Positions 1 through 64,000 of a DNA stretch of 64,000 bases are shown one piece after another (positions within the stretch are counted from its first letter, which is position 1; each line of letters starts with the position of its first letter). The position numbers were made by a program, and so were the translations under genes. This DNA comes from an uncultured Gemmiger sp. (GTDB taxonomy: Bacteria > Bacillota > Clostridia > Oscillospirales > Ruminococcaceae), in contig CANRLV010000003.1 in assembly GCA_947631565.1 (NCBI GenBank), positions 1 to 64,000 on the forward strand, read 5' to 3'. The notes below the pieces were generated by a model. The model was not told where the DNA came from, made no database searches, and saw only the letters and a list, made by a program, of their open reading frames with translations.

Positions 1-76
1 GCTCGGTGTCCAGCCCCACGCACACGGGGCCGCGCGCGGCCACGGCGGCGTACAGTCGGTCCATGCTGGTCTGCAT
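1..76 (-). CDS. pyrF: Orotidine 5'-phosphate decarboxylase, N-terminal fragment
   Basis: Only the first 25 codons are in the window; the gene continues off the left edge. The N-terminus reads M-Q-T-S-M-D-R-L and reaches V-C-V-G-L-D-T, the first beta strand and substrate-binding aspartate region typical of PyrF, which decarboxylates OMP to UMP in the last step of pyrimidine synthesis. The ATG at 74-76 follows an AAGGAGA ribosome binding site at 84-90. It starts 16 bases after the pyrC stop, so it is the second gene of a pyrC-pyrF operon. Identity rests on a short stretch plus context. Confidence 0.8.
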   Translation of the reverse strand, partial: MQTSMDRLYAAVAARGPVCVGLDTE

Positions 77-92
77 ACGGTCGTCTCCTTTT

Positions 93-1277
93 TTACAGTT
101 GGTAGGTGATCTTCCCGGCCTTGACGGTGGTCACGACGCGGCCATAGAGCTTTTCGCCGTCAAAGGGAGTGTTCTTGCTCTTGCTGTGCAGGGCGGCGGC
201 GTCCACCGTCCAGAGGGCGTCCAAATCGACGAGCACGAGGTCGGCGTCAAAGCCGGGGGCGAGCTGGCCCTTGCGGTCGTCGAGCCCCAGCACCTGCGCG
301 GGGCCGCTGCTCATCAGAAAGCTCAGGTGTTCAAGCGGCAGGCCCTCCATGCGGCAGAGCCTGGTATAGCAGGCGGCAAAGGCCGTCTCCAGCCCCACCA
401 TGCCGGCCGCGCCGTGGGCCTTCTCCTCGGCCGTGTGGGGGGCGTGGTCGGTGCCGATGCAGCTGACCGTTCCGTCTTTGATGGCCGCGACCAGCGCTGC
501 CACGTCCGCCGCCTTGCGGATGGGCGGGTTGACCTTGTATTGCAGGCGGCTGTCGTCGAACCACAGGTGGTGGGGCGTGACCTCGGCGCTCACGCGCGCG
601 CCGCGGCGGCGGCTCTGGCGCACCATATCGGCGGCCTCGGCCGTGGAGACATGGCACATATGCAGCCGTGTGCCGTAGTACTCGGCCAGGTGGCAGTTGC
701 GCGCCGTCTCGATGTTCTCGGCCAGGCGGTAGTCCCACGGCGATATCTCGCGGTCCTCGGCGTGGGACAGTACGGTCAGCCCGCGCTCGGCGGCGATGGC
801 AAAGGCGCGCGCCATAACGGCGTTGTCCATGACGCCGTTGCCGTCCTCGGTGATGAATTTGACGTCCCCCGGCAATGCCAGCAGATGGTCCAGCGTCTTG
901 CCGTCAAAATCCTTGGTGATGGAGACGGTCTGGTTGGCGTCGCACAGGCCGATCTCCTTGGCCTTATTTTGCACGGCATGGGCGATGTCGGCCGAGGAGC
1001 AGATCGGCTTCGTGTTGGGCATCAGGTTGACGAAGGTGTACCCGCCGGCGGCGGCCGCCGCGCTGCCGGTGGCGATATCCTCTTTGTACTCAAGGCCCGG
1101 CGTGCGCCAGTGGCAGTGCGTGTCGATAAAGGCGGGCAGCACGGTCAGGCCGCGGGCGTCGAGCACCTGCTCCCCCGCCGGTACCGGCAGCCCGGTGCCG
1201 AGGGCCTTGATCCTGCCCTCCGCCAGCCAGAGATCACACACGCGGCCGGTACAGTCGCGGGCGCCCGTGATGAGCAT
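93..1277 (-). CDS. pyrC: Dihydroorotase (class I)
   Basis: Zinc amidohydrolase of 394 residues that cyclises carbamoyl aspartate to dihydroorotate in de novo pyrimidine synthesis. Visible family marks are the H-x-H metal pair (His54, His56) in D-T-H-C-H-W-R-T-P-G, the V-N-L-M-P-N-T-K-P strand, L-S-H-A-E-D, H-M-C-H-V-S-T, and the late T-D-H-A-P-H motif with its metal-binding aspartate. The reading frame stays open far upstream to about 1931, but the ATG at 1275-1277 is the real start: it has AAGGAGGGTG just upstream and the product begins exactly where dihydroorotases do. The upstream frame is occupied by a leader peptide, an attenuator and the promoter. pyrF follows in the same operon. Confidence 0.95.
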   Translation of the reverse strand: MLITGARDCTGRVCDLWLAEGRIKALGTGLPVPAGEQVLDARGLTVLPAFIDTHCHWRTPGLEYKEDIATGSAAAAAGGYTFVNLMPNTKPICSSADIAHAVQNKAKEIGLCDANQTVSITKDFDGKTLDHLLALPGDVKFITEDGNGVMDNAVMARAFAIAAERGLTVLSHAEDREISPWDYRLAENIETARNCHLAEYYGTRLHMCHVSTAEAADMVRQSRRRGARVSAEVTPHHLWFDDSRLQYKVNPPIRKAADVAALVAAIKDGTVSCIGTDHAPHTAEEKAHGAAGMVGLETAFAACYTRLCRMEGLPLEHLSFLMSSGPAQVLGLDDRKGQLAPGFDADLVLVDLDALWTVDAAALHSKSKNTPFDGEKLYGRVVTTVKAGKITYQL

Positions 1278-1297
1278 ACAACACCCTCCTTTTGGGT

Positions 1298-1327
1298 AAA
1301 AAAAAACTTTTCCCCGTAAGGAAAAGT
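1298..1327 (-). terminator. Intrinsic terminator acting as attenuator before pyrC
   Basis: Read on the minus strand, ACTTTTCC (1320-1327 side) and GGAAAAGT form an 8-bp stem around a 6-base loop, followed by nine consecutive T (1298-1306). This is a factor-independent terminator placed directly ahead of the pyrC ribosome binding site and after the pyrC promoter, so it can only act as an attenuator. The upstream leader ORF stops on the first base pair of the stem. Confidence 0.85.
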
Positions 1328-1410
1328 CAAAACGCAGCGGCCAAAGCCGGCAAAAAAAGAAACAACGCGCCTGACCCGTCCGCCTTGTGCTGTACGCCAA
1401 ACGGTGCCAT
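1327..1410 (-). CDS. pyrC leader peptide (27 codons)
   Basis: Short ORF between the pyrC promoter and its attenuator. ATG at 1408-1410 has AAGGGGG at 1419-1425, eight bases upstream. The 27-residue product ends in a hydrophobic L-F-L-F-L-P run followed by A-L-A-A-A-F. The codons for L-F-L-F-L make the transcript strongly U-rich (TTGTTTCTTTTTTTG) about 30 bases before the terminator, and the TGA stop at 1327-1329 overlaps the first base of the terminator stem. This is the layout of the enterobacterial pyrBI leader, where low UTP makes polymerase pause in the U tract so that the ribosome catches up and blocks the terminator. Mechanism here is inferred; the parts are seen. Confidence 0.7.
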   Translation of the reverse strand: MAPFGVQHKADGSGALFLFLPALAAAF

Positions 1411-1437
1411 GCAGCGCGCCCCCTTTTTGTTTTGTCT

Positions 1438-1466
1438 ATTGTACCATGCCGGGCGGGCGGTGTCAA
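1438..1466 (-). promoter_or_regulatory. Sigma-A promoter of pyrC-pyrF
   Basis: On the minus strand TTGACA (1461-1466) and TACAAT (1438-1443) are separated by exactly 17 bases. The expected start point lies near 1431, only about 20 bases before the leader-peptide ATG. This places promoter, leader ORF, attenuator and pyrC in the right order. Confidence 0.85.
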
Positions 1467-1573
1467 TGCAGCGGGGCGGGCCCGGCAAAGAGGGATTTCG
1501 CCCCTTTTGCGCGCAACTTTTGGGCATTTTGACAAAGAACGCCCCCTCCCGCCGGCGCCGCGCCGCCGGAGCG

Positions 1574-1602
1574 TTGCCTTTTGGCGCAAAATGTGGTATG
1601 GT
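1574..1602 (+). promoter_or_regulatory. Sigma-A promoter of cysE
   Basis: TTGCCT (1574-1579), 17-base spacer, TATGGT (1597-1602), with TGTGG immediately before the -10 element. Transcription would begin about 33 bases before the cysE ATG. The 1467-1573 stretch between the divergent pyrC and cysE promoters shows nothing else recognisable. Confidence 0.65.
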
Positions 1603-1641
1603 AAGCGTATCCACTTTTTTGCAAGGAGCCGTGACCCCCGC

Positions 1642-2289
1642 ATGGGCCTTTGGGAAGACGCCAAAAACATCCGCGATAAGGACCCCGCCGCGCGCAACGT
1701 GGCCGAGGTCATGCTCCTGTACCCCGGGTTCCATGTGCTGGTCACCCATCGCATCGCCCACTTTTTGTATAAGCACCGTTGGTTTTTCTGCGCGCGGCTC
1801 ATCAGCCAGCTGTCCCGCCATTTCACCGGCATCGAGATCCACCCCGGCGCCACCATCGGCCGCAAGCTGTTCATCGACCACGGCATGGGCATCGTCTTTG
1901 GTGAAACGACCGAGATCGGCGACAACTGCACGATCTACCACGGCGTGACGCTGGGCGGCACCGGCAAGGACACCGGCAAGCGCCACCCGACGCTTGGCAA
2001 CAACGTGCTGATCGGGGCCGGGGCCAAGGTGCTGGGGCCCGTGTACATCGGCGACAATGTGCGCGTGGGCGCCGGCAGCGTGGTGCTGCATAACCTGCCG
2101 GCCAACTCAACGGCCGTCGGCGTGCCGGCCGAGGTCGTGCGCGTCAACGACGTCAAGGTCAACCCGGCCGACGACCTCGACCAGCAGGACCTGCCGGACG
2201 CCACCAACCAGCGCATCGCCCGGCTGGAGGCCCAGCTCAGCCGGCTGGAAGCAAAGATACAGGGGGAATATCCCCCCGACAAGGAGTAA
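1642..2289 (+). CDS. cysE: Serine O-acetyltransferase
   Basis: Transfers acetyl from acetyl-CoA to serine to give O-acetylserine, the precursor for cysteine. The product has 215 residues. A short alpha-helical N-terminus is followed by a left-handed beta-helix of hexapeptide repeats (I-H-P-G-A-T-I-G, I-T/V-F-G-E-T-T-E-I-G, V-L-I-G-A-G-A-K-V-L-G-P-V). The catalytic regions D-H-G-M-G-I and Y-H-G-V-T-L-G-G are intact. The ATG at 1642 is chosen because AAGGAG lies 13 bases upstream and the reading frame extension above it runs through the promoter. The C-terminal 40 residues are charged and probably helical. It is a single-gene unit; a cysteine-synthase-like partner lies far away at 51030. Confidence 0.93.
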   Translation: MGLWEDAKNIRDKDPAARNVAEVMLLYPGFHVLVTHRIAHFLYKHRWFFCARLISQLSRHFTGIEIHPGATIGRKLFIDHGMGIVFGETTEIGDNCTIYHGVTLGGTGKDTGKRHPTLGNNVLIGAGAKVLGPVYIGDNVRVGAGSVVLHNLPANSTAVGVPAEVVRVNDVKVNPADDLDQQDLPDATNQRIARLEAQLSRLEAKIQGEYPPDKE

Positions 2290-2348
2290 GACCCACCGCC
2301 CCACCCGCACAGCGGGTGCAAGCTATCAAAAAAAGTACATTTTTAATA

Positions 2349-2570
2349 ATCGGCCCTGACCGACATGTGCGGTTGCGCCCGCAGGCGCACGTCGTAGGCC
2401 AACCGCGCGAAGCGCGGCTCTTAGGCCGGAGACGCAGGGCCGATACCGCTAGAGCAAAAATGCCGCAGCAAGTCGCCGTAAGGCATGCGCAAGGCATTTT
2501 TGCGACAGGGTGTGTCCAAGAGAGGGGTGCAGGCGGACTGGCGCAGCCGGCAAAGCCGAACCCCTCTTTT
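2349..2570. repeat. Three-hairpin intergenic repeat, copy A
   Basis: First of three related elements (others at 53491 and 57487). Module 1: stem ATCGGCCCTG (2349-2358) / CAGGGCCGAT (2435-2444) enclosing a conserved GACATGTG core plus about 65 extra bases with their own small hairpins (for example CCGCGCGAAGCGCGG at 2403-2417). Module 2: GCAAAAATGCC (2454-2464) / GGCATTTTTGC (2493-2503) enclosing AGTCGCC and GGCATG. Module 3: AGAGGGGT (2521-2528) / ACCCCTCT (2560-2567) enclosing GCAGGCGGACTGGCGCAGCC and GCCGA. It fills the gap between convergent cysE and the dehydrogenase gene. No coding function; probably a structured RNA or a non-autonomous repeat. Confidence 0.85.
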
Positions 2571-2578
2571 GCAGGAAC

Positions 2579-3562
2579 TTACAGCTGGACCTCGTCGGGG
2601 TCCGGCAGGCCCCTGGCGAGGCAGTCGACGGCATAGAACGCGCTCTCGACCATGCTGGCGACGTTGACGTCGGTGTAAAAGGCGTTGTGCGGGCTCAGGA
2701 TCACGTTGGGGAAGCTGCGCAGCAGCGCCATCTCGCGGTTTTTGAGCACCTGGCCGGACCGGTCATAGTAGCAAAGGTCGTTCTCCCCGTTGATGACGTC
2801 CAGCCCGGCCCCGCCCAGCTTGCCGCTTTCCAGCGCGTCGATCAGGGCGTCGGGGTCCACCAGCGTGCCGCGCGCGGTGTTGACGAGCATCGCCCCGTCC
2901 TTCATCTGCGCAAAGGCGGCGGCGTCCAGCATATGATAGTTCTCCGGCGTGGCGTTGAGGTGCAGCGTGATGATGTCGCTCTCGGCGTACAGCTGCGGCA
3001 GCCCGACATACTGCACATATTGGGCCGCCCGGTCGTTGGGGTAAAGGTCATACGCCAGCAGTTTGCAGCCGAAGCCGGCCAGGTGCTTTGCCACCACGGT
3101 GCCGATGCTGCCGGTGCCGATGATGCCCACCGTACAGTCCGAGATATCGCGCCCCATCTTGCCGGGCAGACTCCAGTCCTGCACGGCGGCGCGCAGCATG
3201 GTCTGGTGCATCTTGCGCGTGCACATCAGCATGAGCATAATGGCATAGTTGGCCACCCCCTGCGGCGGATAGTGGGAGTGCGCCACCCGCATCCCCAGCG
3301 CCTTGGCCCTTGCAAGCGGCAGGTGGTCATAGCCGATGCTGCGGCAGGGCAGGCTGCGCACACCCATCCCGTACCAGGCGTCCAGGTATTCCGGCGGGAT
3401 GCGGCAGGGGTTGGTGCTGACGGCGTCGCACCCCTGGGCCAGGGCCAGGTTTTCCGGCCCCGGCACGGCGGCGGTGAACACATAGTCGATGCCGTACTGG
3501 CGGGCGTACCGCGCGCAGAATTCCTCTTCATCCGGGCGCAGAGCGTAAAAGCAGATCTTCAT
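2579..3562 (-). CDS. D-2-hydroxyacid dehydrogenase (D-lactate dehydrogenase type)
   Basis: NAD-dependent oxidoreductase of 327 residues, most like D-lactate dehydrogenase/VanH, which would reduce pyruvate to D-lactate in fermentation. The nucleotide-binding motif G-T-G-S-I-G is near residue 150. The catalytic triad is present: Arg231 in N-T-A-R-G-T-L-V-D, Glu260 in G-E-N-D and His292 in S-P-H-N-A-F-Y-T-D; the F-Y-T-D end is characteristic of the D-LDH branch. Its ATG (3560-3562) overlaps the stop of the upstream gene as ATGA, so translation is coupled to the C_GCAxxG protein. Substrate could be another 2-oxo acid. Confidence 0.85.
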   Translation of the reverse strand: MKICFYALRPDEEEFCARYARQYGIDYVFTAAVPGPENLALAQGCDAVSTNPCRIPPEYLDAWYGMGVRSLPCRSIGYDHLPLARAKALGMRVAHSHYPPQGVANYAIMLMLMCTRKMHQTMLRAAVQDWSLPGKMGRDISDCTVGIIGTGSIGTVVAKHLAGFGCKLLAYDLYPNDRAAQYVQYVGLPQLYAESDIITLHLNATPENYHMLDAAAFAQMKDGAMLVNTARGTLVDPDALIDALESGKLGGAGLDVINGENDLCYYDRSGQVLKNREMALLRSFPNVILSPHNAFYTDVNVASMVESAFYAVDCLARGLPDPDEVQL

Positions 3563-4035
3563 TCGTCATCCTCCGGTGCGGGCACGGGGTGCTCCGCGAT
3601 GTACTCCTCCAGCAGCGCCGCCGCCAGCCGGATCAGGGCCGGGCAGGGGCGTTTTTGGTAAAATTCCGGCGTGCGCGGGGTGGCCGCGGGGCCGGCGTTC
3701 TCCCCTTTTTTGAGGCCCAGCAGCTCGCGGCAGACGATGCTGTCCTTGCCGTTTTCAGCCTTGAAGCGCGCGGCCAGCTCCTGCACGGCGCCGTAGAGCG
3801 CGGTTTTCCGCGCCGGGTCGGCGCTGCCGTAGAGCGCGCCCAGCACCAGCACCGCGCCCGAGAAGGCGCCGCACACCTCCCGCATACGGCCAAAGCCGCC
3901 GCCAAAGCCCGCCGCCAGCTGCGCGGCGCGCTGCGGCGTTACGCCCAGCTCGGGCGCATAGGCCATGGCCACGCACTGCGCGCAGTTGTGGCCCTTGAAA
4001 AAATAATCGTAGGCGATTTGGCCCTTGTCCGGCAT
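3559..4035 (-). CDS. C_GCAxxG_C_C-type putative redox protein
   Basis: 158-residue cytoplasmic protein of the C_GCAxxG_C_C family, whose function is not established. The spaced cysteines that define the family are visible: Cys18 and Cys21 in H-N-C-A-Q-C-V, Cys55 in C-G-A-F-S-G-A, Cys102 in S-I-V-C-R-E-L-L-G, and Cys131 in R-P-C-P-A-L-I. They suggest a metal- or redox-active site. The ATG at 4033-4035 has AAAGGGGG nine bases upstream. It is the first gene of a two-gene operon with the D-lactate-type dehydrogenase, which suggests a part in electron disposal, but this is inference from position only. Confidence 0.8.
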   Translation of the reverse strand: MPDKGQIAYDYFFKGHNCAQCVAMAYAPELGVTPQRAAQLAAGFGGGFGRMREVCGAFSGAVLVLGALYGSADPARKTALYGAVQELAARFKAENGKDSIVCRELLGLKKGENAGPAATPRTPEFYQKRPCPALIRLAAALLEEYIAEHPVPAPEDDE

Positions 4036-4124
4036 GGGCGGCGCCCCCTTTGTTGTGTCGTACCAAAAGCATACCGCAAACGGCGCGTTTTGTTAAGCCT
4101 TTTTTGAATTTTTTGTAAAATGGC

Positions 4125-4184
4125 TTGCACTTTGCGTCCCCGCGTGCTATAGTTGTTTTAGCACTTAAAGCACGCGAGTGCTAA
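4125..4184 (+). promoter_or_regulatory. htpG promoter with CIRCE operator
   Basis: Promoter: TTGCAC (4125-4130), 17-base spacer, TATAGT (4148-4153) with an extended TGC before it. Directly downstream, TTAGCACTT (4158-4166), nine bases, GAGTGCTAA (4176-4184) match the CIRCE inverted repeat bound by the heat-shock repressor HrcA at 8 of 9 plus 9 of 9 positions. The operator covers the expected transcription start, so HrcA would block initiation at normal temperature. Confidence 0.92.
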
Positions 4185-4212
4185 TATTTTTGCAAAAGAG
4201 GTAATCTTCCCC

Positions 4213-6114
4213 ATGGCCATGCGTCAGTTCAAAGCCGAGAGCAAGAAATTGCTCGACTTGATGATCAACTCCATCTACACCAACCGCGAGATCTTTCTGC
4301 GCGAGCTCATCTCGAACGCCAGTGACGCCTGCGACAAGCGCTATTTCAAGAGCCTGACCGATGCGAGCGTCGGCATCCAAAAGGAGGATCTGGCCATCCA
4401 CATCGCCGCCGACAGGGACAGCCGCACGCTGACCGTATCGGACAACGGCATCGGCATGACCAAGGAGGAGCTCGAAAAGAACCTGGGCACCATCGCGCGC
4501 TCGGGGTCGCTGGATTTCAAGAGCGAGAATCCCAGCGACAACATCGACATCATCGGCCAGTTCGGCGTCGGCTTCTACTCGGCGTTCATGGTGGCGGGCA
4601 AGGTGACGGTCATCTCCCGCGCGCAGGGCGCCGACGAGGCCTGGCAGTGGTCGAGCAAGGGCGTCGAGGGCTATACGCTGACCCCGGCCGAGAAGGACGA
4701 CGTCGGCACCGAGGTCATCCTCGTCCTCAAGGAGGACACCGAGAACGAGAAGTACAGCGACTATCTTGACGAGTATACCCTCGCGGACCTCGTCAAGAAA
4801 TACAGCGATTACATCCACTACCCCATCACGATGTACCGCACAAAGTCCCGCCAGAAGCCCAAGCCCGAGGACGCCGGCGACGACTACAAGCCGGAGTACG
4901 AGACCTACACCGAGCTGGAGACCCTGAACAGCATGGTGCCTATCTGGAAGCGCCCCAAGAGTGAGGTCAAGGACGAGGACTACAACGAGTACTACAAGTC
5001 CCGCTTTATGGATTACACCGACCCGCTGCGCGTCATCACCAGCCGCACCGAGGGCACGGCCACCTACACGGCGCTGCTGTTCGTGCCCGGGCGCACGCCG
5101 TATGACTACTATACCAAGGAGTACGAGAAGGGCCTGGCGCTGTATGCCTCCGGCGTGATGATCATGGAGAAGTGCGCCGACCTGCTGCCGGACTATTTCA
5201 GCTTTGTCAAGGGCGTGGTGGACAGCGAGGACCTGAGCCTGAACATCAGCCGCGAGACGCTGCAGAAGGACAGCCAGCTCAAGCTCATGCGCGACAGCCT
5301 GGAGCGCAAGATCAAGAACGAGCTGCGCGCCATGCTGAACAACGACCGCGAAAAGTACGAGACCTTCTGGAAAGCGTTCGGCCGCCAGCTCAAGTTCGGC
5401 ATCTACGGGGACTACGGGATGCACAAGGACCTGCTGGCCGAGCTGCTGCTGTTCTGGAGCGCCAACGAGAACAGGTACGTCACGCTGGACGAGTATATCG
5501 AAAAGATGCCCGAGGGGCAGAAGTGCATCTACTTTGCCGCCGGCGACGAGGTCGATCGGCTGGCCAAGCTGCCCAACGCCGAGCTGGTCAAGAGCAAGGG
5601 GTATGACCTGCTGCTTTGCAGCGAGGACGTCGACGAGTTCTGCCTGCAGATGATGCGGGACTACAAAGAGAAAGAGTTCAAGAACATCAACGGCGGCGAC
5701 CTGGGGCTGGAGACCGAGGAGGAGAAGAAAGCCGCCGAGGCCGCCGACGCCGAGAACAAGGACCTGTTCGAGGCTGTCAAGACCGCTTTGAACGGCAAGG
5801 TCAAGGAGGTCAAGGCCAACCCCACGCTACAGGCGCACCCGGTGTCGCTTTCCAGCGAGGGCGGGCTTTCCATCGAGATGGAAAAGGTGCTGCGCAAGAT
5901 GCCCACCGGCGAGAACGTCGAGAGCACCAAGGTGCTGGAGCTCAACCCCGGCCACGCCGTGTTCGCGGCGCTCAAGGCCGCGCAGGCGGCCGGCGACACC
6001 GACAAGGTCAGCCGCTATGCCGAGCTGCTCTACGACCAGGCGCTGCTCATTGCCGGGCTGCCGCTGGAGGACCCAGTGGCGTATGCCCAGCTCGTGTGCG
6101 GGCTGATGGCGTAA
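4213..6114 (+). CDS. htpG: Molecular chaperone HtpG (Hsp90 family)
   Basis: ATP-dependent cytosolic chaperone of 633 residues, full length for bacterial Hsp90. The N-terminal GHKL ATPase carries E-L-I-S-N-A-S-D-A near residue 31-39, D-N-G-I-G-M, G-T-I-A-R-S-G and G-Q-F-G-V-G-F-Y-S-A-F. The middle domain holds the catalytic-arginine region N-I-S-R-E-T-L-Q, followed by a C-terminal dimerisation domain. The ATG at 4213 follows AAAGAGG (4195-4201). An in-frame ATG at 4219 is an alternative, but M-A-x-x-Q-F-K-A-E-S is the usual family start. The promoter carries a CIRCE operator, and a strong terminator follows, so the gene is monocistronic and heat-inducible. Confidence 0.97.
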   Translation: MAMRQFKAESKKLLDLMINSIYTNREIFLRELISNASDACDKRYFKSLTDASVGIQKEDLAIHIAADRDSRTLTVSDNGIGMTKEELEKNLGTIARSGSLDFKSENPSDNIDIIGQFGVGFYSAFMVAGKVTVISRAQGADEAWQWSSKGVEGYTLTPAEKDDVGTEVILVLKEDTENEKYSDYLDEYTLADLVKKYSDYIHYPITMYRTKSRQKPKPEDAGDDYKPEYETYTELETLNSMVPIWKRPKSEVKDEDYNEYYKSRFMDYTDPLRVITSRTEGTATYTALLFVPGRTPYDYYTKEYEKGLALYASGVMIMEKCADLLPDYFSFVKGVVDSEDLSLNISRETLQKDSQLKLMRDSLERKIKNELRAMLNNDREKYETFWKAFGRQLKFGIYGDYGMHKDLLAELLLFWSANENRYVTLDEYIEKMPEGQKCIYFAAGDEVDRLAKLPNAELVKSKGYDLLLCSEDVDEFCLQMMRDYKEKEFKNINGGDLGLETEEEKKAAEAADAENKDLFEAVKTALNGKVKEVKANPTLQAHPVSLSSEGGLSIEMEKVLRKMPTGENVESTKVLELNPGHAVFAALKAAQAAGDTDKVSRYAELLYDQALLIAGLPLEDPVAYAQLVCGLMA

Positions 6115-6135
6115 AACGGGGGCACGCGCTCCCCT

Positions 6136-6171
6136 GCCCTGCCGGAAAATCTGCCCGGCAGGGCGTTTTTT
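6136..6171 (+). terminator. Terminator of htpG
   Basis: GCCCTGCCGG (6136-6145) pairs with CCGGCAGGGC (6155-6164) and is followed by G and six T. A classical factor-independent terminator. Confidence 0.9.
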
Positions 6172-6192
6172 GTGGCATTCCGGACCGAATTG

Positions 6193-6201
6193 TGCTATGC
6201 T
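6193..6201 (+). promoter_or_regulatory. Extended -10 promoter of the Sel1-repeat gene
   Basis: TGCTATGCT (6193-6201), an extended -10 element, 31 bases before the ATG. No good -35 hexamer at standard spacing; the region upstream is the htpG terminator. Confidence 0.45.
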
Positions 6202-6231
6202 GGAAGCAGCCGTAGAAAAAGGAGTGGGACC

Positions 6232-8721
6232 ATGGCCGAGCAAACCGAAAACACGCTGCCGCAGGACGCCGGCGAGGAGACCTTTGTCTACATAGACCCG
6301 CAGGCCATCGAACGGCTGGGCCGGCTGGGCCGGGCCGCCGCCGGGCGTGAGGACGCCCACCGCGCGCTGCTGGCCCGCGCCGAGGACGGGGATCTCGACG
6401 CCATGTTGGGCCTTGCGCAGGACTACCAGACCGGCAGCGGCACCGCGCGCGACGAGCACGAGGCCTTTTTGTGGCTGACGCGCGCCGCCGACGGCGGGCA
6501 CCTGGCGGCCCGGCACGAGCTGGCGATGTGCTGGCTGACCGGCACCGGCACCGACAAGGACCCCGCCCGCGGCGCGGCCCTGCTGGCCGAGAACGCCGAG
6601 GAGGGCGTGCTCGCCTCGGTGTGTATGCTGGGCGTCTGCTATGAGTTCGGCGACGGCGTGCCCGAGGACAAGGGGCGCGCCGTGACCCTGTACGCCGAGG
6701 CCGCGCAGCAGGGCTTTGCCCGCGCCCAGTGTAACCTAGGCATATGCTGTTACCACGGCATCGGCACGGCGCGGGACCCGGCGGCCGCCGTGCGCTGGTT
6801 CACGCTGGCGGCGCGGCAGGGCCATCCCCGCGCCCAGGTGCTGCTGGGCGTCTGTTACGAGAACGGCTACGGCGTGGAAAAGGACGCCGCCAAGGCCGTC
6901 GCCTGCTACCGCGCCGCGCGCGAGCGGGGCTACGTCGACGCTTCCTGCGCGCTGGGTGTGTGCTACTATAACGGCATCGGCGTGAATCGGGACCTTGCCA
7001 GGGCCGCCGCCCTGTATGAGGAGGGCGCCCGCCGCGGCGACGCCCGCGCCGCCCTGCTGGCCGGCGAATGCTATGAGCACGGCGACGGCGTGGACGCTGA
7101 CCCCGTGCAGGCGGCGGCGATGTACACGCTGGCGCACGAGCACGGCAGCGCCGCCGGCTCCTGCGCGCTGGGTGTGTGCTATGAGTTCGGCACCGGCGTG
7201 GAGACGGACAAGGCCCGCGCCGCCGAGCTGTATCGCGCGGGGGCCGAACGGGGCAACGCGGCCGCACAGTGCAACCTGGGCTTTTGCTATCTGCAGGGCA
7301 TCGGCGTGGCGCGCGACCCGGCGAAAGCCATCCCGTGGCTCGAGAAAGCCGCCGGGCAGCACTATCCGCGCGCGATGGGCCTGCTGGGGGACTGTTATTC
7401 CTACGGCCGCGGTACGGCGCAGGACCACGCCAGGGCCGCCGAGCTGTACACGGCCGCCCACAACCTGGGCTACCCGAACGCGACCTGCTCGCTGGGGTTG
7501 TGCTACGAGATGGGCCACGGCGTGCCGATGAACAAGCAGCGCGCCGCCGAGCTGTACCGCGCGGCCGCCGAACAGGGGCTGGCGCAGGCGCAGTGCAACC
7601 TTGGGTTTTTCTATTACCTGGGCATCGGCGTAAAGGAAGACAACGCCGAGGCCTTCCGCTGGTTCAGCAAGGCTGCCGCGCAAAACTACCCGCGCGCGCA
7701 GTTTTTTGCCGGCGAATGCTATGAGCTTGGCTATGGCGTAGAAAAGGATGTTGGCAAGGCCTTCCAATACTACACCGCCGCCCACGAGGGCGGCTACCGT
7801 GACGCCGCCTGCGCGCTGGGGCTCTGCTATGAGACGGGCGAGGGCGTGGCGATGGACAAAGCGAAAGCCGTCGAGCTGTACCGCGAGGGCGCCCGTGCCG
7901 GGCACGAGCGCGCCCAGTGCAACCTGGCCTTTTGCTACCTGCAGGGCATCGGCACCGAGCGCGACGCCAAACGGGCGGTGCGCTGGCTGCGGCAGGCCGC
8001 CGAGGGCGGCAGCAGCCGCGCCATGTGCCTGCTGGGCGAATGCTACGAGGACGGCACCGGCGTGGAGCGCGACTACGCGCTGGCGGCCGAGAACTACCGG
8101 GCGGCGGAAAAGGCCGGCAACGCCCGCGGCGCCTGTCTGCTGGGGCTGTGCTATGAAATGGGCCGCGGCGTCGGGAAAGACACCTTAAAGGCCGTAGAGC
8201 TCTACCACAAGGCGGCCGAGCAGGGCCTGGCGATGGCGCAGTGCAACCTGGGTTACTGCTTTTACGCGGGCATCGGCGCGGCGCAGGATTACGGCCAGGC
8301 GGTGCGCTGGTTCCGCAAGGCTGCCGAGCAGGGCCAGCCGCGCGGGCAATTTTTGCTGGGGCAATGCCTTGAAAACGGCAGCGGCTGTGTGGCCGCCCCC
8401 GCCGCCGCGGCCGAATGGTACCGCAAGGCCGCCGAAAAGGGCTACAGCCCCGCCCAGTGCGCGCTGGGCGAGCTGTACGCAGCCGGGCAGGGCGTCGGCA
8501 AGGACCCGGCTGCCGCGGTCGAATGGTACCAAAAAGCCGCCGACCGCGGAGACGGGCGTGCGCTCTGGCTGCTGGCCGGCTGCTATGAGCACGGTGCCGG
8601 CGCCCCGCGCGACAAAAAGAAGGCGCTGGCGCTCTACCGGAAAGCGGCCGACGCCGGCTATGAAAAGGCCGGGAGCGATGTAAAACGGCTGCAAAAGAAG
8701 TCCTGGTTTTTACCGAACTGA
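6232..8721 (+). CDS. Large Sel1/TPR-like repeat protein
   Basis: 829-residue soluble protein with no signal peptide or membrane segment. After about 55 residues it consists of 21 complete Sel1-like repeats of about 36 residues (pattern A-x-C-x-L-G-x-C-Y-x-x-G-x-G-V-x-x-D-x-x-K-A) and one partial repeat, forming an alpha-solenoid for protein-protein contacts. Most repeats carry two cysteines, unusually many. From repeat 8 to 19 the repeats fall into a fixed three-type order (S-C-A-L-G-type, A-Q-C-N-L-G-type, P-R-A-Q-type). The ATG at 6232 follows AAAAAGGAG; the frame above it is htpG terminator sequence. It lies alone between two terminators. Partner and role unknown; an adaptor or scaffold is the usual guess for Sel1 proteins. 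Confidence 0.9.
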   Translation: MAEQTENTLPQDAGEETFVYIDPQAIERLGRLGRAAAGREDAHRALLARAEDGDLDAMLGLAQDYQTGSGTARDEHEAFLWLTRAADGGHLAARHELAMCWLTGTGTDKDPARGAALLAENAEEGVLASVCMLGVCYEFGDGVPEDKGRAVTLYAEAAQQGFARAQCNLGICCYHGIGTARDPAAAVRWFTLAARQGHPRAQVLLGVCYENGYGVEKDAAKAVACYRAARERGYVDASCALGVCYYNGIGVNRDLARAAALYEEGARRGDARAALLAGECYEHGDGVDADPVQAAAMYTLAHEHGSAAGSCALGVCYEFGTGVETDKARAAELYRAGAERGNAAAQCNLGFCYLQGIGVARDPAKAIPWLEKAAGQHYPRAMGLLGDCYSYGRGTAQDHARAAELYTAAHNLGYPNATCSLGLCYEMGHGVPMNKQRAAELYRAAAEQGLAQAQCNLGFFYYLGIGVKEDNAEAFRWFSKAAAQNYPRAQFFAGECYELGYGVEKDVGKAFQYYTAAHEGGYRDAACALGLCYETGEGVAMDKAKAVELYREGARAGHERAQCNLAFCYLQGIGTERDAKRAVRWLRQAAEGGSSRAMCLLGECYEDGTGVERDYALAAENYRAAEKAGNARGACLLGLCYEMGRGVGKDTLKAVELYHKAAEQGLAMAQCNLGYCFYAGIGAAQDYGQAVRWFRKAAEQGQPRGQFLLGQCLENGSGCVAAPAAAAEWYRKAAEKGYSPAQCALGELYAAGQGVGKDPAAAVEWYQKAADRGDGRALWLLAGCYEHGAGAPRDKKKALALYRKAADAGYEKAGSDVKRLQKKSWFLPN

Positions 8722-8747
8722 GCGCCGCCTGCCATAAATAAAATGGA

Positions 8748-8797
8748 GCATCCGCCCCACGCACACCGCAAGGTGCACACGGGGCGGATGCATTTTT
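8748..8797 (+). terminator. Bidirectional terminator between convergent genes
   Basis: GCATCCGCCCC (8748-8758) pairs with GGGGCGGATGC (8781-8791) followed by A and five T. On the minus strand the stem is followed by TCCATTTTATTTAT, so it can also serve the convergent SGNH gene. Confidence 0.85.
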
Positions 8798-8808
8798 GCA
8801 GCAGAAAA

Positions 8809-9765
8809 TCAGTCATAGCTGGTCACCAGCCCGGCCAACAGGCCGGTGTCGGCCTGATAGCGGGCGATGACGGCGGCGAAATCCTCCATCGTGGTGTCGG
8901 CAAAACTAAAGTGGATGCCATCCGGCTCAAAATCGGCGGCCGGGTAGCGGTACACGTTGGTAAAATAGGCGCTGTACTGCTCATACAGCCCCTGCGCGCG
9001 GAACGCCTGCTCCAGCGCGGCCAACGTTTGGCTGCGCCCGTCGGTGTCCGACAGCGGCGCGCACAGCAGGTGGAAATCCGCCCCGTGCGCGTCGCACAGG
9101 GTCTGGATGTAGCGCAGGCTGTCCACGGAAAGGGGCGGCAGCGGTCCGGCCGGGGGCTCCGGCACACGCCGGGCGACCGCCTGCAGCGTCAGCTTCTTGA
9201 CCAAAGGCGAGGCCTCGGTCAGGCGTGCCAGCGCGGGGTGCATGAGCCAGCCGTAGGCGGCGTGCAGCTCCTCGCGCGCCGCCGCGCTGAAGGCGGGCAG
9301 CAGGCCGGTCAGCGTGAAGGGAACGGCCACATACTGGTAGCCGTGGCGGCCGTCAAAGCCGCGGGCAAAGGTCTCGGGAACGACCACCAGATACACGTCC
9401 GCGGCGTCGGGATGGTTTTGCAAAAACTGCTGTACCAGCACGCTGTAGCCGGCCAACGTGACGGCGGCGTTGCTGCCGTCGATGCGGTAGGCGGTGTTGC
9501 ACAGCGAGAAGGGGTCAAACACCTGCGCGCACACGCTGTCGCCGACGATCAGCGCCGTCGCCCCGTCCTGCGCCTGCACGTTGGCGATGTGCGGCAGGAC
9601 CTCCTCGGCCGCCGCCGAGGTCACATACCCGGCGCTGTCCGTCAGGACCAGCAGCGGGGTGCGCAGCGGTTCTTTGGCCGAAAGCAGCAGGACCCCGCCA
9701 AACAGCAGCAGCACGGTCAGGCAGAACGCGGCGATGCGCAGCAAAAAACGCGGCAAAGGCTCCAC
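8809..9765 (-). CDS. SGNH-type acyl-transfer partner protein (AlgJ/DltD-like role)
   Basis: About 318 residues with an N-terminal membrane anchor (residues ~8-30, A-F-C-L-T-V-L-L-L-F-G-G-V-L-L-L) and an extracytoplasmic SGNH fold: G-D-S nucleophile motif in I-V-G-D-S-V-C-A-Q and the C-terminal D-G-I-H-F-S with the D-x-x-H catalytic pair. It follows the MBOAT gene by five bases, the arrangement seen for AlgI/AlgJ and DltB/DltD pairs, so it probably completes O-acylation of a surface polymer outside the membrane. The start is uncertain: GTG at 9763-9765 abuts the G-rich ribosome binding site, whereas TTG nine bases further in (9754-9756) has better spacing. No dltA or dltC is nearby. Confidence 0.75.
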   Translation of the reverse strand: MEPLPRFLLRIAAFCLTVLLLFGGVLLLSAKEPLRTPLLVLTDSAGYVTSAAAEEVLPHIANVQAQDGATALIVGDSVCAQVFDPFSLCNTAYRIDGSNAAVTLAGYSVLVQQFLQNHPDAADVYLVVVPETFARGFDGRHGYQYVAVPFTLTGLLPAFSAAAREELHAAYGWLMHPALARLTEASPLVKKLTLQAVARRVPEPPAGPLPPLSVDSLRYIQTLCDAHGADFHLLCAPLSDTDGRSQTLAALEQAFRAQGLYEQYSAYFTNVYRYPAADFEPDGIHFSFADTTMEDFAAVIARYQADTGLLAGLVTSYD

Positions 9766-9770
9766 CCCCC

Positions 9771-11177
9771 CTAAAACTGTGCGTAGTAAAACGCGGCGGC
9801 GTTGCCGCCCACCGCACGGCAGGCAAACAGCAGCACCAGCACCGCCAGCCCGGCCAGCCCGGCAAAGCGCACGGCGCCCGGCAGCGCGCGCAGGGCACGG
9901 GCCGGGTCACGGCCGGCGCCCTCCTCCCGTTCGGCAAACAGCGCCCAGGCCCCGGCCGCCGCCCATGCGGCCAGCACGGCGGCCCATTCGGTCCTGGCAA
10001 GGCCAAGGGTGAGCAGCGTGCCGTCAAACAGCGCGGCGGGTGCGAACGCCGTCAGGATGCGGCCCAGGATGGCAAAGGCCGCCGCCAGGCCCGGGGCACG
10101 GAAGAACAGCCATGCCAGGTCCACCAGCACGAACACGCCGAGCCGCCGCAGCCAGCGCCGCTTTGGCGCCGTGGCGGGCAGCAGGTCCGCCGCGATCTGG
10201 TACACGCCATGCAGCAGCCCCCAAAACAGGAACTGCAGGCCGGTGCCGTGCCACAGCCCGCTGACAAGGAAGGTGAGCACCAGATTGCGCCAGCGGCGCG
10301 CGCGGCCCTGCCGGCTGCCGCCCAGCGGGATGTAGATATACCGCTGCAGCCAGCCGGACAGCGATATGTGCCAGCGCCGCCAGAAATCCCGCAGGCTCAC
10401 CGCCAGATAGGGGCGGGCGAAATTGCGCTCCAGCCGGATGCCCAGCACGGCCGCGGCGCCGACAGCGATGTGGCTGTAGCCGGCGAAATCATAATACAGG
10501 CTGAACGCGTACAGCACGGTGGCCAACGCCAGCACACAGCCCGGCTGCTGTGCGTAGCTGCCGTAGGCGCCGTCGACAAAAACACGCAGCGTATCGGCCA
10601 GAATCAGCTTTTCGGCATAGCCGCACAGCATGGTGACGAACCCCGCCTGCAGCTGCTGCGCCTGTGGCCGGGCACCGCCGTCCAGCAGCGCGTCCAGCTG
10701 GGGAGCGAACGCGTCATAGCGGCCGATGGGGCCGCTGAGCAAACGCGGGAAAAAGGTCGTGTACAGCGCGTAGCGCAGCAGATTTTTTTGCGCCGGGATG
10801 CGGCCCCCGTACACATCCGCCAGGTAGCCGGCCGCCTGCAGCGCATAGAAGGCGAGCCCGACCGCCGGCACCGGCGAGAAGGCCGGCGCCGCCGCCAGCA
10901 GCTTGCGGGCGAACAGCCAGCCGGCGCTGCCGGCCAGCCCCAGCACGAGCCATGCCCGCCGCCGGCCGGGCGCGGCGGCACGCTCCACCTGCAAAGCGCA
11001 CAGCCAGGTCAGCAGCGTCACCCCGCACAGCGCCGCCAATGAGGCCAGCCCGAAGCTGGCCATGTACAGCACATCGGCCGCCAGCAGCACCCACGCGCGC
11101 AAGGAGCACGGCGCCAGCCAGAACAAAAAGGCTGCCGCCGCAAAAAAGAACAGGAACCCCCACGAGACAAACGACAT
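9771..11177 (-). CDS. MBOAT family membrane O-acyltransferase
   Basis: 468-residue polytopic membrane protein of the membrane-bound O-acyltransferase family. The hallmark histidine is in L-V-S-G-L-W-H-G-T-G-L-Q-F, preceded by the conserved R-D-F-W-R-R-W-H-I-S-L-S-x-W-L-x-R-Y-I-Y segment with its second histidine, as in AlgI, PatA and DltB. It should carry acyl groups across the membrane to modify a cell-surface glycan or teichoic acid. The ATG at 11175-11177 follows AAAGGA by ten bases; the longer frame upstream runs through the promoter. Forms a two-gene operon with the SGNH partner. The exact polymer cannot be told from sequence. Confidence 0.88.
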   Translation of the reverse strand: MSFVSWGFLFFFAAAAFLFWLAPCSLRAWVLLAADVLYMASFGLASLAALCGVTLLTWLCALQVERAAAPGRRRAWLVLGLAGSAGWLFARKLLAAAPAFSPVPAVGLAFYALQAAGYLADVYGGRIPAQKNLLRYALYTTFFPRLLSGPIGRYDAFAPQLDALLDGGARPQAQQLQAGFVTMLCGYAEKLILADTLRVFVDGAYGSYAQQPGCVLALATVLYAFSLYYDFAGYSHIAVGAAAVLGIRLERNFARPYLAVSLRDFWRRWHISLSGWLQRYIYIPLGGSRQGRARRWRNLVLTFLVSGLWHGTGLQFLFWGLLHGVYQIAADLLPATAPKRRWLRRLGVFVLVDLAWLFFRAPGLAAAFAILGRILTAFAPAALFDGTLLTLGLARTEWAAVLAAWAAAGAWALFAEREEGAGRDPARALRALPGAVRFAGLAGLAVLVLLFACRAVGGNAAAFYYAQF

Positions 11178-11242
11178 GGTAGCGTTATCCTTTACACAAA
11201 ACGGGCCCGCCGCAGCGGGCGCCACAAGCATTACCGCCGTAC

Positions 11243-11251
11243 AGTATACCA
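11243..11251 (-). promoter_or_regulatory. Extended -10 promoter of the MBOAT operon
   Basis: On the minus strand TGTGG precedes TATACT (complement of 11243-11248), about 65 bases before the MBOAT start codon. No convincing -35 hexamer, which is usual for extended -10 promoters. Confidence 0.5.
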
Positions 11252-11283
11252 CATTCCGCCGCCGAATACCATAGCGCGGCGGC

Positions 11284-11323
11284 AAAAAGTGCGGTGCCGC
11301 CGGTCCCCCCGGCGGCACCGCAC
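11284..11323 (-). terminator. Terminator of the nucleoside transport-pdp operon
   Basis: A perfect 15-bp stem, GTGCGGTGCCGCCGG (11289-11303) against CCGGCGGCACCGCAC (11309-11323), followed on the minus strand by five T (11284-11288). It lies 11 bases after the pdp stop. Confidence 0.92.
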
Positions 11324-11333
11324 CGCATTTTTA

Positions 11334-12656
11334 TCAGAAGGTCTCGACGCCGTCGGCGGTGACGCGCGCATAGATCAGCGGCGGCTCGGCCGGTTTTTCC
11401 GGCCCGATGACAAGGCCGGAACGGTAGGTCTCCTCGGCGACCGGGAACAGCCCCGGGTCGCTGGCATGGAAGGTGGCCAGGCTCTCCCCTGCCCTGACCG
11501 CGTCGCCGAGCTTTTTGTGCAGGACGATGCCGGCGGCCGGGTCGATGGTGTCCTCCTTGGTCAGGCGGCCGGCGCCCAGGCTCACGCTGGCCGCGCCGAT
11601 GCGCTCGACGTTGTTTTCGACGATGTACCCGTCGGCGGGGGCGGTCAGCTCGTAGCTGTACGCCGCCTGCGGAAGTTTGGCCGGGTCCTTGAGGGCCGCG
11701 ACGTCGCCGCCCTGGGCGGCGAACATCTGGCAGCATTTCTCGAACGCCGAGCCGTCGTCGATGGTTTTTTGCGCCAGCGCGCGGCATTCGGCCAGCGTGC
11801 CCTTACCGGCCAGCACCAGCATATTGGCGGCCAGCTGCAAGCAGACCTCGGTCAGGTCGGCCGGGGCGCGGCCCTGCAGCACGGCCATGCTCTCGGCCAC
11901 CTCGAGCGCGTTGCCGATGTTGTGGCCCAAGGGCTTGTCCATATCGGTGATGATCGCCGCCACCCTGCGCCCGTTGGCCGTGCCGATGGCCACCATCTGG
12001 CGGGCCAGCTCGACGGCGTCGGGCAGGTTTTGCATAAAAGCGCCGGAGCCCATCGTCACATCGAGCAAAATGGCGTCGGAGCCGGCAGCCAGCTTTTTAC
12101 TCATGATGGAGGAGGCGATCAGCGGCAGGCAGCCAACGGTGGCGGTGACATCACGCAGTGCATACAGCTTTTTGTCGGCCACGGCGATGTGCCCGCTCTG
12201 GCCGATGACCGCCAGCCCGATGCGGTTGACCTGGGCGAAAAACTGCTCCTGTGTCATCTCGGTGCGGGTGCCGGGCACGGCCTCCATCTTGTCGATGGTG
12301 CCGCCAGTATGGCCGAGGCCCCGGCCGCTCATCTTGGCCACCTTGACCCCGCACGCCGCCACGATGGGCGTGATGACGAGGGTGGTCTTGTCACCCACAC
12401 CGCCGGTGGAGTGCTTGTCGGCCTTGACGCCGGCAATGGCGGACAGGTCCACCATGTCGCCGCTGTGGGCCATGACGTCGGTCAGGGTGGCGGTCTCTTC
12501 ATCGGTCATGCCGCGCAGGTAGATGGCCATGAGCAGGGCGCTCATCTGGTAGTCGGGCACGGTGCCCGCCACATAGCCGCCGATGGCAAATTCCAGCTCG
12601 GCGCGGCTCAAAACGCCGCCGTCGCGCTTTTTGGCGATGATATCGTACATTCGCAT
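11334..12656 (-). CDS. pdp: Pyrimidine-nucleoside phosphorylase
   Basis: 440-residue enzyme that splits uridine and thymidine/deoxyuridine with phosphate to base and (deoxy)ribose 1-phosphate. The family signature is complete: K-A-D-K-H-S-T-G-G-V-G-D-K near residue 80-92 (phosphate and base binding), S-G-R-G-L-G-H-T-G-G-T-I-D-K near 110-123, and I-A-S-S-I-M-S-K-K. The C-terminal alpha/beta domain is full length. ATG at 12654-12656 follows AGGAG by seven bases. It is the last gene of the ABC nucleoside importer operon, 79 bases after the second permease, so imported nucleosides are broken down directly. pdp and deoA cannot be separated with certainty, but the Gram-positive context favours pdp. 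Confidence 0.93.
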   Translation of the reverse strand: MRMYDIIAKKRDGGVLSRAELEFAIGGYVAGTVPDYQMSALLMAIYLRGMTDEETATLTDVMAHSGDMVDLSAIAGVKADKHSTGGVGDKTTLVITPIVAACGVKVAKMSGRGLGHTGGTIDKMEAVPGTRTEMTQEQFFAQVNRIGLAVIGQSGHIAVADKKLYALRDVTATVGCLPLIASSIMSKKLAAGSDAILLDVTMGSGAFMQNLPDAVELARQMVAIGTANGRRVAAIITDMDKPLGHNIGNALEVAESMAVLQGRAPADLTEVCLQLAANMLVLAGKGTLAECRALAQKTIDDGSAFEKCCQMFAAQGGDVAALKDPAKLPQAAYSYELTAPADGYIVENNVERIGAASVSLGAGRLTKEDTIDPAAGIVLHKKLGDAVRAGESLATFHASDPGLFPVAEETYRSGLVIGPEKPAEPPLIYARVTADGVETF

Positions 12657-12682
12657 GGCTGTTCTCCTGTTTTGTAAGCAGG

Positions 12683-12711
12683 CCGGGGCGGCCGCTGTGC
12701 GGCCGCCCCGG
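12683..12711 (-). other. GC-rich hairpin between permease gene and pdp
   Basis: Perfect 13-bp stem (12683-12695 with 12699-12711) and a 3-base loop, without a T run. In the transcript it would sit between the permease stop and the pdp ribosome binding site. It is more likely to stabilise processed mRNA ends or slow polymerase than to terminate. Confidence 0.6.
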
Positions 12712-12735
12712 CGTATGGGTTTTGCAAATGCGCCT

Positions 12736-13674
12736 TTAACGGCTGCCCTTGTCGTAGGGGATGCCCTCGGCCTTGGGGGCGCGGGAGTTCTGCGAGGTGA
12801 AGGCCAGCACCACCAGCGAGACGATGTAGGGCATCATGTTGTAGACGGTGCCGGGGATGTTGAGCGCGTAGAGGAAGCCGATGCCGAAGTACACGTTGGA
12901 CAGCGCCCGGAACAGCCCGAACAGCAGCGCCGCCAGGGCGATGCGCTGGGGCTTCCACTGGCCGAAGATCATGACGGCCAGCGCCAGGAAGCCGAAGCCG
13001 GCGACGCCGTTCTCGAACTTCCACTCCGACACGCCGGCGAGGATGTAGCAGATGCCGCCAAGGCCCCCGTACACGCCGGAGATGAGCACGCCGGCCCAGC
13101 GCATCTTGTACACGTTGATGCCGACGGAATCGGCCGCCTGCGGGTGTTCACCGCAGGCCATCAGGCGCAGGCCGAACTTGGTCTTGTACAGCACCACATA
13201 GGCGACGATGAGCGCGATGACGGCGATGAGCATGAACCAGTTGAATTCAAAGCGGCCGATGGTGATGATGAAGCTGCTCTTGGGCCCGCCGTACTGGATG
13301 ACCGAGGACACGTCGTCGGGGTTGACGGCGGTGTTCATCGCCTTGACAAAGACGGTGGCGGCTGCCGTGGCCAGCATATTCATGGCCGTGCCGACGATGG
13401 TCTGGTCGGCCTTGAAGTTGATGCAGGCCACGCCCAGCAGGCAGGAATAGCCCATGCCGAAGAGGATGGCGCCCAGCAGCACGGCCGGCACCATGAGGAT
13501 GGCCGGCAGCCCGGGCCAGAAGCGCATGACCAGCGCACCGCCCAAGGAGCCCAACACCATGATGCCCTCAAGGCCCAGGTTGATGACGCCGGAATGCTCG
13601 GCAAAGCAGCCACCCAGGGCGACCAGCAACAGCACCGAGGAGAAGATGAGTGTGTATTGCAGCAGCAGCAACAT
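12736..13674 (-). CDS. Nucleoside ABC transporter permease (second subunit, NupC/YufQ type)
   Basis: 312-residue inner-membrane permease with about eight to nine hydrophobic segments, of the branched-chain-amino-acid/ribose type fold used by BmpA-dependent nucleoside importers. Recognisable parts are G-C-F-A-E-H-S-G-V-I-N-L-G-L-E-G near the N-terminus, the G-A-x-x-A family motif region L-G-G-A-L, and M-A-C-G-E-H-P-Q-A-A-D-S-V-G-I-N in the cytoplasmic loop that touches the ATPase. Its ATG (13672-13674) overlaps the stop of the first permease as TAATG, so the two are translationally coupled and probably form the heterodimeric channel. Confidence 0.88.
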   Translation of the reverse strand: MLLLLQYTLIFSSVLLLVALGGCFAEHSGVINLGLEGIMVLGSLGGALVMRFWPGLPAILMVPAVLLGAILFGMGYSCLLGVACINFKADQTIVGTAMNMLATAAATVFVKAMNTAVNPDDVSSVIQYGGPKSSFIITIGRFEFNWFMLIAVIALIVAYVVLYKTKFGLRLMACGEHPQAADSVGINVYKMRWAGVLISGVYGGLGGICYILAGVSEWKFENGVAGFGFLALAVMIFGQWKPQRIALAALLFGLFRALSNVYFGIGFLYALNIPGTVYNMMPYIVSLVVLAFTSQNSRAPKAEGIPYDKGSR

Positions 13675-14816
13675 TACGCCTCGCCTCCTTTCACGTTTTC
13701 CTCACCTGGCGCGGCCTTTGCCTTCCGGAGCTTTTTCTCCTCGCTCTTGGCCAGGCCGGTGTTGACGGCGTACTTGATAAAGAACACGAAGCCGCACAGG
13801 TAGATGATGATGGAGGAGATCAAATCAGAGATCTGCGAGGAGTACATCGTCAAATCGACGTAGGCGCCGCCGTTGGTGATGTGCTGGATAAAGTAGGAGG
13901 AGAGGATAGCGCCCAGCGGGTGCAGACCGCCCAAAAAGGCGGCGGCAATGCCGTTGAAGCCCATGCCCGGCACGCTGGACTGGGTGACGGACCACTGCTC
14001 GTAGTCGGTCTGGTAGAGGAAAGCCCCGGCCAGCGCGGCCAGCGCCCCGGCGATGATGAGCGTCAGGATGATGTTGCGTTTTTCGGCCATGCCGGCGTAC
14101 TTGGCGGCGTTCTTGTTGTTGCCGGTCGCCTTGAGCTCATAGCCGAGCTTGGTCTTGTTGAGCAGCACCAGGATGACGATGGCCAAAATGACCGCCAGCG
14201 GGATGGCGATGGTGATGTACTGGTTCCCGTTGAACAGCTTGTCCAGCCCGAAGGAGGGCAGGATGGCCTGCGGGGCGTCGCTGGCCAGGTGCAGCGTGTA
14301 GGGACTGGTGGGTTCCTTGACCTGCGAGAGCAGCATATTGGTCAGGTACAGCCCGATCCAGTTGAGCATGATGCCGGAGATGACCTCGTTGACGTTGCAG
14401 TAGGCCTTGAGCAGGCCGACCGCGGCGCCGAACACGGCCCCCGCCGCCACACTGAGCAGCAGGCAGGGCAGCCAGCCCCAGTGCAGCGCCAGCGCGCCGT
14501 ACAGGCACGCGCAGCTGCCGGCCACGAACTGCCCGGCCACGCCGATGTTGAACAGACCGACTTTATAGGCGAACAGCACGCTCAGCGAGCACATAAGCAG
14601 CGGCGCCGTCTTGACCAGCGTGTTGGCGAAGTTTTTCAGCCGCAGATTGGCGCGCGAGGAGTTCATGAAGTTTTTGATGACCGCCAGAATGGAATCCGCC
14701 GCGCCGGCCGGGTTGATGCACAGCAACACGATGTAGCCGAGCAAAAGCCCCAGCAGCACGCACAGCAGCGAGGCCAGCAGCGACTGCACGGCATCGTTTT
14801 TCAGTATCTTTTTCAT
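13674..14816 (-). CDS. Nucleoside ABC transporter permease (first subunit, NupB/YufP type)
   Basis: 380-residue membrane permease with a longer N-terminus than its partner. Seen features: an N-terminal membrane segment at about residues 15-35, the family motif region A-Y-K-V-G-L-F-N-I-G-V-A-G-Q-F, and the ATPase-coupling loop G-Y-E-L-K-A-T-G-N-N-K-N-A-A-K-Y-A-G. The C-terminal tail is short and lysine-rich. Start ATG (14814-14816) overlaps the ATPase stop as ATGA. Works with the second permease, the ATPase and a BMP-type lipoprotein to import nucleosides. Confidence 0.88.
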   Translation of the reverse strand: MKKILKNDAVQSLLASLLCVLLGLLLGYIVLLCINPAGAADSILAVIKNFMNSSRANLRLKNFANTLVKTAPLLMCSLSVLFAYKVGLFNIGVAGQFVAGSCACLYGALALHWGWLPCLLLSVAAGAVFGAAVGLLKAYCNVNEVISGIMLNWIGLYLTNMLLSQVKEPTSPYTLHLASDAPQAILPSFGLDKLFNGNQYITIAIPLAVILAIVILVLLNKTKLGYELKATGNNKNAAKYAGMAEKRNIILTLIIAGALAALAGAFLYQTDYEQWSVTQSSVPGMGFNGIAAAFLGGLHPLGAILSSYFIQHITNGGAYVDLTMYSSQISDLISSIIIYLCGFVFFIKYAVNTGLAKSEEKKLRKAKAAPGEENVKGGEA

Positions 14817-16348
14817 GCTTTCACCTCATCCCGTTTGGCGCCGGCCATATACAGGCCGAGCTCCTCCTGCGTGGTGGTCTTGGGGTCCAGCTCGCCGACG
14901 ATCTCGCCCTCGTACATGACGAGGATGCGGTCCGGCACGTCCATGACCTCGTCGAGCTCAAGGCTGACCAGCAGCACCGCCTTGCCGGCGTCGCGCTGGG
15001 CGACCAGCTGCTTGTGGATATACTCGATGGCGCCGACGTCCAGCCCGCGGGTGGGCTGCACGGCGACCAGCAGGTCGGGGTCCTTGTCGATCTCGCGGGC
15101 GATGATGGCCTTCTGCTGGTTGCCGCCGGACATCGAACGGGCGATGGTGATGGGCCCCTGGCCGGAACGCACGTCATACTGCTCGATGAGCTTGTTGGCG
15201 TAGTCACGGATGGGCTTGCGCTTCAAGAAGCCGAATTTGGAGACGAACTCCGGCTCAAAGTAGCGCTGCAAAACGAGGTTGTCCTCCAGCGTGTAGTCCA
15301 GCACCAGCCCGTGCTTGTGGCGGTCCTCGGGGATGTGGCTCATGCCGGAGGTCGAACGGGTGCGGATGGAGGCCCTGGTGATGTCCTTGCCGTTCAGGCG
15401 GATAGAGCCTTCCTTGAGTGGCTCAAGGCCGGTCAGGCCGTAGACGAGCTCGGTCTGGCCGTTGCCGTCGATGCCGGCGATGCAGACGATCTCGCCGCCG
15501 CGCACCTTGAAGCTGACGTTCTTGACCGCGTTGTTGGCGTGCACCTTGCTGGCCACCGTCATGCCCTGCACGTCCAAAATAACGTCGCCGGGCGTCGAGG
15601 GCTTTTTGTCGACATGGAAGCTGACATTGCGGCCCACCATCATGGCCGAGAGCTCCTCGGCCGTGGTGTCCTTGACGTCGACGGTGCCGATATACTTGCC
15701 CTTGCGCAGCACGCTGCAGCGGTCGGCCACGGCCATGATCTCGGCCAGCTTATGCGAGATGAACAGGATGCTCTTGCCCTCGGCGGCAAGGTTCTTCATG
15801 ATCTGGAGCAGCTCCTCGATCTCCTGCGGGGTGAGCACGGCGGTCGGCTCGTCAAAGATCAGAATCTCGTTGTCACGGTAGAGCATCTTCAAAATTTCGG
15901 TGCGCTGCTGCATACCGACCGTGATGTCCTCGATGATGGCGTCGGGGTCGACCATCAGGCCGTATTTCTCCGACAGGTCCATCACCTTTTTGCGCGCCTC
16001 GTCCTTTTGTAAAAAGCCCGCCTTGTTGGGCTCGACGCCCAGGATGATGTTGTCCAGCACCGAGAAGCACTCGACCAGTTTGAAGTGCTGGTGCACCATG
16101 CCGATGCCAAGGTCGTTGGCGTCGTTGGGGTCCCTGATATCGACCTTTTTGCCGTCCTTGCGGATCTCGCCCTCCTCGGGCTGGTACAGGCCGAACAGCA
16201 CGCTCATCAGCGTGGATTTGCCGGCGCCGTTCTCGCCCAGAAGCGCGTGGATCTCGCCTTTCTTCAGCTGCAAGGTGATATCGTCGTTGGCGATGATGCC
16301 CGGGAACCGCTTGGTGATGTGGAGCATCTCAATGGCGTAATTTTCCAA
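14813..16348 (-). CDS. Nucleoside ABC transporter ATPase, two ABC domains
   Basis: 511-residue cytoplasmic ATPase with two fused ABC domains, as in ribose and nucleoside importers. Domain 1 has an intact Walker A (G-E-N-G-A-G-K-S-T) and Walker B (I-L-I-F-D-E-P-T-A-V-L). Domain 2 has a degenerate Walker A (G-I-D-G-N-G-Q-T-E) but a good signature (M-S-G-G-N-Q-Q-K), the normal pattern in this family. The start is TTG at 16346-16348 with AAGGAGG eight bases upstream. An ATG lies between them but is out of frame and too close to the Shine-Dalgarno, and the longer reading frame above runs through the promoter. First gene of ATPase-permease-permease-pdp. Confidence 0.9.
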   Translation of the reverse strand: MENYAIEMLHITKRFPGIIANDDITLQLKKGEIHALLGENGAGKSTLMSVLFGLYQPEEGEIRKDGKKVDIRDPNDANDLGIGMVHQHFKLVECFSVLDNIILGVEPNKAGFLQKDEARKKVMDLSEKYGLMVDPDAIIEDITVGMQQRTEILKMLYRDNEILIFDEPTAVLTPQEIEELLQIMKNLAAEGKSILFISHKLAEIMAVADRCSVLRKGKYIGTVDVKDTTAEELSAMMVGRNVSFHVDKKPSTPGDVILDVQGMTVASKVHANNAVKNVSFKVRGGEIVCIAGIDGNGQTELVYGLTGLEPLKEGSIRLNGKDITRASIRTRSTSGMSHIPEDRHKHGLVLDYTLEDNLVLQRYFEPEFVSKFGFLKRKPIRDYANKLIEQYDVRSGQGPITIARSMSGGNQQKAIIAREIDKDPDLLVAVQPTRGLDVGAIEYIHKQLVAQRDAGKAVLLVSLELDEVMDVPDRILVMYEGEIVGELDPKTTTQEELGLYMAGAKRDEVKA

Positions 16349-16423
16349 CCCTGCATTCCTCCTTTTTCTCCGTTTTTCACCGCCGCGCCCAGCGCCCGAC
16401 GGCGATAAATTTTCCTGTTTACC

Positions 16424-16452
16424 ATTATAGCATACCTTTCGCAGGTTTTCAA
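16424..16452 (-). promoter_or_regulatory. Sigma-A promoter of the nucleoside ABC operon
   Basis: On the minus strand TTGAAA (16447-16452), 17-base spacer ending in TATGC, TATAAT (16424-16429). Near-consensus with an extended -10. Confidence 0.9.
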
Positions 16453-16484
16453 AAAAAATTTCACTTTTTGGCAAAATTTTATGC

Positions 16485-16516
16485 AAAAGCTGCCGGGCGC
16501 TCACGCGCCCGGCAGC
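16485..16516 (-). terminator. Terminator of bmpA
   Basis: GCTGCCGGGCGC (16489-16500) pairs with GCGCCCGGCAGC (16505-16516) around a 4-base loop, with TTTT following on the minus strand. It separates bmpA from the ABC operon promoter, so lipoprotein and channel are made from separate transcripts. Confidence 0.88.
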
Positions 16517-16534
16517 CGGTACAGGAACTTTTGC

Positions 16535-17725
16535 TTACTTCAAGTTGCCCTGATCGTTGACAGTGATGACGGTGGCGAAGTCCGCCGCAGCGCCGTCGGT
16601 GGCGTTGGAAACGGTGATGACGCCGTTGTACATATCGGCCACCAGCGCCTTGTAGTCATCCTCGGTGAAGCCGTCGGCCCACTGGGTGGTGCCCAGCTGG
16701 ACGTAGTTGGCCTCGGGGTCCTCAGAGACAAGGCCCAGGGTATCGATCTTGCCGCCGTACTCGCTGAACAGGCCGTTCTGCACAGCCGCCAGCAGCACCT
16801 GAACGGTGGGGGCCAGGCCCTTCATGGCGGAGGTGACGGTCATGCCGTCGCCGTAGGCGCCGTCGATGATGCCCTTCTGGTCCACGTCAACGCCGATGAC
16901 CTTGCCGTCGACTTTCTGGGCAGCCTCGGCCGCGGAGGTGTAGATGCCGCCGCCGCAGGCAAACACGATCTCGGTGCCGCCCTGGTACCAGGTGTCCATA
17001 ACGGCGGTGATGTCGGCGTCGCCGGAGAACTGGTTGCCGTAGGCGTAGTTGAGGGTCACGTCGGACAGGCCGAGCTCGGCGGCAGCGGCGTCAACGCCCT
17101 GCACGAAGCCGTAGCCGTAGCGCTGCACGGCGGGCACCGCCATGCCGCCCAGGAAGCCGATGCTCTTGTAGCCCAGCTTGACGGCCGCAACGCCGGCCAT
17201 GTAGCCGCAGAGCTCTTCCTGATAGGTGGCGCAGTAGAGATTGGCGGGCACGGTGAAGTCATCGCCCAGGTCGCCGGCGCCGACATCCAGCGCGATGAAG
17301 GTGATGTCGGGGTATTCCGGCGCGGTCTCCTTGACCGCATTGGCGAACGCGTAGCCGGGCATGACGATGGTGTTGTAGCCCTCGTCGATGGCCTGCTCGA
17401 TCATGGCGACGCGGTCAGCGTCGGAGTCAGAGGTAGGACGCTTGTAGATGAAGTCGATGCCGTTGGCCTCGGCATACGCCTTGCAGGCCTCGTAGGTGGT
17501 CTGGTTGAAGGACTGGTCGGTGATGTCGCCGTAGTCGGTGATCATCGCCACGGCCATGTCGCCCGCGGGGGCCGCCGCATCGGCCGCGTCGCCGGTATCG
17601 GCGGTGTCATTGGTGGCATCGGTGGGGGCGGAGGTGTCGGCGTCGCCGGTGTCCGCGGTGGAACCGCAGGCCGCCAGGCTCAGCATCATGGCCGCCGCCA
17701 GCATCAGGGAAAGCAGCTTTTTCAT
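16535..17725 (-). CDS. BMP-family nucleoside-binding lipoprotein
   Basis: 396-residue surface lipoprotein, the solute-binding subunit for the neighbouring nucleoside ABC importer. A lysine-hydrophobic signal peptide ends in L-S-L-A-A-C (lipobox, cleavage before Cys at about residue 19). A long Asp/Ala/Thr linker follows. Family marks of BmpA/PnrA/Med are M-I-T-D-Y-G-D-I-T-D-Q-S-F-N-Q-T-T-Y-E, V-A-A-V-K-L-G-Y-K-S-I-G-F-L-G-G and A-C-G-G-G-I-Y-T-S-A. ATG at 17723-17725 follows AAGGAG. It has its own promoter and terminator, consistent with binding proteins being needed in excess of the channel. Purine or pyrimidine preference cannot be told. Confidence 0.92.
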   Translation of the reverse strand: MKKLLSLMLAAAMMLSLAACGSTADTGDADTSAPTDATNDTADTGDAADAAAPAGDMAVAMITDYGDITDQSFNQTTYEACKAYAEANGIDFIYKRPTSDSDADRVAMIEQAIDEGYNTIVMPGYAFANAVKETAPEYPDITFIALDVGAGDLGDDFTVPANLYCATYQEELCGYMAGVAAVKLGYKSIGFLGGMAVPAVQRYGYGFVQGVDAAAAELGLSDVTLNYAYGNQFSGDADITAVMDTWYQGGTEIVFACGGGIYTSAAEAAQKVDGKVIGVDVDQKGIIDGAYGDGMTVTSAMKGLAPTVQVLLAAVQNGLFSEYGGKIDTLGLVSEDPEANYVQLGTTQWADGFTEDDYKALVADMYNGVITVSNATDGAAADFATVITVNDQGNLK

Positions 17726-17781
17726 GTTTGTTCTCCTTTTTCCGTTCATTCCGGGCAGGGCGTTCCTGTCCGAATACTACC

Positions 17782-17810
17782 ATTATAGTCGCTCCGCACA
17801 GGCTTTTCAA
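17782..17810 (-). promoter_or_regulatory. Sigma-A promoter of bmpA
   Basis: On the minus strand TTGAAA (17805-17810), 17 bases, TATAAT (17782-17787). Nearly identical in its hexamers to the ABC operon promoter at 16424-16452. Confidence 0.9.
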
Positions 17811-17848
17811 TGAGCAAAACGACGAAAAGGCTTACAAAAGCATAACAA

Positions 17849-17883
17849 AATACTTCTGCCGCCCCGGGCCGGGGCGGCAGAAG
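17849..17883 (-). terminator. Terminator of the deoD-cdd-bmp operon
   Basis: CTTCTGCCGCCCCGG (17853-17867) pairs perfectly with CCGGGGCGGCAGAAG (17869-17883), followed by TATTTTG on the minus strand. Confidence 0.85.
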
Positions 17884-17893
17884 AGAGCCTGCT

Positions 17894-19078
17894 TCAGTTT
17901 TCGGCCCACACCGCAACGTTGGCCACGGCGGGCAGGGTGCCGGTGTCGGAGATGACCTCCACGGCCGCGATGTTGTCACGCAGGTCGGCATAGCGGGCCG
18001 CGTAATCGTCGACGGTAAAGGCGGTGAAGCGCCAGCTGGCCGTGGGCAGCGCGACGGCATTTTCCAGCACGCCCAGGCGCACGGTCTGCCCGGCGGTCTC
18101 GGCGCCCCAGGTGGCGCCGGCGGCATAGTACTCATACAGCTTGTTCTGCACGACGGTGGAATAACAGTTGGCGGCGGTGGTCAGGACGGCCTCGCCGCGG
18201 CTGCTCTGGTCCGCGCCGCTGGCGATGACGGATACGCCCTGCCGTTCCTGCGCCGCCTGCAGGCAGCCCTGCAAAACGGTGCTGTTCAGCGCGAACACCG
18301 CCTGCACGCCACTGTCGTACCAGCCGTTCACATAGTCGGCCACCTCGTCGGCCGATCGGCCGACGGCGTTGTACCAGGTGCGGCAGATGACCTGCACGCC
18401 CTGGCGCCGGGCTGCGGCCTCGGCCCCCTGGATGAAGCCGGTGGCGCTGCGCACCGACTCCGGCATGGCGCCGGCGGCGGCCACCGCCAGGCTGGTGTTG
18501 CCGTCCATCACGGCGCCGTAGCCGGCCAGCCAGGCCGCCTGCTCCACCCGGAACAGCACGCTGTGCACATTGCCGGCGGCGGTATAGTCGGAATAATCCT
18601 CGCTGTGGGGCTCGGCGCCCAGCAGCAGGAAGTTGACCGTCGGGTACAGCTCCTGCGCCGTGTGCAGCGCCGCGGCCATATCGTCGCCGGCGCAGACGAT
18701 GAGCCCGGCCTGCTCGTTCACGGCGCTCTCGAACGCCGCCAGCAGGGCCTCGGTCTCATCGGCGTCGGCCGCACAGGCCCTGGCGGTAAAGCCGAAGTTT
18801 TGGGCAAAGGTCTCGACCCCGCGCCACAGCGCGGCGTTCAGGCCGGCGCCGTCGGGCCCGGCCGCGTTGAACACTGCCGCGATGGGGGCGCCGCCGCCGT
18901 CCGGCGGCGTGTCGACGTCCTGCGCGGCGAGCACATAGACGGCGTCGTCCACCACGGCCGGCGGCGGCGGGGTGGGCTGCGGCGTCTCGGCGGCCTGCTC
19001 GCTGCAGGCGGCGAGCAGCAGCGCGCCGAGCAGCGCGGCCGCGGCTTTGGTGATGCGGGGCAAACGGATACGGTGCAT
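17894..19078 (-). CDS. Second BMP-family substrate-binding lipoprotein
   Basis: 394-residue lipoprotein with signal peptide and lipobox L-L-L-A-A-C (Cys at about residue 25), followed by a Pro-rich linker. It aligns by eye with the BMP fold: N-A-A-L-W-R-G-V-E-T-F-A, a G-D-D-M-A-A-A type loop, S-V-L-F-R-V-E-Q-A-A-W-L-A-G-Y-G-A and G-F-I-Q-G-A-E-A-A-A-R-R-Q-G-V. It is more diverged than the BMP protein at 16535 and lacks the D-Q-S-F-N motif. It sits in an operon with deoD and cdd, 27 bases after cdd, so it likely brings a second class of nucleoside to the same importer, or senses it. Confidence 0.8.
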   Translation of the reverse strand: MHRIRLPRITKAAAALLGALLLAACSEQAAETPQPTPPPPAVVDDAVYVLAAQDVDTPPDGGGAPIAAVFNAAGPDGAGLNAALWRGVETFAQNFGFTARACAADADETEALLAAFESAVNEQAGLIVCAGDDMAAALHTAQELYPTVNFLLLGAEPHSEDYSDYTAAGNVHSVLFRVEQAAWLAGYGAVMDGNTSLAVAAAGAMPESVRSATGFIQGAEAAARRQGVQVICRTWYNAVGRSADEVADYVNGWYDSGVQAVFALNSTVLQGCLQAAQERQGVSVIASGADQSSRGEAVLTTAANCYSTVVQNKLYEYYAAGATWGAETAGQTVRLGVLENAVALPTASWRFTAFTVDDYAARYADLRDNIAAVEVISDTGTLPAVANVAVWAEN

Positions 19079-19105
19079 GGGCGTGAAAAGCTCCTTTACA
19101 GGGGG

Positions 19106-19525
19106 TCAGGCAAGATTCTGGGGGCCGAAGCCGTAGGGCAGCAGCTCACCCAGGGTGGTCAGGATATAATCGTCCTCGCTCCTGGCCAGGATGACCGGCA
19201 GCGCGGGGCCGGTGAATTCGAACAGGGCCTGGCGGCAGACGCCGCAGGGCGCCGTGACCAGCGTGTTGGTCTGCCCGTCCAGGCTGCCGACGATGGCGAT
19301 GGCGTCAAATTCCCGCACGCCCTCGCTGACGGCCTTGAACAGCGCCGTGCGCTCGGCACAGGAGGTCGGGGTGAAGGCCGCGTTCTCGACGTTGCAGCCG
19401 GTGAACACCCGCCCGTCGGTGCTGCGCAGCGCCGCGCCCACCTTGAAGCGGGAGTAGGGCGCGTAGGCAAAGCCGCGGGCCGCAAGGGCAGCGCGAATCA
19501 GTTCCTGTATCTGCTTGGTTTCCAT
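19106..19525 (-). CDS. cdd: Cytidine deaminase
   Basis: 139-residue homotetrameric-type zinc deaminase converting (deoxy)cytidine to (deoxy)uridine in the cytosol. Active-site elements: C-A-E at Cys56-Glu58 (zinc ligand and proton-shuttle glutamate) and P-C-G-V-C at Cys94/Cys97 (zinc ligands); F-K-V-G-A-A-L and G-C-N-V-E-N-A-A are the substrate-binding loops. Length matches the Bacillus enzyme. The product uridine is the substrate of pdp in the next operon. Lies between deoD (19 bases upstream) and the second BMP lipoprotein. Confidence 0.96.
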   Translation of the reverse strand: METKQIQELIRAALAARGFAYAPYSRFKVGAALRSTDGRVFTGCNVENAAFTPTSCAERTALFKAVSEGVREFDAIAIVGSLDGQTNTLVTAPCGVCRQALFEFTGPALPVILARSEDDYILTTLGELLPYGFGPQNLA

Positions 19526-19544
19526 AGGCAGGGTACGCCCTTTC

Positions 19545-20261
19545 TCAAACGGCGCCCAGCGCCACCCGCATCATGGCGGTGAAGCTGGTCTGGCGCTGCT
19601 CGGCGGTGGTGATCTCGGGCGAAACGAAGCTGTCCGAGATGGTCAGCAGGCAGGCGGCGTTCCTGCCCAGCACCCGGGCGTTGTGGAAAAGGGCAAAGCT
19701 CTCCATCTCGACGCACAGGCAGCCCTTCTCGTCCCGCAGGCGCTCCCAGTAGGCGGGCCTGGCATCGCTGGGCTGGCGGTAAAAGACGTCGCCGGAATGG
19801 ATGACGCCCTCGATGAGGGGTATCCCCTGCCGGGCGGCGCTCTCGCGCAGCGCGGCGTTCAAGCCCTCGCTCGGGTACTGGATGTCGGCGGTATCGCCGG
19901 ACTGGACCTGGGCATAGCTGCTCTCGGAATAGGCGCCGGTGGCCAGCACGACGTCAAACAGCTTGGCCTTGTCGGTGTAGGAGCCGGCGGAGCCGATGCG
20001 CACGATGTTCTCGACGCCGTACTGGGTGTACAGCTCATAGGAATAGATGCCGATGGACGGCATACCCATACCGCTGCCCATCACGCTGACCGGCTTGCCC
20101 TGATAGGTACCGGTGTAGCCCAGCATCCCGCGCACATCGGTGACAAGGCGCGGGCTCTCCAAAAAGGTCTCGGCAATGAACTTGGCGCGCAGCGGGTCCC
20201 CGGGCATGAGGACGGTCTTGGCGAAATCGCCGGCTTCGGCACGGTTGTGGGGGGTAGACAT
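19545..20261 (-). CDS. deoD: Purine-nucleoside phosphorylase, DeoD type
   Basis: 238-residue phosphorylase of the hexameric (DeoD) class, cleaving purine (deoxy)nucleosides with phosphate. Signatures: V-L-M-P-G-D-P-L-R-A-K near residue 17-27 (phosphate), G-S-G-M-G-M-P-S-I, I-R-I-G-S-A-G-S-Y, C-V-E-M-E-S-F-A-L (ribose-binding Glu) and L-T-I-S-D-S-F (base-binding Asp). ATG at 20259-20261 has AAAGGAG upstream. First gene of deoD-cdd-bmp, with its promoter facing the divergent radical SAM gene. Confidence 0.95.
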   Translation of the reverse strand: MSTPHNRAEAGDFAKTVLMPGDPLRAKFIAETFLESPRLVTDVRGMLGYTGTYQGKPVSVMGSGMGMPSIGIYSYELYTQYGVENIVRIGSAGSYTDKAKLFDVVLATGAYSESSYAQVQSGDTADIQYPSEGLNAALRESAARQGIPLIEGVIHSGDVFYRQPSDARPAYWERLRDEKGCLCVEMESFALFHNARVLGRNAACLLTISDSFVSPEITTAEQRQTSFTAMMRVALGAV

Positions 20262-20298
20262 GGCGGCACACTCCTTTGTTGTGATTTATTTGGCTACC

Positions 20299-20330
20299 AT
20301 TATACCACATCCGCGGCAAATGTGGTAAAC
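20299..20330. promoter_or_regulatory. Overlapping face-to-face promoters of deoD and the radical SAM gene
   Basis: Minus strand: TGTGG then TATAAT (complement of 20299-20304) for deoD. Plus strand: TGTGG then TAAACT (20325-20330) for the radical SAM gene. Together they create an inverted repeat TACCACAT (20303-20310), nine bases, ATGTGGTA (20320-20327). The two -10 elements are so close that both promoters cannot be occupied together; the palindrome could also be a repressor site. Confidence 0.6.
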
Positions 20331-20374
20331 TTATTTTAAAACTGTTGGCCAAGTGCTGTAAAGGAGGCACCGGG

Positions 20375-21289
20375 ATGGAGCTGCCGACCGCCTGTACCTT
20401 ATGCCCGCGCGCCTGCGGGGCCGACCGCGCCGCCGGGCAGACCGGCTATTGCGGCGCCGGCGATACGCTTCTGGCGGCCCGCGCCGCCCTGCACCACTGG
20501 GAGGAGCCCTGCCTGGCCGGCGACCCCGAGACAGGCCCGGGCAGCGGCACGGTGTTTTTCAGCCACTGCGCGCTGCGCTGCGGCTACTGCCAGAACTGGC
20601 CCATCAGCCAGGGCGGCGTGGGCCGGCCCGTCAGCACCGAGCGTCTGGCGGAGATCTTTTTGGGATTGCAGGAAAAAGGCGCCAAAAATCTCGACCTCGT
20701 CACCGCCACGCAGTGGCTGCCGTGGGTGCTGCCGGCGCTGGACGCCGCCCGCGCGCGCGGCCTTGCACTGCCCGTCGTCTACAACACCGGCGGCTATGAG
20801 ACGGTCGGGACTGTACAAAGGCTTGCCCCCTATGTGGATGTCTGGCTGACGGACTGGAAATACGCTGACCCTGCGCTGGCCGAGCGCCTTTCGGCCGCGG
20901 CCGACTACCCCGCCGTATGTGAGGCCGCTTTGCGCCAGATGCTTATCCAGACCGGCGCGCCGGTGTATGACGCCGACGGCTTTCTGCAAAAGGGGGTGCT
21001 CGTGCGGGTGCTGGTGCTGCCCGGCCACGCCGATGACGCGGTGGCGGTGCTGGAAAGGCTGGCGGCGCTGCGCAGGCAGACCGGCGTGCCCTTGCTGCTC
21101 AGCCTGATGCGGCAGTTCACCCCGTTTTACCGGGCCGCCGAGCTGGGCCTTGGCCGCCGGGTGACGAGCTATGAGTACCGCAAGGCCGTCGACGCCGCCG
21201 TGCGCCTCGGTCTTTGTGACGGCTACACGCAGGAAAAAAGCAGCGCGCGTGAAGAATACACGCCGCCGTTTGACTTTGAAGGTCTGTAA
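20375..21289 (+). CDS. Radical SAM protein, PflX/COG1313 type
   Basis: 304-residue iron-sulfur protein. An N-terminal cysteine group (C-T-L-C-P-R-A-C-G and later G-Y-C-G-A-G) is followed by the radical SAM motif C-A-L-R-C-G-Y-C (C-x3-C-x2-C) in F-F-S-H-C-A-L-R-C-G-Y-C-Q-N-W-P-I-S. The arrangement matches the COG1313 family, related to pyruvate-formate-lyase activating enzymes but without established substrate. ATG at 20375 follows AAAGGAGG by seven bases. It is a single gene divergent from deoD. Which protein it activates, if any, cannot be told: no glycyl-radical enzyme is in the window. Confidence 0.82.
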   Translation: MELPTACTLCPRACGADRAAGQTGYCGAGDTLLAARAALHHWEEPCLAGDPETGPGSGTVFFSHCALRCGYCQNWPISQGGVGRPVSTERLAEIFLGLQEKGAKNLDLVTATQWLPWVLPALDAARARGLALPVVYNTGGYETVGTVQRLAPYVDVWLTDWKYADPALAERLSAAADYPAVCEAALRQMLIQTGAPVYDADGFLQKGVLVRVLVLPGHADDAVAVLERLAALRRQTGVPLLLSLMRQFTPFYRAAELGLGRRVTSYEYRKAVDAAVRLGLCDGYTQEKSSAREEYTPPFDFEGL

Positions 21290-21389
21290 ATCCGCCTTTA
21301 TACTTTCTTTATCTTCTTTCCCGCCGGTTTAACACCCATTTTAGACCGTCGGGGGTATACTGTTTTGTAAGGGAAAGGGGGCTTGCCGT

Positions 21390-22727
21390 ATGGCGGAGCT
21401 GGCACACCGGCGCCTGCATCTGACGTCCTACCAGCTGATCATCGGCGGCTTTGCGCTGGTCATTCTGCTGGGTGCGCTGGCCCTGTGCCTGCCCGCTGCG
21501 GCGCGGGACGGCGCCGCGACCCCGTTCGGGGACGCGCTGTTCACCGCCACCTCGGCGGTGTGCGTGACCGGGCTGGTGGTGCGGGACACGGCGCTGCACT
21601 GGTCGGTGTTCGGGCAGGCGGTCATCCTGGTGCTGATCGAGATCGGCGGCATGGGCGTCATCACGGTGGCGGTGGCCTTCACTGTGCTCCGGCGGGGCAA
21701 TGTGTCGCTTTCCCAGCGCACGACCCTGCAGGAGGCACTGGCCGCCCCCCAGCTGGGCGGCGTGGTCCGCCTGACCCGCTTCATCCTGCGCACGTCGCTG
21801 GCCCTGCAAGCAGCCGGCGCCGCGGCCATGCTGCCGGTCTTCTGCCGGGACTATGGCCCGCGCGGGATCTGGATGGCGGTGTTCCACTCCGTCTCGGCCT
21901 TCTGCAACGCGGGGTTCGATATCATGGGCAGCGCCGGAGCGCCCTACGCCTCGCTCACCCGCTATGCGGCCGACCCCGTCATCAACCTGACCGTCGTTTT
22001 TCTCATCGTCGCCGGCGGCATCGGGTTCCTGACCTGGGCGGACCTGCGCCAGAACGGCCTGCACTGGCAGCGCTGGCGCATGCAGACCAAGGTGGTGCTC
22101 ACCGCCACCGGCATCCTCATTTTGCTGCCGGCGCTTTGGTTCTTTTTTGCCGAGTTCGACCACCTGCCACTAAGGCAGCGGCTGCTGGCCTCGCTGTTCC
22201 AGGCCGTAACGCCGCGCACCGCCGGCTACAACACCGTTGACCTGACCGCGCTCACCGGCGCCGGGCAGAGCATCCTCATCGGCCTGATGCTGACCGGCGG
22301 CTCGCCGGGCTCGACGGCCGGCGGCATGAAGACCACCACCCTCGCCGTTCTGCTGGCCGACACGGCCGCCGTGCTGCGCCGGCGCGAATCGGCCAGCCTG
22401 TTCGGCCGGCGGCTGGATGACGAGGCCGGCCGCACGGCCGGGGCCATCCTGCTGTTGTATGTGCTGCTGTTCTTCGGCGGGGCGCTGGCCATCTGCGCCA
22501 TCGAGGAGCTGCCGGTCCAGTACTGTATGTTCGAGACAGCCTCGGCCATCGGCACCGTGGGGCTGACGCTGGGTCTGACCCCGACGCTGGGCACTGTTTC
22601 CCGCGTCATCCTGATGGCGCTGATGTTTTTGGGCCGCGTGGGCGGGCTGACGCTGGTCTACGCGGTCGGCGCGGCGCCGCGGCGGGGGCTGTCCCGCCTG
22701 CCGCAGGAAAAAATCATCGTCGGCTGA
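21390..22727 (+). CDS. Potassium uptake membrane subunit (KtrB/TrkH family)
   Basis: 445-residue membrane protein with four M1-P-M2 units. The selectivity-filter glycines are visible in each: T-S-A-V-C-V-T-G-L, S-A-F-C-N-A-G-F-D, T-P-R-T-A-G-Y-N-T, and S-A-I-G-T-V-G-L-T-L. The length and order fit KtrB rather than the longer TrkH. ATG at 21390 has AAAGGGGG eight bases upstream and a possible -10 TATACT at 21356-21361. It is followed after 21 bases by the regulatory subunit. A channel-like transporter that brings in K+ (with Na+ in Ktr systems). Confidence 0.93.
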   Translation: MAELAHRRLHLTSYQLIIGGFALVILLGALALCLPAAARDGAATPFGDALFTATSAVCVTGLVVRDTALHWSVFGQAVILVLIEIGGMGVITVAVAFTVLRRGNVSLSQRTTLQEALAAPQLGGVVRLTRFILRTSLALQAAGAAAMLPVFCRDYGPRGIWMAVFHSVSAFCNAGFDIMGSAGAPYASLTRYAADPVINLTVVFLIVAGGIGFLTWADLRQNGLHWQRWRMQTKVVLTATGILILLPALWFFFAEFDHLPLRQRLLASLFQAVTPRTAGYNTVDLTALTGAGQSILIGLMLTGGSPGSTAGGMKTTTLAVLLADTAAVLRRRESASLFGRRLDDEAGRTAGAILLLYVLLFFGGALAICAIEELPVQYCMFETASAIGTVGLTLGLTPTLGTVSRVILMALMFLGRVGGLTLVYAVGAAPRRGLSRLPQEKIIVG

Positions 22728-22748
22728 CAGAAAAAAGGAGTGTTTGCC

Positions 22749-23396
22749 ATGAAATCCATCCTGCTCATCGGTCTGGGCCGCTTTGGCCGCCACATCGCCG
22801 AGAACCTGCACCAGCTCGGGCATGACGTGCTGGCCGTCGACCACCGCGAGGACTGCGTCAACGCCGTGCTGCCGCTGGTGACCAACGCCCAGATCGGCGA
22901 TGCCACCAACGAGGAATTTCTGCAAAGCCTCGGCGTGCGCAACTTTGATGTGTGCATCGTGGCCATCAGCGACGATTTCCAGAGCTCGCTCATCACCACC
23001 TCCTGCTTAAAGGATCTGGGCGCAAAATTCGTGGTATCGCGCGCCGAGCGGGACATCCAGGCCAAGTTCCTGCTGCGCAACGGCGCCGACGAGGTCGTCT
23101 ACCCCGAAAAGCAGGTGGCCAAATGGACGGCCATCCGCTATTCCACCGACCATATTTTGGACTACATCGAGCTGGACGACTCCCACGCCATCTTCGAGGT
23201 CTCGCTGCCGGAGGCCTGGGTCGGCAAGAGCGTGGGCGACCTTGACATCCGCAAGCGCTGGAACATCAACATCCTGGCCGTAAAAGAGGACGGCCGCCTC
23301 AACGCCGTGCTCACGCCCGACACCGTGCTGCGCCCCGGCGCCACGCTGCTGGCGCTGGGCACGACCCGCGACCTGCAAAAATGCTTCCGCCTGTAG
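22749..23396 (+). CDS. Potassium uptake regulatory subunit (KtrA/TrkA family)
   Basis: 215-residue cytoplasmic protein that forms the gating ring of the Ktr channel. N-terminal RCK domain with nucleotide motif G-L-G-R-F-G-R-H-I at residues ~8-16 and the second-strand acid in A-V-D-H-R-E-D; C-terminal RCK_C domain from about residue 135 (I-F-E-V-S-L-P-E-A-W-V-G-K-S-V). It is the single-RCK size of KtrA, not the duplicated TrkA. The ATG at 22749 is used rather than an upstream in-frame one because AAAAAGGAG is spaced correctly for it. Confidence 0.93.
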   Translation: MKSILLIGLGRFGRHIAENLHQLGHDVLAVDHREDCVNAVLPLVTNAQIGDATNEEFLQSLGVRNFDVCIVAISDDFQSSLITTSCLKDLGAKFVVSRAERDIQAKFLLRNGADEVVYPEKQVAKWTAIRYSTDHILDYIELDDSHAIFEVSLPEAWVGKSVGDLDIRKRWNINILAVKEDGRLNAVLTPDTVLRPGATLLALGTTRDLQKCFRL

Positions 23397-23435
23397 GCGG
23401 AGGAGCGCAAGCGTCTGTAAAGGAGGGTGAAACGG

Positions 23436-23681
23436 ATGGCAAGCTGGCTGATCGTCCTTCTGCTGCTGGTGCTGGGGCTTTTGGGCTACCGGCTGATGGG
23501 CGGGCTGGACCGCTTTTGGGCCCGCAACCTTGACCGCGCCGCGCCGCAAAAAACGCGCCGCGCCCACTTTACCTTTGTGCCGGACTGCTTTATAATGGAG
23601 GACGATGACGACACGGAAGGGGGCGCCGCCGATGACGCCAGCGCCGCAGAGCACAGCGCAAAGCACGGGCAGGCCGGCTGA
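23436..23681 (+). CDS. Small single-pass membrane protein between ktrA and kdpD
   Basis: 81-residue hypothetical protein. Residues 2-22 are a strong hydrophobic segment (W-L-I-V-L-L-L-L-V-L-G-L-L-G-Y), followed by a basic stretch and an acidic C-terminus with E-D-D-D-D. ATG at 23436 has AAAGGAGG (23419-23426) at good spacing; an in-frame GTG at 23427 touches the ribosome binding site and is less likely. Its last 50 bases overlap the start of the kdpD-like gene in another frame. It may be a small accessory subunit of the K+ system; no family recognised. Confidence 0.6.
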   Translation: MASWLIVLLLLVLGLLGYRLMGGLDRFWARNLDRAAPQKTRRAHFTFVPDCFIMEDDDDTEGGAADDASAAEHSAKHGQAG

Positions 23682-25618
23682 GCATATCCTCGTCTGCCTG
23701 TCGGCCTCGCCCACGAACGCCCGCATCGTGCGCACCGCCGCCACGATGGCCGGGGCTTTCGGCGGGGCGTTCACGGCGCTGTATGTGCGCACGCCGGCCG
23801 CCGACCGTATGCCGGCCGCCGACCGCGCGCGTCTGGAGGAGAACACCCGCCTGGCCAAGAGCCTGGGCGCCGCCGTCACCACCGTGTACGGCGACGATGT
23901 TTCGGTGCAGATCGCCGAGTTTGCACGCCTGGCCCATGTGACCAGGATCGTCATCGGCCGCAGCGGCGCCGTGCGCCGCCATTTCTTTGGCGCGCCCACC
24001 CTGCCCGAGCGCCTGACCGAGAGCCTGCCGGAGCTGGAGATCCACATCATCCCCGACCCCGACGCCGCCGACGCCTACGGCCTGCGCAAAAGCATCCTGA
24101 CCCGCTATGTGCAGCCGTCCCTGCGGGACCTGGGCGTGACGGTGCTGGTGCTGGCCGCCGCCACCGGCATCGGCAGCGGCTTTGCCGCCCTGCATTTCAC
24201 CGAGGCCAACATCATCACCGTGTACATCCTCGGCGTGCTGGTCACGGCGCTGCTGGCCTCGAGCCCGGTGTGCAGCGTCATCAGTTCGCTGGCCAGCGTG
24301 CTGGCGTTCAACTTTTTCTTCACCGAGCCGCGCCTGACCCTGCACGCCTATGAGCCGGGGTACCCGTTCACCTTCGCCATCATGCTCATCGCCTCGCTGA
24401 TGACCGGCACCCTCGCCATCCGCTTGAAAGAGAACGCCCGCCAGTCGGCGCTGGCGGCCTTCCGCACCAACCTTTTGCTGGACACCAACCGCCTGCTGCA
24501 GCAGGCCGGCAGCGACGACGAGATGCTGCGCATCACGGCCAGCCAGCTGCGCAAGCTGCTCGAGCGGGACATCATCGTCTACCCGGAGGCCGGCCGGGGC
24601 CTGGGCCCCGGGCAGGTCTTCGCCCGGCCGGAGGGCAGCGGCGCGCTGTTCGCCGAGGCGCCGGAGCGCGCGGCGGCGCAGTGGGTGTTTGCCAACAAGC
24701 GCCGCGCCGGGGCCGGCACCGGCGAGCAGGCGCAGGCCAGGGGGCTGTATCTGGCCATCCGCGGCTCCGGGACCGTGTACGGCGTGCTGGGCATCGACCC
24801 GGGCGCCGCGCCGCTCGACCCGTTCGAGGAAGGGATGCTGCTCTCGATTTTGGGCGAGTGCGCGCTGGCGCTGGAAAACAGCCGCAACGCCCGCGCCAAG
24901 GAGGAGGCCGCCGTGCGCGCCAAAAACGAGAAGCTGCGCGCCGACCTTTTGCGCACCATCTCGCACGACCTGCGCACGCCGCTGACCTCCATCGCCGGCA
25001 ACGCCGGGTATCTTTTGTCAGATTGGCAAAAGCTCGACGACGAGACCCGCACCCGCGCCTTCGGCGACATCTACGACGACGCGCTGTGGCTCAACAGCGT
25101 GGTCGAGAACCTGCTGTCGGTCACGCGCCTGGAGGAGGGGCGGATGAACCTGCACATCAGCGACGAGGTGCTGGACGATATCATTGAGGAAGCCCTGCGC
25201 CACATCGACCGCCACGCCGCCGAGCATACTGTGCGCGTGCAGCCGGCCGAGGAGCTGCTGCTCGTCCGCGCCGACCCGACGCTGCTGGCGCAGGTGGTCA
25301 TCAATCTGGTCAACAACGCCGTCAAGTACACCCCGCCCGGCTCGGCCATCACGGTCAGCACACGGCGGCAGGGGCAGATGGCGGCGGTGTGCGTGGCCGA
25401 CGACGGGCCCGGCATCCCGGACGCCCACAAGCCGCGCATCTTTGAGATGTTTTATACCGGCGACGCCCCGGTGGCGGACGGGCGGCGCAGCCTGGGGCTG
25501 GGGCTCGGCCTGTGCCGCAGCATCGTGGCCGCCCATGGCGGGGCGCTGACCCTTGCCGACAATGACCCGCACGGCTGCGTGTTCACGTTCACCGTGCCGT
25601 TGGGGGAGGTGAAGGTCG

Positions 25619-25626
<8 letters not shown>
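23632..25626 (+). CDS. KdpD-like sensor histidine kinase lacking the N-terminal KdpD domain
   Basis: 664-residue membrane sensor kinase. Domain order: universal-stress-protein-like domain (about 15-135), four-helix membrane region of the KdpD/DUF4118 type (about 165-265), GAF-like domain (about 285-400), HisKA with the phospho-acceptor His445 in I-S-H-D-L-R-T-P-L, and HATPase (V-N-L-V-N-N-A-V-K-Y, D-D-G-P-G-I-P, G-L-G-L-G-L). Standard KdpD is about 900 residues and starts with a Walker-type KdpD domain, absent here. ATG at 23632 is preferred (GGAAGGGGG upstream, spacing 8) over the in-frame ATG at 23605, which is too close to its GGAGG. A possible internal promoter is TTTACC (23569-23574), TATAAT (23591-23596). 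Confidence 0.88.
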
Positions 25627-26317
<691 letters not shown>

Positions 26318-26331
26318 TTTTACTGGAAAAT

Positions 26332-26369
26332 GCCCGACGGGCCGAACGGCCCGCCGGGCGTGCTTTTGT
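26332..26369 (+). terminator. Terminator after the K+ uptake/two-component operon
   Basis: GCCCGACGGGCC (26332-26343) pairs with GGCCCGCCGGGC (26348-26359) with one mismatch and is followed by GTGCTTTTGTGTTT. It lies between convergent genes. Confidence 0.75.
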
Positions 26370-26371
26370 GT

Positions 26372-27178
26372 TTACCGGGCTTTGATGTCCTCCGCGGGCA
26401 CCGCGTCGCTCGCCGCGAACTCCACAAAGCCGCCGGATCCTTCGCTCGGGCAGAGGAAGCGGACCTGGTAATAATCCGCCGACCAGCCCACACCCTCGAC
26501 GAAAGCCTTGAGCTCCCGCAGGGCTTGCTTTTCCTCCGCCGCCGTGACGGCGCCGCCCGGGCAGATGCGGCAGGCGGTCAGTATAGTGGGCACCTTTTGC
26601 AGCACCGCCGGGGCAAAGGGCTCGTCCAATTCAAGAGCGCCGCCCCAGGCCGCCGCGTTTTGGCTGCAGCTGACGGTGCCCTGCTGCGTTTTATACGGCG
26701 GGTCGCAGCAGAGCATAAAGACGAAGGGGCGGTACCCGCTTTCGTTATAAGGGGCAAAGGCCTCGCCGTACTGCTCCCGGGCCAGCGCCGCCAGCTGCTC
26801 GTCCGCTGCCTGCTCCAGCCGCAGGCAGGTGTTGCGCCTTTGCTCCACCCGCCAGACGTGGTCCGGCACATCATCGCCCGGGCCGGTATCATCGGTGAAA
26901 AGCCAAAACCGTGTCTCGATCTCAAAGCGGGTATCGGCGCTCTGCGCGGACTGGACCTCATTGACGTAGCGGAAAAAGCGCCCGCCCCAGCCGCCCAGCA
27001 CGGTAAAGCTCTGCCCCGGGTAGAGCTTTTCGGCATACCGGACGGCTGCACGCCGACTCCAGGCGCGGCTCAAGGGATCGCCGGAAATGGCATCCACGCC
27101 CAGCAGCAGCGCCAGCACGATGGCGGCGCCGCCCGCGGCGGCGAGGATGCGTTTTGTCTTAACGGTCAGCGGTCTCAT
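26372..27178 (-). CDS. Membrane-anchored protein of unknown function in sigma-factor operon
   Basis: 268 residues with an N-terminal signal anchor (about 11-29, I-L-A-A-A-G-G-A-A-I-V-L-A-L-L-L-G-V) and an extracytoplasmic remainder. The segment A-V-R-Y-A-E-K-L-Y-P-G-Q-S-F starts the globular part. Several cysteines (M-L-C-C-D-P-P-Y, C-R-I-C-P-G-G) could form disulfides or bind metal. No family recognised with confidence. The ATG overlaps the anti-sigma gene by 20 bases, so it is the third gene of sigma-anti-sigma-X. Possibly an extra sensor or a target of that regulon. Confidence 0.7.
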   Translation of the reverse strand: MRPLTVKTKRILAAAGGAAIVLALLLGVDAISGDPLSRAWSRRAAVRYAEKLYPGQSFTVLGGWGGRFFRYVNEVQSAQSADTRFEIETRFWLFTDDTGPGDDVPDHVWRVEQRRNTCLRLEQAADEQLAALAREQYGEAFAPYNESGYRPFVFMLCCDPPYKTQQGTVSCSQNAAAWGGALELDEPFAPAVLQKVPTILTACRICPGGAVTAAEEKQALRELKAFVEGVGWSADYYQVRFLCPSEGSGGFVEFAASDAVPAEDIKAR

Positions 27179-27761
27179 CGGACTTTTCCCCTTTCACGGC
27201 GTATTGGAACAAACGGGCGGCCAGCGCGCCCAGCAGGCACAGGACGATAAGCACCGCCCACAGCAGCCAGCCGTTGCGCACGGCATGGACGAAAGCCCGG
27301 ACGGGGCGCAGTGTCCCCTGTGCCTCGCCCAGAAGGCGCAGATAGTCCGGCACAAAGGCCATGACGCAGGCGAGCAGCGGCGTCAGGCGCCACAGCCTGG
27401 AATCGAGCCAACAGGCGACGCCGGTCACAGCCGGGAAAATCAGCAGAAAGAAGACCGAAAAGTTTGGCGAGAACATGACGAGGTTGCCCAGCAGCGTGCC
27501 GCCCGCCATAAAGGCCAGCAGCAGGCCGTTGATGCGCTCGCGCAGAGCGCGCAGGACCCTGCCGTCGTCGGGCGGCGGCGGGGCGGGCAGGGTCTCCCCC
27601 GCCCCGGCCAGGTCCGGGAACAGGGCGCGGCAGCCAGCGCAGGTTTGCAGGTGCTCGCGCACCAGCGCCGCGCTGCCGGCGCTCGCCGCGCCGTCCTGCA
27701 CAAGCGGCGCCAGGTCGCGGCAGACCTCGCACGGTATCGTGATCTTTACAGGTTCAGACAT
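27159..27761 (-). CDS. Zinc-finger anti-sigma factor with membrane segments
   Basis: 200-residue membrane protein. The N-terminus carries a ZAS-type zinc motif: C-E-V-C near residue 11-14 and H-L-Q-T-C-A-G-C near 37-44, with the L-x-P-L-x-x-D-G spacing of anti-sigma factors. Four hydrophobic segments follow, roughly from residue 78 to 190. It overlaps the sigma gene by eight bases, so both are made together. Expected to hold the partner sigma factor at the membrane until a signal arrives. Confidence 0.85.
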   Translation of the reverse strand: MSEPVKITIPCEVCRDLAPLVQDGAASAGSAALVREHLQTCAGCRALFPDLAGAGETLPAPPPPDDGRVLRALRERINGLLLAFMAGGTLLGNLVMFSPNFSVFFLLIFPAVTGVACWLDSRLWRLTPLLACVMAFVPDYLRLLGEAQGTLRPVRAFVHAVRNGWLLWAVLIVLCLLGALAARLFQYAVKGEKSDETADR

Positions 27762-28266
27762 CGGTGTATCCCTCCTCCTGGAGCTTTGCCTTGAGCCAGA
27801 CGCGGGTGCGGTGCTCGGCCACGCGGGCGGTGTTCTCGTTGATGTGCAGGCGGGCGCCGATCTCGGCGTAGGAATAGCCTTGGGCCCGCAGCGTGACGAC
27901 GGCGGCGTCCCGTTCGCCGCGCTGCGCCAAAAGCTCCCGCACGCGGGCGAGCGTTTGGCGCGCGTCGGCGCCGCCGGGGGCGGGCGGGCCCTCCCACAGA
28001 TAGCGCTCGAGCAGCTCGTCCAGGCTGAGGGCTGGCCGCCGCCTTTGCAGGCTGTTCAGCCAGGTATGGCGGGCGATGCTGAACAGCCAGGTGCGCACGC
28101 TGCTTTCGCCGCGGAAGGTGGGCAGGCAGCGCAGCACGCGCACAAAGGTCTCGCTCAGCAGGTCCTCGGCCTCGTGCGGGTCATGCGTCAGGCCGCAGAG
28201 GTAGCGGTAGAGCTCGGCCTTGTACCGCCGGTAGAGCTCCTCCAGCTCCGGCACCAGCGCCGCCAT
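27754..28266 (-). CDS. ECF-type RNA polymerase sigma factor
   Basis: 170 residues with sigma region 2 (Y-R-Y-L-C-G-L-T-H-D-P-H-E-A-E-D-L-L-S-E-T-F at about 20-41) and region 4 helix-turn-helix (Y-S-Y-A-E-I-G-A-R-L-H-I-N-E-N-T-A-R). It lacks regions 1 and 3, as ECF factors do. The ATG at 28264-28266 is chosen over an upstream in-frame ATG (28338) because AAAGGGGG lies seven bases before it. Upstream on the minus strand are a TATAAT at about 28342-28347 and a TGTAAC that resembles an ECF -35 element, so both housekeeping and self-driven transcription are possible. Followed by its anti-sigma factor and a membrane protein. Confidence 0.9.
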   Translation of the reverse strand: MAALVPELEELYRRYKAELYRYLCGLTHDPHEAEDLLSETFVRVLRCLPTFRGESSVRTWLFSIARHTWLNSLQRRRPALSLDELLERYLWEGPPAPGGADARQTLARVRELLAQRGERDAAVVTLRAQGYSYAEIGARLHINENTARVAEHRTRVWLKAKLQEEGYTDV

Positions 28267-28349
28267 ATCGCCGCCCCCTTTCCACTGCCTTTGCCAGTTG
28301 GTGTGTATGCCCGGCCCGAATGTTACAGGCTGTGACAAAAATTATACTA

Positions 28350-28378
28350 CAAAAGCTCCCCGGCTGTCGCCGGGGAGC
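28350..28378 (-). terminator. Terminator of the first paralogous sigma module
   Basis: GCTCCCCGGC (28355-28364) pairs with GCCGGGGAGC (28369-28378) around 4 bases, followed by TTTTG on the minus strand. Ends the transcript of the gene at 28405-29694. Confidence 0.8.
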
Positions 28379-28404
28379 CAAACTTAGGGAGATGACGGGC
28401 GAAT

Positions 28405-29694
28405 TTATTCGGCCAGCGGCGGCAGGGCCAAAATTTCCACCGTGACGGTGCCGTCGCCGTTGTCCTCCAGGAGCGTGACCTCGGTCACGGCGCCGCCCTC
28501 AAGGCCAAGGCCGACCACGGCCCACGGCGCGCCGCCCAGCTCCTTGAGACCGAAGATGCGGCTGCTGTACCGGCTCTCGTAATAGTAGCAGGGCTCGGAC
28601 TGGCCGGGCAGCAGCGTCAGCTCGCAGACCTTTTTGTACAGCATCTCGCCTGCCGCGCGCAGCTCGGCGCGGGTGCAGTCGGCCCAGGGGCCGAGGTCCT
28701 CTTTCATCGAGGCCAGCGTGCCCCTGCTGTTGGCGACGGTGTCCTGCGCGCTGTCCGGCTCCGGCAGCGGCTGGCCGGCCTGTTCGGCGGCCGCGGCGGC
28801 GTTCTGCTCGTCGCGCGCCTTGGCGCGCGCGATGGCTTCGTCGAGCAGGGCCTGCTCCTCGGCCGTGGGGGTATACTGCCAGCTTTGTTCCACGCGGGCG
28901 GCCGCGGCGGCGTCGGCGTGCTCGGCCCCGAGGGGCAGCGTGAACAGGATGTTCAGATTCTCATAGTCCGCCGCGGTGCTGATGCGGCCGTCGGTGCCGG
29001 TGTGGTAGCCGAGCGTGCCGGCAAGGCCCCATTGCTGCATGACGGCAAAGTAGATCTCACGGTCGGCAAAGGGGTACAGGTCGGGGACCCGGACGTCGGC
29101 GTAGAGCACGCCGTCTTTGGCGCGGAAGGTGCTCTCCTCGCCGTTCGCCCGCGGATTTTCGGCACGGTCGCCCTGCAGCAGCACACCGTCGCGGATCTCC
29201 TGCATCCATTCCTCCTCGGTCAGGGGGGTGCCGTCGGTGCGGGCCACGGTGTACAGGATGTGGGTGTGGGCCAGGTCCCCGTCCGCGGCGGCGGGCTCGC
29301 TGGCGACGGCCAGCAGCGTGACGGTGTAGCCGGCGTCGGCCTGCACGGCGTTGACGGTGAGCACGTCGGGCGCGCTGTAGATGTCGACGAGGGTCCGGTA
29401 GTTTTTCTCCTGCGCAAAGGCCGTGAGGTTCTGCGGCGCGATGATGGCCGCGGCCTCGGGCGGGGTCTTGAACAGGCCGCCGGCGGCGGCCGCGCCGAGG
29501 GCGCACAGGCACACAGCGCCGGCGGTCACGGCGGCGAAAACGGTTTTACGGGCACGCATAGGGCGGCCTCCTTTCACTTGGCTCACTTGGCGGGCGGCGC
29601 GCGCCGCGCCCTGCCGCAGGGCCGCCTGCTGAACGGCGGCCGCGTCAAGGCCCTGGGCGGCAAACGCGCGGTCCCAGAATTCATGTTTGGTCAT
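28405..29694 (-). CDS. Single-pass membrane partner of sigma factor (anti-sigma-like), paralog 1
   Basis: 429 residues. Residues 1-45 are cytoplasmic, starting M-T-K-H-E-F-W-D-R-A-F-A-A-Q-G-L and rich in Gln and Arg. One membrane segment (about 50-70, V-F-A-A-V-T-A-G-A-V-C-L-C-A-L-G-A-A-A-A) leads to a large outside domain containing Y-P-F-A-D-R-E-I-Y-F-A-V-M, N-I-L-F-T-L-P-L and a Gln/Ala-rich helix. Topology and position after a sigma gene (14-base overlap) fit DUF4179-like anti-sigma factors. It is a clear paralog of the protein at 30405 (same cytoplasmic stub, same C-L-C-A-L-G-A-A-A-A-G membrane segment, same Y-P-F-A-D-R motif). The start ATG is at 29692-29694. Confidence 0.75.
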   Translation of the reverse strand: MTKHEFWDRAFAAQGLDAAAVQQAALRQGAARAARQVSQVKGGRPMRARKTVFAAVTAGAVCLCALGAAAAGGLFKTPPEAAAIIAPQNLTAFAQEKNYRTLVDIYSAPDVLTVNAVQADAGYTVTLLAVASEPAAADGDLAHTHILYTVARTDGTPLTEEEWMQEIRDGVLLQGDRAENPRANGEESTFRAKDGVLYADVRVPDLYPFADREIYFAVMQQWGLAGTLGYHTGTDGRISTAADYENLNILFTLPLGAEHADAAAAARVEQSWQYTPTAEEQALLDEAIARAKARDEQNAAAAAEQAGQPLPEPDSAQDTVANSRGTLASMKEDLGPWADCTRAELRAAGEMLYKKVCELTLLPGQSEPCYYYESRYSSRIFGLKELGGAPWAVVGLGLEGGAVTEVTLLEDNGDGTVTVEILALPPLAE

Positions 29695-30247
29695 GGGGGT
29701 CGGCACCTTCCTTTTGGCAGTGTTCGCACAGCTCCCGCAGTGTGCGGTAGAGCTTCGCCTTGACGGTGTTCTCGTTGAGGCCCAGCGCCCGGGCGATCTG
29801 CTTGAGTGGCATATCCAGCGCAAATCGGCAGATAAAAATCTTGCGGACCTCCGCCGGGTAACTTTTGAGCCACTCCCCCGCCTGCGCGGCCAGCAGGCGC
29901 TGCTCGGCCATATCGGCGGCCGACATCTCGGTGGCCAGCTCGGGCAGGTCATACTCGTCGCCGTTTTCGTCCGCCGTCTGCAGCGGCACAAAGCGCTGGA
30001 GCCGTGCCTTCAGCCCGTACCAGGCGCCCAGCTTGCGGCGGGCCACAGCGCGCACATAGGCGGCCGGGTCCCGGATATGGTCGGCGCCGTAGAGCAGGAT
30101 GTTGGCGTAGACGTCGGCGTAGATATCCTGCAAAATGTCCGGTATCTCGGCGGGGTCGGCGCAGCCGCGGGTGACGGTGAGCAGGGTCTGGGGGTAGGTA
30201 TCGCGGTAGAGGGTCTCAAAGAACGGGATGGGTTCCAAAGCGCGCAA
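29681..30247 (-). CDS. ECF-like sigma factor, paralog 1
   Basis: 188 residues with sigma region 2 (G-C-A-D-P-A-E-I-P-D-I-L-Q-D-I-Y-A-D-V-Y) and region 4 (M-P-L-K-Q-I-A-R-A-L-G-L-N-E-N-T-V-K-A-K-L-Y-R-T-L). The start is TTG at 30245-30247: the frame above it is closed by a TGA three codons upstream, and GAAGGA sits 11 bases before it. The paralog at 31550 starts with the same L-R-A residues at the same TTG. Its non-sigma-A promoter is shared with that paralog, which suggests it is driven by its own product. Confidence 0.85.
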   Translation of the reverse strand: MRALEPIPFFETLYRDTYPQTLLTVTRGCADPAEIPDILQDIYADVYANILLYGADHIRDPAAYVRAVARRKLGAWYGLKARLQRFVPLQTADENGDEYDLPELATEMSAADMAEQRLLAAQAGEWLKSYPAEVRKIFICRFALDMPLKQIARALGLNENTVKAKLYRTLRELCEHCQKEGADPHDQT

Positions 30248-30269
30248 GGGGCATCACATCCTTCACCGG

Positions 30270-30296
30270 TATAGTGGCGCGGGCGGAGAAAAAAGT
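30270..30296 (-). promoter_or_regulatory. Putative ECF-type promoter of sigma paralog 1
   Basis: On the minus strand AACTTTTTT (ACTTTTTT at 30289-30296) and CACTATA (30270-30276), start to start 20 bases, followed by CGGTGAAGGATGTGATGC up to the TTG start. The paralogous operon has the same two blocks at the same spacing (32128-32154), while flanking bases differ. No sigma-A hexamers coincide. Confidence 0.65.
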
Positions 30297-30328
30297 TGCG
30301 TATAAATTTTGGATAAAGTATAACACAG

Positions 30329-30370
30329 GCGCAGCGAGACGGCGGCCGTTTGGCCGCCGTCTCGCTGCGC
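30329..30370 (-). terminator. Long perfect hairpin after sigma module 2
   Basis: A 19-bp perfect inverted repeat (30329-30347 against 30352-30370) with a 4-base loop, 34 bases after the stop of the gene at 30405. There is no T run next to it on the minus strand (CCTGTGTTAT follows), so termination would be unusual; it may protect the 3' end or be only partly terminating. Confidence 0.5.
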
Positions 30371-30404
30371 GGGGTATGGTAAGGATGATATCCGGGGGAT
30401 GGCA

Positions 30405-31553
30405 TTACCGTGCAGGCAGGATAAGCTTTTCCAGCGTGGCGGTGTCGTCGGCGTTGTGGGTGTAGATGTAGGCGCGATACTGTGCTCCGCCGTCGCCGCC
30501 GCCAGCAGTCAGGCCGCCGACATGGCTTTCACCAAAGGTCTCAAACATCACCGGCTGCAGGAAGTACGGCTCGCTGTCGGGGTCATCCGCATTGCCGAAG
30601 CGCCAGCCATCGACGCCGTTTTCAACGGTGCGGGGCACGGTCTCGGTTCGCTCCACGGTGCCGAGGGCACGCAGCTCCTCCACGCTCAATGTGCTGTAAT
30701 CGTCCATGGCATCCTCGAAGGTCTGCTGCTCTGGCGGCAGCTCGGGCACCGGCTCGGCCGGGCCGGTGCCGCGCCACTCGTCCAGCAATGCCTGCGCCCT
30801 GGCGGGGTCGGCGCAGGCAGCGTCCAGCGGCAGTGTGAACAGCACGTTGAGGCCCGCGGTATCGGGGTTCGCGGTGATGGCGCCGGTCCCGGCGTCATAG
30901 AGATAGGCCGTAAAGTCCGGGAGCATACCCTCCTGCGCCATAAGATAGACCGTGCGGTCGGCGAAAGGATAGACGGTATCGCATTCCGAAAGGCAGTAGA
31001 GCACGCCGTTCCTGACCGCGGCGGCGTAGCCGCCGTTCATCATGAAAGGGTTGCAGGTGGCCGGGTCCTCGCCGGAGATCAGCGGCCCGACGAGGAACTG
31101 CTCGTCCAGCGTGACGGGCTCGCCGTCGGTGCGGCGGATGGCGGTGACGGCATAGGTGCTCTCGGCAGCGGCGCCGTCATGCTCAAAATCCGAAAGGTTT
31201 TTTCCCTTGGTCAGGCCGAGCAGCGTGACCGTGTAATCGCCGTCGGTCTTCGTCTCGTTGACGGCGACGGCATCGGGGCCCGCAAAGGCGGCGGAGAGGG
31301 CGGCATAGCCGAGTTCATCGGCGACTTCTTTGGGCGTGAGGAAGAATCCGGCGGCGGCCGCGCCGAGCGCGCACAGGCAGAGCGCGCCGGCAGCCACGGC
31401 GGCGGGAAGGGTCTTGCGGGTTTGCATGGATGGGTCTCCTTTCAGTTGTCGGGCGGCCAGCACCGCGCCGCGGCGCACGGCGGCATGGCGGATGGCGGTT
31501 TTGTCCGCCCCGGCGGCGGCGAGCGTCTGCCGCAGCAGTTCGTGTTCGGTCAT
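30405..31553 (-). CDS. Single-pass membrane partner of sigma factor (anti-sigma-like), paralog 2
   Basis: 382 residues with the same plan as the protein at 28405: short cytoplasmic head (M-T-E-H-E-L-L-R-Q-T-L-A-A-A-G-A), membrane segment with C-L-C-A-L-G-A-A-A-A-G at about residue 57, and a large outside domain with T-D-G-D-Y-T-V-T-L-L-G-L, V-Y-P-F-A-D-R-T-V-Y and L-N-V-L-F-T-L-P-L-D. It lacks a ZAS zinc motif, so it would bind its sigma factor in another way. Its ATG (31551-31553) overlaps the sigma stop as ATGA. Role as anti-sigma factor is inferred from topology and coupling. Confidence 0.75.
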   Translation of the reverse strand: MTEHELLRQTLAAAGADKTAIRHAAVRRGAVLAARQLKGDPSMQTRKTLPAAVAAGALCLCALGAAAAGFFLTPKEVADELGYAALSAAFAGPDAVAVNETKTDGDYTVTLLGLTKGKNLSDFEHDGAAAESTYAVTAIRRTDGEPVTLDEQFLVGPLISGEDPATCNPFMMNGGYAAAVRNGVLYCLSECDTVYPFADRTVYLMAQEGMLPDFTAYLYDAGTGAITANPDTAGLNVLFTLPLDAACADPARAQALLDEWRGTGPAEPVPELPPEQQTFEDAMDDYSTLSVEELRALGTVERTETVPRTVENGVDGWRFGNADDPDSEPYFLQPVMFETFGESHVGGLTAGGGDGGAQYRAYIYTHNADDTATLEKLILPAR

Positions 31554-32104
31554 AGGCCGACACCCTCCTTTTGGTAGAGTTCCCGAAGCTCGGCGAGGGC
31601 CCGGTAATAGCGCATCTTGACAGTGGCCTCCTTCATGCCCAGCAGTTTGGCGATTTGAGCAAAGGGCATATCCAGCTCGATGCGGCAGAGCAGGATGCGG
31701 CGCGTCTCGGGCGCAAAGGTCTTGAGCCTCTCGGCCGCCTGCGCGGCCAGCAGCCGCGCCTCGGCCGCCTCGCCGGCCGAGACTTCGGCGGCGAGCTCGG
31801 GCAGGTCGTATTCCCCGCCGTCGTCGTCCATCCCGCGCAGCGGCACCATGCACTGCAGCCTGGCCTTGAGACCGTACCACTCGCCCAGCTTATGGCGGGC
31901 GACGCGGCGCACGAAGCCGACCGGGTTGGTAAAATAGTCGGTCCCGTGGGTGAGGATGGCGGCGTAGACGTCGGTGTAGATATCCTGCATGAGGTCGGGG
32001 ATGCGGTCGGCGTCGGCGCAGCCGCGCGTGACAAGGCGCAGCGTGGCGCGGTAGGTCTCGTCATACAGGGCTTCAAAAAACGGGATGGGGTCCTGTGCGC
32101 GCAA
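31550..32104 (-). CDS. ECF-like sigma factor, paralog 2
   Basis: 184 residues, closely similar to the protein at 29681 (shared P-I-P-F-F-E, L-V-T-R-G-C-A-D, G-L-K-A-R-L-Q and Y-D-L-P-E-L-A). Region 2 is around D-L-M-Q-D-I-Y-T-D-V-Y, region 4 around M-P-F-A-Q-I-A-K-L-L-G-M-K-E-A-T-V-K. The start is taken as TTG (32102-32104) by homology with paralog 1 and because the longer frame starts upstream of the putative promoter. GAAGGA lies 12 bases before the TTG. Two such modules side by side point to a recent duplication with possible separate signals. Confidence 0.85.
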   Translation of the reverse strand: MRAQDPIPFFEALYDETYRATLRLVTRGCADADRIPDLMQDIYTDVYAAILTHGTDYFTNPVGFVRRVARHKLGEWYGLKARLQCMVPLRGMDDDGGEYDLPELAAEVSAGEAAEARLLAAQAAERLKTFAPETRRILLCRIELDMPFAQIAKLLGMKEATVKMRYYRALAELRELYQKEGVGL

Positions 32105-32127
32105 GGTAGCATCACATCCTTCACCGC

Positions 32128-32154
32128 TACAGTGCCGCGGCCGGGCGAAAAAGT
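32128..32154 (-). promoter_or_regulatory. Putative ECF-type promoter of sigma paralog 2
   Basis: On the minus strand ACTTTTT (32148-32154) and CACTGTA (32128-32134), start to start 20 bases, then GCGGTGAAGGATGTGATGC as in paralog 1. The match to 30270-30296 in both blocks and the leader, but not in the spacer, suggests selection. Confidence 0.65.
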
Positions 32155-32174
32155 AACACAAAATCCCGCAAAAA

Positions 32175-32206
32175 CAAAAAAGCCTTCCCCCCGGCGGGGG
32201 AAAGCC
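32175..32206 (-). terminator. Terminator of the dcw cluster
   Basis: On the minus strand GCTTTCCCCC pairs with GGGGGAAGGC (one G-T pair), followed by six T. It lies four bases after the ftsQ stop and ends the mraZ-to-ftsQ transcript. Confidence 0.85.
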
Positions 32207-32209
32207 TTT

Positions 32210-33304
32210 TCACGCTTCCGGCTCGGCGCTCTCGGGCGTGGCGGGCGGCGGGGTCGGCGTCGGGGTGGGAGTGTCGGGGCGCAGGTAGGCCCAGATCTCG
32301 CCGTCCGAACGCTGGTACGAGACATCCAGCACGCCGCGGTCGGTGGCGCCAAGGCCCTGCCCCTCAACGTCCAGAATGGTCGTGCCGGCCAGCTTGAGCT
32401 TGTCGGCCAGGTTGTGCACGGTGCCCACGATGACCGTCAGGCGGTCCTCATAGCGGAAGGAGATCTCGCTGATGTCTGCCACCGAGATGCCGGTGGTGCC
32501 CGCCAGCAGGCCGGCCGCGTCAAGCCCCTCGACCAGCTGGCGCAGCGCGTCGTTGGCGTCGACGTCGCCGGGGCCGGGCGTGGGGGCCGCCGTGGGGAAG
32601 AGCACGATGCCGTCCACGGTCTCGGGCTCGGCCGGCGCATTGAGCGAGTTGTAGGTCTCGAGCTTCAAGGTCTGCCCCGGCACGCTGGGCATGATGGCGG
32701 GCAGCGCCGCCTCCAGCTCGATGAGTCCCTCAGGGAAGTCGTCGGCCGTGCGCAGCAGCTTGCGCTGGTCGCTCAGGACCAGCCAGCCCACCGGCAGCGC
32801 CACGGCAAAGCGCTCGGTGGCGGGGCGCACGCGCACCACCACGGTGCCGGGCATGGCGGTGCGCACCTCGACCTCGTCAAGGTACGGCAGCTGGGCGGCC
32901 AGCTGGGCACTTTTGTCGGCGGTGGAAAAGCCGAACAGGCTGTCCCCTTTGGCGATGCCCAGCAGCTCGAGCACCTGCTGCTCGGTATAGATGCCGAGGT
33001 CGGCGGGAAGGTTGCCGTCCATATCGGTGATGCGGAAAGCCGTCACTTTGAACAGCAGATTGACCGAGAGGATGACGCCCAGCGCCAGCATGGCCAGCAC
33101 CAGCACGATGCCCAGAACGGTGCGGTTGCGGCGCTGGCGGCGGCGCTCGGCGGCCGTCACGCGGCGGCCGACGGACCCGGCCGCGTAGCCGGGGCGCTGG
33201 GGATTGGGCTGCGCGCGGCGGGGCGGCTGCCGGCGCGGCTGGGGGCTGCCGCCCCCGGAGACAGAACGGGAGGCCGCCCTGCGGCTGCGCGAGTCGCGGT
33301 CCAT
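32210..33304 (-). CDS. ftsQ: Cell division protein FtsQ/DivIB
   Basis: 364-residue bitopic division protein. The first 60 residues are basic and disordered (many Arg, Pro, Gln), then one membrane segment (about 62-84, V-L-G-I-V-L-V-L-A-M-L-A-L-G-V-I-L), then a POTRA domain (F-K-V-T-A-F-R-I-T-D..., about 85-155) and the beta domain. The C-terminus is a Pro/Thr-rich tail with T-P-T-P-T-P-T-P. It bridges FtsL/FtsB-type proteins and the septal synthase complex. Last gene of the dcw cluster, after murG. Confidence 0.9.
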   Translation of the reverse strand: MDRDSRSRRAASRSVSGGGSPQPRRQPPRRAQPNPQRPGYAAGSVGRRVTAAERRRQRRNRTVLGIVLVLAMLALGVILSVNLLFKVTAFRITDMDGNLPADLGIYTEQQVLELLGIAKGDSLFGFSTADKSAQLAAQLPYLDEVEVRTAMPGTVVVRVRPATERFAVALPVGWLVLSDQRKLLRTADDFPEGLIELEAALPAIMPSVPGQTLKLETYNSLNAPAEPETVDGIVLFPTAAPTPGPGDVDANDALRQLVEGLDAAGLLAGTTGISVADISEISFRYEDRLTVIVGTVHNLADKLKLAGTTILDVEGQGLGATDRGVLDVSYQRSDGEIWAYLRPDTPTPTPTPPPATPESAEPEA

Positions 33305-33344
33305 AGGCGTGCCTCCTTTTTTGGGGTCGGTTTTGGGGCCGGGC

Positions 33345-34466
33345 TCAGCCGGCCAGCTCCAGCAGCTTTTGCGTGATAATGTCCAGGCTGTGCAGGTTGC
33401 CCAGCGTTTTGGCGTTTTGGCCCATCGCGGCCAGCTTGCCGGGCGCCTGCAGCAGACCCTGCACAGCCTCGATGAGCTTTTGCCCGGTCAGGTCCTTCTC
33501 CTCAAACACGAGGGCCGCGCCGGCGTTCTGCAGCTCCAGCGCGTTGTAGTACTGGTGGTTTTCGGCCACGTTGGGGCTGGGGATGAGGACGGACGCGCGG
33601 CCCATCGCCTCCAGCTCGGCCAGCGTCAGCGCGCCGGAACGGGCGATGACGAGGTCGGCGGCGGCCAGCAGCCGCGGCATATCGTCGATATACTCCCGCA
33701 CGACCAGATCGTCGCCGGGGGCAAAGCCGTATTTTTGTTCGAGGTCCTTGAACAGCTGCACCCCGCGGCTGCCGGTGGCGTGCAGGTGCAGGATGGGCAG
33801 GCCGCTTTTTGCCTCCCACGCGCAGAGCTCGGCCACGACCTGATTGATGCGCTCGGCGCCCAGGCTGCCGCCAAAGCTGACGATGACGGTGCGGGCCCCC
33901 GCATTCAATTCTTTGCGGGCGGCCTCCCGCTTTTGGGCCCACGCGCGTATCTCCGGGCGCACCGGGTTGCCGGTGACGGTGGTCTTTTCGGGCGCGCCGA
34001 GCTTTTCGACCGCCGCCGCGCTGGCCGAGAAGATCAGGTCCACGTCCTTCGCGAGCAGCTTGTTGGTCACACCCGGGAAGGCGTTCTGCTCCTGGATGGC
34101 GGTGCGGATGCCGGCCCTGGCGGCGGCGCGCACCACCGGCCCGCTGACGTAGCCGCCGCAGCCGATGACCAGGTCGGGCTCTACTTCTTTTAAAATCGCT
34201 TTGGTGCGCGGGCCGGACAGGGCCAGGTGCCACACGGCGATGAGGTTGCGGCCGATGTTTTCAAGGCTCAGGTGCCGCTGGAAGCCGTTGATCTCGATGT
34301 TGTGGAAAGGATACCCGGCCTTGGTGACAAGGCCGTATTCCATGCCCTTTTTACGCCCGGCAAAATGGATCTCGGCCTGCGGGCAGGCTGTTTTTAAGGC
34401 GCCGGCAATCGCCAGCGCCGGGTTGATGTGGCCGGCGGTGCCGCCGGCGGCGATCAGAACACGCAT
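33345..34466 (-). CDS. murG: UDP-GlcNAc:lipid I N-acetylglucosaminyltransferase
   Basis: 373-residue membrane-associated glycosyltransferase (GT-B fold) that makes lipid II. N-terminal glycine-rich loop A-G-G-T-A-G-H-I-N-P (7-16) with the catalytic His, second loop G-C-G-G-Y-V-S-G-P near 103-111, V-S-F-G-G-S-L-G-A in the C-terminal half, and A-R-S-G-A-L-T-L-A-E-L with the UDP-GlcNAc-binding pattern, then P-S-P-N-V-A-E-N-H-Q. Between ftsW and ftsQ in the dcw operon. Confidence 0.96.
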   Translation of the reverse strand: MRVLIAAGGTAGHINPALAIAGALKTACPQAEIHFAGRKKGMEYGLVTKAGYPFHNIEINGFQRHLSLENIGRNLIAVWHLALSGPRTKAILKEVEPDLVIGCGGYVSGPVVRAAARAGIRTAIQEQNAFPGVTNKLLAKDVDLIFSASAAAVEKLGAPEKTTVTGNPVRPEIRAWAQKREAARKELNAGARTVIVSFGGSLGAERINQVVAELCAWEAKSGLPILHLHATGSRGVQLFKDLEQKYGFAPGDDLVVREYIDDMPRLLAAADLVIARSGALTLAELEAMGRASVLIPSPNVAENHQYYNALELQNAGAALVFEEKDLTGQKLIEAVQGLLQAPGKLAAMGQNAKTLGNLHSLDIITQKLLELAG

Positions 34467-34484
34467 CCAAAGCCTCCAAAAACG

Positions 34485-35750
34485 TTAGTTCACCGCGCGG
34501 CGGGTGTAGACGGGCCGGCGCTGGGCGCTGCGGGCCGCCTTTTCCTGCCGGGCGATGCGGGCGTTGCCCGCCCGCGATATGCTGAGCAGCACCCCCATCT
34601 CGGCCAGCAGCAGCAAAAGGCTGGTGCCGCCGGCCGAGAAGAACGGCAGGCTGATACCGGTGTTGGGGGTGGCGCCGGTGACGGTGCCGATGTGGAAAAA
34701 GATCTGCCACGACACCTGCGCCGTGATGCCGATGGCCACCATGCTGCCGAAGTAATCCGGCGCGCGCAGGGCGATCATGATGCCCTGCACGATGAACAGC
34801 GCGAACAGCAGCATACAGATGACCGCGCCGATAAAGCCCAGCTCCTCGCACAGGACCGAGAAGATGAAATCATTGACGGATTCCGGCAGCCACTGGTGCT
34901 TCTGGCGGCTGTTGCCAAGGCCCAGCCCCGTCAGCCCGCCGGAGGCGATGGAATACACGCTCTGCTGCATCTGCCAGCCCAGCTTGGAGGTATCGGTGGC
35001 GAACAGGCCCCAGCTGCTCATGCGTTCGTTGGCCCAGGTGTTGTTCTCGTTGGTCAAAAACATCCAGCCGCCGACGAGCAGCGTGGGCACCACGAAGGCC
35101 ATCCAGCCCAGGCCGCAGCCGCCGCACACCAGCATGGTGAAGACGATGGCCGCGATGAGCACCATCGCCGAGTGGTGCGGCTCCAGCGCCAGCAGCAGCA
35201 TATACACGCCCAGCGGCAGCAGCGGCAGCAGGATGCCGTGGCGCAGTGTACTGCGCTTGTCATAGTGGGTAGCGGTGTAGGTGGCCACGCACAGCACCGA
35301 CGAGAACTTGGCGATCTCAGACGGCTGCACGGTGACGGACCCGAACAGAAAGATCCAGCGGTGGGCGTTGTTGTAGCTCTCGCTGAACAGGGCCCAGATC
35401 AGCATCAGGATGGTGAGCAGGTAAAGCGGCCAGTGCGCAAACTGCAAGGCGCGGTAGTTGACGAAGGAGATGGCATACATCAGCACCAGCCCGATGACCG
35501 CCACCGCCACCTGCGGGCGGATGTACTGGTAGAGGTCCCCGGTCTTGGCGTAGCCGGTGGAATAGCTGGCCGAGAACAGCACCACCAGCCCGTAGACCAG
35601 CAGCACGACCAGCGTGGTCACGAACCCGCGCGAGACGCGGCCGCGGTCCTGCCGGGGCAGCGCGATGTTGCCGAGGAAGCGGAAGATGTTGGCAAAAAAC
35701 ACGTCGTACAGCAGGCCCAGGATCGGCCCGAACACGCTGCCAGCGGACAT
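34485..35750 (-). CDS. ftsW: FtsW/SpoVE-type lipid II polymerase (SEDS)
   Basis: 421-residue SEDS-family membrane protein with about ten membrane segments that polymerises glycan strands at the septum together with the PBP encoded upstream. Seen: L-F-S-A-S-Y near the N-terminus, H-R-W-I-F-L-F-G-S-V-T-V-Q-P-S-E-I-A-K-F, the E-E-L-G-F-I-G-A loop, and the C-terminal G-I-S-L-P-F-F-S-A-G-G-T-S. The N-terminus carries about 35 residues before the first core segment. It could be the division or the spore-cortex paralog; dcw location favours FtsW. Confidence 0.93.
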   Translation of the reverse strand: MSAGSVFGPILGLLYDVFFANIFRFLGNIALPRQDRGRVSRGFVTTLVVLLVYGLVVLFSASYSTGYAKTGDLYQYIRPQVAVAVIGLVLMYAISFVNYRALQFAHWPLYLLTILMLIWALFSESYNNAHRWIFLFGSVTVQPSEIAKFSSVLCVATYTATHYDKRSTLRHGILLPLLPLGVYMLLLALEPHHSAMVLIAAIVFTMLVCGGCGLGWMAFVVPTLLVGGWMFLTNENNTWANERMSSWGLFATDTSKLGWQMQQSVYSIASGGLTGLGLGNSRQKHQWLPESVNDFIFSVLCEELGFIGAVICMLLFALFIVQGIMIALRAPDYFGSMVAIGITAQVSWQIFFHIGTVTGATPNTGISLPFFSAGGTSLLLLLAEMGVLLSISRAGNARIARQEKAARSAQRRPVYTRRAVN

Positions 35751-35783
35751 CGCTGCCCCTCCCCTCTTTTAGAACGGCTGCCG

Positions 35784-36797
35784 TTAAACCAGATAGACGT
35801 ACAAAATGCCCAGCACCACGCCGACGGCGGCCAGCAGGCTGAAAAAGCCGTCGATCTTTGCCTCGCGCCAGCCGCGCATCTCAAAGGCGTGGTGGATGGG
35901 CGTCATTTTAAAGATGCGCTTGCCGTGGGTCAGCTTGAAGTAGGTGCGCTGGATGACCACGGTCATGGCGTCCCAGATATAGACGATGCCGAAGAACAGC
36001 ACCAGCTCGGGGCGGCCGAGGGCGAAAGCCAGCCCGGCCACCATGCCGCCCAGAAACATACTGCCGGTGTCGCCCATAAAGACCTTGGCCGGGTAGAAGT
36101 TCCACACGAGGAACCCGGCGCAGCCGCCGGCCACGGCGGTGGCCAGCACCGCGATGTGGTAGTAGGAAAGCAGGCTGGCCGCCAGCAGGTAGCCGAGCAT
36201 CGAGACAAAGGTCACGCAGGAGCACAACCCGTCCAGCCCGTCGGTCAGATTGACGGCGTTGACCAGGAACACCAGCCCGAAAAAGGCGATGGGATAGTAC
36301 AAAAGCCCCAGGTCCACCATACCGAAAACGGGCAGCAGGATGAGCGTGCTGTCCATGCCCAGCGTGTGCAAAGCGTACAGGAAAGCGCCGGTGATGGCGA
36401 ACTGGAGGATGAATTTCTGGCCCTCGGTCAGGCCCTCGTTGTGGTGCTTGAAGACCTTGATGGCGTCGTCGACAAAGCCCATGGCGCCGTTGGCGGCGGC
36501 GAACACCAGCACCAGCAGCGTGATGTTCAGTTCCCGCCGGCCCAACAGCTCCGGCGCAAAGCGTTGGAAGGCAAGGTACACAAGGCCCACCGCGGCCAGG
36601 ATGCCGAAGATAAAGCACAGCCCGCCCATGGTGGGCGTGCCGCTTTTTTTGCTGTGCCAGGTGGGGCCATCCTCACGGATGGACTGGCCGAAATGCAGCC
36701 GGCGCAGGGCCGGCACCGCCACACAGCCCGAGACCGCCGTGACCAGAAAGCTGCCCAACGCGGCGGCGATCAACATCCTGGAGACGATCATCCCCAT
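35784..36797 (-). CDS. mraY: Phospho-MurNAc-pentapeptide transferase
   Basis: 337-residue integral membrane enzyme that transfers phospho-MurNAc-pentapeptide to undecaprenyl phosphate, making lipid I. Diagnostic motifs: S-G-T-P-T-M-G-G near residue 48-55, F-V-D-D-A-I-K-V (Asp-Asp pair), N-L-T-D-G-L-D-G-L, F-Y-P-A-K-V-F-M-G-D-T-G-S-M and a late H-H-A-F-E. Length is typical. Between murF and ftsW. Confidence 0.97.
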   Translation of the reverse strand: MGMIVSRMLIAAALGSFLVTAVSGCVAVPALRRLHFGQSIREDGPTWHSKKSGTPTMGGLCFIFGILAAVGLVYLAFQRFAPELLGRRELNITLLVLVFAAANGAMGFVDDAIKVFKHHNEGLTEGQKFILQFAITGAFLYALHTLGMDSTLILLPVFGMVDLGLLYYPIAFFGLVFLVNAVNLTDGLDGLCSCVTFVSMLGYLLAASLLSYYHIAVLATAVAGGCAGFLVWNFYPAKVFMGDTGSMFLGGMVAGLAFALGRPELVLFFGIVYIWDAMTVVIQRTYFKLTHGKRIFKMTPIHHAFEMRGWREAKIDGFFSLLAAVGVVLGILYVYLV

Positions 36798-36820
36798 ACC
36801 CTACTTCACCCTCCAAACGG

Positions 36821-38185
36821 TCAGTGGGCGCTGTAGTACTCCTTCAGCGCCTGCTCAAGGCCGACCGCGTGGCTGGCCTTGGCGAGCAGCACGTCGCCGG
36901 GGCGCAGATGCTGCTGTAAACAGTTTACCACGTCCTTGGCCGTTTGGCAATGCAAAGTTGCAACGCCCCTGGCCTGCGCCGCGCGGCCGATGCCCCTGGC
37001 CAGCTCGCCGCAGGTGATGAGCAGGTCGACGCCGGTCTCGGCGGCCTGCTCCCCCACCGCGGTGTGGGCGCTCTCGCTCACGCTGCCCAGCTCCAGCATA
37101 TCGCCCAGCAGGGCGACATGGCGCTTTTCGGGACGCTTTTGCAGCACCGCCAGCGCCGCGCGCATACTTTCGGGGGCGGCGTTGTAGCAGTCCTCGATGA
37201 CGGTGATGCCGCCATGGACCACCGCGTGCTGGCGCATACCGCTGGGCACATAGTTTGCCAGCGCGGCGGCGGCGCGCACCGGGTCAAGGCCCAGCCGGGT
37301 AGCGGCCGCATAGGCGGCCAGCGCGTCGCGCACGGTGTGCACGCCGGCGGTGGGGATGGTCACGGCCGGCAGGCGGCCGTACTGTGCGTCCAGCAGCGTG
37401 AAGGTAGTGCCGTCTGTGCCCTGCTCGATGTTGACGGCGCGCACGTCGGCCGCCGTGTTGTTCGCGTCGGCCGAGAACCACACCGGGCGCAGCCGCCCCG
37501 GCAGGTTGGCCGCGGGCAGCAGGTCATTGTCGGCGTTCAGCACCAGCGGCGCCTCGTCCGGCAGGCCGGCGCAGATCTCCAGCTTTGCCTTCAGTATATT
37601 CTCGCGCGTGCCGAGGCTCTCCAGATGCGAGGACCCCACCGTGGTGATGATGCCGGCCGAGGGGCGCACCGCGCGGGACAGGCGCTCGATCTCGCCCGGG
37701 GCGCTCATACCCATCTCGAGCACGGCGTACTCGTGCGTGGGCTCGAGCTCGAACAGCGTCCAGGAAAGCCCCAGGTCATTGTTGTGGTTGGCCGCGCTGC
37801 GCAGCGTGTTGCCGAAGGCCGAGAGCACCGCGTAGCAGAAATCCTTGGTGGTGGTCTTGCCCACGCTGCCGGTCACGCCGACCACCAGCGGATTGAACAG
37901 CATACGGTAGTTGGCCGCCATGCGCAGGATGGCCAGGTAGGAATCCGGCACGAGGACAATGCGCGCCTCGGGCACGCCCGCGACCGGATGATTGGCCACG
38001 ATGTACCCCGCCCCGGCGGCATAGGCCCCGGCGGCATAGTCGTGGCCGTCAAAGTGTTCGCCGGCAAAGCAGACGAAGACGCAGCCGGGGATGACCTTCC
38101 GGCTGTCGGTGACGACGGCGGTGACGGGCTCGTTGCCGGCCAGGGCCAGCCCGGCCAGCAGTTCATTGGCGCGCATGGGTCGCAT
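36821..38185 (-). CDS. murF: UDP-MurNAc-tripeptide D-Ala-D-Ala ligase
   Basis: 454-residue ATP-dependent Mur ligase that adds D-Ala-D-Ala to the cytoplasmic precursor. Motifs: P-loop V-T-G-S-V-G-K-T-T-T-K near residue 105-115, A-V-L-E-M-G-M-S-A-P-G-E-I, N-A-D-N-D-L-L, and I-E-D-C-Y-N-A-A-P-E-S-M. The first of two close ATGs (38185) is chosen because GGAGAG lies seven bases upstream. murE and murD, commonly in dcw clusters, are not present here. Confidence 0.96.
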   Translation of the reverse strand: MRPMRANELLAGLALAGNEPVTAVVTDSRKVIPGCVFVCFAGEHFDGHDYAAGAYAAGAGYIVANHPVAGVPEARIVLVPDSYLAILRMAANYRMLFNPLVVGVTGSVGKTTTKDFCYAVLSAFGNTLRSAANHNNDLGLSWTLFELEPTHEYAVLEMGMSAPGEIERLSRAVRPSAGIITTVGSSHLESLGTRENILKAKLEICAGLPDEAPLVLNADNDLLPAANLPGRLRPVWFSADANNTAADVRAVNIEQGTDGTTFTLLDAQYGRLPAVTIPTAGVHTVRDALAAYAAATRLGLDPVRAAAALANYVPSGMRQHAVVHGGITVIEDCYNAAPESMRAALAVLQKRPEKRHVALLGDMLELGSVSESAHTAVGEQAAETGVDLLITCGELARGIGRAAQARGVATLHCQTAKDVVNCLQQHLRPGDVLLAKASHAVGLEQALKEYYSAH

Positions 38186-38236
38186 AGGTCTTCTCTCCTT
38201 ACGATATCAGGTTCTGCCGCCCCTTGGCGGGGCGCA

Positions 38237-40723
38237 TCATGCCTGCGGTTCTGGTTCCGGTTCCGGCTCCGGCTCGGGCACGCCGCGGTCGGTGGTCAGG
38301 GTGACGACGGTGCCCATCTCGACGGTGGTGTCGGGGGCGGTGTCCTGCTCGACCACGCGGCCGGCCGCGTCCCCCACCAGCTGCACGTTGACGCCGGCCG
38401 AACGGAGCATCTGCACCGCAAAGGTGCCGGTCTTGCCGATGGCGTCCGGCACGATGGTGCTCTGGCCGGCCGTGGCCTCGGTGTACAGGTAGACGGTGGA
38501 GCCGGCCGGGACCGTCATGCCGCCGTAGGGGTACTGGTAGGTGATGGGGCCGGTGGGGCCGATGACCTGGTGGGACAGCCCGATCCGGTTCAGGTTGACC
38601 TGGGCGGTGGCCCAGTCGGTGCCGACGGTGTTCTGCACCTTGACGGTGCCGCTGGGGGCGTACTCGGCCGCCTGCTCGATGCCTAGATAGGGCGCGACCT
38701 CGCTGATGATGTTGCCGACCACCGGCACCATGATGTCGGAGGCGAGTTCCGAGTTGCCGCGCGGGTCGTCGAGCATGACGAAGACCAGCAGCTCGGGGTC
38801 GTTCATCGGCAGCACGCCGACGAAGCTCATCGCGTAGCGGTAGGTGTCGCTCCATTTTTTGGAGTTGGCAAGCTGCTCGGCCGTGCCGGACTTTCCGCCG
38901 ATGCGGTAACCGGCCACATAGGCCTTACGGCAGGAATGGTAGGCGGTGTCGTTGGGGTCGCCGTGGCCGACGTTGTTCTCCATCATGTCGCGCAGCTGGG
39001 CGCTGACCTCCTCCGAGATGACCTGGCGGCGGATGTCGGTGCCGGCCTTTTGGATGATGTTGCCCGCCTGGTCGGTGACGGAATCGACGACATAGGGCGT
39101 GACCAGATACCCGCCGTTGACCACCGCCGCCACCGCCGTGGCCATCTGCATCGGCGTGATGGCCATGTTCTGGCCGAAGGTCGCCGAGAGCAGGTTGGTC
39201 TCGACCTGCTCCATCGCGGCCTGGTCGTGGTAGATCATCCAGCGCGTCTCGTTGGGCAGGTCGATGCCGGTCGGCTCGGTGAAGCCGAACGCGTCGAAAT
39301 AGTCAAAAAAGGTCTTGGGGCTGATGAATTTGCCCAGCTGGGCAAAGTAGATGTTGCAGCTGTTGTTGAGCGCGGTGCCCATGTCCTGCAAGCCGTGGGC
39401 GGCGCCCTGCGCGCAGGTGTAGGTGTGCTCCCACGCGGTGCCGCCGTTGACGGTGTAGGCGCCGCCGCAGGTAAAGCTCTGGTCGCGGGTGGCAAGGCCG
39501 GAATCCAGCGAAGCCGAGGCCGTGATGAGCTTGAACACCGAGCCGGGGTAGTACAGCTCGGTCAGGTTCTTGTTCTTCCACTGCGCCTCGCGCATCATGC
39601 CCTGCACGGTGGAATACTCGTCCTCATCGATCAGGCCGTCGGCCACGATGTCGGCGACCTCGTCCTCGCCCAGGCGGCTGCGCAGGGTGGCGGTGGTGCC
39701 GGCGTCCAGCGTGCCGCCCTCCAAAATGCCGCGCAGCTCCTCGTCATAGATGGTGTAGGGGTCGTTGGGGTCGAACTGGTTGAGCGTGGCCATGGCCTTG
39801 ATGGCGCCGGTCTTGACCTCCATCACGATGACGCAGCCGCGGTTCTGGACGTTGTTTACCTCGATGGCGCCGGCCAGATAGCGCTCGGCGATCTCCTGCA
39901 CGTTCTCGTCGATGGTCAGGTGCAGGTCATAGCCGTCGATGGCGGGGAAGGTCTCGGTGTCGGAGCCTTCGAGCTCGTAGCCGTTGGCGCTGGTCGTGCC
40001 GACCATGCGCCCCGGTGTACCGGACAGCAGCTCGTCGTAGGATTTTTCCAGCCCGTAAAAGCCCTGCCCGTCGTTGTTCAAAAAGCCGATGACCGAGGAC
40101 AAAAACGCCCCGTACGGGTAACTGCGCGAGGAGTTCTGTTCCCGGTAGAGCAGCAGCACGCGGTCGCCCTTCTGCGGGGTGCCGTCGCGCTCGGCCAGAA
40201 TGTTGCCGTCCGCGTCGCGCTTGGGCACGCAGAAGCCGCGCGCGTACTCGAGCACGGCATCCGCCGTGGGCATATCGAGCCCGCGCGCCAGCACGCGGTA
40301 GCTGTAGCGCTGGCCCTCGGCGTTGGTGGCGTTCAGCGCCGCGAGCAGGCTGTCGGCGGTGACGGTCTCGTCATCGATGATGGCGGCGATGTGCTCGCAG
40401 CCCTCGCGCAGGTAGGCTTCGCCCTCCTCGGTGATGGCCGAGGGGTCGGCGACGATGTTCCACACCACGCTGCTCTTGGCCAGCAGCTTGCCGGTGGCAC
40501 CGTAGATGGCGCCGCGGGTGGCCGGCAGCACAGTGTCGGACAGCTGCTGCTGCACGGCTTCGGCGCGGTAGTCGGCGCCGTCGCGCAGCTGCAGGGCGTA
40601 GAGCTGGTAGAGCAGCAGCCCGAAGCCGAAAATCAGAAAAAACGCCACCAGCGCCAGCGTGCGGGCACGCATGGTGTTGTCGACCTGGGGCGTATTCTCA
40701 TGCCGGCGGGGGGTATGCTCCAT
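38237..40723 (-). CDS. ftsI: Class B penicillin-binding protein with two PASTA domains (FtsI/SpoVD type)
   Basis: 828-residue septal transpeptidase. One membrane anchor (about 22-45), PBP dimerisation domain, then the transpeptidase with S-V-F-K (Ser394), S-C-N (in N-N-S-C-N-I-Y-F) and K-S-G-T-A (about 611-615). Two C-terminal PASTA domains follow (about 690-750 and 755-815, each starting near V-P-x or V-K-V-Q-N and ending V-x-L-x-T). The protein ends in a P-E-P-E tail encoded by hexameric GGCTCC/GGTTCC repeats. PASTA domains occur in SpoVD and some PBP2x. It crosslinks peptidoglycan together with FtsW. Confidence 0.93.
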   Translation of the reverse strand: MEHTPRRHENTPQVDNTMRARTLALVAFFLIFGFGLLLYQLYALQLRDGADYRAEAVQQQLSDTVLPATRGAIYGATGKLLAKSSVVWNIVADPSAITEEGEAYLREGCEHIAAIIDDETVTADSLLAALNATNAEGQRYSYRVLARGLDMPTADAVLEYARGFCVPKRDADGNILAERDGTPQKGDRVLLLYREQNSSRSYPYGAFLSSVIGFLNNDGQGFYGLEKSYDELLSGTPGRMVGTTSANGYELEGSDTETFPAIDGYDLHLTIDENVQEIAERYLAGAIEVNNVQNRGCVIVMEVKTGAIKAMATLNQFDPNDPYTIYDEELRGILEGGTLDAGTTATLRSRLGEDEVADIVADGLIDEDEYSTVQGMMREAQWKNKNLTELYYPGSVFKLITASASLDSGLATRDQSFTCGGAYTVNGGTAWEHTYTCAQGAAHGLQDMGTALNNSCNIYFAQLGKFISPKTFFDYFDAFGFTEPTGIDLPNETRWMIYHDQAAMEQVETNLLSATFGQNMAITPMQMATAVAAVVNGGYLVTPYVVDSVTDQAGNIIQKAGTDIRRQVISEEVSAQLRDMMENNVGHGDPNDTAYHSCRKAYVAGYRIGGKSGTAEQLANSKKWSDTYRYAMSFVGVLPMNDPELLVFVMLDDPRGNSELASDIMVPVVGNIISEVAPYLGIEQAAEYAPSGTVKVQNTVGTDWATAQVNLNRIGLSHQVIGPTGPITYQYPYGGMTVPAGSTVYLYTEATAGQSTIVPDAIGKTGTFAVQMLRSAGVNVQLVGDAAGRVVEQDTAPDTTVEMGTVVTLTTDRGVPEPEPEPEPEPQA

Positions 40724-40871
40724 AAATGTGTTGGTCCTTTACATCCTGATTTGTATGCAGGGGGGCGGTTTTTTGTGCATCATGCCCCGCCCTTTTGCAC
40801 GCGCCGCCCGACCACAGCGGCCGGGCGGCAGGAAAAGCGAAGTACGCGCCGCCCCCGAGCGGGCGCGGCGG

Positions 40872-41345
40872 TCAGGGCGCCAGCGCGCCCAGCAGGCTGA
40901 GCGCGGCGGTGCTGAAATCGGCAAAGAAAGCCGCGGCGCCGCCGGGCGCACGCTCGACGGTGGTCTGCTCCTGCAGGCGGATATAGGTGATCTGGCTGTT
41001 GTCGGCCCGGACCAGGCCCAGCTTGCCCTCGGCGATCTGCTGCACGTTGGCGTTGGAGGTGATGGCGCTCATCTGCGAGGCCAGATAGTCATAGGTGCTC
41101 TGGGCGTTGGTCAGCTCCTGCCTGGTCGCGTCGATCTCGCTGGAAAGACGGGTGACCTGCGCCTGGCTGTAGATGACAGCCACCATCATGATTAGGATGA
41201 CCGCCGCCGCCAGCACGGTGCCGGCCTGCCGGGCCAGCTGCCGCGCCCTGCGCAGACCGTAACGCCCCCCGCGCACCACGCGCACCGGTGGCACCGTCTG
41301 CTGGCGGCGCTGCGGCTGCGCCGCCGCATAGGCATTCGAGGCCAT
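40872..41345 (-). CDS. ftsL: FtsL-like septum formation protein
   Basis: 157-residue bitopic protein: basic N-terminus with Arg/Gln, a membrane segment (about 43-60, V-L-A-A-A-V-I-L-I-M-M-V-A-V-I-Y) and a coiled-coil outside (V-T-R-L-S-S-E-I-D-A-T-R-Q-E-L-T-N-A-Q). Heptad spacing of hydrophobic residues supports a coiled coil that pairs with FtsQ/DivIC. Assigned by topology and by its place between rsmH and ftsI. Sequence conservation in this family is low. Confidence 0.82.
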   Translation of the reverse strand: MASNAYAAAQPQRRQQTVPPVRVVRGGRYGLRRARQLARQAGTVLAAAVILIMMVAVIYSQAQVTRLSSEIDATRQELTNAQSTYDYLASQMSAITSNANVQQIAEGKLGLVRADNSQITYIRLQEQTTVERAPGGAAAFFADFSTAALSLLGALAP

Positions 41346-41413
41346 GGGCTCCCTCTCCCTTCTCTATCGTGCACGCCCGGCCGGCTTGCTGCGGCCCGGC
41401 GCGTTTTGTCACA

Positions 41414-42337
41414 TCAAAGCTTTTCCAGCACGCGCAGCTTGGCGCTGCGGCTGCGGCGGTTGGCGGCCTGCTCGGCCGCGTCGGCCGTGACGGGCTTGCG
41501 GGTGACGAGCACCGCCTTCGGCTTGCCGCCGCACACGCAGACCGGCAGCTCCGGCGGGCAGGTACAGCCGGCGGCCCAGCGGCGGAACTTGTTCTTGACC
41601 AGCCGGTCCTCAAGGCTGTGGAACGTGATGACGCACAGCCGCCCGCCGGGGGCCATTTTGCCAAAGATGGCCTCGAGACCCTGGTCCAGCGCGTCCAGCT
41701 CGCCGTTGACGGCGATGCGGATGGCCTGAAAGCTGCGCCGGGCGGGATTTTTGTGCTTGCGGCGCTCGGCCGGGGGCAGGGCGCCGGCCACGATGGCGGC
41801 CAGCTGGCCGGTGGTGGCGATGGGCTGCGCCTGCCGGGCGGCGACGATGCGGCCGGCGATCTGCCAGGCGTGCGGCTCCTCGCCGTAGTCGCGCAGGATG
41901 CGGGCCAACTCCTCGCGCCCCAGCGTGTTGACCAGGTCGGCGGCGGTGGGGCCGGACTGGCTCATGCGCATATCCAGCGGCGCGTCGGCCAGGTAGCTGA
42001 AGCCGCGGGCGGCATCGTCCAGCTGGTGGCTGGACACGCCCAGGTCAAGCAAAGCGCCGTCCAGCGCCGGGATGCCGAGGGCATCGAGCACGGCGGCGGT
42101 ATCTTTAAAGTTGGCCTGAACCACCCGGGCGGGCAGGCCCTTGAGCTTTTCCGCGGCGGCTGCCACGGCATCCGGGTCTTGATCCAAAGCGATGAGCCGC
42201 CCGGTGGTCAGGCGCGTTGCGATCGGTTTGCTGTGGCCGGCGCCGCCGGCCGTGCCGTCCAGGTAGGTGCCCCCGGGGCGGATGGCAAGCCCCTGCAAGC
42301 AGGCGTCCAGCAGTACGGGCGTGTGGCTGAATTCCAT
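41414..42337 (-). CDS. rsmH: 16S rRNA (cytosine-1402-N4)-methyltransferase
   Basis: 307-residue SAM-dependent enzyme that methylates C1402 of 16S rRNA. SAM-binding signature Y-L-D-G-T-A-G-G-A-G-H-S near residue 23-34, then L-D-L-G-V-S-S-H-Q-L-D-D-A-A-R-G-F-S-Y and the late C-V-I-T-F-H-S-L-E-D-R-L-V-K. Full length. Follows mraZ by 28 bases, the usual dcw head. Confidence 0.97.
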   Translation of the reverse strand: MEFSHTPVLLDACLQGLAIRPGGTYLDGTAGGAGHSKPIATRLTTGRLIALDQDPDAVAAAAEKLKGLPARVVQANFKDTAAVLDALGIPALDGALLDLGVSSHQLDDAARGFSYLADAPLDMRMSQSGPTAADLVNTLGREELARILRDYGEEPHAWQIAGRIVAARQAQPIATTGQLAAIVAGALPPAERRKHKNPARRSFQAIRIAVNGELDALDQGLEAIFGKMAPGGRLCVITFHSLEDRLVKNKFRRWAAGCTCPPELPVCVCGGKPKAVLVTRKPVTADAAEQAANRRSRSAKLRVLEKL

Positions 42338-42365
42338 GCCGCTGTCCCCCCTGCTGTGCTGCGTT

Positions 42366-42782
42366 TTAGAAGTCGAGCTCCTCCATCATGGCGGTAAAGT
42401 CGTCGTCCGCGTTCTGCTGGCTGGCGTTCCAGTCCGCCGTGTTCCAGATCTCGGCAAAATCACGGTTCCCGATGATGCTCACATCGTGGTCAAGGTGCGC
42501 ATATGCCCGCAGGCGGGCGGGCAGCGGGATGCGGCCCTGCTTGTCCGGCGTGACCTCGACCGCGGCGCTGAAGAACGCCCGCGCCGCGGCACGGCTGCGC
42601 ACGACGCCCTTCTCCTCGATCCTTTCGGCCAGCGCCTCAAACCCCGCCTTGGGGAAAGCGGCCAGACAGTGGTCCATCCAGCGGGTGACATAAAAGACCT
42701 CGCCCATCTCCTCGCGGAATTTGGCCGGGAAGTTGATGCGGCCCTTGCCGTCCACGGCATAATCGTACTGACCGACCAGCAT
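42366..42782 (-). CDS. mraZ: Transcriptional regulator MraZ
   Basis: 138-residue AbrB-like DNA-binding protein made of two tandem SpoVT/AbrB folds (M-L-V-G-Q-Y-D-Y-A-V-D-G-K-G-R-I at the N-terminus; V-T-P-D-K-Q-G-R-I-P-L-P in the second half). It controls its own dcw operon in known cases. The start is the ATG at 42780-42782; the upstream in-frame ATG at 42789-42791 is inside the AAGGAG-ATG ribosome binding site and is not usable. Direct repeats matching MraZ boxes lie upstream. Confidence 0.96.
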   Translation of the reverse strand: MLVGQYDYAVDGKGRINFPAKFREEMGEVFYVTRWMDHCLAAFPKAGFEALAERIEEKGVVRSRAAARAFFSAAVEVTPDKQGRIPLPARLRAYAHLDHDVSIIGNRDFAEIWNTADWNASQQNADDDFTAMMEELDF

Positions 42783-42861
42783 GGGGCGCATCTCCTTTCG
42801 TTGTAAAATCCAGCCGCGGCGGGGCGGCACTGTTGAAAACTCGGTGGAAACCGTTGAAATT

Positions 42862-42907
42862 CTCCACTTTGACCCATTTTAGGGTATAGTTTACCCATTT
42901 CTACCCA
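42862..42907 (-). promoter_or_regulatory. MraZ-box direct repeats and probable dcw promoter
   Basis: On the minus strand TGGGT (42903-42907), 5 bases, TGGGT (42893-42897), then 16 bases, TGGGT (42872-42876), 5 bases, TGGAG (42862-42866). MraZ is known to bind TGGG-type pentamers repeated with 5-base gaps. The 16-base gap contains AACTATACCCT, a likely -10 region, so the two pairs flank the promoter. No good -35 hexamer is seen. Confidence 0.75.
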
Positions 42908-42936
42908 CCATGTGCTACCAGTTTAACAGAGAATGG

Positions 42937-42980
42937 CAAAAAAATCAAGCCCGCAAAGGCCTGTTTTGGCCTTTGCGGGC
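42937..42980 (-). terminator. Terminator after rsmD operon
   Basis: GCCCGCAAAGGCC (42949-42961) pairs perfectly with GGCCTTTGCGGGC (42968-42980), followed on the minus strand by TTGATTTTTTT. On the plus strand AAAAAATTTT follows, so it may work both ways. Confidence 0.9.
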
Positions 42981-43022
42981 AAAAAATTTTGTGAAATTTT
43001 AAGCGGTGTGGAAAGCGGGCGC

Positions 43023-43508
43023 TTACCGCCGGGGCGGCGTGGGCGTGGTGGGGCGTTTGGCGGCAGCGTTGCGCAGGTTCATGCGGGTGCTCTTGATGCC
43101 GTTGACGCTGCGGGTCAGCGCCTCCTCGGCTTTTTTGAGCAGGTCCTCGCAGTAGTTGTTGGCGCTGCGCAGCAGCTCGTCGGACTGGGTCTTGGCGCCG
43201 GAGATCATGTCGGCGGCGTACTTTTTGGCGCGCTTGACGATCTCCTGCTCGCTGACCATGGCGCGGGCGCGCTCCTCGGCCTGCTTGACGATGTTGTCGC
43301 CCTCCTGCCGGGCCATCTCCAGGATCTGCTCGCGGTCGTTGACGATCTTTTTGCTGTCGCGGATCTCGTCCGGCAGGTTGTTGCGCACCTCGTCGATGAT
43401 GTCGCGGATGCGGTCCACGTCCACCACACGGCGCGCGGCGGCGAAAGGCACGGCGGTACCCTCCTCCAAAGTTTCTTCCATCAGGTCCAGCAGCTGATCA
43501 ACGTTCAT
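43023..43508 (-). CDS. Coiled-coil protein of unknown function downstream of rsmD
   Basis: 161 residues, mostly alpha-helical and charged. M-N-V-D-Q-L-L-D-L-M-E-E-T-L-E-E-G at the N-terminus, then R-R-V-V-D-V-D-R-I-R-D-I-I-D-E-V-R-N-N-L-P-type helix and a long coiled coil resembling ATP-synthase B/H-type or DivIVA-like helices (E-E-R-A-R-A-M-V-S-E-Q-E-I-V-K-R-A-K-K). The C-terminus is Pro/Thr/Arg-rich. No membrane segment. Second gene after rsmD (28 bases), before the terminator. Similar coiled-coil proteins sit beside rsmD in related Firmicutes as far as I recall; role unknown. Confidence 0.75.
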   Translation of the reverse strand: MNVDQLLDLMEETLEEGTAVPFAAARRVVDVDRIRDIIDEVRNNLPDEIRDSKKIVNDREQILEMARQEGDNIVKQAEERARAMVSEQEIVKRAKKYAADMISGAKTQSDELLRSANNYCEDLLKKAEEALTRSVNGIKSTRMNLRNAAAKRPTTPTPPRR

Positions 43509-43536
43509 GGGTCTTCTTCCTCCTCTGTGTGTATGT

Positions 43537-44082
43537 TCACGTTTCCTCCCGCCCGTAGCGGGTGACGAGTATCTTACCGTATCGGTACTGCCGCAGCAGC
43601 GCGAGCGCGCCGCAGACAGGCGGCAGCGCGGCGTCAGGCTCGCTCTCGGCCAGAACGGCGGCGTTGGGGCTGAGCAGCGGCTCCAGCCGGTCCAGCACGG
43701 CCGGCAGTGTGCCGTGGCCGAACGGCGGGTCCAGCAGCACGATGTCAAAGGGGCCGCGGGCGTGCTTTAAAAAGGTGAAAGCGTCGGTCACAGTCACCGC
43801 GGCGCGGTCCGCCACGCCGGCGGCGCGGCAGTTGGCGCGCACCACCTCGGCGGCCGGGCGCGAGAGTTCGACGAAGGTGCACTGCGCCGCCCCGCGGGAG
43901 AGTGCCTCGATGCCCAGCTGGCCGCTGCCGGCGAACAGGTCCAGCACCCGTGCGCCCGGCAGCAGGAACTGCACGCTGGAGAACATACCTTCCTTGACGC
44001 GGTCCAGCGTGGGGCGGGTGACCGCCGTGCCCGGCAGGGCCTTGAGCGGGGTGCCGCGGGCCGACCCGGCGATGACGCGCAT
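43537..44082 (-). CDS. rsmD: 16S rRNA (guanine-966-N2)-methyltransferase
   Basis: 181-residue Rossmann-fold methyltransferase acting on the 30S subunit rRNA. SAM motif V-L-D-L-F-A-G-S-G-Q-L-G-I-E-A-L-S-R-G-A near residue 46-65 and catalytic D-P-P-F in I-V-L-L-D-P-P-F-G. The N-terminus M-R-V-I-A-G-S-A-R-G is the family start. Promoter 35 bases upstream. coaD, its frequent partner, is absent. Confidence 0.93.
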   Translation of the reverse strand: MRVIAGSARGTPLKALPGTAVTRPTLDRVKEGMFSSVQFLLPGARVLDLFAGSGQLGIEALSRGAAQCTFVELSRPAAEVVRANCRAAGVADRAAVTVTDAFTFLKHARGPFDIVLLDPPFGHGTLPAVLDRLEPLLSPNAAVLAESEPDAALPPVCGALALLRQYRYGKILVTRYGREET

Positions 44083-44116
44083 GGGCGCTCCCCCTCCCTG
44101 CCGGAACTACACGTCC

Positions 44117-44145
44117 ATTATGCGGCGTTTTGGGGCGGTTGTCAA
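44117..44145 (-). promoter_or_regulatory. Sigma-A promoter of rsmD
   Basis: On the minus strand TTGACA (44140-44145), 17 bases, CATAAT (44117-44122). Near-consensus. Confidence 0.85.
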
Positions 44146-44192
44146 GGGTGCAGGATGGAAAAACCGGCGCGCGGGGGCATATCTGTGCCGAT

Positions 44193-46037
44193 TCAGGCCC
44201 GCAGGGCGTTGTAGATCTTTTCCGCCATCGCGTGGCTGATGCCCTTGACCTCTTCCAGGTCGCCGATGCTCGCCGCGCGCACGGCCTTGACCGTTTTGAA
44301 GTGCCGCAGCAGCGCCTCGCTCGTTTTGGGGCCGACGCCGGGGATATCGGTCAGGGTGGCAGCGTAGGACTTCCGTTTCATCATGCGCCTGCGGTAGTCG
44401 TTGGCGAAGCGGTGGGTCTCGTCCTGGATGTTGGTCACAAAGGTGAAGATGTTGCGGTGGCGGTTGATGGCGATCTCGCCGCCCTTGTCGTCGACGATGG
44501 CGCGGGTGCGGTGATGGTCGTCCTTGACCATGCCGAAGGTCGGCACATGCTCGAGCGCCGTGCCCTTGAGCGCCGCCTTGACGGCGCTCACCTGCCCGCG
44601 GCCGCCGTCGATGAGCAGCAGGTCGGGCAGGGTCGCGAACTGGTTGTTCGGTCCGTCCGGCTTTTCGCCGCGGCGGGCGGCCTCGTACTCGGCGGCGCGG
44701 CGGGCGAGCGTCTCGGCCAGCGAGGCGTAGTCGTCGGTACCGGCCACCGTTTTCATCGCAAAGCGGCGGTAGCCGCTGCGGTACGGCCGCCCGTCTTTAA
44801 ACACGACCATGCCGCATACGCTGGAGCCGTCGCCCCAGTTGGAGATATCGTAGCTCTCGATGACCTTGGGCGGGGCCGGCAGGCCCAGCACCTGGGCGGC
44901 CTCCTCCAATAATTTTTCCTCGCGGGAATAGCGCCCACTCTCGCGGCCCAGACGCTCGACGGCGTTGGTGTAGGCCATCGTGACGAGCTTGGCCACATCG
45001 CCGCGCTGCGGCACATACAGGTTGACGGCGCTGCCGCGCGCCTGCTCCAGCGCCTTTTGCAGCGCCTCGTGGTCGGCGGGCAGCGCGTCGACGGCCACCG
45101 TTTTGGGAACGGTCTCGCCGTCCAGGTAATACTGCGGCAGGAACTCCTCGCGCACGGCGCCGATGTCGGCGGTGTCATGGAAGACGAACTCCCGCTTGTC
45201 GGCCAGGCGCCCCTCGCGGTAACGCAGCACGGCGGCGCAGACGGCGCGGGAGGTGCCGGCCAGCGCGATGACATCCATCTCGGTCTCGTCGCCGCGCACG
45301 ACCTTCTGCCCCTCGACCACGCGCTCGATGGCATTGATCTGGTCGCGCAGCAGCGCGGCGGTCTCAAAGTCCAGCCGCTCGGCGGCGGCGTCCATCTTTT
45401 CCTTTAGCTGCCGGACGATGTCGCGCTTGCCGTAGCGCAGCATATGCAGCGCCGCCTGCACGGCGTCGTTGTAGGCTTCGCGGGATATCCTGCCGCTGCA
45501 CACGGCCATGCATTTGCCGATGTGGGCGTTGAGGCAGGGCCGGCCCTTGCCGAGCTCGCGCGGGAACTCCTTATTGCAGCGGGGCAGCAAAAAGCAGTCC
45601 TGCGCGGTCTCGACCATCTGGCGCACGGCGAAGGACGAAGTAAAGGGGCCGATGTAGTCGGCGTTTTCATCGTCCTTCTGCAAGGCGGCCGAGATGCGCG
45701 GCCAGTCCCCGCGCGTGACCTTGACGTAGCTGTAGCCCTTGTCATCCTTGAGCAGGATGTTGTACTTGGGGGTGTGGGCCTTGATCTGGCTGGCCTCCAG
45801 CACCAGCGCCTCGAACTCGCTCTGGCAGACGATGACGTCAAACGCGAAGGCGTGGGCGATCATCTGGGTGACCTTGGCGTCATGGGGCACGCCCTCGCGG
45901 AAATACTGTGACACGCGCGTGCGCAGGCGCTTGGCCTTGCCGATGTAGATGATGGTATCGCTTTTGTCGCGGATGATGTAGACACCCGGCAAAAGCGGCA
46001 GCATACAGGCCTTTTTGTACAGCTCCTGTTTGGTCAC
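44193..46037 (-). CDS. uvrC: UvrABC excinuclease subunit C
   Basis: 614-residue nucleotide-excision-repair endonuclease that makes both incisions around a lesion after UvrB loading. GIY-YIG domain at the N-terminus (G-V-Y-I-I-R...I-I-Y-I-G-K-A), cysteine cluster C-L-N-A-H-I-G-K-C-M-A-V-C-S-G, UvrB-binding helix (about 200-235), RNase H-like domain (E-S-Y-D-I-S-N-W-G-D and L-L-I-D-G-G-R-G-Q), and helix-hairpin-helix end (I-P-G-V-G-P-K-T-S-E-A-L-L). The start is GTG at 46035-46037, eight bases after GGAGG; an ATG-started extension upstream passes through the ptsH terminator region and is rejected. Confidence 0.96.
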   Translation of the reverse strand: MTKQELYKKACMLPLLPGVYIIRDKSDTIIYIGKAKRLRTRVSQYFREGVPHDAKVTQMIAHAFAFDVIVCQSEFEALVLEASQIKAHTPKYNILLKDDKGYSYVKVTRGDWPRISAALQKDDENADYIGPFTSSFAVRQMVETAQDCFLLPRCNKEFPRELGKGRPCLNAHIGKCMAVCSGRISREAYNDAVQAALHMLRYGKRDIVRQLKEKMDAAAERLDFETAALLRDQINAIERVVEGQKVVRGDETEMDVIALAGTSRAVCAAVLRYREGRLADKREFVFHDTADIGAVREEFLPQYYLDGETVPKTVAVDALPADHEALQKALEQARGSAVNLYVPQRGDVAKLVTMAYTNAVERLGRESGRYSREEKLLEEAAQVLGLPAPPKVIESYDISNWGDGSSVCGMVVFKDGRPYRSGYRRFAMKTVAGTDDYASLAETLARRAAEYEAARRGEKPDGPNNQFATLPDLLLIDGGRGQVSAVKAALKGTALEHVPTFGMVKDDHHRTRAIVDDKGGEIAINRHRNIFTFVTNIQDETHRFANDYRRRMMKRKSYAATLTDIPGVGPKTSEALLRHFKTVKAVRAASIGDLEEVKGISHAMAEKIYNALRA

Positions 46038-46071
46038 GCGGCACACCTCCCCCGGCAAAAAATGGCAAGAA

Positions 46072-46110
46072 GCAGACAAAAAGCGCGGCAGGGAGCCCCC
46101 GCCGCGCTTT
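46072..46110 (-). terminator. Terminator of ptsH
   Basis: AAGCGCGGC (46081-46089) pairs with GCCGCGCTT (46101-46109) with further G-C pairs inside, followed by TTTTTG on the minus strand. Confidence 0.85.
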
Positions 46111-46120
46111 GCAGGTCCTG

Positions 46121-46384
46121 TTACTCAGAGAAGCCGGAGTTGACCAGCTTGACGAGGCCGTCGACCGCGGCCTGCTCGTCCGGGCCGTCGGCGATGATGC
46201 GGATGGCGGTGCCGCCCACGATGCCCAGGCTGAGCACGCCCAGCAGGCTCTTGGCGTTGACGCGGCGCTCCTCCTTCTCGACCCAGATGGAGGCCTTGTA
46301 CTCGTTGGCCTTCTGGATGAAGAACGTTGCGGGACGAGCGTGCAGACCCACCTGATTCTCAACGGTAACTTCTTTTACGTACAT
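46121..46384 (-). CDS. ptsH: HPr phosphocarrier protein
   Basis: 87-residue phosphocarrier of the sugar phosphotransferase system. The active-site His15 lies in G-L-H-A-R-P-A and the regulatory Ser46 in N-A-K-S-L-L-G-V, so it can be phosphorylated by both enzyme I and HPr kinase and can serve in CcpA-type catabolite control. ATG at 46382-46384 follows AGGAGAG. It stands alone between a promoter and a terminator; ptsI is not adjacent. Confidence 0.96.
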   Translation of the reverse strand: MYVKEVTVENQVGLHARPATFFIQKANEYKASIWVEKEERRVNAKSLLGVLSLGIVGGTAIRIIADGPDEQAAVDGLVKLVNSGFSE

Positions 46385-46475
46385 AGCTATTCTCTCCTGT
46401 TTTCGCAAAGTATAGCCTTGACCGCAAAACCGCAGGTCCGGGCAGGCGGGCCCTACGCACCGCCATACTGTCTTT

Positions 46476-46504
46476 ATTTTATATGATGGCGGCAATTTTG
46501 TACA
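46476..46504 (-). promoter_or_regulatory. Probable ptsH promoter
   Basis: On the minus strand TGTACA (46499-46504), 17 bases, TAAAAT (46476-46481). This leaves an 85-base leader. A second weaker -10, TATACT, lies nearer the gene. The rest of the 274-base gap to trmD shows only a small hairpin. Confidence 0.45.
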
Positions 46505-46658
46505 GTGGATTTGCGCAAATTTGGCAGGATTCTGGTATTATGCCCTTTCCACTCCCCATTCTTTGTACAGTTTTGCCATGGATTTTCCCAATGATTGCCG
46601 GCGGGGGCACAAGTTGTAGTGGTAACGGCCCGGGGCCTGCCCCCATATAGGCAAGCCG

Positions 46659-47891
46659 TCACGCCTGCGGGGCATACCGGAACCGCAGCAGCACCGGCGC
46701 CGGCGTGCCGGGCAGATTGGGGGTACTGTCCAATGCTCTGGCGTCGCCCGTGGGCACGAAGCCCATGCGGCGGTACAGGCGCTGCGCGCCGGGAAAGAAG
46801 CTGAGCACCTCCAGCCAGGGCGTTTTTCCGTCGGACGTGATTTTTTTGCGCGCGAAGTCCAGCAATTTGCTGCCGATGCCGCGGCCCTGCATTTCGGGCA
46901 GCACATACAGGCGGCTGATCTCGCCGCTGGGGCGATGTACGCCGACGAGCGCGTCCGGCATACCGTCGGTGGTATGCAGATAGAACGCCCAGCCCGCCGC
47001 GCGGTCGCGCGCCAACTCGGCGGCAAACACCTGCCGGGAATTGGCGGCCAGGTACGCCGGCGTGCACAGGTCCTGCCGCTGCCGCTGCCACGCCGCGTGG
47101 TAGACGGCCGCCGCCTGTTCCAGCTGGGCGTCGGTGCGCACGAGCTGCGCCTTTTCGCCGCGCTTCCATTTGGGCACGGCGCGCGGGTGGGTCCCGGCCC
47201 AGCGCTCATAGAGGTCGGGGCGGCGGGCCCTGGTGCGGGCGCGGCTCTGTTCGGCGCGCCAGCTTTCGATTTTTTCATGGTCGCCGGTCAGCAGCACGGG
47301 CGGCACGGCGCGGTCCTCCCACACCTCGGGGCGGGTGTACTGCGGGTACTCCAAGAGGTCGTCCCAGTAGCTTTCCTCCTCATAGCCTTGCTGCTCGGCC
47401 AGCACGCCGGGCTGCAGGCGCAGCACGCTGTCGGCCACGGCCAGCGCTGCCAGCTCGCCGCCGGTCAGCACATAGTCGCCGATGGAAAGCTCCTCGTCGG
47501 CAAAGGCCTCTATCACGCGCTCGTCGATGCCCTCGTAGTGGCCGCAGACCAGCGTCAGGCAGTCATACCGGGTCAGGCGTTTGGCGTCCGCCTCGGTGTA
47601 GGGGCGGCCGGCCGCGGTCAAAAACACGATGTGCGGTTCAGGATACCCTGCCTGCGCGCACTGCGCCTGCACGGCGCGCAGGCAGTCGGCGATGGGCTGG
47701 GCGTAGAGCACCATGCCCGGCCCGCCGCCATAGGGGTAATCGTCGGTCTGCCGCTGTTTATTGGCCGTATAGTCGCGTATCTGGTGGCAGTGCGCGTCGA
47801 ACAGGCCGCGCTTCCTCGCCCGGCCCAAAATGCTGGTATCCAAAAAGCTGTCACAGAGGTCCGGGAACAGCGTTACGATGTCGATGCGCAT
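46659..47891 (-). CDS. trmD: TrmD tRNA (guanine-37-N1)-methyltransferase fused to a GNAT acetyltransferase domain
   Basis: 410 residues. Residues 1 to about 245 are a complete TrmD: M-R-I-D-I-V-T-L-F-P at the start, D-D-Y-P-Y-G-G-G-P-G-M-V, V-C-G-H-Y-E-G-I-D-E-R-V, S-I-G-D-Y-V-L-T-G-G-E-L-A, and the C-terminal P-P-V-L-L-T-G-D-H. The reaction is SAM-dependent m1G37 formation on tRNA. Residues about 260-410 form a GNAT acetyltransferase domain with the acetyl-CoA loop R-L-Y-V-L-P-E-M-Q-G-R-G-I-G-S-K-L-L. The frame is continuous, without stop or shift. Start ATG (47889-47891) is four bases after the rimM stop. Last gene of the operon. Substrate of the GNAT part is unknown. Confidence 0.92.
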   Translation of the reverse strand: MRIDIVTLFPDLCDSFLDTSILGRARKRGLFDAHCHQIRDYTANKQRQTDDYPYGGGPGMVLYAQPIADCLRAVQAQCAQAGYPEPHIVFLTAAGRPYTEADAKRLTRYDCLTLVCGHYEGIDERVIEAFADEELSIGDYVLTGGELAALAVADSVLRLQPGVLAEQQGYEEESYWDDLLEYPQYTRPEVWEDRAVPPVLLTGDHEKIESWRAEQSRARTRARRPDLYERWAGTHPRAVPKWKRGEKAQLVRTDAQLEQAAAVYHAAWQRQRQDLCTPAYLAANSRQVFAAELARDRAAGWAFYLHTTDGMPDALVGVHRPSGEISRLYVLPEMQGRGIGSKLLDFARKKITSDGKTPWLEVLSFFPGAQRLYRRMGFVPTGDARALDSTPNLPGTPAPVLLRFRYAPQA

Positions 47892-47895
47892 GGCT

Positions 47896-48426
47896 CTAGT
47901 CCTCATCACCGTTGACCGCTTCCCCGAACATACCGGGGATGGGCGCCACGGTGACGGTGCGGTTTTGGATGTCGATGCCCTTTAAGAATTCCGGCACCGC
48001 CGGGAACATATGCTCGGTGCCCTGTGCGTCGGTGACGGTGTAGATGTCCTGCGCCGCCGGATGGTCGACGGCGGTCATGGTGCCGTACACCGTGCCGTCG
48101 GCGGCATCGACGACGGCGCAGCCGAGCAGGTCATCGATGAAATAGCGGTCCCTGGGCAGCCGGACCTCCGCCTTGGCGAAGTAGAGTGTTCTGCCCACCA
48201 GCGCGCGGGCGGCGTCCATATCGTCAACGCCGCCAAGGCGCAGGATGACCGTGCTGCCCTGCCCGCGCACGCCGCGCACGGCAAAGTTCTCGCCGCCTTG
48301 GGCGGCGCCGTACAGCGTTTTGAGCCTGGCTAGGAACGCCGCGCCGTCGCACAGCGGCAGCGCCTTGAGTTCCCCGCGCACGCCGTGGGTGGTGACCAGC
48401 TTGCAGGCCGGCAGATAGTCTTGCAT
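47896..48426 (-). CDS. rimM: 16S rRNA processing protein RimM
   Basis: 176-residue ribosome maturation factor that binds uS19 during 30S assembly. N-terminal RimM barrel (V-T-T-H-G-V-R-G-E-L-K-A, with G-x-R-G-E-L motif), central G-V-D-D-M-D-A-A-R-A-L-V-G-R-T-L-Y, and PRC-barrel (D-D-L-L-G-C-A-V...H-M-F-P-A-V-P-E-F-L-K-G-I-D). ATG at 48424-48426 follows AAAGGA. It lies after an internal terminator and directly before trmD. Confidence 0.93.
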   Translation of the reverse strand: MQDYLPACKLVTTHGVRGELKALPLCDGAAFLARLKTLYGAAQGGENFAVRGVRGQGSTVILRLGGVDDMDAARALVGRTLYFAKAEVRLPRDRYFIDDLLGCAVVDAADGTVYGTMTAVDHPAAQDIYTVTDAQGTEHMFPAVPEFLKGIDIQNRTVTVAPIPGMFGEAVNGDED

Positions 48427-48445
48427 AGAGGGTCCTTTCTGTGTT

Positions 48446-48480
48446 TTCAAAAAACGCCTCACCGGGCGGTGGGGCGTTTG
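48446..48480 (-). terminator. Terminator-like hairpin between khpA and rimM
   Basis: On the minus strand AAACGCC-CCACC pairs with GGTG-GGCGTTT (48452-48464 with 48468-48479, one mismatch), followed by six T. It lies between khpA and rimM, inside what is usually one operon, so it probably lowers rimM-trmD expression relative to ffh and rpsP. Confidence 0.75.
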
Positions 48481-48498
48481 GGGTTTTGGGGGCAGGCG

Positions 48499-48732
48499 TC
48501 AGTCGATTTCAACGACCACTTTCTCGCCCTGGCGGACGGCGGCCGCGCGCATGACGACGCGGATGGCCTTGGCGATGCGGCCCTGTTTGCCGATCACGCG
48601 GCCCATATCCTCGGCGGCAACGCTGAGATGGTAGACGACGGTACCGTCCTCCCGCGCGGGATCGACCGTTACCTGCACGGCGTCCTTGTCCTCAACAAGG
48701 CCGCGGGCGACGGCAATGAGCAATTCCTGCAT
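48499..48732 (-). CDS. khpA: KH-domain RNA-binding protein KhpA
   Basis: 77-residue single KH-domain protein that binds RNA, usually as a dimer with KhpB, and influences cell size and translation in Firmicutes. G-x-x-G loop seen as R-V-I-G-K-Q-G-R-I-A. Length and place directly after rpsP are typical. Confidence 0.95.
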   Translation of the reverse strand: MQELLIAVARGLVEDKDAVQVTVDPAREDGTVVYHLSVAAEDMGRVIGKQGRIAKAIRVVMRAAAVRQGEKVVVEID

Positions 48733-48768
48733 GTGACGTTCCTCCTATACGATGGTGGCGGGGCCGCC

Positions 48769-49008
48769 TTACAGGACGTTCGCCTTCTTGAGCAGACTGC
48801 GGACGGTGTCGGTGGGCTGGGCGCCGTTCGACAGCCACTGCTTGGCCTTGTCGGCGTCGATCTTGATGACGCTGGGCTCGGTGGTGGGGTCGTAGTAGCC
48901 GATCTCCTCGATGAAGCGGCCGTCACGGGCGAAGCGGCTGTCCGCCACGACGACGCGGTAGAAGGGAGCTTTCTTGGCGCCCATGCGGCGCAGACGAATT
49001 TTGACCAT
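48769..49008 (-). CDS. rpsP: Ribosomal protein bS16
   Basis: 79-residue small-subunit protein with the family start [23 protein letters not shown] and I-G-Y-Y-D-P. Lies between ffh and khpA. Confidence 0.98.
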
Positions 49009-49085
49009 GATTCTTTCCTCCAGGTGTTTTGTGTTCTTGTTGTATCGTGTAGCCCAAAACGGGTCATACCAAATTGTAAGCGGCC

Positions 49086-50429
49086 TTACCGTATGCCGGG
49101 CATACCCGGCATACCGCCCATCGCGCGCATAAAGCCCTTGGGGTTGCGGCGGGCCTTCTTCATCATCTTGCGCATCGCCTCGAACTGGCGCAGCAGGCGG
49201 TTGACCTCCTCGACGGTGCGGCCGCTGCCGGCGGCGATGCGCCGCTTGCGCCTGGCGTCGATGATGGAGGGATGGGCGCGCTCGGCCGGCGTCATGGAAA
49301 AGATGATAGCCTCGATGTGGGGCAGGGCCTTCTCGTCCACGGCGTCGAGGTCCAGCCTGGCCCCGCCCGGCAGCATCTGCAGCAGCGCCGATGCCCCGCC
49401 CATCTTTTTGATCTGGTCGAACTGCGCGAGCATATCGTTGAGGTCGAACTTGTTCTCCATCATGCGGCGGGCGGCCGCCTCGGCCTGTTTGGCGTCCTGC
49501 GTGGTCTGGGCCTTCTCGATGAGGGAGAGCACGTCCCCCATGCCGAGGATGCGCCCCGCCATGCGGGCCGGGTAGAACGGCTCCAGGTCGCCGAGCTTTT
49601 CGCCAACACCCTGGAAGTAGATGGGCTGCCCGGTCACGGCCAGCACCGAGAGCGCGGCGCCGCCGCGGGTGTCGCCGTCGGTCTTGGTCAGGATGACGCC
49701 GGAGATGCCGACCTTCTCGTGGAAAGTCCTGGCCACGTTGACGGCCTCCTGGCCGGCCATCGCGTCCACCACGAGCAGCGTCTCGTCCACCGTGACGGCC
49801 TGCTTGATGCGCACGAGCTCATCCATCAGCACGTCGTCGATCTGCAGGCGGCCGGCGGTGTCCAGCAGGACGATGTCGTGCCCGTAGTCCCGCGCATAGG
49901 CCAGGGCCTTTTGGGCGATGAGCTCCGGCTTTTCGGTGCCGAGCTCGAACACCGGCACGTTGGCCTGCCTGCCCAGCACGCGCAGCTGCTCGATGGCAGC
50001 CGGGCGGTAGACGTCGCAGGCGACGAGCAGCGGGCGGCGGCCCTGGCTGCGGTAGTAGACGGCCAGCTTGGCGGCGTGGGTGGTCTTGCCGTTGCCCTGC
50101 AGGCCGCACAGCATGAGCACGGTCTGGCCCTTGTTCTTGATGCGCAGGCGCTGCGGCTCCTTGCCGCCCATGAGGGCGGTGAGCTCCTCGTTGACGATCT
50201 TGACGACCTGCTGGGCGGGGGTCAGGCTCTGCATGACCTCCTGCCCCATCGCCCTCTCCGACACCCTGGCGCAGAAGTCCTTGGCGACCTTGTAGTTGAC
50301 GTCGGCCTCCAGCAGCGCCATGCGCACCTCGCGCATGGCCGCCTTGATGTCGGCCTCGTTCAGCTTGCCCTTGCCGCGCAGCTTTTTGAAAACGCCGGAC
50401 AGGCGCTCAGACAGTGATTCAAATGCCAT
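49086..50429 (-). CDS. ffh: Signal recognition particle protein Ffh
   Basis: 447-residue SRP54 GTPase. Helical N domain, G domain with G-L-Q-G-N-G-K-T-T (usual G-L-Q-G-S-G-K-T-T, here Asn in place of Ser), D-V-Y-R-P-A-A, D-T-A-G-R-L, T-K-x-D-G-D-x-R-G-G, then the Met-rich M domain with the R-R-K-R-R-I-A-x-G-S-G RNA-binding helix and a C-terminal M-G-G-M-P-G-M-P. Works with 4.5S/6S RNA in membrane targeting. ATG at 50427-50429 lies within the end of ylxM (11-base overlap). Confidence 0.97.
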
Positions 50430-50814
50430 CGGCGTCCTCCTGCGCGGCCATATGCTCCAGCAGCCGCAGCATCTCGGCGGCCGCACGGTCGATGCGCGCG
50501 TCGGCCGTGTACAGGCCGCTGTTGACGGTGCGCACCTGCGCCGCCAGCTGCCGCAGACGGCCGAGCTGCGCCTGCAGCGCGGCCTCCTTGCGGGCCATGC
50601 CGAGCTTTTCTTCAAGGGCGAGCAGCGCCGCCTCGCCGTGCTTGATGGCATCGCGCACGCCCTGGCGGGTGATGCCGTAGTTCTCGGCGATCTCGGCCAG
50701 CGAGAAATCCTCGTTGTAATACTCGGTCAGGATCTCGCGCTGCTTCTCGGTCAGGGCGGGGCCGTACTGGTCCAGCAGCACCGAAAAGGACAGGTCCTTC
50801 TGCGGTCTGGGCAT
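50419..50814 (-). CDS. ylxM: YlxM/P13-like SRP-associated DNA-binding protein
   Basis: 131-residue protein with a sigma-region-4-like helix-turn-helix: L-T-E-K-Q-R-E-I-L-T-E-Y-Y-N-E-D-F-S-L-A-E-I-A-E-N-Y-G-I-T-R-Q-type segment (about residues 22-52), then a helical tail. Members are encoded with ffh and modulate SRP function in streptococci. ATG at 50812-50814 follows GGGGAGGGGAG; the longer frame above includes the promoter. First gene of the operon. Confidence 0.93.
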   Translation of the reverse strand: MPRPQKDLSFSVLLDQYGPALTEKQREILTEYYNEDFSLAEIAENYGITRQGVRDAIKHGEAALLALEEKLGMARKEAALQAQLGRLRQLAAQVRTVNSGLYTADARIDRAAAEMLRLLEHMAAQEDADGI

Positions 50815-50881
50815 ACGGCTCCCCTCCCCTGCGGTCCGTTTTGGCTGTAAATGTAAAGCGTTTTCCTTTACACTGCTGTCC

Positions 50882-50910
50882 ATTATAGCAGGCCTGCGGG
50901 TGCCCGTCAA
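50882..50910 (-). promoter_or_regulatory. Sigma-A promoter of ylxM-ffh-rpsP operon
   Basis: On the minus strand TTGACG (50905-50910), 17 bases, TATAAT (50882-50887). Confidence 0.9.
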
Positions 50911-50981
50911 GGTTTTGGGCGCGGGTTTTTGCAAAAAATCCGACAAAAGACGCCGTTTGGGGTGCATTTTGCGGCAAACTA

Positions 50982-50990
50982 TGCTATAAT
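50982..50990 (+). promoter_or_regulatory. Extended -10 promoter of the cysteine-synthase-like gene
   Basis: TGCTATAAT (50982-50990). The expected transcription start is near 50997, so the ATG at 51000 would be at the very 5' end of the message; this decides the start in favour of GTG at 51030. Confidence 0.7.
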
Positions 50991-51029
50991 AGTCAGCGCA
51001 TGAGCCCAAAACGGAGGGAGGTGCCGGCG

Positions 51030-51923
51030 GTGAAAGTGTTTGAGAACTATTACGGGGCGGTGTATCACGGCTCTGTGGTCAGCCTGGCCGGCTACTCCGG
51101 CCGGCACGGGCTGCCGGCCAGCGTGCTGGCCTACCTGGCCTTTGGCGGGGCGACCGGCACCATCAAGGACGGCGTGGCCGAGGCGATGATCGCCCTGGCC
51201 ACCAACCGTGGGGACCTCAAACCCGGTATGCCGGTGGTGGAGGCCAGCTCCGGCAGCTTCGGCGCGGCGCTGGCCATCGCCTGCGCGGTGTCCGGTCACC
51301 CCTGCCTGCTGGTGGTGCCCAGCAGCCTGCCGGTGGCCCGGCGCGAGCACCTGCAAAGCCTGGGCGCGCGCATCGTGGTGTGCAGCGGCGGCGGGCGCAA
51401 GGCGCTGGAGCAGCTGGCGCGGGACACCGCCAAGCGCTACGGCGGCTACTTTACCAACTACTTTGCCAACGACGACAACCCGGAGTTCCACCGCCGTGTG
51501 ACCGGGCGCCGCATTTTGCAGGCCGTGGGCGATTCCATCGACGCCGTGGTGGCCGGCGTGGGCAGCGGCGGCACCATCACCGGCGTGGCCGAGTGCCTAA
51601 AGGCGTGGAACCCGATGATCCGTGTGGTGGCGGTGGAGCCCAGCGAATGCGCGGCCATCAGCGGCGGCTTTTTGGGGCACCACGGCATCGCCGGCATCGG
51701 GCCCGGCTTTGTGCCGGAGAACTACAACCCCTATGTGGTCGACACCGTGCTGCCGGTGAGCACGCCGGACGCCGAGCGCGCCGCCCGCGAGGTGCTGGCC
51801 TTTGACGGCGTGCCTGCCTGCTCGAGCGCCGGGGCCACGCTGGCCGCCGCCGTGCAGCTGATGCAGAAGGGCCTGTGCAAGCGTCCCTTGTGCGTTTTTG
51901 CCGGGCGCAAGACATACGAATAA
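51030..51923 (+). CDS. PLP-dependent cysteine-synthase-family enzyme
   Basis: 297-residue fold-type II PLP enzyme of the cysteine synthase/cystathionine beta-synthase family. PLP lysine in G-A-T-G-T-I-K-D-G-V-A (the family usually has N-P-x-G-S-x-K-D-R), substrate loop E-A-S-S-G-S-F-G-A-A-L-A, and phosphate-binding G-V-G-S-G-G-T-I-T-G-V. The start GTG at 51030 has GGAGGGAGG eight bases upstream; an in-frame ATG at 51000 would be nearly leaderless. The altered motif around the lysine means that the substrate could differ from O-acetylserine. Single gene with its own terminator. Confidence 0.83.
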   Translation: MKVFENYYGAVYHGSVVSLAGYSGRHGLPASVLAYLAFGGATGTIKDGVAEAMIALATNRGDLKPGMPVVEASSGSFGAALAIACAVSGHPCLLVVPSSLPVARREHLQSLGARIVVCSGGGRKALEQLARDTAKRYGGYFTNYFANDDNPEFHRRVTGRRILQAVGDSIDAVVAGVGSGGTITGVAECLKAWNPMIRVVAVEPSECAAISGGFLGHHGIAGIGPGFVPENYNPYVVDTVLPVSTPDAERAAREVLAFDGVPACSSAGATLAAAVQLMQKGLCKRPLCVFAGRKTYE

Positions 51924-51937
51924 CGGGATACACGCTC

Positions 51938-51977
51938 CCCGCCCCCGCGCCGAATGGCGCGGGGGCGGGCATTTTTT
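51938..51977 (+). terminator. Terminator of the cysteine-synthase-like gene
   Basis: CCCGCCCCCGCGCC (51938-51951) pairs with GGCGCGGGGGCGGG (51956-51969) around GAAT, followed by CA and six T. Confidence 0.92.
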
Positions 51978-52042
51978 AACATAGTTTGCCGTCTTTTGGC
52001 ATAGGGTTGGGCAGAGACCCTGTGACAAGAAGGAGGCAGCGG

Positions 52043-52291
52043 ATGAAGGGTGACCCGGAGGAGCGCGCCGTGATGATCGGGCGGTACATTGCCCAGAGTG
52101 GGGCCACGGTGCGGGCGGCGGCGCAGGTGTTCGGCATCAGCAAGAGCACGGTGTGGAAGGACCAGGCGCGGCTGCGGCACCAAAATCCCGGTCTTTGGGC
52201 CGAGGTGCAGGCCGTGGTGCAGAAAAACAAGGCCGAACGCCACCTGCGCGGCGGCGAGGCGACGCGGCAAAAATATCTGCACACACGCTGA
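52043..52291 (+). CDS. spoIIID: SpoIIID-family sporulation transcription factor
   Basis: 82-residue DNA-binding protein with the SpoIIID layout: E-E-R-A-V-M-I-G-R-Y-I-A, helix-turn-helix T-V-R-A-A-A-Q-V-F-G-I-S-K-S-T-V-W-K-D, then R-H-L-R-G-G-E-A-T-R-Q-K-Y, the C-terminal basic helix that is diagnostic. In Bacillus it controls mother-cell genes. ATG at 52043 follows AAGGAGG by eight bases. The family may have a house-keeping role or be a remnant in a lineage not known for spores. Confidence 0.92.
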   Translation: MKGDPEERAVMIGRYIAQSGATVRAAAQVFGISKSTVWKDQARLRHQNPGLWAEVQAVVQKNKAERHLRGGEATRQKYLHTR

Positions 52292-52298
52292 AAACCGC

Positions 52299-52327
52299 TT
52301 GCGCGCCGCGCCGCCGGGCGGTATAAT
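52299..52327 (+). promoter_or_regulatory. Promoter of comEB-udk
   Basis: TTGCGC (52299-52304), 17 bases, TATAAT (52322-52327), 24 bases before the comEB ATG. Confidence 0.75.
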
Positions 52328-52351
52328 GAAAAAAACAGGAGGTGGGCTTGT

Positions 52352-52840
52352 ATGGACGGCCAAAAGCGCAGCGACTACATCAGCTGGGACGAGTATTTTA
52401 TGGGCATCGCCCTGCTCTCGGCCCAGCGCAGCAAGGACAGCAACAGCCAGGTCGGGGCCTGCATCGTCAGCCCGGAAAACAAGATCCTGTCGCTGGGCTA
52501 CAACGGTATGCCCATCGGCTGCAATGACGACGATATGCCCTGGGGGCGCGAGGGCGACCAGCTCGACACCAAGTATATGTATGTCTGCCATGCCGAGCTC
52601 AACGCCATTTTGAACAGCGCCCACCATGACCTGCGCGGCGCGCGCGTGTATGTCACGCTGTTCCCCTGCAATGAGTGCGCCAAGGCCATCATCCAGAGTG
52701 GCATCAAGGAGATCATCTATCTGTCAGACAAATACCATGACACCCCGGTGAGCATGGCAAGTCGGCGGCTGTTCAACATGACCGGCATCAAGTACCGCGC
52801 CTACCACCCCAGCGGGCGGCAGCTGACGCTGGCGCTGTAA
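52352..52840 (+). CDS. comEB: Deoxycytidylate deaminase
   Basis: 162-residue zinc deaminase converting dCMP to dUMP, feeding thymidylate synthesis. Active site H-A-E (His80, Glu82) and P-C-N-E-C (Cys106, Cys109); the nucleotide-binding S-Q-V-G-A-C-I-V and G-Y-N-G-M-P segments match dCMP deaminases. ATG at 52352 has AGGAGG upstream. The symbol follows the Bacillus competence-operon homolog; there is no comE operon here, and udk follows by 27 bases. Confidence 0.92.
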
Positions 52841-52867
52841 AAAACGGAAGAGAAGGACGTGTAAGGC

Positions 52868-53482
52868 ATGGAACCCATCGTCATCGGCATCGCGGGCGGC
52901 ACGGGCAGCGGCAAAACGACGCTGACGCGTGAGCTGCGCGACCATTTCGGCGCCGACGAGGTCAGCGTCATCGACCATGACAGCTACTACAAGCGCCACG
53001 ACGACCTGACCTATGAGGACCGCTGCAAGCTCAACTATGACCACCCCAACAGCTTTGACACGCCGCTGCTCATCGAGCACCTGAAAGCGCTCAAGGCCGG
53101 GCAGACGGTCGAGGTGCCGGTGTATGACTACACCGTGCACAACCGCAGCGACAAGACCGTGCGGGTGGCGCCGGCGCCGGTCATCATCCTGGAGGGCATC
53201 CTGATCTTTGCCGACCCGGAGCTGTGCGAGCAGATGGATATGAAGGTGTTCGTGGACACCGACGCCGATGTGCGCATCCTGCGCCGCATCCTGCGCGACG
53301 TCAAGGAGCGCGGCCGCACGCTGGACAGCGTGGTGGACCAGTATCTGACCACCGTCAAGCCGATGCACGAGCAGTTCGTGGAGCCGAGCAAGCGCAAGGC
53401 GGACCTCATCGTGCCCGAGGGCGGGCGCAACCGCGTGGCGCTGGATATGCTCATCCAGTGGGTAGCAGCACACCTGGCCTGA
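52868..53482 (+). CDS. udk: Uridine/cytidine kinase
   Basis: 204-residue kinase phosphorylating uridine and cytidine to UMP and CMP. P-loop G-G-T-G-S-G-K-T-T (residues 10-18), D-H-D-S-Y-Y, N-Y-D-H-P-N-S-F-D substrate loop, P-V-Y-D-Y and I-L-E-G-I-L-I-F. Length and motifs are typical. It completes the salvage route from nucleosides taken up by the importer at 12736-16348. Repeat copy B follows within ten bases of the stop. Confidence 0.96.
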   Translation: MEPIVIGIAGGTGSGKTTLTRELRDHFGADEVSVIDHDSYYKRHDDLTYEDRCKLNYDHPNSFDTPLLIEHLKALKAGQTVEVPVYDYTVHNRSDKTVRVAPAPVIILEGILIFADPELCEQMDMKVFVDTDADVRILRRILRDVKERGRTLDSVVDQYLTTVKPMHEQFVEPSKRKADLIVPEGGRNRVALDMLIQWVAAHLA

Positions 53483-53490
53483 CGGCCTCA

Positions 53491-53653
53491 AAAGAGGGGC
53501 TCGGCGTTACTGGCTGCGCCGGTCCGCCTGCGCCCCTCTCTTGGACACACCCCGTCGCAAAAAATGCCGTTCGCATGCCCAAAGGGCGACTTGAACGGCA
53601 TTTTTTGCTCCAGTGGTATCGGCCCCGGTCGGCACATGTCCGCCGGGGCCGAT
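53491..53653. repeat. Three-hairpin intergenic repeat, copy B (inverted orientation)
   Basis: Read on the minus strand in the orientation of copy A. Module 1: ATCGGCCCCGG / CCGGGGCCGAT (53643-53653 with 53618-53628) around CGGACATGTGCCGA. Module 2: 16-bp stem GCAAAAAATGCCGTTC / GAACGGCATTTTTTGC (53557-53572, 53593-53608) around AGTCGCC and GGCATG. Module 3: AGAGGGGC / GCCCCTCT (53493-53500, 53532-53539) around GCAGGCGGACCGGCGCAGCC and GCCGA. The compact form of the element; fills the gap between convergent udk and the WG-repeat lipoprotein. Confidence 0.88.
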
Positions 53654-53672
53654 GGTTTTAAATTTGTCTGCG

Positions 53673-54785
53673 TTACGCCGCCGGCGTGTACGCCTGCCAG
53701 GGGCTTTGCGCGTCCGGGCGCAGCCAGAGCACGGTGCCGTCCCACACGCAGCCGGCATACACGGCGGGCACCGCCTCGGCGCCCGCGGCATCGAGCAAGC
53801 CCCAGCCGCCGGTGTCGGCGCGGCGCACGGCCGCATAGCCGCCGCGCAGCGGCGCGGCCATCATCGGCTCGGCCGCCCGCCAGATGCCAAGCGCATCGTT
53901 GTAGGCGTAGGCCTCGTCAAACACCGGCGCGTAGACCGCTTCCGTTACCAGTGCGCCGCTGCGGTCGATGTAGGCCCAGTTCCCCTCGCCCAGGCGGACC
54001 GGAGCAAGCGCCTCATCATAGAAAAAGCCCGCCGCCGTCACCGGCTCCTCCGTCTGCACCGTCACCTTGGTGCCGGCAGCGGTATCGTAGTAATACAGGT
54101 CGCTCTCGGCCTCGCCGGGCACGGTACCGGCGAATTCATCCTCCTGCTCGCGGCGGTCGGCCAGCGGCAGCAGCGCGGCGGCGGGGTCCAGCCGTTCGGC
54201 ACAGGTCTCCGGCAGCAGGTCGGGCGTGCCGACCGGCGTGAAGAAGAACCGTCCGTCCATGCCGTGATAGAGGCAGGGCTCGCCCCGCGTCAGGTCAAAG
54301 AAGAACTGCCCGATCCAGCCGCCGTGGCCGGGCTCGAGACTGCCGTCACCGTTTTGCTGCAGGACGGCGTCGGTCTGCTCCCGTTCCTCGCCCACGACCA
54401 GCGGTGTGTCCCACATCCAGTGCCCCTGCTCGCACCGGCGCACCGGCGCCGTGGCCGCGCAGGGCAGCACCTCGGTGCCGTCGGCGCGCATCAGCCCCCA
54501 GAGACCGTCCTGGCAGACGGTAAAGTAGCCGCGCACCATATCGGGCGGGTCCAGGCCCTGCTGCACGACGGGGCGGATGTCGTCATAGGCAAGCGTGGCG
54601 CCGGTCACGGCGGCAAAGCCCTGCGGCAGGTCGGGCGCAGCCGTCGGCTCGGCGGCGGGGCTGGCCGTTGGAGCCGGTGTCGGTGCAGGTGTGGGCGTGG
54701 CGGACGGCGCGGCTGTACCCGTATCGCCGGCGCCGCAGGCGGTCAGCAGCAGCATGGCCAGCGCTGTACAGAGCAGGCGTTTCAT
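53673..54785 (-). CDS. WG-repeat-type surface lipoprotein
   Basis: 370 residues. Signal peptide with lipobox L-L-L-T-A-C (Cys about residue 17), a Thr/Pro/Ala linker, then a domain with WG-like repeats: Q-D-G-L-W-G-L-M-R-A-D-G-T-E-V-L-P, G-N-W-A-Y-I-D-R-S-G-A-L-V-T and G-G-W-G-L-L-D-A-A-G-A-E-A-V-P. These units of about 30 residues make a beta-propeller-like or solenoid fold of unknown ligand. ATG at 54783-54785 has AAAGGGGG upstream. An extended -10 (TGCTATACT, complement of 54816-54821) lies about 30 bases before the ATG. Function unknown; exposed on the outer face of the membrane. Confidence 0.8.
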   Translation of the reverse strand: MKRLLCTALAMLLLTACGAGDTGTAAPSATPTPAPTPAPTASPAAEPTAAPDLPQGFAAVTGATLAYDDIRPVVQQGLDPPDMVRGYFTVCQDGLWGLMRADGTEVLPCAATAPVRRCEQGHWMWDTPLVVGEEREQTDAVLQQNGDGSLEPGHGGWIGQFFFDLTRGEPCLYHGMDGRFFFTPVGTPDLLPETCAERLDPAAALLPLADRREQEDEFAGTVPGEAESDLYYYDTAAGTKVTVQTEEPVTAAGFFYDEALAPVRLGEGNWAYIDRSGALVTEAVYAPVFDEAYAYNDALGIWRAAEPMMAAPLRGGYAAVRRADTGGWGLLDAAGAEAVPAVYAGCVWDGTVLWLRPDAQSPWQAYTPAA

Positions 54786-54885
54786 CGGCGGGGCCCCCTT
54801 TGGCTCATTTTTACCAGTATAGCACATGCTCTGCCCCACCGTCTGCAAATTTTGCGGTTTTTCATGTTTTTGTAAACTGTATTAC

Positions 54886-54918
54886 AAAACGCCGCGCGGT
54901 CTCAGGGGCCGTGCGGCG
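54886..54918 (-). terminator. Terminator of the C39-like lipoprotein gene
   Basis: On the minus strand CGCCGC-A-CGG pairs with CCG-C-GCGGCG (one mismatch; about 54891-54899 with 54910-54918), followed by TTTTG. Confidence 0.65.
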
Positions 54919-54935
54919 CAAAATTGTTTTTGAGG

Positions 54936-55877
54936 TCACTGCTTTTCGATGACGAGGGCGTGGCAGCCCATCGTCCCGTAGATGTGGGCGAAGGTGGCGG
55001 CGTCGATGCGGTCCTTCTCCTCCAGCGGGTCGGTCAGGTAGAAAGTATCGTCGTCATAGCCGGTCAGCACCACGCAGTGCAGGTTAACATAGGGCTGGCT
55101 GCCGTCCGGCAGCGTGAAATGGTCGGCATAGCGCGGCTCCTCAAAATACTGGGTGACCCAGACGAGCACCGGCGCGCCGTCGTGCAGGTATGCTTTGAGC
55201 TCCTCGATATCGGCGCCGGAGACATCGCGCGCGCGGCGGTCGGTGTTGCCGATGTCGCCAAGGTAAGCGTTGACGGCCGTCTCGATGGGGGCCGGCATAC
55301 AGTAGTAGCCGACCTGCCCGGCAAAGGGGCTGCCCATGTACTCCTGCTCGGGGTCGGCGGTCAGGTGGTCCTCGCCGCAGGGCAGGTACCGTTCGGCCAG
55401 CACGACCTTGTCGGCCGGGATGCCGAGGTAGTTGAGCGCCACGGCGGCCGAGGTGATCTCGCAGCCGTTGGGCAGCTCGGGGTTTTGCAGGATGTTGGGC
55501 ACCTCCAGCTCGATGGGGTGCTCGGTCACGGTATCGCGCAGTCTTGCAAGGCCCGACCACGCCGCCAGCGCCGACAGCGCGCTGTTTTGCTGCCCGAACA
55601 GGCCGGGGTCGACGGTCAGCGCCGCATCCTCCTCCGCCGGGGCCGCGTCCGTTTCTTCGGGCATGGCCGCCTCGGGCACGGCCACGTCCTGCGGCGCCGG
55701 GGTCGGGGCGGCGTCGGCCTCCTCCGTGGCCGGCACGGCGCCGGCCAGGTCATGCAGGGCAGCGGCGTCCACCGTGGGCCCCTGCGCCGTGAGCAGGGCG
55801 CTGCCGGCGCAGCCCGGCAGTGCCAGCACCAGCACCAGTGCGGCAAGGCTCAGCGCCTGCTTGACCATTTCGCGCAT
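54936..55877 (-). CDS. C39-like (papain-fold) peptidase lipoprotein
   Basis: 313 residues. Signal peptide ending L-A-L-P-G-C (lipobox), an acidic Ala/Pro/Glu linker to about residue 105, then a C39_2-type domain: N-G-C-E-I-T-S-A-A-V-A-L-N-Y-L-G with the presumed catalytic Cys, N-L-H-C-V-V-L-T-G-Y-D-D-D with the His, and Y-L-T-D-P-L with the Asp. The region A-G-Q-V-G-Y-Y-C-M-P-A-P lies between. Likely a secreted cysteine protease or amidase anchored to the membrane. ATG at 55875-55877 with AAGGGGG nine bases upstream. A -10 TATACT precedes it by about 35 bases. Confidence 0.85.
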   Translation of the reverse strand: MREMVKQALSLAALVLVLALPGCAGSALLTAQGPTVDAAALHDLAGAVPATEEADAAPTPAPQDVAVPEAAMPEETDAAPAEEDAALTVDPGLFGQQNSALSALAAWSGLARLRDTVTEHPIELEVPNILQNPELPNGCEITSAAVALNYLGIPADKVVLAERYLPCGEDHLTADPEQEYMGSPFAGQVGYYCMPAPIETAVNAYLGDIGNTDRRARDVSGADIEELKAYLHDGAPVLVWVTQYFEEPRYADHFTLPDGSQPYVNLHCVVLTGYDDDTFYLTDPLEEKDRIDAATFAHIYGTMGCHALVIEKQ

Positions 55878-55971
55878 CGGCGGCACCCCCTTCCCCATTT
55901 TTCTACAGTATACACCGCTTTTCGACAAATGGAAAGAGGTTTTTGAGGCCTGTACACATAAAAAACTGCAC

Positions 55972-56003
55972 AAAAATCCCCCTGCGGCGGGAGCCGCAGG
56001 GGG
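55972..56003 (-). terminator. Terminator of the glycogen operon
   Basis: CCCCCTGCGGC (55978-55988) pairs with GCCGCAGGGGG (55993-56003) around four bases, followed on the minus strand by ATTTTTG. It lies 20 bases after the glgA stop. Confidence 0.9.
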
Positions 56004-56022
56004 TGTGTGGCGTATCAGGCGT

Positions 56023-57441
56023 TTACCAGAGGTTGACGACCTCGTTGTACAGGCCCTCGTAGCTCTTGGCGGAGTTGGCCCAGCTGAAATCGCACTCCAT
56101 GGCGCGCTCGACCAGCACCTTCCAGCCGTCGGCCTTCCAGTAGCCCTCCTTGGCGCGCCAGCAGGCCTCGAACAGCTCGTGGGCGTTGTAGTTGGCGAAG
56201 GTGAAGCCGTTGCCGAAGCCGTCGCCGGAATCCTTGATGGAATCCTTGAGGCCGCCGGTCTCGCGCACGACGGGGATGGTGCCGTAGCGGCAGGCAATCA
56301 TCTGCGCCAGGCCGCAGGGCTCGCTGCGGGACGGCATGAGGAAGATGTCGGCGCCGGAGTAGATGCGCTGCGCCAGCTTGCCGTTGTAGCCGATGTACAC
56401 GCCGACGCGGCCCGGGTGGCGGGCGGCCAGCTCGTTGAAGAAGTTCTCGTACTGCGCCTCACCGGAGCCCAAAATCACCAGCTCGATGCCCTCCTGGGTC
56501 AGGCCCTCGGCGATGGTCTGGACCAGGTCGACGCCCTTGTGGCCGACGAGCCGGGTGACCATGGCCATGACGGGGCTGCCGTCCTTGTCCAGATGCATCT
56601 CGTCCTGCAAAGCGGCCTTGCACACGGCCTTGCCGTCGGCAAAGGTCTTGGCGTCATAGTTCTTGACGATGTCGGGGTCGACGGCGGGGTCAAAGACCTG
56701 CACGTCGATGCCGTTCAAAATGCCGCACAGCTTGTACTGCTTCTGGCGCAGCAGGCCGTCCAGCCCGTGGCTGAACCACGGGTCCAGGATCTCCTGCGCG
56801 TAGGTGGGGCTGACGGTGGTGATCTTGTCAGCAGTCTCGAACGCGCCCTTCATGAAGTTGGCGCAGCCATCATACTCGACCACATGGGCGTCCCGCATAC
56901 CGATGCCGCAGGTATCCTCCAGAATGTCCAGCCCGTACTTGCCCTGGTAGGCGATGTTGTGGATGGTGAACACCGTCTTGATGTGGTTGAACTTGTCCAG
57001 ATGGCGGTAGTACAGGTTCAGGTACACCGGGGTGAGCGCGGTCTGCCAGTCATTGCAGTTGATGATGTCGGGCTCAAAGTCGGTGTAGAACAGCATCTCG
57101 AGGATGGCGCGGGAGAAGAAAGCAAAGCGCTCGCCGTCATCGTAAAAGCCGTACAGGCCGCTGCGCTTGAAGTAGTACTCGTTGTCGATGAAATAGAAGG
57201 TCACGCCGTCGCGCACGGCCTTGAACAGGCCGCAGTACTGGCTGCGCCAGCCCACCGGCACGCTGAAGTTGGTGAGGTATTCCAGCGTATCCTTGAACTT
57301 GAGGTCCTCATACAGGGGCATGACGACGCGGCAGTCGATGCCGTCGGCAACGAGCGCCTTGGGCAGCGCGCCGGCCACATCGGCCAACCCGCCGGACTTG
57401 GCAAAGGGGGCAGCCTCGCTGGCTGCATAGAGAATTTTCAT
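56023..57441 (-). CDS. glgA: Glycogen synthase (ADP-glucose)
   Basis: 472-residue GT5 glycosyltransferase that extends alpha-1,4-glucan chains from ADP-glucose. N-terminal K-S-G-G-L-A-D-V-A-G (ADP-glucose binding) at residues ~15-24, the H-N-I-A-Y-Q-G segment, G-I-D-V-Q-V-F-D-P, and C-terminal R-S-E-P-C-G-L-A-Q-M with the catalytic glutamate. ATG at 57439-57441 follows GAGGAGGG. It is the last gene of the glg operon but is separated from glgD by repeat copy C (246 bases), unlike the tight spacing among the other glg genes. Confidence 0.97.
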   Translation of the reverse strand: MKILYAASEAAPFAKSGGLADVAGALPKALVADGIDCRVVMPLYEDLKFKDTLEYLTNFSVPVGWRSQYCGLFKAVRDGVTFYFIDNEYYFKRSGLYGFYDDGERFAFFSRAILEMLFYTDFEPDIINCNDWQTALTPVYLNLYYRHLDKFNHIKTVFTIHNIAYQGKYGLDILEDTCGIGMRDAHVVEYDGCANFMKGAFETADKITTVSPTYAQEILDPWFSHGLDGLLRQKQYKLCGILNGIDVQVFDPAVDPDIVKNYDAKTFADGKAVCKAALQDEMHLDKDGSPVMAMVTRLVGHKGVDLVQTIAEGLTQEGIELVILGSGEAQYENFFNELAARHPGRVGVYIGYNGKLAQRIYSGADIFLMPSRSEPCGLAQMIACRYGTIPVVRETGGLKDSIKDSGDGFGNGFTFANYNAHELFEACWRAKEGYWKADGWKVLVERAMECDFSWANSAKSYEGLYNEVVNLW

Positions 57442-57486
57442 CACGGAACCCTCCTCGAAATGGAATGGTTTGCGAATTTCAAATCC

Positions 57487-57659
57487 ATCCACATCGGCGG
57501 ACATGTGCCGACGATGTGGATACCTCTAGAGCAAAAAATGACGTTGGAGTCGCCTTTGGCATGAGAACGGCATTTTTTGCGATGGAGGGGAATCTAAGGG
57601 GGAGGTGCAGGCGACTTGGCGAAGCTCCGCTGAGCCAACAAAGCCGAATCTCCCCCTTA
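57487..57659. repeat. Three-hairpin intergenic repeat, copy C, inside the glycogen operon
   Basis: Module 1: ATCCACATCG (57487-57496) / CGATGTGGAT (57512-57521) around GCGGACATGTGCCGA; the stem bases differ from copies A and B but still pair. Module 2: GCAAAAAATG-A-CGTT (57531-57545) / AACG-G-CATTTTTTGC (57566-57580) around AGTCGCC and TTGGCATG. Module 3: TAAGGGGGAG (57595-57604) / CTCCCCCTTA (57650-57659) around GTGCAGGCGACTTGGC and GCCGAA. The operon mRNA (minus strand) runs through all three, with module 1 ending about 45 bases before the glgA start. Confidence 0.85.
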
Positions 57660-57687
57660 CAGCGGGGCGGCGCAGTCGACCCGCTGC

Positions 57688-58815
57688 TTACACGGTGTGC
57701 GCCTTGGCGACGTAGACCGGGAAGGAGTCGGTGCCGGAGAGCTTTTTGTCGGCGGTGATGTGGACGTTCTTATCCGCCACCACATACTGGACGTCGGCGC
57801 CCTCCTCAACGACAGTATCCTGCATGAGCACGCAGTTCTTGACCACGGCGCCCTTCTTGACCCGGCAGCCGCGGAAGAGCACGCTGTTCTCGACCGTGCC
57901 CTCGATGACGCAGCCGTCGGCGACGACGCTGTGCTTGGCGCAGCTGCCCGCCAGGTAGCGGGTGGGGTTGTCGTCGCGGATCTTGGTGTAGATGGGGGCG
58001 GCGGGGTCGAACAGCTCGGCCATCACGCCGGGGACAAGCATCTTCATGTTCTCGTCAAAGTAGCTCTTCATGTCGGTGATGCGGGCGACATAGCCGTCAT
58101 AGCGGTAGCCCTGCACGTTGAGCAGCTTGATGTTGCGGGCGAGGATGTCGCGCTCAAAGTAGATGAGGCCGCGGGCGGCGGCGCTGCGCACCAGCTCGAT
58201 GAGGCTCTCGCGCTCGATGACATAGATGTTGAGCGAGAGGTTCTGCTCGCCGGGGCGGTAGTCGTTGGAGAGCAGCTCGGTCACGCGGCCGGCGTCGTCC
58301 AGCGAGATGGTGTAGTTGTCATTGCGGGCGCCGGCCGGGATCTCGGAACGGTTGTAGACCATGGTCACGTCGGCGCCGGAGGCGATGTGTGCGTCGATGA
58401 ACTTGTTGAAGTCAAAGTTGAGGGCGTTGCAGGCGTCGGACAGGATGACGTACTTCTCCTTCTGCTCCTCCAGGAAGGGCAGGATGCTCTGCAAAGCGTC
58501 GACGCGGCCGGAATACATCTTGACCGTGCGGTCCGCGAACGGCGGCACGATGTTGAGACCGCCGTGCTTGCGGGTCAGGTCCCACTCGCGGCCGGCGCCC
58601 AGATGGTCCATCAGCGAATGGTAGTTGCGGCGCACGATGATGGAGACGTTGTCGATGCCGGAGTTGGCCATGCTGGAGAGCACGAAGTCGATCATGCGGT
58701 AGCGTCCGCCGAACGGGATGGACGCCATCGAGCGCTCGGTCACCAGATCGGGAACAAGATCGTCGTAGGTGTTGGCGAAAATCACGCCGAGGGCGTTGTT
58801 GTTGCTGCTTACCAT
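57688..58815 (-). CDS. glgD: GlgD, glucose-1-phosphate adenylyltransferase-like subunit
   Basis: 375-residue paralog of GlgC, known in Firmicutes as a GlgD subunit that joins GlgC and raises its activity. It has the nucleotidyltransferase shell ([17 protein letters not shown]) and a left-handed beta-helix end ([15 protein letters not shown]). The N-terminal glycine-rich G-G-x-G-S-R-L loop of GlgC is replaced by [11 protein letters not shown], so it is probably not catalytic alone. Its ATG lies within the end of glgC (7-base overlap). Confidence 0.95.
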
Positions 58816-60032
58816 TGCTCCTCACCATCCTTTACATCACTGGATACCATTGCCTTGGGGCCGATGACGGCACCGGCACCGACGGTGACGCCGGACCCGA
58901 CGGTGGCCACGTCGCCGGGGTTCGAAATGTCCATCCCGCCGGCCGGCATGGCGCCGACCTTGGCGCCCTCTTTGATGACGACGTTCTCGGCCACGATGCA
59001 GTGCGCGACGTGGGCGCCCGCCTTGATGGTGGTGTTGCCCATGATGACGGCGCCGTCAACGGTGGCGCCGTGCTCGACGACGACGCCCGGGAACAGGATA
59101 CTGTCCTTGATGACGCCGTGCACGCGGCAGCCCTCGGTGATCATGCAGTTGGAGATCTCGGCGTCCGCGCCGACGGTCTGGCAGGGCTGGCCGGAGTTGC
59201 GGGAATAGACCTTCCAGTCCTCGTCGAACAGATCGATGCCGGAATGACTGGGGTCCAGCACCTCCATGTTGGCCTGCCACAGGCTCGGGATGGTGCCGAC
59301 GTCCTTCCAGTACCCGGCGAAGCGGTAGGCGTACATACGGCGGCCGTCCTTGAGCAGGTTGGGGATGATGTTGTTGCCGAAGTCGTTCTCGGAGTTGGGG
59401 TCGGCCTCGTCGGCGATCAGGTAGCTGCGCAGGATGTCCCAGTTGAAGATATAGATGCCCATCGAGGCAAGGTTCGACTTGGGGTCCTTGGGCTTTTCCT
59501 GGAACTCGCTGATCTTGTCGTTCTCATCGGTGACCATGAGACCGAAGCGGGAGGCCTCGCTCCACGGCACCTCCATGACGGCGACCGAGAACTCGGCGTT
59601 CTTCTCCTTGTGGAAGCGGAGGAAATCGCTGTAGTCCTGCTTGCAGATCTGGTCACCGGAGAGGATGATGACGTACTGCGGGTCATAGCGGTCGATGAAA
59701 GAGATGTTCTGGTAGATGGCGTTGGCGGTGCCCTTGTACCAGTCCGACCCCGAGGCCTGCTGGTAGGGCGGCAGCACATGAACGCCGCCGTGCAGGCGGT
59801 CAAGGTCCCACGGCTGGCCGTTGCCGATATACTCATTGAGGACGAGCGGCTGGTACTGGGTCAGGATGCCGACTGTGTCAATGCCGGAATTGACACAGTT
59901 GGACAGCGGAAAATCGATGATGCGATACTTCCCGCCGAAAGGCACGGCTGGCTTGGCGAGCTTTTGGGTCAACGCGTAGAGGCGCGAGCCCTGACCGCCG
60001 GCCAGAATCATTGCGATCATTTCTTTTGCCAT
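58809..60032 (-). CDS. glgC: Glucose-1-phosphate adenylyltransferase
   Basis: 407-residue ADP-glucose pyrophosphorylase, the committed step of glycogen synthesis. L-A-G-G-Q-G-S-R-L near residue 11-19 (nucleotide loop), [32 protein letters not shown]-x-E-K-P, and hexapeptide repeats at the C-terminus. Intact catalytic residues, in contrast to GlgD. 51 bases after glgB. Confidence 0.97.
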
Positions 60033-60083
60033 AGTTGTTCTCTCCTTATAAATTCGGTCCGGTGGGGCCGTTTTTCCAAATCG

Positions 60084-62063
60084 TCAGCGGGCGGTGGTCT
60101 TCTTGGCGCCCTTTTTGGGCTTGGCCGCTTCCCTGGCGGCGGCCGCCCCGGACGCGGGCTTTTTGCGCGGGGCAGGCACCGTCAGGTAGACGGTGGACAG
60201 CGGCGGCAGCGTGAGGGCGATGTGCTGGTCAAAGCCGTGCATCGTGCCCTTGCTGCTGCGCACCGAGCCGTTCGAGAAGCCGGAGCCGCCGTATTTGGCG
60301 TCGTCGGAGCTCAGGACCTCTTTGTAGGTGCCGGACACCGGCACGCCCATGTTGTAGCCGTTGCGCCACACGGGGTTGAAGTTGCAGACGATCATCACCA
60401 TCTTGCCGGCGGCGTCACGCCGCAAAAAGGCGATGACGCTCTGCTGGTTGTCGTCCGGGACGATCCACTGGAAGCCCTCCCAGCTGTAATCGACCTGCCA
60501 CAGGGCGGGGTTCGCGGTATAGAAGTGGTTCAGGTCCCGCACATAGGCCTGCAGCTGCTTGTGCTTTTCGTAGTCCAGCAGCATCCAGTCCAGCTGCTTT
60601 TTCTCGTCCCACTCGATGAACTGACCGAACTCCTGCCCCATGAACAGCAGCTTTTTGCCGGGGTGCGCCCACATATAGCCGTAGAAGGTGCGCAGGTTGG
60701 CGAATTTGGTCTCGTAGTCGCCGGGCATCTTGTTGATGAGGCTACACTTGCCGTGCACGACCTCGTCGTGGCTGATGGGCAGCACGAAATTCTCGCTGAA
60801 AGCGTAGAAGAAGCTGAAGGTGACCTTGTTGTGGTTGCCGGCGCGGAACAGCGGGTCGGTCTTCATGTAGCTGAGCATGTCGTTCATCCAGCCCATGTTC
60901 CACTTGAAGTTGAAGCTCAGGCCCCCGTCCTTGGCCGGCTTGGTGACCATCGGCCATGCGGTGGATTCCTCGGCGATCATCATCTTGTAGGGGTGGCGGC
61001 CCAACACCACGCCGTTGAGCTTCTGCAAAAAGGCCACGGCCTCAAGGTTTTCCTTGCCGCCGTTGACGTTGGGCTCCCACTCGCCGTCGCGGCGGTTGTA
61101 GTCGAGGTACAGCATGCTGGCCACGGCGTCGACGCGCAGGCCGTCGATGTGGTACTCGTCCACCCAGAACAGCGCGCTGGAAACGAGGAAGCTCTGCACC
61201 TCGCCCATGCCGAAGTTGAACACCATCGTCCCCCACTCCTTGTGCTCGCCGCGGCGGGGGTTGGGGTCCTCATAGCAGGGGGCGCCGTCGAACATGTACA
61301 GGCCGTAGGCGTCTTTCGGGAAGTGGGCGGGCACCCAGTCCAGGATGACGCCGATGCCGGCCTGGTGCATCTTGTCCACAAAGGCCATAAAGTCCTTGGG
61401 GGCGCCGTAACGGCTGGTGGGGGCAAAGTAGCCGGTGCACTGGTAGCCCCAGCTGCCGTCGAACGGGAACTCGGTGATGGGCAAAAGCTCCACATGGGTG
61501 TAGCCCATCTCCTGCAAATAGGGCGCCAGCAGGTCGGCCACCTCGGAATAATTATACGGCACGCCGTCCTCTTTCATGCGCCAGCTGCCCATCTGCAGCT
61601 CGTAGATGGACATCGGCGAATTGATGACGTCCTTGGCTTTCTGGGCCTTCTGCCAGGCATCGTCGCCCCAGGCGTAGCCGTCGAGATCATACACCTTGCT
61701 GCCGTTGGCGGGGCGGGTCTCGGTGTGGAAGGCATACGGGTCGGACTTGAGCACCTGCTCCCCGGCCGGCGTGGTCAGGCAGAACTTGTAGACCGCATAC
61801 TCCGGCACGCCGGGAATGAACCGTTCCCAGATGCCGCCGCCCAGCCCCTGCATGGGGTGGGCGCCGGCGTCCCAGCCGTTGAAGTCACCCACAACGGCAG
61901 CCGCCTGCGCGTGCGGCGCCCAAACGCGGAACAGCACACCGCTTTGGCCGTCCTGCTCGGTCATATGGGCGCCGAAGAAGCGCTGGGCTTCCTGGTTGTT
62001 GCCCTCATGGAACAAAAAGGCAGGCAGGTCATTGGGTTTTGGCGCGGAGGTCGTTTTGCTCAC
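60084..62063 (-). CDS. glgB: 1,4-alpha-glucan branching enzyme
   Basis: 659-residue GH13 enzyme that makes alpha-1,6 branches. N-terminal CBM48 (F-R-V-W-A-P-H-A-Q-A-A-A-V-V-G-D-F-N-G-W), then the TIM barrel with G-L-R-V-D-A-V (nucleophile Asp), I-A-E-E-S-T (acid Glu) and P-I-S-H-D-E-V (His-Asp), and W-G-Y-Q-C-T-G-Y-F-A. The last 35 residues are Lys/Ala/Pro-rich and look disordered. First gene of glgB-glgC-glgD-glgA, transcribed from a near-consensus promoter about 65 bases upstream. Confidence 0.96.
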   Translation of the reverse strand: MSKTTSAPKPNDLPAFLFHEGNNQEAQRFFGAHMTEQDGQSGVLFRVWAPHAQAAAVVGDFNGWDAGAHPMQGLGGGIWERFIPGVPEYAVYKFCLTTPAGEQVLKSDPYAFHTETRPANGSKVYDLDGYAWGDDAWQKAQKAKDVINSPMSIYELQMGSWRMKEDGVPYNYSEVADLLAPYLQEMGYTHVELLPITEFPFDGSWGYQCTGYFAPTSRYGAPKDFMAFVDKMHQAGIGVILDWVPAHFPKDAYGLYMFDGAPCYEDPNPRRGEHKEWGTMVFNFGMGEVQSFLVSSALFWVDEYHIDGLRVDAVASMLYLDYNRRDGEWEPNVNGGKENLEAVAFLQKLNGVVLGRHPYKMMIAEESTAWPMVTKPAKDGGLSFNFKWNMGWMNDMLSYMKTDPLFRAGNHNKVTFSFFYAFSENFVLPISHDEVVHGKCSLINKMPGDYETKFANLRTFYGYMWAHPGKKLLFMGQEFGQFIEWDEKKQLDWMLLDYEKHKQLQAYVRDLNHFYTANPALWQVDYSWEGFQWIVPDDNQQSVIAFLRRDAAGKMVMIVCNFNPVWRNGYNMGVPVSGTYKEVLSSDDAKYGGSGFSNGSVRSSKGTMHGFDQHIALTLPPLSTVYLTVPAPRKKPASGAAAAREAAKPKKGAKKTTAR

Positions 62064-62127
62064 GATACTATCCCCTTACTTCGCGTTTTGGCGGCGGGCA
62101 TACCACCGCCATCTTACTTATATCCAT

Positions 62128-62156
62128 AGTTTACCTGCTTTTGGGGGAAATTTCAA
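62128..62156 (-). promoter_or_regulatory. Sigma-A promoter of the glycogen operon
   Basis: On the minus strand TTGAAA (62151-62156), 17 bases, TAAACT (62128-62133). The remaining 62157-62253 is AT-rich, with nothing else recognised. Confidence 0.8.
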
Positions 62157-62253
62157 GGGGGTATTTAGGGATTCAGAACAAAAAAGAAAAAAAGTCGGTT
62201 TTTGATTTGTGCAACATACACATAATGGTTCATCGTTCCTTGTACTAATACAC

Positions 62254-62288
62254 GAAACGCCCGCGCGGCCGGGCCGCGCAGGCGTTTC
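62254..62288 (-). terminator. Hairpin after the SGNH gene
   Basis: GAAACGCC-GCGCGGC type stem (62254-62269 with 62273-62288, one mismatch) ten bases after the stop. The following minus-strand bases (GTGTATTAGTA) contain no T run, so it is a weak terminator at best. Confidence 0.5.
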
Positions 62289-62298
62289 AGCACAGTTT

Positions 62299-63348
62299 TT
62301 ACTTGCCGTAGATATAATAGGGGTTTTCGCCCACATACCTGTTGCGCGGGCTCCACACGGTGTGGGTGAGCAGATACTCGCCCCAGACGCGGTAGCCAGC
62401 GGGGTTGAAGTGGATGCCGTCATAGTTGGCGTCGTACTCGTCCTTCATATAGCCGTCGGGGCCGGAGAGCACCTCGTTGATGTTGACGAAGTAGCACCCC
62501 TTGGACAGCGCCAGATTGGCCAGCATATTGTTGACGGTCTCCAGCCGCTCCGGGTACAGCCCCGGGCGTGCGGTCTGCCTGCCGCCGCCATCCTGTACAT
62601 ACTCCTGCACATTGGGGATGGCCTGCACATAGAACGGGATGCCGGGCAGCATCTCGCGGAATTCGTCCAGCATACGGCCGTAGTAGGCGATGAGGCCCTC
62701 CTCGGTGCCGAGCTGCTGCAGCGTGTTTGTGCCGCACATGATATACAGCACGTCGGGCTGGGTGGCGGCGATGGCCTCCTTGGGGGTCTCCTCCACCTTG
62801 GTGACGGCGTTTGTCTGTGTGCCGTTGTTGACGAAGGTGTTGGCCGAGGCCCCGATATAGGCCACATATTTGGCGTTGGGCAGGCCGGCGTCATAGATGC
62901 CGAGGCCCGACATGATGCTGTCGCCCACAAAGGTGGCGGTATCGAAGGTGGAACGGTCGACGGTGCCCAGCATCGGCACCGCGACCATGCGGTAGTCGGT
63001 GTTGGAATATTCAAGGTCTATGGTCGGCTCGACCGGCGCTGCCGTGTCCCAGGCGGCGGTGTCGACCGCCGGCAGCAGGTGTTTTGGTTCATAGCCGGCG
63101 GGCTCGGGCGCAGGCTCCGGCGCCGGTTCCGGGGTAGGCTCCGGGGTGGGCTCGGGCTCCGGCGTCGGCTCGGCGGCGGTGGGCAGGGCGTCGGCCGCGG
63201 CGGGCAGGGCCTCGTCTTTGTCGGCGCTGAAGTAGTAAAATCCCGCGCCGGCGGCAAGCAGCGCCAGAACCAGCAGCGCCGCGATGAGCAGGCGCTTGCG
63301 CCGGCGTCGGCGCATGATCTCCTGATGATACGCGTAGTAATCGGCCAT
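62299..63348 (-). CDS. Membrane-anchored SGNH/GDSL hydrolase
   Basis: 349 residues. Short Arg-rich cytoplasmic head (M-R-R-R-R-R-K-R), one membrane segment (about 20-40, L-L-I-A-A-L-L-V-L-A-L-L-A-A-G-A), a Pro-Glu/Thr-Pro-Glu linker, then an SGNH domain with F-V-G-D-S-I-M-S-G (nucleophile Ser), C-G-T-N-T (block III Asn) and Y-D-G-I-H-F-N (Asp-His). Likely removes or transfers acyl groups on surface glycans. The ATG at 63346-63348 is the first good start inside a longer open frame; the bases above it are non-coding. Single gene. Confidence 0.85.
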   Translation of the reverse strand: MADYYAYHQEIMRRRRRKRLLIAALLVLALLAAGAGFYYFSADKDEALPAAADALPTAAEPTPEPEPTPEPTPEPAPEPAPEPAGYEPKHLLPAVDTAAWDTAAPVEPTIDLEYSNTDYRMVAVPMLGTVDRSTFDTATFVGDSIMSGLGIYDAGLPNAKYVAYIGASANTFVNNGTQTNAVTKVEETPKEAIAATQPDVLYIMCGTNTLQQLGTEEGLIAYYGRMLDEFREMLPGIPFYVQAIPNVQEYVQDGGGRQTARPGLYPERLETVNNMLANLALSKGCYFVNINEVLSGPDGYMKDEYDANYDGIHFNPAGYRVWGEYLLTHTVWSPRNRYVGENPYYIYGK

Positions 63349-63523
63349 GGCAGGCGGTCCCTCTTTTTCTGCATCACTCGCCGCAGGCCAAAATATGGGG
63401 CCGGCGTCGATCTTCAAATCCATTATACCCCGTTTGCGCGTCCCGTGCAAGGGCTGCGGGGCGGTGTGGGTGTAAAATTTCCGGGCCGGCCAAGGCACCC
63501 GGCAAAAAAACTTTCGGCGCGCC

Positions 63524-63552
63524 TTGCCGCGGTGCCGAAAATACGCTATACT
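63524..63552 (+). promoter_or_regulatory. Promoter of the degV-family gene
   Basis: TTGCCG (63524-63529), 17 bases, TATACT (63547-63552). Lies 48 bases before the ATG at 63601. The rest of 63349-63523 shows nothing recognisable. Confidence 0.75.
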
Positions 63553-63600
63553 GTTTCTATCACTCCCCCGTTCCGCACATCCGAAAAGGAGGCCCGACCG

Positions 63601-64000
63601 ATGGAATGGCTCATCGTCAGCGATTCTTCCTGCGAGATCCGCGAGCTGGACACCGCCCCCGGCGTGACCTTCGCGCTGGTACCGTTCAAGATCCGCATCG
63701 GCCAGCGCGAGTACGTTGACCTGCCCACGCTCAACACCCACGCCATGCTGGAGGCGATGACCGCCTACAACGGCGCCAGCACCACCGCCTGCCCCAGCCC
63801 GGAGGAGTGGGCCGCCTGGTTCGAGCTGGCCGACAACGCCATCGCCCTGACCATCAGCAGCAACCTGTCCGGCAGCTACAACGCCGCGATGGCGGCGCGC
63901 CAGATGGTGCTGGAGGAGCACCCGGACAAAAACATCTTTGTGCTGGATACCTTGAGCGACGCCGGCGCGCTGGCCGCCGCCGCCGAGCTGGCCAACGCGC
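63601..64000 (+). CDS. DegV-family fatty-acid-binding protein, N-terminal part
   Basis: 133 codons, then the window ends with the frame open. The N-terminus M-E-W-L-I-V-S-D-S-S-C-E-I is the DegV start with the S-D-S motif; A-S-T-T-A-C-P-S-P-E-E-W and I-S-S-N-L-S-G-S-Y-N-A-A are the lipid-head-group-binding motifs. DegV/FakB proteins bind fatty acids and present them to FakA for phosphorylation. ATG at 63601 follows AAAAGGAGG by nine bases. Whether it is a FakB proper cannot be judged from half a protein. Confidence 0.92.
   Translation, partial: MEWLIVSDSSCEIRELDTAPGVTFALVPFKIRIGQREYVDLPTLNTHAMLEAMTAYNGASTTACPSPEEWAAWFELADNAIALTISSNLSGSYNAAMAARQMVLEEHPDKNIFVLDTLSDAGALAAAAELANA

Follow-up and report, generated by a model that had tools for sequence, protein, structure and literature searches.

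Three-hairpin intergenic repeats of Gemmiger as probable cores of a non-autonomous transposable element

Three intergenic gaps in a 64-kb stretch of DNA from an uncultured Gemmiger sp. (the whole stretch analysed, called here the window) carry the same ordered set of three hairpins, and the question is whether these repeats are an RNA family selected for its structure or something else. A sequence-only reading had taken them for a selected structure of a family that it did not recognise. This is half of the story: the structure is real and has no counterpart in Rfam, and the family is a transposable element, not a free-standing RNA family. The repeats are likely the cores of a Gemmiger MITE, a non-autonomous element which is moved by an IS1182-type transposase, usually duplicates the hairpin at which it inserts and leaves its core behind. 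Four kinds of evidence lead to the transposable element: the ends, the hairpin duplications, the empty sites and the presence of IS1182-type genes ending in CAGACTGTC.

The copies announced at 2349, 53491 and 57487 are all present, with cores at 2348-2571 (+ strand, copy 1), 53489-53654 (− strand, copy 2) and 57486-57659 (+ strand, copy 3). Each is made of three separate stem-loops, which supports a single family of three ordered hairpins, and the stems that had been named are located and pair in all three copies. In copy 1, module 1 (2349-2444, stem ATCGGCCCTG/CAGGGCCGAT) has about 60 extra nt in its loop, themselves foldable and absent from the earlier description; module 2 (2454-2503) is an A5/T5 stem around AAGTCGCC...GGCATGC, and module 3 (2518-2570, AGAGGGGT/ACCCCTCT) ends 8 nt from the stop of a convergent dehydrogenase gene. 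Copy 2 is read on the − strand: module 3 (53490-53542) lies about 7 nt from the TGA of a uridine kinase family gene, followed on the map by module 2 (53557-53608, A6/T6 stem) and module 1 (53618-53653, ATCGGCCCCGG/CCGGGGCCGAT). Copy 3, upstream of glgA, has module 1 at 57487-57521 (ATCCACATCG/CGATGTGGAT), module 2 at 57531-57580 and module 3, with an inner arm 10 nt longer, at 57595-57659, i.e., 28 nt from the stop of a nucleotidyltransferase gene (GlgC/GlgD-like). The fold-energy z-scores against dinucleotide shuffles are −5.1, −9.9 and −8.6 for copies 1, 2 and 3, respectively, and no shuffle is as low in energy as the real copies. Elsewhere in the window (6172-8721), a gene contains 108-nt (36-residue) tandem repeats of Sel1-like period.

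The family comprises about 60 copies in the window's own genome (G000; 2.47 Mb, 140 contigs, 89% complete). A search at the DNA level gives 40 strongly scoring places, and the covariance-model search that had been called for, with a model built from 21 copies, gives 61 matches at E<=1e-7. The model also matches 28 of 61 relatives, all 28 in one genus, and gives no match in 393 other genomes from the order, with few candidates scored per genome. Within GTDB r220 (a set from which the window's own genome may be missing), just two genomes contain the linker GATACCTCTAGAGCAAAAA, both being rabbit-gut MAGs of uncultured Gemmiger sp. No copy was found in phage and plasmid collections, and papers on repeats in Faecalibacterium or Gemmiger relatives yielded no description of the family. 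Rfam returns no match above the gathering score; at relaxed E-values the matches are chance ones only. Further species have a diverged class B, which shares the three-module plan and the module-1 core (CGGCGGACATGTGCCGACG). Three own-genome copies (L014, L021, L029) have a different module-1 5' half (TATGTGCGCGAAAAACTATCCACTTGTGCGG) and look like a different repeat fused at the conserved loop. In G028, the module-1 loop of L110 (contig C2, near 41200) is split by unrelated sequence, such as the insertion of another element would leave, and a PreQ1-III riboswitch (L061, 2921-3029) is matched by Rfam near one copy.

None of the three copies of the window is a complete element. Comparison of the flanks across the genus shows that complete copies start with CAGACTGTC(A/G)AAAAA and finish with a fourth hairpin, CAGCGTGTCGA-loop-TCGACACGCTG. 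The layout is thus: left end, AT-rich spacer, modules 1 to 3 and terminal hairpin, for a length of about 221 bp, or 282 bp with the module-1 insert. The lengths of complete-ended copies cluster at 221, 282 and 230-232 bp. As in MITEs, the element is short (221-396 bp) with a hairpin interior and no transposase gene, and it is bounded by terminal inverted repeats, CAGACTGTCGAAAAA on the left and, read inward, CAGCGTGTCGA / CAGCGTGTCAAAAAA on the right. In one genome, the end motif is counted 77 times, against 0 in the reversed control. Moreover, other short elements (about 150-190 bp) with unrelated interiors have the same ends and the same hairpin duplications.

A terminator-like hairpin flanks the element on both sides, identical within a site and differing between sites. 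Both ends and their flanks are present for 52 copies: in 31 of these, a direct duplication lies at or near the two ends, compared with 0.6% for shuffled flank pairs; the other 21 have no clear duplication. In 27 of 30 cases, the duplicated sequence, 17-41 bp long, forms a hairpin with its feet at most 3 nt from the edges, against 7% of random windows. The duplicated hairpins at the element ends correspond to the targeting of palindromic sequences known for some members of the IS1182 family. According to the T/A tracts of these hairpins, the element has no preferred orientation with respect to the terminator (9 vs. 13). In G017 and G028, terminators with elements on either side or with serial elements are seen (L265, L268, L285), so that some terminators have been hit repeatedly.

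In the window, the copies are old and their ends are lost, as is the target duplication in all three. Copy 1 keeps a terminator-type hairpin, CACCCGC-ACA-GCGGGTG (2302-2318, +), 12 nt past a TAA stop. It immediately precedes a decayed left end, CAAGCTATCAAAAAAA (2319-2334, +), which has 12/15 identity to CAGACTGTCAAAAAA, and this order is that of complete copies; the right end is gone. Copies 2 and 3 are cores only.

The insertion is polymorphic between species. Copy 3 is absent in the 28 other Gemmiger genomes with a readable glgA site (the contig of G017 stops inside glgA). At the site of L044, a complete copy, 27 relatives are empty and have ordinary terminators there; beside its terminator, the closest of them, G028, carries a different short element, which ends in TTTTTGATACACTGA, a right end of the same kind as that of the family. 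As a separate observation, most relatives (L205-L232) have before glgA a conserved possible structure, AAAGGGCGGG...CTCCCCCGCCCTCTCA...CCGGGGAGA, which the window's genome does not have; copy 3 now occupies the region concerned.

The covariation of the stems, noticed first on three copies, is kept in the larger alignment. Over 80 distinct copies, 98.1% of 3881 stem cells are paired and 26 of 49 pairs have changed on both sides; none of 500 shuffles reaches any observed value, and slid structures are only 41-53% paired. This alignment had been fitted to the model, and a MAFFT alignment of 21 copies agrees with it. The earlier opposition between selected structure and mere recent copying is too simple: the stems do undergo compensatory change, and both occur. 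Covariation alone is not a proof of selection, since template-switch correction can also produce it among copies of a palindrome. It could therefore be asked whether the same mobile element has a core without function in the host, its arms being kept identical by such correction. Transposable elements often retain their hairpins as DNA palindromes, and most double changes observed here are Watson-Crick on both strands, as this explanation would have it. It is nevertheless rather unlikely, in view of three observations: (i) core-only copies retain all three modules beside stop codons when the ends have vanished; (ii) G-U cells exceed A-C cells; (iii) differences are compensated at sites shared between species. 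The G-U excess (50 vs. 15 cells, G-U-dominated pairs and the weak outer helix being left out) suggests strand-specific selection on the + strand, the contrast by position being just 18 vs. 12 and the cells non-independent. Pairs kept at shared sites are better evidence for selection than covariation. At a first site, the cores of two species differ by 5 double-sided pair changes, with 2 pairs broken. At a second one, one species has 2 double changes, 5 single changes with pairing kept and 0 broken pairs, and another has 2 double, 3 single kept and 4 broken. At a third one, the core is nearly unchanged between species. Cores at shared sites thus mostly keep their pairing, which fits retention of the structure.

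A second explanation is a dispersed non-coding RNA, i.e., a discrete small RNA or riboregulator that is under selection for its structure and spread through occasional duplication. It would account for the strong covariation, for the G-U excess with its indication of the + strand and for the module-1 core common to classes A and B. It accounts poorly for terminal inverted repeats, hairpin duplications and a species-specific presence, and for dozens of copies per genome. Moreover, most copies are antisense to both neighbour genes, no promoter-like site was found in the three copies of the window, and Rfam has no match for them, which makes this explanation improbable. Still a little less probable is a core that moves independently by means of another enzyme, the 221-bp element being a composite: sharp-edged core-only copies do exist in several species, and at one site the core stands by a hairpin without CAGACTGTC ends in 3 of 30 species, but intermediates with one end or a decayed end are found (8 of 38 copies in G000, and copy 1 of the window), and neither ends nor a duplication proper to the core are visible.

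The preferred reading, that of a transposable element whose core is retained, has next to account for the state of the copies. Of 38 copies in G000, 20 are core-only; in G017, complete copies are 25 of 31. Core-only copies adjoin stop codons, at about 7-28 nt in the window and sometimes directly after TAA/TGA in other species. Only 2 of 34 placed copies lie between divergent genes, one more having its neighbour resolved on one side only. T4-T6 runs accompany the stems in the cores of the window; a simple terminator scan calls almost none of them, the long interrupted stems being outside what it allows. The three-hairpin core is probably kept as a putative terminator or transcript 3' end; both the adjacency to stop codons and the pairing mostly kept at shared sites fit this role.

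The candidate for the transposase is found in the same genome. G000 encodes DDE transposases that belong to the IS1182 family (PF13751, NF033551); the putative partner matches NF033551 with E=3.3e-67 over half of the profile, and is under the full-length cut-off because it is truncated. Two IS1182 copies have the end CAGACTGTCGAGAAAC immediately after a hairpin, e.g., GGGCCCCCAAACTTTCGTTTGGGGGCCCTT; a third contig has the left end CAGACTGTCAAATAAG and a fourth one the right end TTTTTTGACAAACTG, each at a hairpin. All the copies with the CAGACTGTC end are cut by contig ends, so none displays both ends and its own duplication, and no IS1182 transposase was found in the 86% complete draft of G017, which has the most complete copies; the partnership is thus put forward as putative. 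Judged from these shared ends, it is most likely that an IS1182-type transposase mobilises the repeats. The complete IS1182 element of G008 was rejected as a partner, as it is without the CAGACTGTC end, and an IS1182-type copy on contig C72 of G000 has no such end either. It must be added that two hairpins of G000, L143 (1353-1382, contig C45) at the left end of an IS1182 copy and L145 (475-504, contig C95) at the right end of a second one, have the same arms and a reversed loop (ATTC vs. GAAT). If they belong to one copy, the duplicate is loop-inverted; if not, two copies sit at one terminator.

Insertion beside terminator hairpins is also a property of group IIC introns, which are retroelements with a ribozyme and make no target duplication; the Gemmiger element differs from them by its terminal inverted repeats, its duplication and its putative DDE partner. 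The closest likeness in target is to IS1272/TnSha1 of staphylococci (PMC5678879, PMC4923244). IS1272, an IS1182-family element, inserts at a stem-loop whatever its sequence, in many cases a terminator, and the target is replaced or trimmed. The stem-loop target, often a terminator, without target consensus, and the IS1182-family transposase, a putative one for Gemmiger, are common to both. On the contrary, the target hairpin of IS1272/TnSha1 is replaced or partly deleted and not duplicated, whereas in Gemmiger it is duplicated whole (31 of 52), and the Gemmiger element is short, without a transposase gene. In pathway b of Wan et al., the ends would be joined at the 5' feet of the stem-loop, which would lead to duplication of the whole (PMC5678879, PMC4923244). 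The Gemmiger elements show the outcome of this pathway, and the route is probably this whole-stem-loop duplication, proposed but unobserved for IS1272. According to a 2025 paper, IS1182 transposases act both with and without duplication, and what they recognise may be a structure (PMC12056078). As in prokaryotic MITEs (PMC10969869; e.g., QMITE2 of Coxiella), the element is below 500 bp, with terminal inverted repeats, stable stem-loops, duplications in younger copies and truncated end-less copies resembling palindromic repeats. It differs from them by duplications that are hairpin-sized, of variable length and at terminators, and by its three-module core with compensatory change. BOX, RUP and SPRITE of pneumococcus are likewise intergenic and modular with strong stem-loops, and SPRITE has terminator-like features; by their description in a review, they differ in ends, partner transposase and hairpin duplication (PMC3049150). 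Within the MITE/IS1182 kind, the hairpin duplication and a covarying core that outlives its ends are notable.

The following mechanism would link these observations. Insertion sequences located elsewhere, which have the same ends, would supply a DDE transposase of the IS1182 family, and this enzyme would recognise the ends of the element. It would join them to a hairpin, in the typical case an intrinsic terminator, at its two 5' feet, and repair would copy the whole hairpin (17-41 bp). As the hairpin is duplicated whole, the gene would retain a terminator on either side of the insert. The ends and the duplicate would decay later and the three-hairpin core would stay, often beside a stop codon, its present use as a terminator or transcript 3' end being the probable reason.

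A more tentative proposal goes further: the elements could be parasites that dwell in terminators, their DDE transposase duplicating whole terminator hairpins and the structured core of its passengers being selected in the host as a stand-in for the terminator at which it lands. If so, insertion would be nearly harmless and the cores would turn into permanent transcript ends. Wan et al. proposed several outcomes for transposition at stem-loops and had evidence for one alone; the Gemmiger genomes offer many natural cases of another outcome, the duplication of the whole hairpin, in elements short enough to study. That a strongly covarying repeat can be a transposon matters for the discovery of RNAs based on covariation. 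Finally, these elements suggest a route by which mobile DNA may supply terminators to gut bacteria.
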